33,722 nt of DNA, from IMG/VR virus record IMGVR_UViG_3300042987_002388, positions 1 through 33,722 of that record; one strand, given 5' to 3'. Position 1 is the first letter of the stretch. The number at the start of each line of letters is the position of its first letter. Under the pieces are notes generated by a model. The model saw nothing but the letters and a program-made list of their open reading frames with translations. It did not search any database and was not told the DNA's origin. The position numbers and the translations under genes are program-made. Positions 1 to 33,722 of the stretch are shown piece after piece. This DNA comes from a virus.

Positions 1-108
1 CCCTTTGCTGTTTTTCTCGTCCCAGTAAATGCGTTGAGTAATAGAGTCCGCTGCAACGTGTGCAGCGACCTCTCGGCGGAGCTTGTCAGTGTTTTTGGTG
101 AGTGTCAT
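1..108 (-). CDS. hypothetical protein, 3' part cut by window edge
   Basis: The leftward frame opens with ATG at 106-108 and stays open to the window edge, giving 36 residues beginning MTLTKNTDKLRREVAAHVAA and ending WDEKNSKG. The start overlaps the stop of the next gene upstream (ATGA), the normal junction in this operon-like block, which supports the start. The visible part is a charged helix followed by an aromatic/charged turn. No domain can be assigned from this fragment. Confidence 0.6.
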   Translation of the reverse strand, partial: MTLTKNTDKLRREVAAHVAADSITQRIYWDEKNSKG

Positions 109-299
109 TGCGCACCCTCCAGCTCGTCGGCGATGGCGTACAGCGCCCAGTGAGTTGCACCTTCGGCGCATTGATCCGCAGCAGCACGCAGAACGGCAGC
201 AGTACAGAGATAATCTCTTTCAAGCGGGCCATCTAGCCAGCCGCAGTTATTCATGTAGGCATCCAGCACCGCCTGCGCGGTGGGGGAGAGGTCAGCCAT
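105..299 (-). CDS. small cyanophage-type protein (LSPTAQAVLDA family)
   Basis: A 64-residue protein with the pattern LSPTAQAVLDA near the N-terminus, AAVLRAAADQ in the middle and a helical end AIADELEG. I recall this layout from many short proteins of Synechococcus phages and cyanobacteria; their function is unknown. The protein is predicted soluble and helical. The stop overlaps the next start (ATGA). The leader before the ATG is A/C-rich (CACCACCTTATTAACTACAA) with no Shine-Dalgarno motif. The family call is from recall, not a search. Confidence 0.75.
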   Translation of the reverse strand: MADLSPTAQAVLDAYMNNCGWLDGPLERDYLCTAAVLRAAADQCAEGATHWALYAIADELEGAQ

Positions 300-370
300 T
301 GTTTGTAGTTAATAAGGTGGTGAATTGCTATTAAAAAAAGAGACGACCTCTATTTTCTGATTCCCATTCT

Positions 371-1033
371 TCATCCCAAGACTGAGGAGGTTGTTTCTTC
401 TGTTCGGAAGGCAGCTTCTCCGATGATGGGAAATTCTTCACAGAAAATTTCTTTGATTCTTTCTGCGATGATTCGGTGTTCCAACTGGGTTCCATTGTCA
501 CAACGTAACTTGAGGTAGTGAATCCAAGAACGGAGTGTTCCGTTCATATACATCCTAGTAGGCGTAGCGAGAGGAAGAATGTTCCTGGCGCACTCTTTAG
601 CAACACCATTACTTACCATCTCACGGTACAGATGTTCTGAATCTTCAAACAGTTGACTGATACGACGGTAATAACTACTAATCAAATCTGGATCAAGATC
701 ATCAATAGAGTTTTGTCTGTTCCTGGTATCTTGCCTACGCAGATGTGGAATGACTGATGACCCAAGTTCCGAAACGTCAGCATAACGAGTGCTGAATTCC
801 TGGAAGCTAAACGACCGATGTCGAATAATCTGTGCAGAAATAGAACGTGTTGTGCTGATTTCAACACACATGTTAGCCATTTCGTATGGGCTCCAGTGTT
901 GATTGTTAATCAAGTAACGAAGCAACCTTGGAGCAGTGTCCATGTTTGATTGATTCTTTGGTGCTGAGACACGTGCCATGTGTACAACCATGTTCTCAGC
1001 GTTAGGTGTTACCCAAAGTAAAGATGCAGTCAT
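371..1033 (-). CDS. thyX: flavin-dependent thymidylate synthase ThyX
   Basis: ThyX makes dTMP from dUMP using methylene-tetrahydrofolate, FAD and NADPH, and supports phage DNA synthesis. The diagnostic ThyX motif RHR-x7-S is present as RHRSFSFQEFS (Arg71 to Ser81 counted from the chosen start), followed by TRYADV. The C-terminal half has RSWIHYLKLR and EHRIIAERIKEI, matching the substrate-binding end of the family. Length (220 aa) is normal. I chose ATG at 1031-1033, one base after the stop of the upstream gene; an in-frame TTG six codons earlier overlaps that gene and is less likely. No substitution of the motif residues is seen. Confidence 0.96.
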   Translation of the reverse strand: MTASLLWVTPNAENMVVHMARVSAPKNQSNMDTAPRLLRYLINNQHWSPYEMANMCVEISTTRSISAQIIRHRSFSFQEFSTRYADVSELGSSVIPHLRRQDTRNRQNSIDDLDPDLISSYYRRISQLFEDSEHLYREMVSNGVAKECARNILPLATPTRMYMNGTLRSWIHYLKLRCDNGTQLEHRIIAERIKEIFCEEFPIIGEAAFRTEETTSSVLG

Positions 1034-1034
1034 G

Positions 1035-1334
1035 TCATTCACCAGGAACAATAACTTGAGAAGTTAGTTTGTTGAGTTCAGTAATAGGACAAATCCTATT
1101 TCGCGCATGCGTCATTGGTGATTTGAGATGATCCCACTGAACAATCAAAAGCTTAATGCGAGAACCACGGCTATTCACCTTGGTGTCATAACCAATTACA
1201 GTACCGTAACGTTGCGAATGATTCTTAATAGCAATAGCTTTTGCTTGTTTGCTGCCAGCAAAAATGCCATGAAGCTTGGGGCGCTCGGCGACACGATCAC
1301 CTATTTTAAAAATGTACTGACGATCAGTTGTCAT
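1035..1334 (-). CDS. conserved phage protein, GDRVAERPKLHGIF type
   Basis: A 99-residue basic protein. The N-terminus FKIGDRVAERPKLHGIFAG, then SQRYGTVIGYDTK and LLIVQWDHLKSP, read like a small beta-barrel (SH3/KOW-like) with alternating hydrophobic strands. I recall homologous strings in cyanophage and uncultured marine phage proteins of unknown function. It starts inside the stop of the zinc-ribbon gene (ATGA) and ends one base before thyX, so the three genes are probably translated from one message. Function is not known; nucleic-acid binding would be a guess. Confidence 0.8.
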   Translation of the reverse strand: MTTDRQYIFKIGDRVAERPKLHGIFAGSKQAKAIAIKNHSQRYGTVIGYDTKVNSRGSRIKLLIVQWDHLKSPMTHARNRICPITELNKLTSQVIVPGE

Positions 1335-1678
1335 AAGACATGACTCCAGGATTTGCGATTGACAATGCGTGAGGTGTAACTAGAACTAATACCGTATTTA
1401 GATGCGATTGCTTGCAGAGTATGACCTTCTGCACGCAACAAACGAATCATGCGAATGTCTTCGTCTTTAAATACAGCAGATGGATGATCTTGACCACGAA
1501 CAATAATGCCAGGTTTTTGGATACCTTTAGCAGGACCTGGTTTTTGATTTTCATAATGTTCAATGGTTCGATACTTTAAATTGCAATCAAGACATCGACA
1601 ATACCTCTTGGTGAATTTAGGGAAATGATCGGTGCAAATGACACGTGTGTTTTTGCTATTGCAATAACGACACCTCAT
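1331..1678 (-). CDS. zinc-ribbon plus HTH DNA-binding protein
   Basis: A 115-residue protein with two modules. Residues 1-35 carry CRYC and CRCLDC with a basic linker, a four-cysteine zinc ribbon resembling the NrdR N-terminal type. Residues 70-115 hold a helix-turn-helix: DEDIRMIRLLRAEGHTLQA, then ASKYGISSSYTSRIVNRKSW and SHV. This helix pair with a terminal W-x-HV is typical of the DNA-binding tail of phage HNH homing endonucleases, but no HNH core is present. It is probably a stand-alone regulator or recruitment factor. The gene overlaps both neighbours by 4 bases (ATGA). Confidence 0.82.
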   Translation of the reverse strand: MRCRYCNSKNTRVICTDHFPKFTKRYCRCLDCNLKYRTIEHYENQKPGPAKGIQKPGIIVRGQDHPSAVFKDEDIRMIRLLRAEGHTLQAIASKYGISSSYTSRIVNRKSWSHVL

Positions 1679-1986
1679 ACTGGTTTTTGAAAACGTTGAA
1701 GATCAAGTGAATCCAATAGGTTAACTGTATATTCAATACCAAGTATCTTGATTGAATCAGTAATTAACTCTGTGCGATAATTCTCCTTTGTGTAATAATC
1801 AGTCAGAATTTCTTCTGCTCTATCAAATCCACAAGGATCATTGGTTAGACGTTCAAGAACAGCACATGGCATGTTATCAACAATGTTATTGATGATACAA
1901 GTCTTAACTGCATCCCAGGTCCAATCAGGAATGTGTGAGACAATTTGATCAACAAGATCAGAGTCAACTACTGAAGCATCAGACAT
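1675..1986 (-). CDS. hypothetical acidic protein
   Basis: A 103-residue acidic, predicted mostly helical protein beginning MSDASVVDSDLVDQIVSHIP. No motif is recognised. It opens a run of overlapping genes (this gene, the zinc-ribbon/HTH gene, the 99-aa gene, thyX) that share ATGA or 1-nt junctions. A short stem-loop (1995-2011) sits just upstream of its start, and there is no Shine-Dalgarno motif in the leader. Confidence 0.7.
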   Translation of the reverse strand: MSDASVVDSDLVDQIVSHIPDWTWDAVKTCIINNIVDNMPCAVLERLTNDPCGFDRAEEILTDYYTKENYRTELITDSIKILGIEYTVNLLDSLDLQRFQKPV

Positions 1987-1994
1987 GATATAGA

Positions 1995-2011
1995 CCCTGG
2001 TAAAACCAGGG
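1995..2011 (-). other. stem-loop just upstream of a start codon
   Basis: CCCTGG, a 5-nt loop, then CCAGGG form a perfect 6-bp stem between the 2031-2393 gene and the start at 1986. On the leftward transcript it ends 8 nt before the ATG and has no U-tract, so it is a weak terminator candidate and may rather act on translation or RNA processing. Confidence 0.5.
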
Positions 2012-2030
2012 CCATTGATGACGTACTATA

Positions 2031-2393
2031 TTAAGCAGGCTGGGCTTCAGTGTCTACGGTTGGATCAAGAGCGCCTGATTTGCGCAGCTTATCAATCATG
2101 TCGCACATAATGGTTGCATGCTGATGGGTCTGCTCCATGAAGTGCCTGGCACGTTCAGCAGACATGGTATGGACAGAGCCGTTGGGTGCGACATAACGCC
2201 AGCTGCCATCAGGCTGAGGCTCCCCCTGGAGGGCAAGCCGCTCAGAGTTATGGACGTACCTGAACTCGATGTTGTGGTAGTCCTGAAGGTTGTCGGTACC
2301 AGTCCATGTAGCGCCTACGTTATAACGATTCTCATCGTCAGCGTAAGCATGGAACTGAGGAATGATGTGCTTGAGAGCAGCAAAGATTGACAT
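2031..2393 (-). CDS. hypothetical protein
   Basis: A 120-residue soluble protein beginning MSIFAALKHIIPQFHAYADD. The middle (FRYVHNSERLALQGEPQPDG, then SWRYVAPNG) reads like a beta-rich segment; the C-terminal third (MSAERARHFMEQTHQHATIM) is a helix. No family is recognised. The leader (AACACACTTAACTTCAATCTC before ATG) is rich in A and C and has no Shine-Dalgarno motif. The tRNA-Leu lies immediately upstream on the same strand, so both may share a transcript. Confidence 0.7.
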   Translation of the reverse strand: MSIFAALKHIIPQFHAYADDENRYNVGATWTGTDNLQDYHNIEFRYVHNSERLALQGEPQPDGSWRYVAPNGSVHTMSAERARHFMEQTHQHATIMCDMIDKLRKSGALDPTVDTEAQPA

Positions 2394-2413
2394 GAGATTG
2401 AAGTTAAGTGTGT

Positions 2414-2499
2414 TGGTAGGGACAGAGAGACTTGAACTCTCACAGCCAATGGCCTACGGATTTTAAGTCCGGTGCGTCTACCTATTCCGCCATGTCCCC
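2414..2499 (-). tRNA. tRNA-Leu (anticodon UAA)
   Basis: 86 nt including an encoded CCA end. Acceptor arms GGGGACA and TGTCCCT pair with one G-T at the first position; the discriminator is A. The anticodon loop is CTTAAAA with anticodon TAA (plus-strand bases 2463-2465), the T-arm loop is GTTCAAGTC, and there is a long variable arm as expected for tRNA-Leu. It reads UUA (and UUG by wobble). TTA codons are common in the AT-richer virion genes here, so the tRNA plausibly offsets a low UUA-decoding capacity in the host (inference). Confidence 0.97.
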
Positions 2500-2516
2500 A
2501 TGAGTCACATCTTAAC

Positions 2517-3491
2517 TCATAAACCAAGATACGATCTGATCTGTTGTTGTAAAAATTGAGATCCCGTTGGAAGATTCTCTTTAACTTTTTGAATGCCGGC
2601 TGCTTGCGCTGCGCCTGTTAAGAAGTTCATTGCAATAGGTTCATCATGATACATTTGTACACGGCGAACACTGGTTGGATCGACAACTGCTTTTGTACCA
2701 CGAATTTCTGCAATAGGTTGCGCAACCCAATCAACTCTTCCAACTTTTGGATTAATTCGAACATTAAAACGTTCGGTATCATTGACAGGGATGTTGCCTT
2801 CATACTTAAGTACATCAGGGCGTTGCTGAGAAATAATGCGATAGTCAGGATCAACATCAAGTAATTCAAATGATGGATTGTATTCAGTTGGTGATTGTCT
2901 TGTAGTCAAATCAAAAGCACGATAACCCCCTGGAGATTGATAAAGCCTGAGTGTTGATTGTGGATTTTGTGATAGATAATTTTGAATGCGATCCTCAACG
3001 TCACCTAAGTGACGTATTGTTGCATTGCGTTCAGCATGATAAGGACCAGCAACATCCCAATCCATCATTGGTGTATCTTTAAATCCTACAAACTCTTGGA
3101 TTACACCTGGAGAAGATGGAGTGGGACGTGCTTGATTAGATGGAATTTTATGTTGGCGTTTGTAATAAACACCTGGCTCCAACACATAATGTGTCGTTGG
3201 GTATTTAAGTGTTTCAGAAAGATTAGATGTAATGCCAATGGATCCAAAGATCTTGTCTAGTTCATAGGCACCGGAATCAATTTGTTGTTGCAATGCTCTT
3301 TGAGCAAATTGCTGTGATTTATGTAGAGCCTGAGTTAAGTCACCATTGTTTTGACGACTAACAATTGTTTCAGGATCAATTACAAAACGTTGTTTTGACT
3401 ATGCAAACAGCTCATCAAACAACTGTTGTTTTGTTACATTAGAGGGACCTGGATTAACAATCCTGCCTATACTTTTTAAAACGCCGTTCAT
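2517..3491 (-). CDS. amber-interrupted gene, unknown function (30 codons + TAG + 293 codons)
   Basis: The leftward frame starts at ATG 3489-3491 (MNGVLKSIGRIVNPG...), meets TAG at 3399-3401 after 30 codons, then stays open in the same frame for 293 more residues to a TGA at 2517-2519. The stretch right after the TAG (SKQRFVIDPETIVSRQNNGD) reads as normal protein, and no ATG follows for over 100 residues, so translation after the amber would need readthrough or a non-AUG start (TTG at 3291-3293). The body has a segment LYQSPGGYRAFDL, then ERFNVRINPKVGRVDWVAQP, with only a faint resemblance to primase-like domains that I do not trust. It could be a decayed gene, a readthrough gene or a sequencing error. 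Confidence 0.6.
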
Positions 3492-3500
3492 ATCTATTTA

Positions 3501-3641
3501 ATGCTTTGTGTTTCAAATGCAGGCAGCGATTGTACTCATCTTGTTTTTGCTGGTAAGCAAACTGCCAACAAAGTTTTTCTAAAACCTGGAACAAAAGATA
3601 TGATTGTTCCAAAAGATCTTTTGTCATTCTACTTCAATTGA
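3501..3641 (+). CDS. possible small protein in a divergent gap
   Basis: A rightward 46-codon frame fills the only gap on the leftward strand between 3491 and 3624. It begins MLCVSNAGSDCTHLVFAGKQ and continues with NKVFLKPGTKDMIVPKDLLS, a plausible beta-rich protein. Its ATG is only 9 bases from the divergent start at 3491, and its end overlaps the 3' end of the 3624-3833 gene by 18 bases. The cramped promoter space and lack of a Shine-Dalgarno motif keep confidence low. Confidence 0.4.
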   Translation: MLCVSNAGSDCTHLVFAGKQTANKVFLKPGTKDMIVPKDLLSFYFN

Positions 3642-3833
3642 ATTAATTTCTACTGACGTTGAACGCCAAGTGTGATCTTGTGGCAACGGCTCAGTGCCGT
3701 AATCCCACGTATCATAGTCGTCTTCGTTACGTGGGTCATCGATCAATACATATTGTGGTGAATTGTAATGGATGTACTCACCAATGTTTGCCATGGCCAT
3801 GGCGAGGAGTTGGTCGTCAGTGTAATCAGACAT
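3624..3833 (-). CDS. hypothetical acidic protein
   Basis: A 69-residue very acidic protein beginning MSDYTDDQLLAMAMANIGEY, with a helical N-terminus and a middle rich in Asp, Tyr and Pro. No motif is recognised. It follows the PcfJ-like gene; a strong 13-bp stem-loop lies between the two and ends 6 nt before this start codon. Confidence 0.7.
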   Translation of the reverse strand: MSDYTDDQLLAMAMANIGEYIHYNSPQYVLIDDPRNEDDYDTWDYGTEPLPQDHTWRSTSVEINSIEVE

Positions 3834-3839
3834 GAGTAA

Positions 3840-3874
3840 AGGACCTGTCTTAACACAAGACTAAGACAGGTCCT
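3840..3874 (-). terminator. strong 13-bp stem-loop between genes
   Basis: AGGACCTGTCTTA and TAAGACAGGTCCT pair perfectly around a 9-nt loop. On the leftward transcript the stem lies after the stop of the PcfJ-like gene and is followed by TTTACTC and the next ATG. The U-tract is short, so this is either a weak terminator or a stem that separates and controls the downstream gene. Confidence 0.6.
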
Positions 3875-3881
3875 ATTGTGT

Positions 3882-5642
3882 TTAACGTTCTGATTTTAGC
3901 TGCTCATCGCGAATGCGCAATGCTTGAGCAAATGCTTGTGTGTATTCTTCACGTTCTTGACTATTAAGGTTGGCATTGCCGTACTTAACAATCTGCTGAA
4001 CGGACATTACACCATGATTGACAAGAGTCTGAATGGTGAATGTAGGTTTGCCATCAAGCATGGCAAGTACAATGAAGTGATTCTTTTTGCGTACGCCTTC
4101 TGCATAGTGTTGAGCATTGCCAACACAATTACGTACAGCCTGGCCCCATTGACCAAGTTGATGTGTATCAATGGGCTGGAAGAATGACCAGTTCTTTTTG
4201 TTATGTGAAACCTTAATGGGTTGAGGAAATAGATCTTGAGGTAGAGAGTGATTTGGATTCTGAATCTTCCAGTTCTCAGCTTGCACATGATCATGGAATT
4301 CCTCAATGCGCCAACGCTTGGGTGGATCAATAGTTTTACCGTGTTCATAGATACGAGCAAGCATAGAGAAAGTATCATCTAGTGCGTTAAAACGGAAGCG
4401 ATGAACATCAATGGCATCATCCCAAGTCCATCTGTGACGGTCAGGACTATTAGTAATTTCGTCCATAGATTCTTTGTAGTATTTACTAAGAATCTGGAAG
4501 AAAGAAGCAACAGGCATATGTTCACGCAACCACAGACGTGCTGGTTCTATGCTGGGATAATGAATTGATCGGATAGAAATCAAAGCATCAAGGTTGTTTT
4601 GATAATAATCAATAGGTGCATCAGGCCAGATGTTAGAGATGACGGAAAGCATGTCAACAAGATGGAAGATACGTCTGATTGAAGCTGATACTTTTCTACG
4701 AAGAGTATTTGTCGGGTCATTAAAGACTTGATTTGTAATATCGCATTGAGACTGAATCCACTTACGAAAGAATGGCTTGTTGAGAATGTTATTAACTCTT
4801 GAAGAAACATTCAAGCTAATACCTGTATAGATATCAATACTTCTATCAGCACAGACTTCAGCAAGCAGCAGGAATGTATTGGCATTCAGTTGCCATGTAT
4901 CTTCAGTCATGTTGTATTTCTCTAGGCAAAACTCAAAGTAACGTTCTTTGAATGGCTTACTAATAAGATTAAATAGAATTTGATAAAGGCTATTACCTTC
5001 CCGAATTCGCGCAAAGATGTTGGTGGCATCTGCCCAAACAGGAATTGAATTGCGTAATGAATTCTCAAAACGACGAACAGCATCTCCCATTCGCATACCT
5101 TTTTGGCCCCAGGCATTACATATAAACCAATGACGAGTATCATCACCTTGCATGATGTCTTGCTTGGTGACGTACCTAGTTTTAATCATGTAATTACTAC
5201 GACCAACTGTTTTAGATTCAAAGGTAGTATCACGTGCGACATTATGAGGAAGCTTATTACGCGTTGATGCAATATCTTTATAGCAATATGTAAGGCCATA
5301 GATATACTCAGATGCTTTATCTTTAGGTGGCAGCCAGGCAGCTACCCACAATCCTTCCCAGTGATAGATCACTGCATGGGTAATATATTCCACATTGGGA
5401 ATAGTACCAACAGGATTGCGGAACTCATGGAAGCGTTCAGCTGCTCTGCCTCTATTGATCTCATCAATAGCATTTTCGTACAATGAAGAACGTACGATCT
5501 CTTCGGGTATCAAGACAGGTGGCAAGCCAATAGGATACTTGACCTTAGTTGATTTAGGTTTTTGTTCTCGTGCCAGCTTCTTGAGAGATGGGTCGTAAGC
5601 AATGAGCTGAGTCTGAAGATCAGAGGGAAGTTGGAATTGCAT
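3882..5642 (-). CDS. PcfJ-like protein
   Basis: A 586-residue protein, the largest leftward gene. Its C-terminal ~100 residues match the PcfJ-like pattern: FFQPIDTHQLGQWGQAVRNC (ends near residue 506), then VGNAQHYAEGV, an FIVLAMLDGKPTFTIQ strand pair and a KYGNANLNSQEREEY tail. PcfJ proteins were first noted in enterococcal conjugative plasmids and also occur in phages; their molecular role is not settled. The N-terminal 480 residues are mixed alpha/beta with many Trp and Arg and no motif I know. The leader has no Shine-Dalgarno motif (CTCAATTCAACTGCAACC). The family call is from motif recall. Confidence 0.78.
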   Translation of the reverse strand: MQFQLPSDLQTQLIAYDPSLKKLAREQKPKSTKVKYPIGLPPVLIPEEIVRSSLYENAIDEINRGRAAERFHEFRNPVGTIPNVEYITHAVIYHWEGLWVAAWLPPKDKASEYIYGLTYCYKDIASTRNKLPHNVARDTTFESKTVGRSNYMIKTRYVTKQDIMQGDDTRHWFICNAWGQKGMRMGDAVRRFENSLRNSIPVWADATNIFARIREGNSLYQILFNLISKPFKERYFEFCLEKYNMTEDTWQLNANTFLLLAEVCADRSIDIYTGISLNVSSRVNNILNKPFFRKWIQSQCDITNQVFNDPTNTLRRKVSASIRRIFHLVDMLSVISNIWPDAPIDYYQNNLDALISIRSIHYPSIEPARLWLREHMPVASFFQILSKYYKESMDEITNSPDRHRWTWDDAIDVHRFRFNALDDTFSMLARIYEHGKTIDPPKRWRIEEFHDHVQAENWKIQNPNHSLPQDLFPQPIKVSHNKKNWSFFQPIDTHQLGQWGQAVRNCVGNAQHYAEGVRKKNHFIVLAMLDGKPTFTIQTLVNHGVMSVQQIVKYGNANLNSQEREEYTQAFAQALRIRDEQLKSER

Positions 5643-5680
5643 GACGAGGTTGCAGTTGAATTGAGTTTAGTGGACAGTTT

Positions 5681-5717
5681 AACGTCATGTCCAGGACGTT
5701 TAGATTTTGTTAATCTA
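5681..5717 (-). other. two adjacent stem-loops after a stop codon
   Basis: On the leftward transcript the stop of the 5710-5961 gene lies inside a TAGATT/AATCTA hairpin (5701-5717). It is followed by a second hairpin AACGTC/GACGTT (5681-5700) before the leader of the PcfJ-like gene. Neither has a U-tract. The two-hairpin arrangement echoes the spacers at 11-12.4 kb. Confidence 0.45.
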
Positions 5718-5961
5718 AATCTGATGTGTCAACGGGTTGCCAGTCAAGATCCCTTGAATCAAGATAGCTACAGAAGCCATCTTCATCCACAGGGATTGAT
5801 TCATCACCAATGAAGAAAGACGCTGTGCAAAGTGCAGGAGCATATTCAGCGGGGTGTGAATAGCTACCCCGGTAAATGCAGCGCATCTGGTCAACAATTG
5901 CTTCAACTGTGACATGATCTTCTTCGATAGTAGTTTGTTCGATCGCAAGAACTTTAGTCAT
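5710..5961 (-). CDS. hypothetical protein
   Basis: An 83-residue acidic protein beginning MTKVLAIEQTTIEEDHVTVE with a Cys pair (RCIY and LCTASFF) and an acidic end. The start overlaps the upstream stop by one base (TGATG), which supports it. A second open frame in the same place (5715-5948) is a shadow. No family is recognised. Confidence 0.7.
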   Translation of the reverse strand: MTKVLAIEQTTIEEDHVTVEAIVDQMRCIYRGSYSHPAEYAPALCTASFFIGDESIPVDEDGFCSYLDSRDLDWQPVDTSDLD

Positions 5962-6149
5962 CAGTACCTTTCAATGTACTTAATAGTGGGAGTAATGACA
6001 CAGCGATAGCTATGCCACATGCGTGCCGTTTGATACTCTCTCATGAAGCGTTGTTCATCAGAGGCTGCGTACTGTTTTGCTCTAAGTACAGCAGAGTTAC
6101 ACAAAGCAACTCGATCAAAGAAAGTCAGCTCGTCAATGATTGCACTCAT
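5961..6149 (-). CDS. hypothetical small protein
   Basis: A 62-residue protein. I start it at ATG 6147-6149 (MSAIIDELTFFDRVALCNSA). The frame extends further upstream but there it reads as unconvincing sequence and covers a leader with a stem-loop. The leader ATCTCAACTCAACACC has the C/A-rich character of other leaders here and lacks a Shine-Dalgarno motif. Predicted soluble helical protein of unknown function. Confidence 0.65.
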   Translation of the reverse strand: MSAIIDELTFFDRVALCNSAVLRAKQYAASDEQRFMREYQTARMWHSYRCVITPTIKYIERY

Positions 6150-6207
6150 GGTGTTGAGTTGAGATGGAACGCTGGGACTTACACAACAGATGTTGATGCC
6201 CAGTAGA

Positions 6208-6405
6208 TCAGAACAGTTTAATGTTCTGCTTACTGATGCCAGTACCAGGGATACTGATAGATCCTCTAACACCAGAGGAACGAGCGTTAAGCGTTAGCTG
6301 GAACGGGCCGAGTTTAAATGATTTGCTATAAGATCTAATACCACGTTCAGTGATATTAATCCCAGCAATTGTCCTGTCAAAGTTGATAGGTGATTTGTCA
6401 GTCAT
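6208..6405 (-). CDS. DUF4236-like protein
   Basis: A 65-residue protein starting MTDKSPINFDRT. The C-terminal 40 residues carry SYSKSFKLGPFQLTLNARSS, then GVRGSISIPGTGIS. This is the layout of the DUF4236 N-terminal repeat (K-S-x-KLGP-x-L-N-x-S-x-SG...G-x-P-GTG-x-S), a short beta-rich unit of unknown function found in bacteria and phages. The start lies 8 bases inside the end of the upstream gene. The call rests on motif recall. Confidence 0.65.
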   Translation of the reverse strand: MTDKSPINFDRTIAGINITERGIRSYSKSFKLGPFQLTLNARSSGVRGSISIPGTGISKQNIKLF

Positions 6406-6583
6406 TAGCTTCTTGAATTGAGATGATTTCGTAATGACCATTAGCAATCAATAGATTTGCAACCGCAATAGCTAATTGCATTGACTCATGGTTTTGAATG
6501 CGCAAGGTATCAGGCATTCGTTTATCGAAGTACCTGATTTCAAATAGCCTGTCTTCTTGTAGTGTCGAGTGTTTTTCAGCCAT
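6398..6583 (-). CDS. hypothetical small protein
   Basis: A 61-residue protein beginning MAEKHSTLQEDRLFEIRYFD and ending in a helix-strand unit (LAIAVANLLIANGHYEIISI). I start it at ATG 6581-6583, which overlaps the end of the upstream gene by 8 bases, rather than at the upstream alternative that would overlap far more. Function is unknown. Confidence 0.68.
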   Translation of the reverse strand: MAEKHSTLQEDRLFEIRYFDKRMPDTLRIQNHESMQLAIAVANLLIANGHYEIISIQEAND

Positions 6584-6749
6584 TGAAACTCTCCAGCTCG
6601 GTGGCGATGGCAAGGAGGTATGCGCGTGTGTCAGCGCGTTGCCTGTAAGTGTCTGACGCCCACAATGGATCCTTGCCTGTAGCCAACGCCAGTTTGCGCC
6701 AGGCATTGGATAGCCACTGCGGTGGGGTGATCGGGTGATCTTCAGTCAT
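6576..6749 (-). CDS. small cyanophage-type protein (ITPPQWL family)
   Basis: A 57-residue protein beginning MTEDHPITPPQWLSNAWRKL and ending TRAYLLAIATELE. The N-terminal ITPP-x-L string is one I associate with short proteins of Synechococcus and its phages. ATG 6747-6749 lies inside the end of the upstream gene (ATGACTGA overlap), the local junction style. Function is unknown. Confidence 0.72.
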   Translation of the reverse strand: MTEDHPITPPQWLSNAWRKLALATGKDPLWASDTYRQRADTRAYLLAIATELESFNG

Positions 6750-7065
6750 AGTCGTTGAATGCCTCAGCAATTACAAATTTGAGATGAAAATACTCTTCCT
6801 CTTTGTCTGTTGCTGGATGGTAACTAGCCTGGAACCCACCACTACCAATTGATCCGTAGTCGCCAACTTCTTTTGCGACTTTAACTGCTTCACGCATTAA
6901 GCGTGCAGCAGCTGCTTTTAATCTTGGTATGGATGGAAGTTCCAGCCCCTTCCCTGCGGTTGTTTGCCAGCACCAGTCAAGAGCCGTCATTGCAGCATGG
7001 ACTTTAATAAAGTCGAATGCTTCAATAACTTCCATGATTAGTTCTTCCTGAGCATTAGTTGTCAT
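6742..7065 (-). CDS. conserved phage protein (EAFDF...MTALDW type)
   Basis: A 107-residue protein. The order EAFDFIKVHAAMTALDWCW, then IPRLKAAAARLMREAV, GSGGFQASYHP and a closing LKFVIAEAF strand matches a conserved phage protein I recall from several host groups; its function is unknown. Mixed alpha/beta, soluble. The start overlaps the end of the upstream small gene by 11 bases. Confidence 0.78.
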   Translation of the reverse strand: MTTNAQEELIMEVIEAFDFIKVHAAMTALDWCWQTTAGKGLELPSIPRLKAAAARLMREAVKVAKEVGDYGSIGSGGFQASYHPATDKEEEYFHLKFVIAEAFNDYD

Positions 7066-7225
7066 TTGTTATGTCATCTATAATGTGGTTAATGATGTCT
7101 TGATTGTTATCAGAGATAATACTGTCTCTAATCAGTTGATTAATTACATAAGTGTACTCATGTGTAGATACATAGTATTCACGACCATCAATTACGATGA
7201 TCTCTTTGTAAGTAACTTCTTTCAT
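7055..7225 (-). CDS. small protein overlapping both neighbours
   Basis: A 56-residue frame starting at ATG 7223-7225, inside the stop of the upstream gene (ATGA), and ending 11 bases inside the next gene. It begins MKEVTYKEIIVIDGREYYVS and is rich in Ile, Asp and Asn. Exact fit between two genes that otherwise leave a 156-base gap, plus the ATGA junction, argues that it is real. Function is unknown. Confidence 0.72.
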   Translation of the reverse strand: MKEVTYKEIIVIDGREYYVSTHEYTYVINQLIRDSIISDNNQDIINHIIDDITNDN

Positions 7226-7425
7226 TGGAGTTCATCAGGCAGGAGTTGTTGAAACTCATCATCTTCCATATTTGTCATTACAAACTTTTGTCCATCGGGG
7301 GAGATAAATCCCCCGATGAAACCAATACCATTCTTATCTGCTGATTCTTTCATGCGTGCAACAAGTCGCATCGCAGCCAGCCGTTGCTGGTCAATGGAAT
7401 CAGGAATGCGAAGTTCGTCAGACAT
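7222..7425 (-). CDS. hypothetical small protein
   Basis: A 67-residue protein: MSDELRIPDSIDQQRLAAMR, a helix, then NGIGFIGGFISPDGQKFVMT, a beta hairpin, and an acidic end. The GFISPDG-x-K-F segment suggests a compact alpha/beta domain. It is first in a run of five overlapping genes down to 6398. The leader (CAACTTTCAACTTAACTACA ...) is C/A-rich with no Shine-Dalgarno motif. Confidence 0.72.
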   Translation of the reverse strand: MSDELRIPDSIDQQRLAAMRLVARMKESADKNGIGFIGGFISPDGQKFVMTNMEDDEFQQLLPDELQ

Positions 7426-7475
7426 TTGATGTGTGATTGTAGTTAAGTTGAAAGTTGACTTAAGACCTGGTCAGT

Positions 7476-7502
7476 CTACCCCGGATGTCAAGTCCAGGGT
7501 AG
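7476..7502 (-). other. stem-loop in an inter-gene spacer
   Basis: CTACCC and GGGTAG pair, with an inner GGA/TCC pair around a 7-nt loop. On the leftward strand the core GGACTTGACATCC resembles the second hairpin of the spacers at 11-12 kb (GGACTTCACATCC). No U-tract. Confidence 0.5.
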
Positions 7503-7548
7503 ATCTACAGATTCTCTTAATGTTTCGTTATGTTGATTGTGGTGAGTT

Positions 7549-7836
7549 TCAGTTGTGTAGTTCTTGATGCTGTTGCCATGCAGCAGTGTGCATTTCGCCA
7601 GCAGTCATAGGTGGTTCACCTGGTTCATTAGGCGTTGGATCATAGTCAATCTCACCTTCCAAGATTGCAATAGCTTCTTCTATTGCATTGTGTGTATTGC
7701 AGGTGAGATGTTGATCCATCATGTGACGTTTGTCCTCACGATTAATGACTGCGTGTAGTTGTTGAACAATGAGATTGAGTTGATGGTACTCATTGTTAGT
7801 CCATGTAATCTCTGGGGACTTCTGTTGTTGATTCAT
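7549..7836 (-). CDS. hypothetical protein
   Basis: A 95-residue protein starting at ATG 7834-7836 (MNQQQKSPEITWTNNEYHQL), with a Gln/His-rich helical body and a PNEPGEPP linker near the C-terminus. The frame extends upstream to 8010, but that part runs through the promoter region of a divergent gene and looks non-coding. The leader (CATTCCACACACCAACC) has no Shine-Dalgarno motif. No family is recognised. Confidence 0.68.
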   Translation of the reverse strand: MNQQQKSPEITWTNNEYHQLNLIVQQLHAVINREDKRHMMDQHLTCNTHNAIEEAIAILEGEIDYDPTPNEPGEPPMTAGEMHTAAWQQHQELHN

Positions 7837-7950
7837 GGTTGGTGTGTGGAATGAATGGTTGGTATCTAATAGATATATAAGTGTGTTCCTGGTACTTGCT
7901 CGGGGGGTTTGGGGGGTAGGCCAGTAGTTATCTGGCAATACCTTGGATCT

Positions 7951-7956
7951 TATAAT
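7951..7956 (+). promoter_or_regulatory. possible -10 box (TATAAT) for the rightward island
   Basis: A perfect TATAAT lies 20 bases before the ATG of the rightward 64-aa gene, allowing a short leader of about 14 nt. The -35 position (7928-7933, TTATCT) is poor, so this is a candidate only. Confidence 0.4.
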
Positions 7957-7976
7957 GATTGAAATACGTTTATCAC

Positions 7977-8171
7977 ATGGAATTAGCAGGTAAATACAGT
8001 AAGCAAGCAACTGTTTCTGACGTGATTGCTTTAGCTAAAAGCTACGCACCTGGCAAGCAATTAGCTGCAGGAGATCCAGAAAGCGAATTGGTTGCAAGGC
8101 TAATACCTGCTGCCATGAATCTAGGATTAGATCCTGGCACTGTCGTGCAGAGTGTTGTAGGTAATAAATAG
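7977..8171 (+). CDS. small protein of a rightward island
   Basis: A 64-residue protein starting at ATG 7977 (MELAGKYSKQATVSDVIALA), all-helical in appearance, ending VVQSVVGNK and TAG. An upstream in-frame TTG is less likely because it falls on the -10 box. It is transcribed against its neighbours, together with the next gene. The style (Ala/Gly/Gln/Pro, AT-rich codons) is like the virion genes at the right of the window. Function is unknown. Confidence 0.65.
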   Translation: MELAGKYSKQATVSDVIALAKSYAPGKQLAAGDPESELVARLIPAAMNLGLDPGTVVQSVVGNK

Positions 8172-8180
8172 TGCATTCTC

Positions 8181-8199
8181 CATTCGCGAATAGCGAATG
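8181..8199. other. perfect stem-loop after a stop codon
   Basis: CATTCGC, loop GAATA, then GCGAATG: a 7-bp perfect stem 9 bases after the stop of the rightward 64-aa gene. There is no U-tract on either strand. It may limit readthrough or protect the mRNA end. Confidence 0.5.
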
Positions 8200-8267
8200 A
8201 TGCTACCGTTATATTAAGAAAACTTATATGTTGGATGGATTAAACTTGTTATAACAGGGTTGATTCC

Positions 8268-8699
8268 ATGCCAAACTTTGGTCAAAGATTAGCAGGTGCC
8301 TGGAAGCCAGGCGTTGAGAGTGCGTTATATGATGCACAGTTTAATAATCGGTTTGCACCACAAGAAGTACAGCAATTAGGAAATGTATTTCAATCTGTAC
8401 TTAACCGTGGTGCTTTACAGTTTAAAGATGATACGGGAACCGTAAGTTTAAACCCAAGTTCTGGACAACTAGAGTTGATGGGTAAAAACTTTGGTATAGG
8501 AATTGGAGCAAGAGATCCCTCTGCTCAATTACTGTTTAAGTTTGGTGGCAATCCAACAGATATAAAACCAAGTCAGTCTGTACTTGGATATGGAGGAGAC
8601 CGATATGATGTTCAGTCTCCTCTTAGTCTTGGACAACAGTTAAGAGATGAAGCTGTATATAATTACCAACAATCAAATCCCTATTGGTATAGGCCTTGA
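8268..8699 (+). CDS. hypothetical protein, virion-gene style
   Basis: A 143-residue protein beginning MPNFGQRLAGAWKPGVESAL. The middle (TVSLNPSSGQLELMGKNFGI, then GIGARDPSAQLLFKF) reads as consecutive beta strands; the end is Tyr/Gln-rich (YNYQQSNPYWYRP). No family is recognised. It sits in a rightward island with the 64-aa gene, flanked by leftward genes. A TATAAC 13 bases before the ATG is a weak -10 candidate. The composition resembles virion proteins further right, so it could be a displaced structural or late gene (inference). Confidence 0.68.
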   Translation: MPNFGQRLAGAWKPGVESALYDAQFNNRFAPQEVQQLGNVFQSVLNRGALQFKDDTGTVSLNPSSGQLELMGKNFGIGIGARDPSAQLLFKFGGNPTDIKPSQSVLGYGGDRYDVQSPLSLGQQLRDEAVYNYQQSNPYWYRP

Positions 8700-8748
8700 T
8701 CTTTGGTACATTTATAGAGTTGATTGTATTTAGTGCATTGGTACGTGT

Positions 8749-8822
8749 GCTGTTGTGTTTGATAAACAACAGCTTGATCTGACACATAAAGGACAGTACC
8801 TAAACCAAGGTATTGGCTTAGG
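8749..8822. terminator. two stem-loops between convergent genes
   Basis: GCTGTTG/CAACAGC (8749-8755 with 8767-8773) and a bipartite stem CCTAA-x-CCAA/TTGG-x-TTAGG (8799-8822) lie between the end of the rightward 143-aa gene and the end of the leftward 84-aa gene. The position fits bidirectional termination, but U-tracts are weak. The rest of 8700-8878 shows no gene. Confidence 0.45.
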
Positions 8823-8878
8823 CATATGATTGAACTGCACATCAGTTGAACCATAATGTAAATTTGAATACTTTGTGT

Positions 8879-9133
8879 TTATGTAGGATCAAGCATGATC
8901 CAGCCTGTGTAGTGACGGCTGCTTCGATCTACTCGCAGTAATCCATGTTCTTCCAGGCGTTCCAATGCCCTTAGATAATGATGTAACCTTGTTTGTTGAG
9001 AAGGAATCTTTGGTACAAAACAAGGTGAATTCTTGTTCTTCCTCTTGTGGTTGAGGAAGTAGAACCACAAGTTTCGTTGGTTGATTGTGAGTGTGATCTT
9101 TGGATCAATCTCTGGAATCACCAGTTTAGACAT
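8879..9133 (-). CDS. possible winged-helix protein
   Basis: An 84-residue basic protein starting MSKLVIPEIDPKITLTINQR. The second half, TRLHHYLRALERLEEHGLLR then VDRSSRHYTGWIMLD, has the helix followed by beta-wing seen in winged-helix replication or regulator domains (x-L-x-x-LE-x-x-GL-x-R-x-x-R). I started it at ATG 9131-9133; the longer frame overlaps the upstream genes. It is probably DNA-binding, but this is a fold-level guess. Confidence 0.6.
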   Translation of the reverse strand: MSKLVIPEIDPKITLTINQRNLWFYFLNHKRKNKNSPCFVPKIPSQQTRLHHYLRALERLEEHGLLRVDRSSRHYTGWIMLDPT

Positions 9134-9590
9134 TGAGTTCTTTAGCAATAGTGAGGACGCTCTTGCGGGTACGGCTGGGCGTACTCGTTGGAGAAGGTAA
9201 CAGACCATGCGTCCCAACCGAGGTTGTCACGCTGTGGTCCGTAAGCTTCTGTTGTTTCTGCTTCGAGCTTGATTGCTTCGCGGATGGCTTGCTTCTTGGA
9301 GAAGACGCAGATTGTTTTGAGGGGCCAACCTTCTTGGTAGTACCACCCACCTTCTTCTGGTCCACCGTACCTGCTGGTGCATTCGTGGAGACAGATGGTG
9401 GTTGGTTCTCGTCCTTCCCACTGGGTGTGAAGGTCGTATTGCTGGATCCAGCGACGAGCTGCTTGGCTTTTGGCAAATGAATGGTCATTAAACATTTGAT
9501 GCAGTCTCCAATGAGTGTGATTGCGATTGAGATGAAGACAATGCACAGGATGATTGGATCTTCATCCCATACATTCTTGGTTTCAGTCAT
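9126..9590 (-). CDS. membrane-anchored ORF overlapping the next gene in another frame
   Basis: A 154-codon frame starting MTETKNVWDEDP at ATG 9588-9590, inside the stop of the upstream gene (ATGACTGA), the usual junction here. Residues 12-33 form one hydrophobic segment (IILCIVFISIAITLIGDCI). From residue 33 on it lies over the 9142-9495 gene in another frame and becomes a low-complexity Ser/Thr/Lys/Gln/Pro chain without a fold. The N-terminal membrane part has good support from context; whether the long tail is translated usefully or is a by-product of overlap is open. Its TAA overlaps the next start. Confidence 0.5.
   Translation of the reverse strand: MTETKNVWDEDPIILCIVFISIAITLIGDCIKCLMTIHLPKAKQLVAGSSNTTFTPSGKDENQPPSVSTNAPAGTVDQKKVGGTTKKVGPSKQSASSPRSKPSAKQSSSKQKQQKLTDHSVTTSVGTHGLLPSPTSTPSRTRKSVLTIAKELNV
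9142..9495 (-). CDS. conserved phage-type protein (RYGGPEEGGWYYQ)
   Basis: A 117-residue protein, most likely starting at ATG 9493-9495 (MFNDHSFAKSQAARRWIQQY). The motif RYGGPEEGGWYYQEGWPL, followed by SKKQAIREAIKLEAE, reads as a compact alpha/beta domain; I recall similar strings in uncharacterised phage proteins. It ends 8 bases before the next start. Natural composition makes this the better coding frame of the two that overlap here. Function is unknown. Confidence 0.75.
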   Translation of the reverse strand: MFNDHSFAKSQAARRWIQQYDLHTQWEGREPTTICLHECTSRYGGPEEGGWYYQEGWPLKTICVFSKKQAIREAIKLEAETTEAYGPQRDNLGWDAWSVTFSNEYAQPYPQERPHYC

Positions 9591-9786
9591 GGTAGTCATG
9601 AGCATACCTCTCGTTGTAGTGGTCACATGCGTAGCGTTCTTCATTTGATATCTCATCATTGAAGACGCCTGTCCAACCGTCTTGTTCTGCCTCGCGCATG
9701 GCTTCTTCTAATTCGTATACACGATCAGCCATGGCATCGAGGTAATCAGCATTGCGTTGCTCATCAATGAAGCTTGGATCTCTCAT
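9583..9786 (-). CDS. hypothetical acidic protein
   Basis: A 67-residue acidic, helical protein (MRDPSFIDEQRNADYLDAMA, then DRVYELEEAMREAEQ) with a Tyr/His/Asp-rich end. It is the first gene of a four-gene leftward run down to 8879. The leader CACTCAATCTCAAATCAACC before ATG is C/A-rich and lacks a Shine-Dalgarno motif. Confidence 0.7.
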   Translation of the reverse strand: MRDPSFIDEQRNADYLDAMADRVYELEEAMREAEQDGWTGVFNDEISNEERYACDHYNERYAHDYHD

Positions 9787-9852
9787 GGTTGATTTGAGAT
9801 TGAGTGAGTGTGCGGTCTGCGTACATAGTACAGCAGTGTTCTGCGTTTATAG

Positions 9853-9913
9853 GATGCGCAGCCCCCTGGTACCTATATGGTATGCACATCTATGATGTGA
9901 TGCGCAGCCCCCT
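9853..9913. repeat. 15-bp direct repeat pair in an inter-gene spacer
   Basis: GATGCGCAGCCCCCT occurs at 9853-9867 and 9899-9913, 46 bases apart, in the 149-base gene-free spacer between the 9936-10340 gene and the 9583-9786 gene. Position and spacing suggest a protein-binding or promoter-associated site for the leftward run that starts at 9786. Confidence 0.55.
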
Positions 9914-9935
9914 AATAACTTAGATAACTTAAGTC

Positions 9936-10340
9936 TTATACCGTTACATGTTTCCATGCGATACCACGATGGATATTGGATACAGCACAGCCAGTAATCT
10001 GGTATGCCTTACCAATCTCTTGGTATGCATGAGTTCTACACCTGAAGTTGTTCATGATTGAATCATCTGCCAACATCAGTTTGATCTCACGAACCTGATC
10101 TTCGCTCAGCTTCGGAGTAGGACCACTGTACCGGAAGTGGGTAGTCCCAGTCGGCTTACCTCCACTGGAACTGGTGGTAGGGGGGAGTAAAGGGGACGTA
10201 TTGAATATGGAATTCTTGATCTGGAATCCCAGCGTCACTGAGGTTCCTTCTTTGACAACAGAGATTGTCACTCGACCATCTCTTGTAATAACAGAGACAT
10301 GGTCAGGATTTTGTACATCAAGTTGACTGAGGGCTTCCAT
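9936..10340 (-). CDS. HTH protein with N-terminal beta domain
   Basis: A 134-residue protein. The N-terminal half is beta-rich (HVSVITRDGRVTISVVKEG, then TSVTLGFQI), followed by a Ser/Thr/Pro/Gly linker. The C-terminal 55 residues form a helix-turn-helix: KLSEDQVREIKLMLADD, then YQEIGKAYQITGCAVSNIHR and GIAWKHV. The W-x-HV ending is shared with the zinc-ribbon/HTH protein at 1331-1678 and with HNH endonuclease tails, yet no nuclease domain is present. Likely sequence-specific DNA-binding. Confidence 0.75.
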   Translation of the reverse strand: MEALSQLDVQNPDHVSVITRDGRVTISVVKEGTSVTLGFQIKNSIFNTSPLLPPTTSSSGGKPTGTTHFRYSGPTPKLSEDQVREIKLMLADDSIMNNFRCRTHAYQEIGKAYQITGCAVSNIHRGIAWKHVTV

Positions 10341-10368
10341 GAGAATTGCTGAAGTCAGGTGAAGTGTA

Positions 10369-10398
10369 GCTAGGGCCTGCGAAAGCGCAAGCCCTAGC
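10369..10398. other. long stem-loop upstream of the HTH gene
   Basis: GCTAGGGC pairs with GCCCTAGC and an inner TGCG pairs with CGCA across a single mismatch, capped by AAAG. It lies 28 bases before the start of the 134-aa gene. No U-tract, so an RNA-level or attenuator role is as likely as termination. Confidence 0.55.
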
Positions 10399-10448
10399 CG
10401 TAGTGTGTGTGGTTACGTTAAGGCTTTAGAGGTGGGGGATCCAGGGGG

Positions 10449-10682
10449 CTACTGGATCGAGTGGGGCATGAAGTCAGTGTCTTCCAGGAGCTGCTTGATC
10501 GACAAGCAATCAGAAGCAATCTCCTCCCTGGTACATCCGTCCCAGTCGGCACTTTGATTTTCAATCACCTCTGCGCCTACATCCTCAAGTAGCCGGACGT
10601 AATGGTGCCAGCTTGTTACGTCAGCCCATACATGGGCATAACGACCGGATGCATCAGTAACCAAACCGATGAGTCGTGCCAT
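10449..10682 (-). CDS. hypothetical protein
   Basis: A 77-residue protein beginning MARLIGLVTDASGRYAHVWA, a beta hairpin followed by a helix (HHYVRLLEDVGAEVIENQSA) and an acidic helical end; the stop is TAG. Its start lies inside the end of the upstream membrane-protein gene by 29 bases. The upstream sequence is AAATTCAACATCAAACAACC, with no Shine-Dalgarno motif. Function is unknown. Confidence 0.7.
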   Translation of the reverse strand: MARLIGLVTDASGRYAHVWADVTSWHHYVRLLEDVGAEVIENQSADWDGCTREEIASDCLSIKQLLEDTDFMPHSIQ

Positions 10683-10869
10683 AATTCTGAGGTTGTTTGA
10701 TGTTGAATTTGAAGTTGGTAATGTCTACACCAACCATGGCTGCAGATGTCATTACCATGAGCAATGTCATTGCAATGAATGACAAGCACCCAATGTGAGG
10801 TGGTGTAGTTCTGCGGTAGCTATCGAGGTAAAGGTACTGGCCTTTACGGATGCGAGACATGTGCTTCAT
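10654..10869 (-). CDS. small single-span membrane protein
   Basis: A 71-residue protein starting MKHMSRIRKGQYLYLDSYRR. A basic N-terminus is followed by the PPHIGC turn and a hydrophobic span at about residues 27-47 (GCLSFIAMTLLMVMTSAAMV), then a polar tail. The positive-inside rule places the N-terminus in the cytoplasm. Start chosen because ATG overlaps the upstream stop (ATGA). The C-terminal tail overlaps the next gene by 29 bases. Function is unknown. Confidence 0.7.
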   Translation of the reverse strand: MKHMSRIRKGQYLYLDSYRRTTPPHIGCLSFIAMTLLMVMTSAAMVGVDITNFKFNIKQPQNYGTTHRFGY

Positions 10870-11141
10870 GCTACCTCCAGTATGTAACGCATCTGCACAT
10901 AATGATGATTCAGATGCAAAGGAAATGTATCTGTATGCAGATATTCGACCGGGTGCCAGGTGTCCGCAATCAGGACATCGCAACAGAGAGTGCAGTCTTC
11001 TATGTGTTTGCGTGCACCCTCAACGGTTTCGCACCAGTACATATGAACTATACCTGGTGTGAAAGAGAGATAGTAATCACCTGGTTTGATGTCTAGACGC
11101 TTGAGTGCAGCATCTATCATATTCTGGTCAATGATGACCAT
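10866..11141 (-). CDS. hypothetical protein
   Basis: A 91-residue protein starting MVIIDQNMIDAALKRLDIKP. The start at ATG 11139-11141 is preceded by AGGAG six bases away, one of the few clear Shine-Dalgarno motifs in the leftward block. The body (GDYYLSFTPGIVHMYWCETV, then a helix with HIEDCTLCCDVL) has three closely spaced Cys that could bind a metal, though no known finger pattern is complete. Function is unknown. Confidence 0.7.
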   Translation of the reverse strand: MVIIDQNMIDAALKRLDIKPGDYYLSFTPGIVHMYWCETVEGARKHIEDCTLCCDVLIADTWHPVEYLHTDTFPLHLNHHYVQMRYILEVA

Positions 11142-11168
11142 TTGATTCTCCTGAGATGTTGGGTGTAA

Positions 11169-11227
11169 GCAGGATGTTGAGTCCTGCAAGAAACCCTGTG
11201 CAATGACAGGGCTTGATGCAGAAGTCA
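11169..11227 (-). repeat. two-stem-loop spacer, copy A
   Basis: On the leftward strand, starting at the TGA of the 86-aa gene's frame end, the region carries the motif CTTCTGCATCAA. Reading plus coordinates, hairpin 1 is CCCTGT/ACAGGG (11194-11211) and hairpin 2 is GCAGGA/TCCTGC (11169-11187). The order and sequences match copies B-D. Hairpin 1 as transcribed leftward is followed in the spacer family by a short U-rich string (TTTCTT). Confidence 0.7.
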
Positions 11228-11485
11228 GATCATTTCCTGGAGTTGTTCCTTCTCCAGGATGATAGCTTCGTGATAATAGTTCTCCATCTCAAGGAGCATA
11301 TCCTTGATTTGAGTGGGAATACTACAAAGAATACGTGTGTCTCGATCTAACCAATACATGTATGAAGCATCGGTGTCAACGTCATACATGTTCCAGTGTT
11401 TCTGGAAATAAAGCCTTTCACCTCCATACCACGCAACGCGGTATTTGGTCTCAGCCGGTGGCTGATAGATCATTGCATGCGTCAT
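11225..11485 (-). CDS. hypothetical protein
   Basis: An 86-residue protein starting MTHAMIYQPPAETKYRVAWY. The first part (YRVAWYGGERLYFQKHWNMY) is beta-rich and aromatic; the second is a helix ending in LEMENYYHEAIILEKEQLQE. It is one of five short genes separated by the repeated two-hairpin spacer. No family is recognised. Confidence 0.7.
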   Translation of the reverse strand: MTHAMIYQPPAETKYRVAWYGGERLYFQKHWNMYDVDTDASYMYWLDRDTRILCSIPTQIKDMLLEMENYYHEAIILEKEQLQEMI

Positions 11486-11506
11486 GAAATTAAGCTGAAG
11501 TGAGTA

Positions 11507-11561
11507 GCAGACTTGAGGTCTGCAGAAACCCCTGGTTACCCAGGGGAAAGTGCAAACGTCA
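11507..11561 (-). repeat. two-stem-loop spacer, copy B
   Basis: Hairpin 1 CCCCTGG/CCAGGGG (11529-11546, 4-nt loop) and hairpin 2 GCAGAC/GTCTGC (11507-11523). Compared with copy A, the second stem has changed from GGA:TCC to GAC:GTC with pairing kept, a compensatory change. Leftward, hairpin 1 is followed by TTTCT. Confidence 0.7.
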
Positions 11562-11801
11562 GTAGTCCAGGTGTTGTTTCTCCCAACGTAGCAGATCTCG
11601 ATTGAGATCTACTTTACGTTGAAGAACTACAACAAAATGTTCTAAATCCTGGAACTGAACCATGCCATCTTGCCACTTGAAAAAGATTTCAAGTGCCGCT
11701 TGGCGTTCAGCTTCTAGTTCCTGATCAACCAGAGGAGAATCTCTGCGTGCCAGAAGTCTGGCGTCTTGAGTCAGGAGTTGTTCAACAGCTTTAGGAGTCA
11801 T
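11559..11801 (-). CDS. hypothetical coiled-coil-like protein
   Basis: An 80-residue charged, helical protein starting MTPKAVEQLLTQDARLLARR, with heptad-like spacing in AERQAALEIFFKWQDG and FVVVLQRKVDLNRDLLR. GGAG four bases before ATG 11799-11801 supports this start over the longer frame, which runs through the hairpin spacer. Function is unknown. Confidence 0.7.
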   Translation of the reverse strand: MTPKAVEQLLTQDARLLARRDSPLVDQELEAERQAALEIFFKWQDGMVQFQDLEHFVVVLQRKVDLNRDLLRWEKQHLDY

Positions 11802-11830
11802 GATCTCCAGTTGGTATTGAATTGAGCTAA

Positions 11831-11907
11831 CAGGATGTGAAGTCCTGCAGTAAACCCACCGTCCGATACGAATTCGTATCAAACGGAAGGGTTAAGTGCA
11901 GAAATCA
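11831..11907 (-). repeat. two-stem-loop spacer, copy C, with palindrome
   Basis: Hairpin 2 is CAGGA/TCCTG (11831-11847). Hairpin 1 is enlarged: AACCC/GGGTT (11853-11857 with 11889-11893) encloses CCGT/ACGG and the palindrome GATACGAATTCGTATC (11865-11880). Two positions that mismatch on the plus strand (C-A) become G-U pairs on the leftward transcript, so the structure is better formed in leftward RNA. Confidence 0.7.
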
Positions 11908-12099
11908 GAGATAAAGCTTATTGACACAGTAAAACTTTTCACCAAACAAATGGTGATTGATGTAAATAAGCTGATGTGTAGGCTTATCAATACAAGTGTG
12001 CTGCTGGTGTGCATTCACCATCTTGTTGGCGAACACAGCCAGCAGTAAACCTACACCAGAACCAAGGATAACCGTAAGACAAGGATTGATCTTCTCCAT
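11905..12099 (-). CDS. small single-span membrane protein
   Basis: A 64-residue protein starting MEKINPCLTVILGSGVGLLL, with a hydrophobic span at about residues 7-24 and a polar tail with two Cys (HTCIDKP and KFYCVN) and several His. I start it at ATG 12097-12099; the longer frame crosses the hairpin spacer. The leader CTTCAGTTCA has no Shine-Dalgarno motif. It sits beside two other membrane-anchored peptides with Cys/His tails. Confidence 0.65.
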   Translation of the reverse strand: MEKINPCLTVILGSGVGLLLAVFANKMVNAHQQHTCIDKPTHQLIYINHHLFGEKFYCVNKLYL

Positions 12100-12124
12100 T
12101 GAACTGAAGTAGAGGGTTGAGTAA

Positions 12125-12185
12125 ACAGGATGTGAAGTCCTGTAAGAAAAGCCCTGGTAACCCAAGGCTCTTGATACAGGAATCA
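12125..12185 (-). repeat. two-stem-loop spacer, copy D
   Basis: Hairpin 2 is ACAGGA/TCCTGT (12125-12143). Hairpin 1 is AGCC-C-TGG/CCA-A-GGCT (12150-12169), with the C-A mismatch becoming G-U on the leftward transcript. Leftward, hairpin 1 is followed by TTTTCTT. The 17-nt core of hairpin 2, CAGGACTTCACATCCTG, is identical to copy C. Confidence 0.7.
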
Positions 12186-12362
12186 CTCGACTGGATAACC
12201 GTTATCACGGCACCAGTCAACGTGAATAGTCTTGGCCTCCACGGGCCAATCATGAGTTCGGCACTGCTGCGCAGTAGCCTTGTCCAGATGGTTGATTGCA
12301 TTCTGGGCAAGGAAGCCCAGAGGAATTGCAAAACCAAGGGCGAAAGCGGAAAGCTTGTTCAT
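12183..12362 (-). CDS. membrane-anchored CRTHDWP peptide, copy 1
   Basis: A 59-residue protein starting MNKLSAFALGFAIPLGFLAQ: a hydrophobic anchor (residues 4-20) followed by HLDKATAQQCRTHDWPVEAK and IHVDWCRDNGYP. It is a paralogue of the next gene upstream: over the last 33 residues 23 are identical, including both Cys. Two conserved Cys suggest a disulfide or metal site outside the cytoplasm (inference). I recall similar small proteins in cyanophages. The leader TACTCAACTCAACTCAAC has a CTCAA repeat and no Shine-Dalgarno motif. Confidence 0.78.
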   Translation of the reverse strand: MNKLSAFALGFAIPLGFLAQNAINHLDKATAQQCRTHDWPVEAKTIHVDWCRDNGYPVE

Positions 12363-12382
12363 GTTGAGTTGAGTTGAGTAAA

Positions 12383-12446
12383 TGCCACGGGATTGTGGCA
12401 ATAACTGTGGGAGGGTTTGCACCTCCCAACCCGCTTTAACGGATCA
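12383..12446 (-). repeat. two-stem-loop spacer, copy E (diverged)
   Basis: The layout of copies A-D is kept with different stems: hairpin 1 GGGAGG/CCTCCC (12409-12427) and hairpin 2 TGCCAC/GTGGCA (12383-12400). The stem sequence is replaced but the two-hairpin architecture remains between a TGA stop and a C/A-rich leader. Confidence 0.6.
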
Positions 12447-12632
12447 GTTAGTTGGATAGTTGTTGTCTGCGCACCAGTCCATGTGGATCTGATGGGCTTG
12501 GGCTGGCCAATCGTGGGTTCGGCACTGCTTCGCAGTAGCCTTATCTAGTTGGCTGAGCATAAACTCTCCCACCACGAAGGAGAAGCTGAGCGTTATGCTG
12601 AACGCTGTGATGAGCATGTTACGTGTAAACAT
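12444..12632 (-). CDS. membrane-anchored CRTHDWP peptide, copy 2
   Basis: A 62-residue protein beginning MFTRNMLITAFSITLSFSFV: a hydrophobic span at about residues 6-24, then LDKATAKQCRTHDWPAQAHQ and IHMDWCADNNYP. Paralogue of the adjacent downstream gene. The anchors differ while the Cys-containing tail is conserved, pointing to selection on the exposed tail. The second Met (residue 6) is an alternative start. The leader is C/A-rich (CACACCAAGTTCAAC). Confidence 0.78.
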   Translation of the reverse strand: MFTRNMLITAFSITLSFSFVVGEFMLSQLDKATAKQCRTHDWPAQAHQIHMDWCADNNYPTN

Positions 12633-12679
12633 GTTGAACTTGGTGTGCGGTGCCTATCTCCGCTGGAGGCAATGACCAG

Positions 12680-12700
12680 AGCCAGGCATTGCACCTGGCT
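12680..12700 (-). other. stem-loop after a stop codon
   Basis: AGCCAGG and CCTGGCT pair perfectly (7 bp) around a 7-nt loop, between the 59-aa gene ending at 12714 and the membrane peptide at 12632. No U-tract. It could be a diverged member of the spacer hairpins. Confidence 0.5.
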
Positions 12701-12713
12701 TGGGAGCTATCAC

Positions 12714-12893
12714 TCACCTGGCCTGGAGTTGACGCACGAACTTGCGTGCGTTCTGTACTGACATTGTGGTACTGCAGTCATAACCCCTCTGACCCTTGCG
12801 GACCAGTTTGGTGATGCGCGCCATGCCTACTTCCTTGTTAACAACAAAGCAGTACGTGGCCTGCTTTGTTGCAACAGTGCAGAAAATGTCCAT
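12714..12893 (-). CDS. small basic protein
   Basis: A 59-residue leftward frame from ATG 12891-12893 to TGA 12714-12716: MDIFCTVATKQATYCFVVNK, then a basic part EVGMARITKLVRKGQRGYDC and a helical end QNARKFVRQLQAR. The strand-turn-strand followed by a basic helix is compatible with a small nucleic-acid-binding domain. It fills an otherwise empty gap on the coding strand. The leader has no Shine-Dalgarno motif. Confidence 0.68.
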   Translation of the reverse strand: MDIFCTVATKQATYCFVVNKEVGMARITKLVRKGQRGYDCSTTMSVQNARKFVRQLQAR

Positions 12894-13333
12894 GATGAAT
12901 CGAATGCGATGGAGTTAAGTGCGCTACGTTTAAGGTCCAGCTTGACCAAAGGTATAATCAGTCACTGTCTTGTCTGACCTAAAGGATGACGCGGGGCGCC
13001 CCAAACCCATACACGATACGAATTCGTATCAAAACAGGTGTAATATCACCCGCTGCGCGGGGTTAAATCGCTCGGTGTTACATTCATCTTCTCGTTATGT
13101 ATCATTCGCTACATTCCGAGAGTAAATGTTATGCTTCCCTCGCTTCTTCTACGCTCACTATGTTCGCTACCCATCACACCTTTCTTTTTTTTCTATACGT
13201 AATCCGTTTCGCGTAGGGTGTTGAAGAAGGCTCAGATAATTTTTTCCCCTATTTGGGGTCTATACGGGTTTGTTTTTCAAGTAAAACAAAATCTTTGTAC
13301 GGTATTTTCTTGTTTTACCCAAGTTTTGATACC
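12894..13333. other. gene-poor region with palindrome
   Basis: About 440 bases without a convincing gene on either strand; a 72-codon rightward frame at 13218-13436 looks random and crosses the terminator. It contains GC-rich inverted pieces (GGGGCGCCCC at 12993-13002), the perfect palindrome GATACGAATTCGTATC (13015-13030), and an irregular series of TTCGCTAC-like words at 13100-13170. It lies between the terminator of the first leftward gene and the next leftward gene, so it probably holds the promoter for the genes from 12893 down. No -35/-10 pair convinced me. Confidence 0.5.
13015..13030. repeat. 16-bp perfect palindrome, second copy
   Basis: GATACGAATTCGTATC, identical to 11865-11880, and both copies continue with AAA. 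A perfect palindrome of this length repeated 1.1 kb apart is a good candidate for a dimeric protein-binding site or a hairpin element. Confidence 0.7.
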
Positions 13334-13357
13334 AAAAAACCGGGGTAATAGCCCCGG
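13334..13357 (-). terminator. intrinsic terminator, leftward
   Basis: CCGGGG, loop, CCCCGG (13340-13357) with flanking AA/TT extending the stem. On the leftward transcript it is followed directly by six U (plus-strand AAAAAA 13334-13339), 24 bases after the stop of the 70-aa gene. A textbook rho-independent terminator. Confidence 0.85.
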
Positions 13358-13383
13358 TTATGGTCTTTTTTTGGTTTTAAGCA

Positions 13384-13596
13384 TCAACCTTCTTTCTTTC
13401 GTTTATAAGCAAGCGTTACATTCATTGCTTTTTTGAACGAATCTTCATCTGGTAGCTCATAAGCTAATTCTTTTTTAGCAGTAGCTACAAAATCACGCAC
13501 TTCCAGGGAGTCTTGTCCGCTTTTTGCCATGTCTAAAGCCTTATTTTTAATGGCTTCCAGGGCTTCAACTCGTTTTTGCCTGGTACCAGCGTCCAT
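13384..13596 (-). CDS. small charged helical protein
   Basis: A 70-residue protein starting MDAGTRQKRVEALEAIKNKA and ending AYKRKKEG, predicted all-helical, Lys/Glu-rich. It is the first leftward gene next to the divergent late module and has its own terminator, so it may be separately expressed. No DNA-binding motif is clear; a small regulator or virion-associated protein are both possible. Confidence 0.68.
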   Translation of the reverse strand: MDAGTRQKRVEALEAIKNKALDMAKSGQDSLEVRDFVATAKKELAYELPDEDSFKKAMNVTLAYKRKKEG

Positions 13597-13707
13597 TTCT
13601 TGCTTTAGTTCGTTATTCTCTAATAATAAACCCTGTTTCCCTTGGATTTGTCAACAATAGAATGTTGAAAGAACTACCGGTTAACAGATAACAGCAATAA
13701 AACTCAT
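13597..13707. promoter_or_regulatory. divergent promoter region between the two arms
   Basis: 111 bases separate the leftward start at 13596 from the rightward ATG at 13708, so both promoters must lie here or overlap the genes. TTGAAA near 13664 followed about 17 bases later by ATAACA is a weak rightward candidate. No phage-type late promoter sequence was recognised. Confidence 0.4.
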
Positions 13708-16641
13708 ATGGATCCTTTACTTCTTGCAGCTGCTTACGAACAAGAGCGTTTAAAACAGAATCAACAGGCTCAACCTGAGCCTGACTCTTTGCTTGATACG
13801 TTAGGTAAGGTTTCTTTAGGTGCTGGCATCCTTGCTGGCGGCCTTTATGGAGCACGTCGTTTCTTTGCTGGGCCAAAACTTAGTTCTCCTCCAAAATCTG
13901 CTGTTCCTCCCAGCGTTGAAGCTACGGTTCGCCAAGCTGCGTCTGTTCCTCAAGAAGTTGTTCGTCGTCAACAGGTAGATGAGTTTACTCGTCAGGCACG
14001 ATCCGAAAGGATGCCTGGTGTACGTACAGCAGATTTATCACGTACTGTTGCTCAGCCTGGTGCACCAACGGAAGAGGAGCGTCGTCAGGTTTATTCGGCT
14101 GTTGCTTCCAAACCGGAGTCTGAACTTCCGCTTGTTTACCGACCAAAAGGGGGGCATCAAGAAGATGTTTTGATTACGGATCCAAATACTGGTGAGATGT
14201 TTAGGCGAGGTAGAAGTCCTGCATCTTTTGCTGAACTATACATCAGCTTACGCCCAGAATTACGAGGTCAAAAGACAGATCTACCAATTGATCGCACTCC
14301 TGGAACATTTAAAGAATTCAGTCAAAGTGCATCTGGTATAGAACAAGAAGCAGCTAAAGCAATCGACGCTGTCCGTGGTTTTTCCCCACGTCAATACGTT
14401 GAAAGCACGGGATCTTTAGCACCAACAGATCTCACATCTGTACAAGAATCTACTGCACCTCTTCAGCAAGATCAATTTATCAATGCTGTCGAATCTGGCG
14501 AAGATCAACAAACCGGCCGTACCATGCAACGTCTTCAGTCAAACGAAGATCTCGACTTAAGTCAAATTGAACTGCTGGAGGAAATGGCTGAGCGCAGTCG
14601 CTTAGAAAACATGGAGCAAGATGCTCCAATTGATCAAGTGGCTTCTCAGCTTCCCGATGGCTTACCTGTTGATCAAACTGAAGGCTTAAATGTACTGGAT
14701 CTAAAAAATAAACAAACTGTTCGCATAACTCCCAGAGCACTCAGTCAAGAAGAAAACGAAAACGAGATCTTTCGTGAAGCACAAGATTATCTTCGTGGTC
14801 TTGAGGTTGATACCGATTTTGATTACTCGGCTGAAAACAGGCGTCAAGCATTACAAGTTCAAGACCGTATTAAACGTGCACAAGCGCTGCAAAGCCAAGC
14901 AGAGCAAATCCTTGCCGAAGTGCGCGGCGAAGTTGCTCCAGCAATGCAACAACTTTCTCCAGAAGATTTTGCCAAACAGTTCAATCAAAAGTATCGAGAA
15001 GAAGTTAATCCTGAACTGAAGATGGTCGATAACGCTCGTCAGCGTGCTGAGCTACTTGCTTCACAGGCAGATTCATCTGGCGAAGATCTGGAGTCGTTGC
15101 TTCTTGGCGAGTCTTCCCCTATTGATGCAAATATGCAAGGCGGCGCCCTTCGTGGCGGCAAGATTAACGCTACTGGGGACATTGTCTACCAGGATGCAGC
15201 CGGTGCTTATGCATCTGCGGATACAGGCCTAAAAACTCGGCTGGCCCAAGGTAAACAATTTGCAGAACGTGCACGCCTTCTGAATAAACTTAGTTCTGCT
15301 TCTGATGAAGATCTAACTTACCTTGTTGCACAAGGCCAGCAGGCCCGTGCAAACAACCAACCAATTTCTCAAATTGATTCGGATACTTATCGCTTTGCTT
15401 CTCAAGTGCTGCGTGGTCGAGCACTGAAGAACCCAGAGCCCACTCGTCTACAACTTGATGCTTTAGATCGTGCCCGCGCATCGGTTGACGCATCACAACG
15501 GGTTCTGCAAGAAATGCGTAATCCAAGACCCACTCTTGCTCCTGGCCCACAACAAGATGTTGCGCGTGCAATGGAAACCTTACGGCGAGGTATGGAGGTT
15601 GAACCTTCCGAACCGATCCCTGTCTTTCCTTCTGTTCAAGGGATGAGGCTTGGTTTTGTAACTGACATGGATCCAGAGGAGGTTAAGAAACTAACGCCTC
15701 AACAGAAGCTTCAACTTATGGGGCCTGTAGTTAGTGCTTCTGATGTTTACACCGGTGCAGCAGCCGAAGCAGCTGGGCCAGTCATCTTTACAGGTAAAAG
15801 TAAGGCAAATACCGTTATTGCAACCCCTCCTATCACAGGCTCGATCAGGACTTCCACAGGTCGTTATTTAACTCAAGATAATCCTGATGTTCTGGGCACT
15901 GTTTACAACGTTGCTGGTACCCCAGCTAACCGTGCTATTTCCGCACAGGTTGAACAAAACGCACAGGACTTCTTACAGGATGCCATTGCTGGTGGTCTGC
16001 AGCAGAAGTCAGCACGTTCTCCAGGAATTTATGTGACACCTGGTAGTCCTTATGGACCAGCAGCACCTTCTGTTCAGGGGCCACGCATGCCAAACCTGGG
16101 CCTCCCTGGCTTAGAAGCGAGTAAGCGTACTAATTATGCGCAATATCAACCTGGTCGCAGCGTGCCTGTTCCCCGTAGTCCGTTCATTGGAGAAATGGCT
16201 GGGGGTACAGTAGTTGTTGTTCCACCAGAAGGAGCAAGCACTGGAATCCGTCGTGATATTGGTGCACCTTCTGCCAGTATTGATTTAACTCGTCGTGGAA
16301 AAAAATCAAAATATTTTCCTCTGTACGCTGAAAAACAATTTGTTACTAAAATGGAGCCTGCGCCTATTGGTTCTTTGACACAGTCACCAGGTCTTTCTCG
16401 TATTGGCGGTATGACTGAACAAATTGTACAAGGTGCAGGTGGTATTCCTGTTATTCAAGTTACCACTCAAGGTCAAAAAATTGCCTATCCCAGGATGGAT
16501 AAACTGGTGACTGTGCCAGGATATGGAACCAGTGTAGTTACCAATATTCCACGGTATGGTATTGACCCAGGTGCAGAGGATTGGAGAAATGATTTAATGC
16601 GTTCTGCATACCGCCGTGGCGGTCCTATCCGTACGTATTAA
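13708..16641 (+). CDS. large probable virion protein, 977 aa
   Basis: First gene of the rightward module and the longest in the window. Residues 1-26 are Gln/Pro-rich; residues 27-50 form a glycine-rich hydrophobic stretch (LGKVSLGAGILAGGLYGARR). The middle (about 350-480) is charged and helical with coiled-coil character (RRQALQVQDRIKRAQALQSQ). The C-terminal 300 residues are rich in Gly, Pro, Thr and Ser, suggesting extended or beta structure, ending YRRGGPIRTY. No enzyme motif is seen. By position and composition it is a candidate internal or ejected virion protein; I cannot name a family. Confidence 0.75.
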   Translation: MDPLLLAAAYEQERLKQNQQAQPEPDSLLDTLGKVSLGAGILAGGLYGARRFFAGPKLSSPPKSAVPPSVEATVRQAASVPQEVVRRQQVDEFTRQARSERMPGVRTADLSRTVAQPGAPTEEERRQVYSAVASKPESELPLVYRPKGGHQEDVLITDPNTGEMFRRGRSPASFAELYISLRPELRGQKTDLPIDRTPGTFKEFSQSASGIEQEAAKAIDAVRGFSPRQYVESTGSLAPTDLTSVQESTAPLQQDQFINAVESGEDQQTGRTMQRLQSNEDLDLSQIELLEEMAERSRLENMEQDAPIDQVASQLPDGLPVDQTEGLNVLDLKNKQTVRITPRALSQEENENEIFREAQDYLRGLEVDTDFDYSAENRRQALQVQDRIKRAQALQSQAEQILAEVRGEVAPAMQQLSPEDFAKQFNQKYREEVNPELKMVDNARQRAELLASQADSSGEDLESLLLGESSPIDANMQGGALRGGKINATGDIVYQDAAGAYASADTGLKTRLAQGKQFAERARLLNKLSSASDEDLTYLVAQGQQARANNQPISQIDSDTYRFASQVLRGRALKNPEPTRLQLDALDRARASVDASQRVLQEMRNPRPTLAPGPQQDVARAMETLRRGMEVEPSEPIPVFPSVQGMRLGFVTDMDPEEVKKLTPQQKLQLMGPVVSASDVYTGAAAEAAGPVIFTGKSKANTVIATPPITGSIRTSTGRYLTQDNPDVLGTVYNVAGTPANRAISAQVEQNAQDFLQDAIAGGLQQKSARSPGIYVTPGSPYGPAAPSVQGPRMPNLGLPGLEASKRTNYAQYQPGRSVPVPRSPFIGEMAGGTVVVVPPEGASTGIRRDIGAPSASIDLTRRGKKSKYFPLYAEKQFVTKMEPAPIGSLTQSPGLSRIGGMTEQIVQGAGGIPVIQVTTQGQKIAYPRMDKLVTVPGYGTSVVTNIPRYGIDPGAEDWRNDLMRSAYRRGGPIRTY

Positions 16642-16680
16642 TCTCAACCTTGATAAAATTAAAAAACAAAATTTTGCATC

Positions 16681-16905
16681 ATGGCTGAAGACAAGGAAAA
16701 AAAGAAAGACAAAAAGTGGATCCAAGGCATGGACATGAAAGAAGGTGCCTTTACGGCTAAAGCCAAACGTAAAGGTATTACTTCTGCTCAGTTACAGGAA
16801 AATGTTTTGTCTAATCCAGATGATTATGATGAACGTACTGTAAAACAAGCACAGTTACGCAAAACACTGGTTGGTTTGCATACCAAAAAGAAAACTGAAA
16901 GCTAA
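16681..16905 (+). CDS. conserved small basic phage protein
   Basis: A 74-residue basic protein starting MAEDKEKKKDKKWIQGMDMK. The part KEGAFTAKAKRKGITSAQLQ, then DERTVKQAQLRKTLVGL, matches a short helical unit I recall from many phage structural regions (KGAFTAKA...TVKRAQLA-x-T). It may bind DNA or a larger virion protein. Its stop overlaps the next start (TAATG), so the two are translationally coupled. Confidence 0.75.
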   Translation: MAEDKEKKKDKKWIQGMDMKEGAFTAKAKRKGITSAQLQENVLSNPDDYDERTVKQAQLRKTLVGLHTKKKTES

Positions 16906-17540
16906 TGGCAAAAGATGCTCGTCTTGACTTAGGACGTTACGTTACAAACCCGTTTAATCGTTCCACACCTAAGTCAAAGAAACTTGACTTCAACGATCTG
17001 TTTAAAGCAAAACCGGAAACTGGGGATTATCCCTGGAACCCATCAAGGTTTGATCAGAAGGATTTATTAAAGCGTGCAATGACACGCAAACGCACTTTGA
17101 ATCCTGATCTAAACTTTATTGGAAATTCTCCTTTTTTTGATGACAACAAAGAAGTCAACTCATCCTACGAGTTGTTTGAAGGACTAGGTCGTTTTAACCG
17201 TCCGCAAGATTACGATTTTAATGAAGGGCGCCCCTTGACCACAAAACGTCCTCAACAACAACCTGATTTCAATCCCATGTGGATTGAAGCCTACAAATTA
17301 AGTCCTACTTTAAATCCAGGTAAAGCAGCTAAAAATCCAATGCCTCGACTTAAGAATCCAGATCCAAATGGATACCTGATGGCAAAAGCAGAACGACAGG
17401 CTGAGAACGAGGCGGAAGGTAAGACAAGTGTTGCTGACCTTCTGTCACAGGCTTCTTCCTTCAAGGATAAAGTTCAACAAGAACAAAAGCAAGGTGAGGA
17501 AACAATTAGCAAAAACGATACCACAAATAGTATCGATTAA
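16905..17540 (+). CDS. hypothetical virion-module protein, 211 aa
   Basis: A hydrophilic protein, MAKDARLDLGRYVTNPFNRS at the start, with many Pro, Asn, Lys and Phe and few predicted helices until residue 150. The C-terminal 50 residues are helical and charged (AKAERQAENEAEGKTSVADL). Likely extended or partly disordered. Coupled to the previous gene by TAATG. No family is recognised. Confidence 0.7.
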   Translation: MAKDARLDLGRYVTNPFNRSTPKSKKLDFNDLFKAKPETGDYPWNPSRFDQKDLLKRAMTRKRTLNPDLNFIGNSPFFDDNKEVNSSYELFEGLGRFNRPQDYDFNEGRPLTTKRPQQQPDFNPMWIEAYKLSPTLNPGKAAKNPMPRLKNPDPNGYLMAKAERQAENEAEGKTSVADLLSQASSFKDKVQQEQKQGEETISKNDTTNSID

Positions 17541-17577
17541 TTTTGTTGCCTTAGAATAAAACCACGGCAGCAAAACA

Positions 17578-18138
17578 ATGTTAGGTACATTAGGAAAATA
17601 TTTAGCCAGTCAAACTTCTAAGCAGGCAGCTGTATCAGCACTTCCTGGTGCGGGCGTTAATTTTCTTTTGGGTACATTAACAGGTGGCCCTGTTGCTGGC
17701 GCTGCTTATGCTGCAGGTGATTTTCTGCTCAACTATCCTTTAGTTGGTCTGGCAAGAAAGATTGCTCCAGGCACGCCAGGTGGTGTTGCTAATATTGTGA
17801 CAAAAGAAGGTAAACGCATTACCAAAGAAATTCCTTATGCTCCTTCAGCTCTTGAGGGCGGTGTTAATTTTGCTGCCAGTCTTGCCTCCGCACCTTTAGT
17901 TGACATGGTTACAAAAGGTGCTCTATATCCACAAAATCAAGTGGTTGAACCTACTCAGATTTCGCAAGAGCAACAGATTTATCAACAAGCTAAGCAACGC
18001 CAAGATCTTAATCAGCTCTCCACACAAGCTTTATCCCCTGGCACTCAGTTCCAAATGCAAGGTATCGAGCATACCTTTCATTATCCAGGTATTACACTTC
18101 CTCCGGAAATGCTGGAAATGATTCGTATTGCAGAATAA
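17578..18138 (+). CDS. Ala/Gly-rich glycine-zipper protein
   Basis: A 186-residue protein. Residues 10-65 contain small-residue hydrophobic stretches with G-x3-G and A-x3-G spacing (GVNFLLGTLTGGPVAGAAYA), followed by a middle segment with a second such stretch and a Gln-rich helical tail. Such segments can insert into membranes or pack as helical bundles. It lies in a cluster of similar proteins, so an ejected or internal virion protein is a reasonable inference, not a demonstrated function. Confidence 0.72.
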   Translation: MLGTLGKYLASQTSKQAAVSALPGAGVNFLLGTLTGGPVAGAAYAAGDFLLNYPLVGLARKIAPGTPGGVANIVTKEGKRITKEIPYAPSALEGGVNFAASLASAPLVDMVTKGALYPQNQVVEPTQISQEQQIYQQAKQRQDLNQLSTQALSPGTQFQMQGIEHTFHYPGITLPPEMLEMIRIAE

Positions 18139-18142
18139 AATC

Positions 18143-19102
18143 ATGAATATTTTTCAAAAAGCTCAACAAGTTGCATCTGCTTTTAAACAAGGCTTTCAAA
18201 CAGCTGATGAAATTCAACTTGATTTAATCCGCCAACACATGCATGCTGCACCTGTTGAAGGTATCGGCTATGGTCAAAGCATTCTTGGCCCTCAGTTCAA
18301 AAAAGAATTAAAAGAAGCAGGTATTAGTGCTCGTCAAACACCTGCACAATTTCTTGGTGCTTATACTTCCAGGGCTTTAATTGATGTTGCTAATGACGGA
18401 ACCCGTACGTATTGGTGGAGATGGAACCATCCTCTTGCCATCGCACAGCGCGGCGCTGAAATGGGAGTGAACAGTAAAGTTCTCAAATCGCCAACGATGC
18501 GTGCTGCTGTCATGTTGGGAATTGCCACTCCAGCCATTGCTTCAGCTGGTACGTATGACATTACAAATCCAGAAGAGCAGTTTCGTCCTCAAGGTTATAC
18601 TCAAAGTTATTCACCTAAGGGCGCAGAAGATCGCAGGCAGACTGCTCAGCCTGTTCAGGAGATGTTTGAACGTTTCTTTCTTGGGCGTACGGGTGATCCT
18701 CTTAAATACGCAACAGCTAAACAAGAAATTCCAGATCTTACTCCTGAGCGCTATTCTAATTACATGAACTTTTTGTACCAGGACAAAGGATTACTTGGTC
18801 TTGGTATCGTTAAAGGAACAATGGAAAACTTGCAGGGTAATCCTGAAATCAGAATGCTTGGTTACCCAGTTAACGCACCGATGGTCGGTGGTTTTGCTGC
18901 TGGAACTCTTGCTGCAAATGTTGCTGCACGTACTGCTACTAATCCACGACAAAAAGGTGTACGTGCACTTGTTGGCGGCTTGGCTGGCTCTCTCGCTGGC
19001 GTGGGAGCTGGTAACGTCACCAACGAAGTTATTGCTTCTGCTAATCGGCCAAAATTACCAACAGTGCAAGAGTATCAAAACATCACTCCTGATAAAATTT
19101 AA
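18143..19102 (+). CDS. probable virion protein with C-terminal glycine zipper
   Basis: A 319-residue protein starting at ATG 18143 (MNIFQKAQQVASAFKQGFQT); a TTG five codons earlier overlaps the previous gene and is rejected. The N-terminus is an amphipathic helix, and a short hydrophobic part lies near residues 125-140. Residues about 245-305 form a small-residue hydrophobic region (VRALVGGLAGSLAGVGAGNV). Same composition class as its neighbours. Confidence 0.72.
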   Translation: MNIFQKAQQVASAFKQGFQTADEIQLDLIRQHMHAAPVEGIGYGQSILGPQFKKELKEAGISARQTPAQFLGAYTSRALIDVANDGTRTYWWRWNHPLAIAQRGAEMGVNSKVLKSPTMRAAVMLGIATPAIASAGTYDITNPEEQFRPQGYTQSYSPKGAEDRRQTAQPVQEMFERFFLGRTGDPLKYATAKQEIPDLTPERYSNYMNFLYQDKGLLGLGIVKGTMENLQGNPEIRMLGYPVNAPMVGGFAAGTLAANVAARTATNPRQKGVRALVGGLAGSLAGVGAGNVTNEVIASANRPKLPTVQEYQNITPDKI

Positions 19103-19125
19103 GATATAAAGAATAGATTAGTTAG

Positions 19126-19980
19126 ATGGCTTCTCGTGCAGCTACTCCATGGTTAGATGATACAGCCCAGGCTGCACCTACAGCGGCAGGAGGTGCTCCG
19201 TCAACTAGCCCTGATTGGTTTGAGCGAGCAATGAACCGCGTCCGTGGAGTTCGCGAACGCATCAAAGAACAAGTACCAGCCGCACGTGCTTCTATTGAGC
19301 GTGCACCATTAGCCCGTATTGCGGGTCTTGGTACCGCTGGTCTAGTTGCTACTCAGCAGTTACAACAAGGCAATCCTCTCGGTGCAGTTGTAGAAGGCGG
19401 TGGAGCCCTTGCAGGAGGTGCAGTAGCTTCAGCTATGTTCCGAGGAGCGATGGCTGCCCCTGGAGGCCTGGGGATGCTGGCAAGGGTTGGCATCCCTCTG
19501 GCAGGCAGCTTGCTTGGGGGATCTGTTGCAGGTGGTATCACGGGAGCTGTTAAAGCAAAAGCCGATGAACCAGGGGCAGCACCTCTCTATATCCCCGGCA
19601 CCAACATTCCACTTAACCAAGCAGGACAACTTGAAAACTTACGTAATCGAGATCTTGCTTATGAATTAAGGGCCTCCAAATCTAGAGCTGATCAAGATCT
19701 TCAGATCAACCGTCAGTTCATGGCTGATGCCCGGCAAGATGAACAGCTGCGTGCTCAAGCTAATCTTCCAATTTTAGAACGCATTCAGCGTGGTCAGCTG
19801 GTCAATGCACAAGCCATGCTAGCTTCTCAAACAGCAGCTTATCAGCAGATGGGACGTACTGCTGGTATGTTTAAGTTAGCTCAGGGCGCACAAGCTCAAA
19901 CAGGTGAAACATTACGTACTGCAATTAGCCAGAATCCATATTTAGGTGCCACTCTCTCTGCTCCTAATATTTCGTTCTAA
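19126..19980 (+). CDS. Ala/Gly-rich glycine-zipper virion-type protein
   Basis: A 284-residue protein. Residues 60-140 are almost entirely Ala, Gly, Leu and Val with regular small-residue spacing (VEGGGALAGGAVASAMFRGA and IPLAGSLLGGSVAGGITGAV), enough for two to three membrane-compatible helices. The rest is a polar helical region rich in Gln, Arg and Asp. Codons in the zipper use C/G endings more than neighbours. Candidate for a protein that forms a channel during DNA ejection (inference). Confidence 0.74.
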   Translation: MASRAATPWLDDTAQAAPTAAGGAPSTSPDWFERAMNRVRGVRERIKEQVPAARASIERAPLARIAGLGTAGLVATQQLQQGNPLGAVVEGGGALAGGAVASAMFRGAMAAPGGLGMLARVGIPLAGSLLGGSVAGGITGAVKAKADEPGAAPLYIPGTNIPLNQAGQLENLRNRDLAYELRASKSRADQDLQINRQFMADARQDEQLRAQANLPILERIQRGQLVNAQAMLASQTAAYQQMGRTAGMFKLAQGAQAQTGETLRTAISQNPYLGATLSAPNISF

Positions 19981-19982
19981 TC

Positions 19983-20447
19983 ATGACTGATAATAATTTC
20001 ATTCGTGGCTTAAATTTAGGGATGTGGAATCCTTCTGGTATTCCACCTGCTTCTCCGGCTGTAGCGCCAGAGCCAAAGCCGTTTGTTGTTCCATCGGGTG
20101 TCAATCCTGATAATGCTTACACTCTAGAAAAATTATTGCCTACTATCAATCCCGATGAACAGTGGGCCGACGATAAGCGAAGGCTTGATTACATTTTTGA
20201 TTTGAAACGTAAAGAAGCAGCTGAACGTCAAAAACTAGGAGAAGAAAGTACACAGAAGGCTTTACTGTATAAGCAGCTGTATGAGCTGCCAAAAACAATA
20301 ATGTCAGCGTATGCTCTTCCCGCTGCAATCTACGCTCAAGGTGCACAAAGCATTGCAGACATTACCCTTCAAGGTGCCAGGAATCTCGGCTCCATTCCGG
20401 GTTATCAAACTGTAGGAATGAACTATTCCCCGCAAAAGTATTTCTAA
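19983..20447 (+). CDS. hypothetical virion-module protein
   Basis: A 154-residue protein starting MTDNNFIRGLNLGMWNPSGI, with a Pro-rich linker (residues 20-40), a charged helix (DDKRRLDYIFDLKRKEAAER), and a C-terminal part with small-residue helices (PAAIYAQGAQSIADITLQGA). It starts two bases after the previous stop. No family is recognised. Confidence 0.7.
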   Translation: MTDNNFIRGLNLGMWNPSGIPPASPAVAPEPKPFVVPSGVNPDNAYTLEKLLPTINPDEQWADDKRRLDYIFDLKRKEAAERQKLGEESTQKALLYKQLYELPKTIMSAYALPAAIYAQGAQSIADITLQGARNLGSIPGYQTVGMNYSPQKYF

Positions 20448-20463
20448 TACCTAAGGGCTTAAA

Positions 20464-21027
20464 ATGTATACATGGTCAAACACGGCCTCTGTTGGATTTA
20501 AACCAGAGGCCTGGAACACAACTACTGATTTAAGTAAGGGGAGCGGCATGGCATTTCCATGGATGGCGGCAGCAACGATTGGTTCCAGTATTGGTTCCAG
20601 TATCTTTGGCGCCATCGGTGCCAGGAACGCTGCCAATACACAAGCAAATATCGCCAACGCCCAAATGAAGGCGGCGGCAGATCAGCTTAAAAACCAAGTC
20701 TTGCTTTCGCGAGACATGGCAAAATTCCAAATGGGCGGTGAGATTGGTTCTCGTGTCGCTCAAGGTACCTGGATGCCTGATATTGATTTTGGCCGCCAGA
20801 TGGCGGCTAAAAGATTTGAAGCCGGTCCCCTGGGTGAACAACAACTTGCCCTTGGTATGCAAGAAGCACGTCAGCGTCTTGGTTTAGAAGGTTCGGCAGA
20901 AGCAAAAGAAGCCAGTCAACGCGCAAACAGACAGCGATTAAAAGAAGCCCTGGCTCAACGTGAAGGCGCAATGTCAGGCATGTTTGGTAGAATTGTACGA
21001 AGAAATGTCGACGAATTATTTGTATAA
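20464..21027 (+). CDS. probable internal virion/DNA-transfer-type protein
   Basis: A 187-residue protein. Two starts are possible: ATG 20464 (MYTWSNTASVGFKPEAWNTT), after AAGGG, and ATG 20548 (MAFPWMAAATIGSSIGSSIF), after a strong GGGGAG. From residue 29 the protein has a short glycine-zipper segment followed by a long Gln/Ala/Asn-rich helix (ARNAANTQANIANAQMKAAA), the layout of podovirus-type internal or DNA-transfer proteins. Family assignment is by architecture only. Confidence 0.7.
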   Translation: MYTWSNTASVGFKPEAWNTTTDLSKGSGMAFPWMAAATIGSSIGSSIFGAIGARNAANTQANIANAQMKAAADQLKNQVLLSRDMAKFQMGGEIGSRVAQGTWMPDIDFGRQMAAKRFEAGPLGEQQLALGMQEARQRLGLEGSAEAKEASQRANRQRLKEALAQREGAMSGMFGRIVRRNVDELFV

Positions 21028-21038
21028 GGAGTTAAACA

Positions 21039-21935
21039 ATGGGTGGCGGTGGTTCAAAGAAAGTCAAGTACAAGGCTCCTAAAATTCCACAGGATACTTC
21101 ATTCCAGGAGTATTTAAAGTATCAAAAAGAAAGGGAAGCCATTGCCGACCAGCGTGCTGCGGCTGAACGTGCAGAACAAAAAGCGGAAGAAGAAGCGCGG
21201 CGTTCATCTGCTCAACTTGCTTTTGGTGGTTTACGTTCTGGTGTTGAAGCACAGTTGCGTCAAGGTTTAATTACCTATGGTGATGCAACTGGACAGCTTC
21301 GTGATTATGCTGCAAAATATGGCTTGCAGCCTCCAGAGCAAGATGTAGCTTCCTTGACTCAGATGTATACGTCTGAGTTGCTTCCTCAACGTAGGCAGAC
21401 AGGCATCTCCGCAGCGTATGAAGAAATGCTGGGGCGCCAGGCAACACAAGAAGAGTTGCAGAAAGCTACTGAACGTTTTGGCCAGGGTTATTATTCCTCT
21501 GTTCAAGACCTTAGGGATTCTCTCTCTAAGAGTCAGGAATATCAAGATAAATATAATCAGAGTTATCTTGATAACTACTACGACACAATGTTTGGTAAAC
21601 AAACTGTCGATAGTAGCGGCAAACGCACGGGTCAACGTACTTTCAAATTTGACAGCAGTCTTCTGCCTGCTTACACAGACGCAACAAAACAGCGCACTGG
21701 TATTGAGACACCTAAATTCAATGATCAGTTCACTGGTACGCCAACCGAGATTGAAGAGCAGCTTCAGAATGTTCGCGACACCCGTCAGTATCTATACAGT
21801 GCAGGTTTGACTAACTTGCAGGGTGAAATTGATAAAGAAACTCAGAAGCTTAAAAATGAAGGCAGTAAAGAAGTCACTAAGATTGGTGCTGCTGGACAGT
21901 TGTATTCCAACCTTGTCTCTGGTTTCTGGGGATGA
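21039..21935 (+). CDS. virion-module protein with DUF4214-like repeat
   Basis: A 298-residue protein starting MGGGGSKKVKYKAPKIPQD after AAGGAG. Residues 28-55 are a charged helix. Around residues 125-190 lies YEEMLGRQATQEELQKATER, then SSVQDLRDSLSKSQEYQDKY and a repeat of the opening pattern (LDNYYDTMFGK). This is the DUF4214 layout (Y-x-x-LGR-x-x-...-S-x-EY). DUF4214 units are found in secreted and surface proteins and some phage structural proteins. The role here is unknown. Confidence 0.74.
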   Translation: MGGGGSKKVKYKAPKIPQDTSFQEYLKYQKEREAIADQRAAAERAEQKAEEEARRSSAQLAFGGLRSGVEAQLRQGLITYGDATGQLRDYAAKYGLQPPEQDVASLTQMYTSELLPQRRQTGISAAYEEMLGRQATQEELQKATERFGQGYYSSVQDLRDSLSKSQEYQDKYNQSYLDNYYDTMFGKQTVDSSGKRTGQRTFKFDSSLLPAYTDATKQRTGIETPKFNDQFTGTPTEIEEQLQNVRDTRQYLYSAGLTNLQGEIDKETQKLKNEGSKEVTKIGAAGQLYSNLVSGFWG

Positions 21936-21946
21936 ATATAAGTTGC

Positions 21947-21952
21947 TATAAT
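21947..21952 (+). promoter_or_regulatory. possible -10 box before the tandem small genes
   Basis: TATAAT 22 bases upstream of the ATG at 21975, in the 39-base spacer after the DUF4214-like gene. The -35 region is weak (TTTCTG), so this is tentative. Confidence 0.3.
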
Positions 21953-21974
21953 TAATGCAGAGTTCATTATCTAG

Positions 21975-22154
21975 ATGACAGTTACTCCCGGACAGGAAGC
22001 CGCAGCTTCTGACGACTATTTTGATATCAATAAGTTTGAGCAGCTCCTTGGTCGCCTTGAGTCTTCTAAGGGTCGTCAACAGCGCCAGAAATCCCTGGAA
22101 GGTCGTCGCGACATTTATGCTCAAGGTCTTGCTTCAATGATGTCTAACTTCTGA
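21975..22154 (+). CDS. tandem small virion-module protein, copy 1
   Basis: A 59-residue protein: MTVTPGQEAAAS, then DDYFDINKFEQLLGRLESSK and GRQQRQKSLEGRRDIY, ending MMSNF. It is followed after 5 bases by a near-identical gene. Over the last 47 residues the two copies differ at only two positions, while many third codon positions differ. Charged, helical, no known family. Confidence 0.8.
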   Translation: MTVTPGQEAAASDDYFDINKFEQLLGRLESSKGRQQRQKSLEGRRDIYAQGLASMMSNF

Positions 22155-22159
22155 TTACC

Positions 22160-22336
22160 ATGGCAGCTACTCCAACCGGTCAGCCAACTACTGACGACTA
22201 TTTTGATATCAATAAGTTTGAGCAACTTCTCGGCCGCCTTGAAGCCTCTAAAGGTCGTCAACAGCGCCAGAAATCTCTTGAGGGGCGCCGCGACATCTAC
22301 AGTCAAGGTCTTGCTTCCATGATGAGCAACTTCTGA
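22160..22336 (+). CDS. tandem small virion-module protein, copy 2
   Basis: A 58-residue paralogue of the preceding gene (MAATPTGQPTTDDYFDINKF at the start, same MMSNF end). The variable first 12 residues (T-P-x-G-Q type) and the constant core suggest a flexible tail plus a conserved binding helix. It is coupled closely to copy 1. Confidence 0.8.
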   Translation: MAATPTGQPTTDDYFDINKFEQLLGRLEASKGRQQRQKSLEGRRDIYSQGLASMMSNF

Positions 22337-22361
22337 TTTTTTTCTTTATACTTGTTTAGCC

Positions 22362-22610
22362 ATGACCAGTAGTGTTCCAGCCGGTCAAACCGATGTTGAT
22401 GACTGGTTTGATCTAGACAAATATCGTCAGGCTGCTGGCGTGGCTTACGAGTTCTCAAAGAAGAAGATGGAGACAGCTGGTGAACAAGAACGTGAAACCA
22501 TCGGTAAAGGCGCACAAGAACAACGCACTTCCGCTGAACAACAACAGCAGTTCAGACAGTCCGACGAAGCAAGAGATTACGGTCAGGCCCAACGAGCTTA
22601 TCGATATTGA
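22362..22610 (+). CDS. diverged third member of the tandem family
   Basis: An 82-residue protein beginning MTSSVPAGQTDVDDWFDLDK. The opening P-x-GQ...DD-W/Y-FD-x-x-K/KF matches the two genes before it; the rest is a Gln/Glu-rich helix (QRTSAEQQQQFRQSDEARDY). Probably a third, diverged copy. Its last 131 bases overlap the start of the next gene in another frame. Confidence 0.68.
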   Translation: MTSSVPAGQTDVDDWFDLDKYRQAAGVAYEFSKKKMETAGEQERETIGKGAQEQRTSAEQQQQFRQSDEARDYGQAQRAYRY

Positions 22611-23097
22611 ACTCTTTGATGGATGGGTTGACAACCTGGATGCATCAACCCAGGCATCATTTTGTTCTTTTGCAGCCGATAACTACTCTCTGGTAGAAAT
22701 CTATCTCTACTCTAGGTTCCTTGGTTACAAGGGATCTATTTCTGCCTGCGAACTTTGGGTTCAAGATAATTATCCAAAGACTAACCATCGCAAAAAGCTC
22801 TTGTTTGAAATTGAGGAAATGCAAGAGGATATGCGTAAATTACGTGCTGACGTAGAGACAGGCGCAGTAAAACGTGACGCTGGTGTTGCACGCATTGCCT
22901 CCATGCAGAAAGAATTACGTGGGCACATTGATCAGCTAGAGCGGTTTACAATCACCAGGGATAAGAAAGCATTGCTTATGGCGGGAGCCGATCGCGCAAT
23001 TCGCGAATTACTCATTGTGTTTAAAGATGATCCAATTGAGATCCCCCTGGAAGAAGCTGCAATGAGTGTGTGGGCACATATTCAGTTAGACGAATAG
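22480..23097 (+). CDS. probable small terminase subunit
   Basis: A 205-residue protein directly upstream of the terminase block. After a low-complexity start, residues 40-100 form a helical domain (FDGWVDNLDASTQASFCSFA, then YLYSRFLGYKGSISACELWV) like a small-terminase DNA-binding head. Residues 100-155 are a coiled coil (EIEEMQEDMRKLRADVETGA), followed by a C-terminal tail. Small terminases recognise pac/cos DNA and regulate TerL. The start is GTG 22480 with GGAG 7 bases upstream, inside the preceding gene; an even later start is possible. Assignment is by architecture and position. Confidence 0.62.
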   Translation: MNKNVKPSVKAHKNNALPLNNNSSSDSPTKQEITVRPNELIDIELFDGWVDNLDASTQASFCSFAADNYSLVEIYLYSRFLGYKGSISACELWVQDNYPKTNHRKKLLFEIEEMQEDMRKLRADVETGAVKRDAGVARIASMQKELRGHIDQLERFTITRDKKALLMAGADRAIRELLIVFKDDPIEIPLEEAAMSVWAHIQLDE

Positions 23098-23132
23098 GTG
23101 TTTTAAAATAACATTAGTTTTCAAACAAAGTT

Positions 23133-23360
23133 ATGGGCGCAGCTAGACCTTCTCGTCCGATTGGCAGGAGCAATAATCCTCCCACTCCTGGTAGCAATTC
23201 TTCCTATCTTGCTCGCTTGAGAGAAAGGAATGCTCAAAGGGAAGCACTCTTAAAGTCAGGTACACCCTATCGCGATCTTCCAAAGGAATTGCAGTACGCA
23301 GGTCGGTATTCGGGACGAAACCTTGCTCAAACTGGTTACGAACGCATGCTTGGTTCTTGA
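23133..23360 (+). CDS. small basic protein
   Basis: A 75-residue protein, MGAARPSRPIGRSNNPPTPG at the start, with a Pro/Ser/Asn-rich flexible N-terminus, a basic helix (YLARLRERNAQREALLKSG) and a Tyr/Gly/Arg tail. It lies between the probable small and the large terminase. No family is recognised. Confidence 0.65.
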   Translation: MGAARPSRPIGRSNNPPTPGSNSSYLARLRERNAQREALLKSGTPYRDLPKELQYAGRYSGRNLAQTGYERMLGS

Positions 23361-23384
23361 TACGGCCCTGAGTGAGTTTTTAAT

Positions 23385-23537
23385 ATGTCTAAGTCCAAAA
23401 TGCCGCCTCAACTTCTTGAGCACTTCAAGAAAAAAGAAGCCAAGAATGAAGATGGCTCTGAGATGTCAGATAAGGAAAAACGTAAAGCAGCTTTAGATAA
23501 AGCACGCAAATATAAAGAACAAAAGCAGAAAAGTTAA
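23385..23537 (+). CDS. very small Lys/Glu-rich protein
   Basis: A 50-residue frame from ATG 23385 to TAA 23537: MSKSKMPPQLLEHFKKKEAK, then a charged helical tail ending EQKQKS. It fits the gap between the 75-aa gene and terL and keeps the local codon use. The motif MPPQLLEHFKKK reads like short phage peptides that dock on larger proteins. Function is unknown. Confidence 0.65.
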   Translation: MSKSKMPPQLLEHFKKKEAKNEDGSEMSDKEKRKAALDKARKYKEQKQKS

Positions 23538-23574
23538 AAATGCAATAGTATTCAGTCATACCTGATTAACTATT

Positions 23575-25101
23575 GTGCCTACCTATACACATCTTGCTTA
23601 TCGCCGAAACGCACAAGCTGCGGCTTCTCGACAGCAAATCCGTAAACCTCGCAACCTAGAAACATTACAGCAAGCGAGGTCTGATTTTGGTGTGTTTTGC
23701 GATTATGTAGGTAACAAGCCGCCTGCTGAGCACCATAAAGAATGGCATAAACATTTCGTTACCGACCAGGACAGCAGCTGCCTGCTGCGCATTGCTGGTC
23801 CAAATGTTGATCTTCTTGGTCCACGAGGCTCAGCTAAATCCACAGTTCTTGGTTTTCTTACTGCCTGGGCAATCGGGATTCACACCCAAGCCAAGATGCC
23901 GCTGCAGATTTTATACCTTTCTTATACGGTTGATATCGCACGCTCTAAATCTGCAACAATCAAGCGCATCATTAGTAGTAAACGTTATCAAGAGGTTTTT
24001 CCTAACGTTCGTCTGATGAAGAATGTGACCAGCAATGAATACTGGTCTATTGATTACAAGTTTGCTGGTATTGAAAATACAGGTGATGAGCAGTTTACGC
24101 TTTGCGCTGCAGGTCTCAAGGGTTCCGTGACTTCCAAACGTTCACACCTTGTGATGATTGATGACGCCATCAAATCTGCTGCCGACATTGCGAACCCAGA
24201 TATTCGCAAACAAATGCAGGAGAACTGGAATGCTGTTATCTCGCCGACCATGTTTGAAGGAGCCAGGGCCATTTGCCTTGGTACTCGCTTTAGGCATGAC
24301 GACATTCACGCAACTACTTTTAATGAACAAAATAATTGGCGTCAGATTGTTCTTTCTGCCATTCATAACGATCCAGTAACAGGAGAAGAGAAATCTTACT
24401 GGCCCGAGATGTGGTCATTGGACTATCTGAAGGAAAAGAAACGACAAGCACCTATTGCTTTTTCGTTCCAGTACATGAATCAGATCGTTCGCCAGAATGA
24501 ACTTTCTCTTGCTCCTGAGCTTCTTGTTAAAGCAGAGATTTCAACTGAGTTTGACACCTTGGGAATTGGCGTGGACCTCTCAGCTGGGACTAAAGAGAAG
24601 AATGATTACACCGTCATGATTCTCGGTGGACGCATCGGTGATCGAATCCACATCATTGATTACAGGCGCATGCGCGTCATGGGTAACCTTGAAAAGCTTG
24701 ACGCTCTTAAAGAATTGTTAAATGATTGGTCTATTCTCGGTCGTGATGATAATGGCAATTACTTTCCGACTCATTCAACTTGTGACATCTGGTCGGAAGC
24801 GGTCCAGTATCAAGCGTCTCTTGAGGCAGACTTTAAGAGGGTCTGCCTGAATAACGAATCTCTCTATAACTTAATCTGGCATCCTGTCAAAGGTTTCCGT
24901 GCAGATAAATTGGCACGATTCCGTGGAATTATGGGTATGTTTGAAGATCGCAAAATTATCTTCAACCGATATCGTAATTTCACAACCTTATTTGAAGAGC
25001 TTACTAACTTTGGGGTTAGTAGTCATGACGATTGCGTTGATGCTCTCGTTTGGTTGGTTACAGGACTGGCGCGAAAAGGTCAACTTCATCTTGATTACTA
25101 A
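23575..25101 (+). CDS. terL: terminase large subunit
   Basis: The 508-residue packaging motor, an ATPase plus nuclease. Walker A is GPRGSAKST (residues 82-90), Walker B HLVMIDDA (191-198) with the acidic pair, and the coupling/C-motif region follows at ICLGTRFRHDD. The RNase H-like nuclease has GVDLSAGTKEKNDYT (first acid Asp334) and closes with HDDCVDALVW (Asp485, Asp486, Asp489). Length is normal. The start is GTG at 23575; no ATG in a better place was found. It sits between the small terminase and the portal as usual. Confidence 0.97.
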   Translation: MPTYTHLAYRRNAQAAASRQQIRKPRNLETLQQARSDFGVFCDYVGNKPPAEHHKEWHKHFVTDQDSSCLLRIAGPNVDLLGPRGSAKSTVLGFLTAWAIGIHTQAKMPLQILYLSYTVDIARSKSATIKRIISSKRYQEVFPNVRLMKNVTSNEYWSIDYKFAGIENTGDEQFTLCAAGLKGSVTSKRSHLVMIDDAIKSAADIANPDIRKQMQENWNAVISPTMFEGARAICLGTRFRHDDIHATTFNEQNNWRQIVLSAIHNDPVTGEEKSYWPEMWSLDYLKEKKRQAPIAFSFQYMNQIVRQNELSLAPELLVKAEISTEFDTLGIGVDLSAGTKEKNDYTVMILGGRIGDRIHIIDYRRMRVMGNLEKLDALKELLNDWSILGRDDNGNYFPTHSTCDIWSEAVQYQASLEADFKRVCLNNESLYNLIWHPVKGFRADKLARFRGIMGMFEDRKIIFNRYRNFTTLFEELTNFGVSSHDDCVDALVWLVTGLARKGQLHLDY

Positions 25102-25130
25102 ACTTAGAATTAAAGAAAATACTTACTTCA

Positions 25131-25424
25131 GTGGGACCCGAATACTTAGGCGTTGTTGTTGCCGTCGTTTTGTCTTCCTTCAGTGGGGGAAGCTGGGCCA
25201 TGACTAGAATCATGGTACGCCACAAGGAACGGATTGAGGAAACAACTAAATACACCATTGAACAAAAAAATAGAATTGATGCCTTGGAAAATCAAATAAA
25301 TCGAATGCCTTTGGATTATGTGTTAAAAGTGGATTTCCTTCGGGAAATCCAAGATATGCATGAAAATTTTAGGCAAATCAATAATAAACTTGATAAGCTA
25401 ATGGAGAGACTTTTTTCAAAATGA
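25131..25424 (+). CDS. membrane-anchored coiled-coil protein
   Basis: A 97-residue protein starting with GTG (MGPEYLGVVVAVVLSSFSGG): one hydrophobic span at residues 5-25, then a charged coiled coil (KERIEETTKYTIEQKNRIDA, and FRQINNKLDKLMERL). The topology resembles small phage proteins annotated as holin-associated, spanin-like or simply conserved hypothetical in cyanophages. Its stop overlaps the next start (ATGA). A lysis role is possible but unproven. Confidence 0.68.
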   Translation: MGPEYLGVVVAVVLSSFSGGSWAMTRIMVRHKERIEETTKYTIEQKNRIDALENQINRMPLDYVLKVDFLREIQDMHENFRQINNKLDKLMERLFSK

Positions 25425-25600
25425 GCGGCATCCTTGAAGTTCAAGAGGACGAGAACGGAGATCTCTTCCTTGTGTTTCCTGATGAACTGATTGAAGAGCT
25501 TGGCTGGGAAGAAGGCGATGTCCTTGATTGGAGTTTTAAATTTGGAGGTATTGTCCTTTCCAAGGTCAACGACCATCGCTACGAGGTCATAGAAGAGTAA
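25421..25600 (+). CDS. AbrB/MazE-like small protein
   Basis: A 59-residue protein: MSGILEVQEDENGDLFLVFP, then DELIEELGWEEGDVLDWSF. The order beta strand, P-x-E-L, LGW-x-x-GD-x-L-x-W is that of the swapped-hairpin AbrB/SpoVT fold (MazE-like), here acidic, as I recall from short proteins in many cyanophages. Acidic charge argues against direct DNA binding. ATGA overlap with the upstream gene. Confidence 0.7.
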   Translation: MSGILEVQEDENGDLFLVFPDELIEELGWEEGDVLDWSFKFGGIVLSKVNDHRYEVIEE

Positions 25601-25662
25601 AATAAAAAATAAGGGTTTAAGTTGAGTTCAACTTTGCTATCATCTGTTAAACGGTATTCATA

Positions 25663-28014
25663 ATGTCTGGAGACGCTAGAACCCGACTTAAAGAAATCAT
25701 CGACTCCTATCTTGAAAAAGATGGGACAACCATGATCGATACAGGGGTTGTCGCCTCTCATCTTGCTCAGATGAAGTTATTTGGCATCCGCCAGGGTGTT
25801 GAGTTTTTCCCTTCTCAAGATAACTTCGGTAATCAACGCAAAGACTTTATTGATCGCGTACTCAAATACAATCAGATTGATACTCGCTTAGATTCTATTT
25901 GGGATTACTTTCTGTGTGATGGCCAAGGAATTTTTTACGTTCGCCCAACGCAAAACAATTATCGTCTGTATTATTTTCGTAAGCATGAATATCGTAGCTT
26001 TTACAACATTGATGGCGAGCTTGATGAAGTTGTAATCATCTACAGCTATAAGGTAAGAAAGGGCTTTGGTTACCAGCAGGATCTTGGCGATTCAAACCTT
26101 ACGGGTCAACTTGGTTCACAACAAGGTAGCAGGCGATATATCAGGCTTTCTATCAAACGAAAAACTATTGAGGAAGTCCACTCAGAAGGTGAGATTTCTT
26201 TTGATACAAATTACCAAAGCATTCAAGGTAGAACCAAGACATTCCGCAATACTTTAGGTTTTATTCCTTGTGTTGAGATCTTCAATAACCCTAAGGGATT
26301 TTCAACAGAAGGCACGGGCGAGTTTGATGCATTAGCTAACCATATCTGTACGCATGACGAAATGGTTCGCACCATGCGCAAGAACGTACAGTTCTTTGGT
26401 AATCCAACTCTTCTTTCCTCCAGGCCGAAGACAGACCTGATGGAAGCAGGTGGCGACGCTGTTGTTCAACGTCCTTCTATTGCAGCAAATTCAGGTTTTG
26501 CTGGTCCTTCTCCGTTATCGCAATCCCGGTTTAAGTCGGATCCGGTATCACGAGGAATGGATGGTCAGATTCGTGTGCCACGTGTTATTGCAAACCTGGA
26601 ACCAAATGACCGAGTTGGTTATATTGTTCCCGATGCAATTACTGGTGACCAAAACTCTTTTGCTCGTCAATATCGAGAAGAGATTCGCACTGCATTAGGT
26701 GGTGTTGATGAGCTTTCTATTTCTGCTGGTGTTACTGCAACAGAATATAAATCACTCTTTGGTCGTGTTGCCGCAACATCCAAGAAAAAAGCAAATGCTA
26801 TTTATTCGTATGGCATCTGTCGTTGTCTTGAGTTAATCATTTATCAAGAAGAGCGTTTATTCAGGGAAACCTTAGCTGCTGGTGCAGGTTTGGAGAAACC
26901 CCTGGAACTTCCAGAAGGTGCTTCTGATGAAGAAGTTAGGATGTATGAAGAAGCACTTAACGCCTTCAATGATCAAGTTAAACAATTGATGATGGCTTGC
27001 TTAAAAACTGAGCAAATACCTCCAGGTGTGCTCGGTTTAATTCCTGATGGTGATGTTACTTGTTTATGGCGTTGGCTTGGTCCTGTGTATGAAGAATCTA
27101 CGCAGGATATTCTCAACAACTCCATTGTTGTACGAAACCTTCAGGAATTAGGTGTTGATAGCATTGAAGCACTGAAATACCTCTTCCCGTCTAAAACGGA
27201 TGAGGAGCGGGCCGCGATGCTATCGGGGTTCCCGTTCAGGATGGTGAATGAATTGCAGAGTGCATATTCTCAATTCGCTCGCCTTGTGGGGGGAATGATG
27301 CAGACTCCCCACCCGCAGTCACCAGATTTACCGATGGCTGCGGATCCGCGATTGGATTTGACACCATATCTGTATCGCACTTTAGAAGCTCTACAAAAGG
27401 AGATGAGTTATGCAGGACGCTACCGTCCAATCGATCCCACAGACGAGCCAAGTACCAGCGGCCGTCGCTCCGAGCAGCTACGTGGCACCAGCCCCAAGCT
27501 ACCAGGCGGCACCGGTGCAGCAGGCTCCGGTGGCTTATCAGGTGGGTACCAGTTACCCCCAAGCGGTACCTCAGGCGGCCCCCAGCTACCAATCCAGCCC
27601 TATTCAGTACGCCCCCCAATCCCCATCGGAGGCGCCGTCCAGCAACCCATGGGAATCGGCGTTCAACAAGGTGGTGAACCTGCTGAGCGCACCAGTCCCA
27701 TCCCCGTTCCAGGGTCAACCATCGACAGCGCCGAGTCAGTTTACCCCGGCCAATTACGGCCTGCCCAGCAGCCCAGCTACGCAACCATCGGCTCCGCAGA
27801 CTTGGTCTCCCAACCAGGATTACTCGCCCAACTATTCCCAAACCTCCTCGACTCCATCCTTGGAGGAAATCGCGGATTACGTGGGGATGAGTCAGGACAG
27901 CCGCCAAGTGGTGGACGCGTTCGGGATCGAAGCTCCGGCAGTGCTGAACGAGTACGCCCTCCAGCTGGAGGCGATGCTGGACAGCGCCGTCGAGTGGGGA
28001 AATCGCGCAGCTAA
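25663..28014 (+). CDS. portal protein with long C-terminal extension
   Basis: A 783-codon frame following the terminase. The first ~590 residues read as a portal: N-terminal helices (LKEIIDSYLEKDGTTMIDTG), a beta-rich wing (NNYRLYYFRKHEYRSFYNID), the stem-like helix region (YKSLFGRVAATSKKKANAIY) and a crown of helices. From about residue 583 the frame overlaps the next gene and becomes Gly/Pro/Ser/Gln-rich (GGTGAAGSGGLSGGYQLPPS), ending in an Arg-rich tail. The portal forms the 12-mer vertex for DNA entry. Whether the last 200 residues are part of the working protein is uncertain. Confidence 0.85.
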   Translation: MSGDARTRLKEIIDSYLEKDGTTMIDTGVVASHLAQMKLFGIRQGVEFFPSQDNFGNQRKDFIDRVLKYNQIDTRLDSIWDYFLCDGQGIFYVRPTQNNYRLYYFRKHEYRSFYNIDGELDEVVIIYSYKVRKGFGYQQDLGDSNLTGQLGSQQGSRRYIRLSIKRKTIEEVHSEGEISFDTNYQSIQGRTKTFRNTLGFIPCVEIFNNPKGFSTEGTGEFDALANHICTHDEMVRTMRKNVQFFGNPTLLSSRPKTDLMEAGGDAVVQRPSIAANSGFAGPSPLSQSRFKSDPVSRGMDGQIRVPRVIANLEPNDRVGYIVPDAITGDQNSFARQYREEIRTALGGVDELSISAGVTATEYKSLFGRVAATSKKKANAIYSYGICRCLELIIYQEERLFRETLAAGAGLEKPLELPEGASDEEVRMYEEALNAFNDQVKQLMMACLKTEQIPPGVLGLIPDGDVTCLWRWLGPVYEESTQDILNNSIVVRNLQELGVDSIEALKYLFPSKTDEERAAMLSGFPFRMVNELQSAYSQFARLVGGMMQTPHPQSPDLPMAADPRLDLTPYLYRTLEALQKEMSYAGRYRPIDPTDEPSTSGRRSEQLRGTSPKLPGGTGAAGSGGLSGGYQLPPSGTSGGPQLPIQPYSVRPPIPIGGAVQQPMGIGVQQGGEPAERTSPIPVPGSTIDSAESVYPGQLRPAQQPSYATIGSADLVSQPGLLAQLFPNLLDSILGGNRGLRGDESGQPPSGGRVRDRSSGSAERVRPPAGGDAGQRRRVGKSRS

Positions 28015-28378
28015 TGTCATCCAGGGCTACGCCAATTTCGCCGTTAACGAACATCAGGAAAACCTGGCGTACAACGAAATCCTCACCAACCCAGATATTC
28101 TCAGTGATTACACGCTGAAGTTCTTTGGTCCGGAAGGCCCGTATCCTGTGTACGAAAACGAAGCTCAACTTGAGACTCGTGGTTATCCAACCCAAGCTGT
28201 TCAACAGCCGCAGATTGCCAATTTCCCTGCACCTCCTGCTGCTACCGCACCTCAACAACCCGAGAACTTCTGGGGCACATTCAGTGAAATCATGAATCGT
28301 GATCCACAGAATGCCTGGCGCGTTCTGAATCAAGCCCAGCCTCAAGTTGTTGCTAATAAACTTCTTGTGATGGAGTGA
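27410..28378 (+). CDS. probable scaffolding protein, starts inside the portal frame
   Basis: A 322-residue protein lying between portal and major capsid protein, where scaffolds normally lie. The N-terminal 130 residues are Pro/Ser/Ala/Gln-rich (PAPSYQAAPVQQAPVAYQVG). A helical, acidic core follows (EEIADYVGMSQDSRQVVDAF, then AVLNEYALQLEAMLDSAVEW), with a flexible linker and a short C-terminal helix. Disordered arms around a helical core fit a scaffold. The start ATG 27410 has AAGGAG 7 bases before it, so initiation inside the portal gene is well supported; the overlap is 605 bases. Confidence 0.72.
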   Translation: MQDATVQSIPQTSQVPAAVAPSSYVAPAPSYQAAPVQQAPVAYQVGTSYPQAVPQAAPSYQSSPIQYAPQSPSEAPSSNPWESAFNKVVNLLSAPVPSPFQGQPSTAPSQFTPANYGLPSSPATQPSAPQTWSPNQDYSPNYSQTSSTPSLEEIADYVGMSQDSRQVVDAFGIEAPAVLNEYALQLEAMLDSAVEWGNRAANVIQGYANFAVNEHQENLAYNEILTNPDILSDYTLKFFGPEGPYPVYENEAQLETRGYPTQAVQQPQIANFPAPPAATAPQQPENFWGTFSEIMNRDPQNAWRVLNQAQPQVVANKLLVME

Positions 28379-28382
28379 AGCC

Positions 28383-28967
28383 ATGCGTGGCACTCTTAAA
28401 TATGGCGTACCCATTGCCGCTGGTTTAGCCACGGGTGGGTATGCCCTTTCTCAGGCAAATGAGGATCCAGGCTCTGCAGTCCTTGCAGGCGCCGCTGGTG
28501 GCCTTGGTGGCGCAGCCGGTTTACTCGGGGCTCGCGCACTTGCTGGTAAATATAATCCCGCTTTAATTGCTTCGGCACAAAAGCGAGTTACTCAGCTTGG
28601 CAACAAAATCGGTGACGTAGCTCGTGATCTTCCAGAAGAAAGCCTGCGTCGCAAGGGTTTAAATATTGCCGCAGACGTTACTTCTGCTGTCGATACTCGT
28701 TTATTCGGCAGTCCATTAGCTGGGGTCTCTGCTGGTATTCCTTTCCCAAGTCAAGGTGTTCAACGTAACATTGGCAAAGGACTCGGGGCTGCTTTAGTTC
28801 CGGCTTCTGCGGCCGCTGCCGGACTTGGTGGTGTAGCACTTGGTGCCATTCCTGGCTCCATGGGTGTACCAGGTTTTATGCAGGGTGGCGTTGTTGATCC
28901 TGAAGCTTACGGCTCTAGTAATTCCCCTGGTGCACAATATAAAGCACCAACGATGCAGTACCGGTGA
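28383..28967 (+). CDS. Ala/Gly-rich glycine-zipper protein
   Basis: A 194-residue protein starting MRGTLKYGVPIAAGLATGGY. Two hydrophobic small-residue regions (residues 8-55, with LAGAAGGLGGAAGLLGARAL, and residues about 133-165) flank a polar helical middle. The start is four bases after the previous stop. It is of the same composition class as the proteins at 17578-21027, though placed between scaffold and capsid genes; a head-internal or ejected protein is likely (inference). Confidence 0.72.
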   Translation: MRGTLKYGVPIAAGLATGGYALSQANEDPGSAVLAGAAGGLGGAAGLLGARALAGKYNPALIASAQKRVTQLGNKIGDVARDLPEESLRRKGLNIAADVTSAVDTRLFGSPLAGVSAGIPFPSQGVQRNIGKGLGAALVPASAAAAGLGGVALGAIPGSMGVPGFMQGGVVDPEAYGSSNSPGAQYKAPTMQYR

Positions 28968-29004
28968 TAAATAAATTACCGGCTGCTAAAATTTGTGTTA
29001 GATA

Positions 29005-29062
29005 AGACATAATAATGTCTGAATCTTTCACCCGATAAAAACACTTCCTGCGACACTGGAGG
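29005..29062 (+). promoter_or_regulatory. leader of the major capsid gene with stem-loop and strong RBS
   Basis: AGACAT, loop AATA, ATGTCT (29005-29020) form a small perfect stem. GGAGG at 29058-29062 lies 10 bases before the GTG start. This is the strongest Shine-Dalgarno sequence noted in the window, in keeping with high expression. The 105-base spacer shows no gene; no certain promoter was identified. Confidence 0.55.
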
Positions 29063-29072
29063 ATAAACTAAA

Positions 29073-30242
29073 GTGTTCATTGATAACGATTTTCCAAAAA
29101 TCTTAGGTGCCGAACTCTATCGGCCCCATCCTGCTTACATTGCCGAGATGGCGGTTGAGCCGGTTGTTGTTCATGATTTCACTCGCCAACCAGGCCAAAC
29201 TGTTCAGTTAGACCGCTATAAGTTCTGGGGTACCCCTGGCACCAAGGACAGCCGTGAGCGTATTGCTGATCAGACAATCGGTACAGCTAACAGCCGTAAC
29301 ATCACCAAAGAAAAAGTTCTGGTGGTGCTGAAGGAGTACACTGGCCCTGCCGATCCGGGCGATCCGACTCAGCCCAGCACATTCAAGATTGCTCGCGAAA
29401 CTCTGGTTACTGCCCAGCGCCTGCTGCTGGACACTGGGAACCTCAATATGTTCCACCAGTCGATTAGTAGCCTGACTCTGCTGGACGACTACCGCCGGTG
29501 GCGCGACCGTGTCTTTATCGACGAACTTGCCAAAGCTGAAGCCAACGGTGCCGCTTCCACAACTCAAGGTGGTTACTACTTCCCTGGTGCCAAAATCAAG
29601 GACGCCTCTGGTCGTATCGCCTACACTGCTACTGAATACGGCAATGAAGTCCAACAGTTCCAGGTGCGTACTGACCTGCTGACTGTTGTTAAGGATCTGC
29701 GCAAGCGTAACGTCCCCACCTTTGGTGATGGTCTGTATCGTTGCATCTGCGATCCTACTTTCATGATGCATCTGCGTCGTGATCCTGACTTCCGTGAGAT
29801 CGCTCGTTACGCTGGTACTCCAGGCCAAGGCATGTACATGGGTAATCCCATGCTGCCTAATAACGCCAGCTTCTTCCAAGGTCCTCAGGCAGGTCAAGCT
29901 TACTTCCAGGCTGGTGAACCGGTGATGCCTACTGGCGTCCAGTTTGAAGGCGTGAAGTTCTTTGAGTCGACCAACTTCCCGACCAAGAACATCAATGCTA
30001 CCTTTAACCTGGGTGGTGGTGATACCTATGCTTCCCGTGAAGTTGCTCAGGGCTACTTCTTTGGTCCTCAGGCAATCGGCGTTGGCATCGGTGGTCCCAA
30101 TGCTCAAGTCCTCATCAACAACAACGACGATTTCAGCCGTTTTATCATCCTGATTTGGCAACTTTACGCTGGTTTTGAAATCCTGAATAAGGATTTTGTT
30201 ACCACTGCGTATAGCTTCGTTGCCGACGACGGTACCGTCTGA
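29073..30242 (+). CDS. major capsid protein
   Basis: A 389-residue protein in the MCP position, starting with GTG after GGAGG. N-terminal helices and an extended arm (residues 1-130, LYRPHPAYIAEMAVEPVVVH ...) are followed by a DLRKRNVPTFGDGLYRCICD segment and ARYAGTPGQGMYMGNPMLPN. That order resembles the N4 gp56/HK97-fold capsid family, where a helix with x-R-K-x-N-x-P-x-FG precedes a strand. Codons are strongly biased to C-ending and CTG forms, as in very highly expressed genes. No catalytic motif, as expected. Confidence 0.85.
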   Translation: MFIDNDFPKILGAELYRPHPAYIAEMAVEPVVVHDFTRQPGQTVQLDRYKFWGTPGTKDSRERIADQTIGTANSRNITKEKVLVVLKEYTGPADPGDPTQPSTFKIARETLVTAQRLLLDTGNLNMFHQSISSLTLLDDYRRWRDRVFIDELAKAEANGAASTTQGGYYFPGAKIKDASGRIAYTATEYGNEVQQFQVRTDLLTVVKDLRKRNVPTFGDGLYRCICDPTFMMHLRRDPDFREIARYAGTPGQGMYMGNPMLPNNASFFQGPQAGQAYFQAGEPVMPTGVQFEGVKFFESTNFPTKNINATFNLGGGDTYASREVAQGYFFGPQAIGVGIGGPNAQVLINNNDDFSRFIILIWQLYAGFEILNKDFVTTAYSFVADDGTV

Positions 30243-30276
30243 TCGTTAACCAATAACCCTACCTAAGGAAAAATAA

Positions 30277-31080
30277 ATGACTTATTTGTCTGCTAAGAAA
30301 ATCTACCCAGGTAACTGGGCTGAACCACTCAACGGCTGGTACCGGAATATCGATACCGATGACAGCGGTACCAACGATGGTTCTAAAGGCGGTCCTACCT
30401 CCGTCCTTGCCGTGCCAGGCTATCGGTACTTCCAGCAGCGTGGTTTTGTTCCCGTCACCGCTACTTCCGGTTCGGGTCCTGTTGCTGCTGCCAGTGTGAT
30501 CATTCCATCTCCGTATCACGCGGATGACACACGTACAGACATCACCGGCATGGTGATCTCTGGTAGCAGCACACTGCCTGCTTTTGTCTATCGCACCACC
30601 ATCTCCGTTGCTTCTGGCTGGGGTGACGGTCGCGTTGCCTCCGGTATTTATGCTGCTACCGGTAACGTGATCTCCTTTGGTCGTGACAACGGTGGCAGCC
30701 CTGTTGCTGCTTCTGGTGTGGGCGAAGGTGTGATTCAAGCCAACCTGACTTCTACCACCTCTGGTACACAAGCTGGCGAAATCTTCTTCGCTGCTGGTAC
30801 CGCAGGTTACGGCACTAACCCCTTCATTACCAACTCCGGTGCTCTTGGCCCAACGGCTGGTAATGCCTACTACTCTGCCACTGCAGCCACTACGCTCAGG
30901 GTGTTTGCTAAGGAGACCGCGAACTCCACCACAACTTCTGGTGGTTTCTACATCTCCAGTGGTGATGCCAGCGGTGGTCGCACTGGTTATCTTGTCGTGG
31001 AAGTTTGCTACATCCAACCGGATGTTGCTCCTGGCTACGAAGATATCGATGGTTATCTTGCTTTCCGCACTGTTAGCTGA
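30277..31080 (+). CDS. head-decoration or fibre-type protein
   Basis: A 267-residue protein right after the MCP, with AAGGA before the ATG. It is rich in Gly, Ser, Thr and Ala with regular beta-strand character (VIIPSPYHADDTRTDITGMV, and TLRVFAKETANSTTTSGGFY), ending in a compact strand motif (GYLVVEVCYIQPDVAPGYED). It shares the C-ending codon bias of the MCP, so it is probably an abundant virion protein such as a decoration protein. No family is certain. Confidence 0.72.
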   Translation: MTYLSAKKIYPGNWAEPLNGWYRNIDTDDSGTNDGSKGGPTSVLAVPGYRYFQQRGFVPVTATSGSGPVAAASVIIPSPYHADDTRTDITGMVISGSSTLPAFVYRTTISVASGWGDGRVASGIYAATGNVISFGRDNGGSPVAASGVGEGVIQANLTSTTSGTQAGEIFFAAGTAGYGTNPFITNSGALGPTAGNAYYSATAATTLRVFAKETANSTTTSGGFYISSGDASGGRTGYLVVEVCYIQPDVAPGYEDIDGYLAFRTVS

Positions 31081-31092
31081 TTGGGTTAAACT

Positions 31093-31115
31093 AGGACCAG
31101 AGTAATTCTGGTCCT
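31093..31115 (+). other. 9-bp stem-loop abutting a start codon
   Basis: AGGACCAGA, loop GTAAT, TCTGGTCCT: a perfect 9-bp stem ending one base before the ATG at 31117. It covers the only AGGA near the start, so it should block ribosome binding when folded. There is no U-tract, so it is not a normal intrinsic terminator. Confidence 0.65.
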
Positions 31116-31116
31116 T

Positions 31117-31527
31117 ATGCTTTATCAGCACAAAAAGACAGGCGCACGCGTCAAAGTTGTTAGTGAGTGGGATAACGGCGAATGGTTCATGGTCGAAGAT
31201 CAGGACGGTCGTCTTTACACTGCTTACAAACATGAACTCACTCCAGATGAAGCAGCGACCAAAAAGGTACAAACGCTTCAAGTTAAAGATAAAGCAGCAA
31301 AGGAAGAGCCTCGCACTTTTCCTCCTGAAACACGCTTGAACATCAACACAGCCACCCCTCAGATGATCGCGGATCATATTAAGGGAATTGGCCTGAAAAC
31401 TGCCCGAGAAATCAAAGACCTTCAGATGTCTCTATCGGGTGAGAAGTTTAATAACTTGGAGCAGCTAAGACAAATCAAGCGCGTAGACTGGGAATCTGTT
31501 CTTGCTGCAGATTTGATCAGGGTTTAA
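31117..31527 (+). CDS. SH3-like plus helix-hairpin-helix protein
   Basis: A 136-residue protein. Residues 1-45 (KKTGARVKVVSEWDNGEWFM, then VEDQDGRLYTAYKHEL) form a small beta-barrel. Residues 72-136 carry the ComEA-type HhH signature: RLNINTATPQMIADHIKGIG, then LKTAREI, and a second hairpin with NNLEQLRQIKRVDWES. HhH domains bind DNA or bridge proteins without sequence preference. Position after the head genes suggests a head or connector accessory protein, or a late DNA-binding protein. A terminator follows. Confidence 0.8.
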   Translation: MLYQHKKTGARVKVVSEWDNGEWFMVEDQDGRLYTAYKHELTPDEAATKKVQTLQVKDKAAKEEPRTFPPETRLNINTATPQMIADHIKGIGLKTAREIKDLQMSLSGEKFNNLEQLRQIKRVDWESVLAADLIRV

Positions 31528-31543
31528 TCTAAAGTGCATGACG

Positions 31544-31571
31544 CCCCTGGAACCCCAGGGGTTTTTATTTT
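31544..31571 (+). terminator. intrinsic terminator, rightward
   Basis: CCCCTGG, loop AACC, CCAGGGG (31544-31561) followed by TTTTTATTTT. It closes the transcription unit that contains the MCP and HhH genes, 17 bases after the HhH stop. Confidence 0.88.
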
Positions 31572-31596
31572 AGAATTAAAATACTGAACTAAAAAC

Positions 31597-32304
31597 ATGG
31601 CAGGTATTACATATTTAGGTCAAGTTGGTTCTACCGGTGTTTCCACTGGCCCACATAAACATGTCTATGTTAAAGATCTTGCTACAAATCAATACATAAA
31701 TCCAGCGACTTTACGTTCCGTACTTGCAGGTGTACGCATTGGTCAAAATAGAGTTCCTGCATTACTAAAAGACAAAGAAGGCCGTTATAACTTCAACCCA
31801 AATGCAGGAATTGCAGTTACCTCCAGTTACGGTCCTCGCTCTGCACCTACCAGTGGTGCAAGTACATTCCACAGAGGAGAGGATTGGGCGCTACCTGAAG
31901 GTACTCCTGTTTATTTTGAAGGCGCTGGTACTTATGTACCAAAAAGTAATCAAGGTGGTTATGGCAATCTAGCAACTTTTAAAACACCAGATAACAAATA
32001 TGAAATTGGTTTTGGTCACATGAAATCATTGGGGCAGCCAGCAGCAATTGCTGCTTCTCCACAATCTGCACCTAGCACTTCGTCTGATTCAAATGAGAAA
32101 GCTGTGATGAATTTACTTCAAGAATTATTTACTACAAAGAAAGAAGATAAACAACCAACGTTGATAGAAGGATTAGTTTCTTCAGCTATTTCCAGGGGAC
32201 TCTCAACACCTCGCCCTTCTTCTTTTCTTTCCAGGTATGCAGAGTTGCTCGACTCTCCTTACGAAGATGTCATCCTTAACCCTTCCATGTTTGAAACCGT
32301 TTGA
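31597..32304 (+). CDS. M23-type peptidase with circularly permuted motif order
   Basis: A 235-residue protein with both halves of an M23 (LytM/lysostaphin) metallopeptidase, in reversed order. The usual C-terminal end GSTGVSTGPHKHVYVKD comes first (residues 11-27, His20 and His22), with YINPATL after it. The usual N-terminal part SSYGPRSAP ... HRGEDWALPEGTPVYFEGAG (residues 76-110, zinc residues His92 and Asp96) comes next, then GGYGNLATF and GFGHMKS (His141). A Ser/Thr/Pro linker and a polar helical tail follow. Probably a virion-associated peptidoglycan hydrolase. The order matches a circular permutation of the fold. Confidence 0.85.
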   Translation: MAGITYLGQVGSTGVSTGPHKHVYVKDLATNQYINPATLRSVLAGVRIGQNRVPALLKDKEGRYNFNPNAGIAVTSSYGPRSAPTSGASTFHRGEDWALPEGTPVYFEGAGTYVPKSNQGGYGNLATFKTPDNKYEIGFGHMKSLGQPAAIAASPQSAPSTSSDSNEKAVMNLLQELFTTKKEDKQPTLIEGLVSSAISRGLSTPRPSSFLSRYAELLDSPYEDVILNPSMFETV

Positions 32305-32343
32305 TTTCTTCCTTCTATAATATAAACACACCGGGTATCGCAA

Positions 32344-32805
32344 GTGCAGTTAAGCGACTTCGATAAAAGTAGAGTGAGGTATCATCTCGGTTATTTTGTT
32401 GTTTCTGTTCCAGCGGGTGATTACGCACGCCTGGAAGAAGCAATGAATACAGTCCCTGATTCTTACTTTTACGATAAGATTGCTATTCAGCTTGGTCGTT
32501 GTGACACTGCTGAAAAGAAAACTGAAGTTGCAACTTCGCCTTCTACACGCCTTGAAAGTATTGCTGGTGACGTCGATCGTACGATTCGATCCAGTAATGC
32601 AAAAGAAGCGTTAAAGGTTTGGGACGAGATTTACCTCTACGAAACAAACCGTTTGGCTGGCATCTTGTACGTACCAAACTACAAAGATCCATTCCAAGCT
32701 CGTTACCGTTACGAGCGGTCTGGTGCTGAGTTCATTCAGGCGCTTCCAGGTCCAGCTGATACGGCTGTAGGTTCACGTATTTACTTAAGAGAGGTTTGTA
32801 GGTAA
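32344..32805 (+). CDS. conserved neck/head-completion-type protein
   Basis: A 153-residue protein starting with GTG (MQLSDFDKSRVRYHLGYFVV). The N-terminal helix-turn (FDKSRVRYHLGY ... VPAGDYARLEEAMN), a middle helix (EALKVWDEIYLYETNRLAGI) and the end SGAEFIQALPGPADTAVGSR recall a conserved cyanophage protein found near the structural genes. A connector or head-completion role is suggested by position only. The stop overlaps the next start (TAATG). Confidence 0.72.
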   Translation: MQLSDFDKSRVRYHLGYFVVSVPAGDYARLEEAMNTVPDSYFYDKIAIQLGRCDTAEKKTEVATSPSTRLESIAGDVDRTIRSSNAKEALKVWDEIYLYETNRLAGILYVPNYKDPFQARYRYERSGAEFIQALPGPADTAVGSRIYLREVCR

Positions 32806-33722
32806 TGGCTTGGTTTGATTTTTTAAACGCTGCTAATGCACGAGGCCGTGACGCAGGTAGCATTGCTCGCCAACGTCTTGCTGCACGTGCTGCAATTCCG
32901 GCTGCTCGCGCAGCTAGCACAGCAGCTAACATTAGGTTAGGCATGGGCTTCACTCCGCAAGGATTATTCTTAAAAGCCGGTGCAATTGCCGCTCCCTATG
33001 TTGCCGAGGCTGCAGGTAATTATCTGAGATCACCACAAGGTGTACTCTTAAAGGATAGGCTGAGCCAAGGAGATATTCCCGGTGCGTTTACTGCTCTTAC
33101 AGGACTTGGGCGTCAGCAGTCACCTTTAAGACAGTACAACCCCCCTGGTTTTGACCCAAGTAAACCAGTTACAAGTGGGGATTTACGTCGGAGTGCATCT
33201 GCGGTTTCTCCTCTTTTTACTGGAGGTGGTCCTGGCTCCCCTGCAGCAGAACGTGCGTATCAAACAGAGAAATCTCGTGTCGCACAACTAACTGCGCAAG
33301 ATCCAGAATTACAACGTTATGAAAATGCACGCAAGGCAGCAGTAGCCCCTGGTGCTACACCTGAACAAGTTCAGTCTGCAGAAGATATTGGCATGCAGAT
33401 CTGGGCTAAAAAATATGGCAAGCTTGCTGAAAAGGTAAAGCCTGGTCAATCAGGATATGAGGCTATCCAGCGCCTGCAAGGTACAGGTTCGATGGGTTCT
33501 CCTCTAAATCTACCCTTTGATACAAGTTCTCCCCTGGGTACAACACCGCCTGTTTCCCCTGCTTCTTACGAGTCTGGACAAGTTGCTCAAGGACTGGATC
33601 TTTCTGCTCTTCCTGGTAATGCGTTTGCGGGTGCTTCTGCCGCTCCTTATGCAGCTTTCAATCAAGGGCCGACACTTCAGAGTGCCCCCCTGGGAATCCC
33701 AGCCGAAATTCCTTCTGCATCT
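32805..33722 (+). CDS. large Ala/Gly/Pro-rich virion-type protein, 3' end cut by window
   Basis: An open frame from ATG 32805 to the window edge, 306 codons with no stop. The start is MAWFDFLNAANARGRDAGSI; residues 25-65 are Ala-rich with a hydrophobic part (GLFLKAGAIAAPYVAEAAGN). Later parts are Pro/Ser/Gly-rich with helical patches (AERAYQTEKSRVAQLTAQDP). It matches the composition of the other probable internal virion proteins. Coupled to the previous gene by TAATG. Confidence 0.75.
   Translation, partial: MAWFDFLNAANARGRDAGSIARQRLAARAAIPAARAASTAANIRLGMGFTPQGLFLKAGAIAAPYVAEAAGNYLRSPQGVLLKDRLSQGDIPGAFTALTGLGRQQSPLRQYNPPGFDPSKPVTSGDLRRSASAVSPLFTGGGPGSPAAERAYQTEKSRVAQLTAQDPELQRYENARKAAVAPGATPEQVQSAEDIGMQIWAKKYGKLAEKVKPGQSGYEAIQRLQGTGSMGSPLNLPFDTSSPLGTTPPVSPASYESGQVAQGLDLSALPGNAFAGASAAPYAAFNQGPTLQSAPLGIPAEIPSAS

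Follow-up and report, generated by a model that had tools for sequence, protein, structure and literature searches.

A circularly permuted M23 peptidase domain shared by S-EIV1-like phages

M23 enzymes have been much studied in cell division and also as antibacterials. The family (PF01551) includes LytM, lysostaphin, MepM, ShyA and NMB0315, and the linear order HxxxD, then a second catalytic His, then HxH is expected of its members. In LytM the roles of His210, Asp214 and His293 as zinc ligands and of His260 and His291 as catalytic residues have been described (PMC4594094). M23 domains also occur in structural proteins of T4-like cyanophages, and Synechococcus phage S-EIV1 (KJ410740) encodes a protein annotated as 'peptidase M23 family' (AHV82231.1), the annotation being silent on any permutation. 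Circular permutation is already known in another superfamily of cell-wall hydrolases, NlpC/P60 (YaeF, LRAT-like), which thus offers a natural parallel, although these are cysteine peptidases whose fold is unrelated to that of M23 (PMC6403190). We found no description of a circularly permuted M23 domain in the open-access literature, most subscription papers lying outside the search, and a 2022 review of the M23 family (PMC9662197) does not use the term for circular permutation.

The domain is encoded by gene P0001 of the virus record IMGVR_UViG_3300042987_002388 (IMG/VR), and "the window" refers to the whole stretch of 33,722 bases that was analysed. The gene and its parts are as follows.

31543-31562, plus strand: intrinsic-terminator-like hairpin, just 5' of the P0001 start codon
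31597-32304, plus strand: permuted M23 gene P0001, 235 aa
31612-31713, plus strand: classical C-terminal M23 segment, now N-terminal (residues 6-39; includes GSTGVSTGPHKH; classical HMM positions 92-124, Pfam positions 68-96)
31654-31662, plus strand: H20-K-H22, counterparts by profile position of LytM His291 (catalytic) and His293 (zinc ligand)
31717-31797, plus strand: linker, approximately residues 41-67, which joins the classical C- and N-terminal ends and appears in the doubled-HMM alignment as an insert separating the profile copies
31798-32031, plus strand: classical N-terminal M23 segment (residues 68-145; classical HMM positions 3-79)
31870-31884, plus strand: H92-RGE-D96, counterparts of the LytM zinc ligands His210 and Asp214
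32017-32019, plus strand: H141, counterpart of the LytM catalytic His260
32053-32301, plus strand: C-terminal tail (residues 153-235), variable and mostly of low model confidence

In the translation of P0001 the motifs run GSTGVSTGP-H20-K-H22, then H92-RGE-D96, then GFG-H141-M, and the end of the M23 domain (residues 6-39) stands ahead of its beginning (residues 68-145). A sequence-only reading of this DNA had proposed that the closing M23 signature precedes HRGED and GFGHM, and this order was borne out both by the translation and by profile comparison. The Pfam M23 profile matched residues 91-145 at positions 2-55 of 96; the whole protein scored 36.2 bits, above the curated cut-off of 28.7, while the best single stretch (26.3 bits) fell below it. 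When the first 45 residues were searched alone, the sole Pfam match was to M23 positions 68-96 of 96 (E 0.033), and they also matched MepM at positions 381-410. A phmmer search of the PDB gave crossed segments on several M23 enzymes; on 3slu, residues 58-147 correspond to 213-300 and residues 5-39 to 309-341. We also constructed a classical M23 HMM of 132 positions from 11 phage classical M23 domains, together with a doubled copy. On the single HMM, P0001 aligned as two crossed pieces, residues 68-145 at positions 3-79 (54.2 bits) and residues 6-39 at positions 92-124 (18.3 bits). An alignment that allows for permutation had been suggested by way of swapping the protein halves; run with the doubled profile instead, it gave one continuous domain across the junction (hmm 92-211, residues 6-145, 66.4 bits, iE 1.1e-18). 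Classical sequences were confined to one copy of the doubled HMM; as these controls are the training set of the HMM, only their failure to cross is informative and not their high scores.

Measured against PF01551, P0001 has the HxxxD zinc motif (H92/D96), the second catalytic His (H141) and the HxH motif (H20/H22), and both halves match the profile. The expected linear order is absent, being HxH - HxxxD - H instead, and because the segment order fails PF01551 we class P0001 as a permuted M23 variant rather than a regular member. It further differs from the described enzymes in the linker that joins the former ends and in the absence of approximately 12 profile positions (80-91) at the cut, which marks the site where the chain opened. 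P0001 is thus confirmed as an M23 domain with permuted segment order.

Whether such an order could be an artefact, arising from a chance N-terminal match, a frameshift, a wrong start or an assembly join, deserves consideration, since the N-terminal piece is short and by itself gives a weak Pfam match (the E of 0.033 given above). On the classical HMM, however, this piece scored 23.2 bits, the best shuffle reached 8.0, and none of 2000 shuffles attained its score, which disposes of the concern that the N-terminal STGPHxH is a chance match. The terminator-like hairpin right before the start makes an upstream extension unlikely, and the Met at the start position is kept in nearly all homologues. 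The same order recurs in the isolate S-EIV1 and in 126 of 130 loci, and H20 is invariant. The artefact reading, to which we assign a negligible probability, is already refuted by the homologues.

Homologous loci were collected from three scans of viral contigs, and 130 of them, S-EIV1 included, were checked systematically. The search for homologues with the same order, as had been advised, returned the permuted order in 126 (84 with HxH and 42 with HxD), many of which are near-identical and hence not independent cases. Three of the other four (L136, L138 and L139) have another domain replacing M23, and the fourth, L142, is an unrelated classical M23. L142 had been retrieved with the S-EIV1 query and was rejected, its classical M23 lying in an unrelated long protein. 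The S-EIV1 protein shares the permutation, the genomic slot and similar neighbours with P0001; it differs in having HLD for HxH and is 38% identical over residues 1-141. The permutation is a lineage trait of S-EIV1-like phages. In one phage (L036, 5787-6953) a GDSL/SGNH-like domain (GDSIAVGYGG...DAVHP; weak match) is N-terminal to the permuted M23 in one open reading frame.

Among 47 representatives, H20, H92, D96 and H141 are invariant (47/47), and at position 22 there are 28 with H and 19 with D. The earlier statement that all zinc-ligand residues are present thus holds for the window and its subgroup, which have H22, and does not extend to the S-EIV1 subgroup, in which the third ligand is Asp. 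This change from His to Asp (HLD) is found in the whole S-EIV1-type subgroup (L043, L098-L135) and in two tape-measure domains (L044, L095). Asp as the third ligand in 19 of 47 representatives could be taken to mean that the M23 fold has been kept in a non-hydrolase, a structural or binding protein comparable to the degenerate LytM factors. We regard this as improbable, given that the window's subgroup keeps the five active-site residues intact, that four of them are invariant everywhere, and that the same or a nearby slot is occupied by other cell-wall hydrolase domains. The doubled-profile alignment, the invariance of H20, H92, D96 and H141 and a confident single-domain model support the original view that the order of P0001 is a reordering and not decay.

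The permuted domain is not confined to S-EIV1-like phages. Tape-measure or tail proteins of Acinetobacter (Vieuvirus) and Moraxella phages contain an internal domain that shares both the permuted order and the cut point; with the doubled HMM it gave 85.4 and 75.6 bits. These domains differ from P0001 in lying inside a protein of approximately 1430-1700 aa, in having HLD and in their shorter linker. The domain was found also within Acinetobacter genomes: among the 80 loci listed in a pattern-biased scan of bacterial genomes, 71 were classical and five permuted, all five from Acinetobacter, and the remaining four, missed by the motif pattern, were classical by eye. The suggestion that the permutation may be a lineage trait of cyanophages was right for S-EIV1-like phages and too narrow with respect to the Moraxellaceae tape-measure proteins, and it fails for the T4-like cyanophages (S-PM2, Syn1, ACG-2014f), which, like the other phage M23 domains inspected, have the classical order. 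The T4-like proteins were rejected as same-order relatives on that account. In a tree of the two halves a branch kept all 35 permuted rows to the same side, but its support was weak (70/87) and the branches were long; the result is compatible with, rather than proof of, a single origin of permuted M23.

AlphaFold2 modelled the catalytic part of full-length P0001 with confidence and the C-terminal third without it. For residues 1-152 with 47 homologues the model had a pLDDT of 95.3 and a pTM of 0.89, and in it the swapped halves appear to fold as one domain. The new N-terminus had been placed, if the fold closes, at the loop before the HxH strand; more precisely, the cut lies within the hairpin that links the GHM and GxVG strands, with a short strand (residues 4-11) preceding the TG loop. 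In a VIA comparison of the catalytic-domain model, the eight best structural matches were all M23/LytM domains, at modest scores (Z 5.3-6.2, below 8). These matches cover only part of the chain, from model residues ~29-42 to 152, as expected of an order-bound aligner and a permuted protein. Foldseek against the PDB gave no match under E 0.001 for either the full or the domain model, which was likewise expected from an order-bound search and is not evidence against the permutation; in BFVD there was a single match under 0.001, a 1191-aa fragment. It is also conceivable that each protomer lends its N-terminal HxH strand to the fold of a neighbour, the enzyme then being active only as an oligomer, for a closed monomer and a swapped oligomer would look alike from sequence alone. 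We consider such a domain swap very unlikely, as the single-chain model is confident with the N-terminal strands included, and as the tape-measure proteins hold both pieces close together within one long chain.

The surroundings of P0001 are conserved in most relatives, and the neighbours that lie in the window are the following.

29073-30242, plus strand: major capsid protein (MCP; phrog_1357), head-module context, syntenic
31117-31527, plus strand: helix-hairpin-helix (HHH) protein, syntenic neighbour; most relatives show 79-95% identity
32344-32805, plus strand: phrog_29158 protein (g32344), syntenic neighbour; most relatives show 82-99% identity

Among relatives whose sequence extends far enough, the prevailing gene order is TerL, portal, MCP, g30277, HHH protein, M23, g32344 and g32805. 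The M23 gene accordingly lies within a structural module, between the MCP and HHH genes and g32344, as would be looked for in a virion hydrolase. Its product is just 28-68% identical to that of the window in these relatives, a much greater divergence than that of the neighbouring proteins. L129, L134 and L140 are examples of deeper-branching contigs in which the M23 gene comes after g32344, and on the deep branches an SLT or lysozyme-like gene adjoining M23 has C-terminal tail sequence in common with the M23 protein. A second lysin gene, with a phage tail lysozyme or SLT domain, is located near M23 in L043 (14350-15006), L129 (7405-7995), L134 (7321-7998) and L140 (1991-2551). In S-EIV1 a gene for a phage tail lysozyme (PF18013, E 2.2e-36) is found two genes past g32344, and its C-terminal tail shows a weak likeness to the M23 tail (E 0.33). 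The window stops within g32805, and the second lysin slot falls outside it. Within the C-terminal tail of P0001, Y214 is conserved as part of an FLxxY-like motif.

The M23 slot itself holds a different domain (GYHPxGMAIDVRD...GHDTHVHLAL) in L136 (3427-4113), L138 (5233-5916) and L139 (7626-8312). This domain is M15/VanY-like by motif, the family match being weak (Extensin-like_C, E 0.06-0.35), and it sits on the S-EIV1 form of the C-terminal tail in all three contigs, for L136 as judged by reading. In some phages HNH-endonuclease-like genes are found on the opposite strand directly beside the M23 gene, either upstream or downstream, with minus-strand starts at 3212 in L005, 3883 in L010, 9856 in both L012 and L065, 6940 and 8377 in L069, and 3916 in L058. 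Homing by these genes could partly account for exchange in the M23 slot.

P0001 might alternatively serve as an endolysin at release instead of a virion lysin at entry, as M23 enzymes serve both roles (PMC9662197) and several of the PHROG matches bear the label "endolysin". Its gene nevertheless sits within the conserved head module, and a lysozyme gene is annotated separately in S-EIV1, approximately 9 kb downstream, so that we think a role in release unlikely. The explanation that we favour, and hold to be fairly probable, is that P0001 is a circularly permuted, virion-associated M23 peptidoglycan endopeptidase; its zinc binding, its activity and its place on the virion are what we infer, the last of these from the gene neighbourhood and the shared tail. 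The chain of the M23/LytM fold would have been permuted, its new ends falling within the hairpin that connects the catalytic-His strand with the GxVG strand, and its old ends being joined through a linker of approximately 27 residues. Folding would unite H92, D96 and H22 as zinc ligands, and H20 and H141 may activate water by analogy with LytM. Mounted on the virion via its C-terminal tail, the protein could then open the wall at entry. Since its nearest relatives are MepM, ShyA and NMB0315, it is probably a DD-endopeptidase acting on D-Ala-mDAP cross-links.

More broadly, we put forward tentatively, at less than even confidence, that there is a natural clade of permuted M23 domains, possibly of single origin, comprising S-EIV1-like cyanophages and Moraxellaceae tape-measure proteins, some of its members having an unusual His/Asp/Asp metal site. 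In the cyanophages a common C-terminal tail would carry any of several lysin heads that can replace one another, the permuted M23 being one of these, and the second slot would supply a glycosidase as its partner. A natural permutation of M23 reveals where the fold tolerates new ends, and the HxH and HxD subgroups constitute a natural test of its metal site. The exchange of cell-wall enzymes in one slot, on a shared tail, makes the mounting and swapping of entry enzymes by these phages testable. Profile tools detect just half of these proteins because their halves are swapped.

A further observation concerns the capsid gene of S-EIV1. The counterpart of the window's MCP is an open frame there (86% over 389 aa, L043 9481-10629, plus strand), and this homologue (L043 9406-10632, equivalent to KJ410740 60784-62010) is unannotated as such, the antisense AHV82227 and the partial AHV82228 being annotated in its place.
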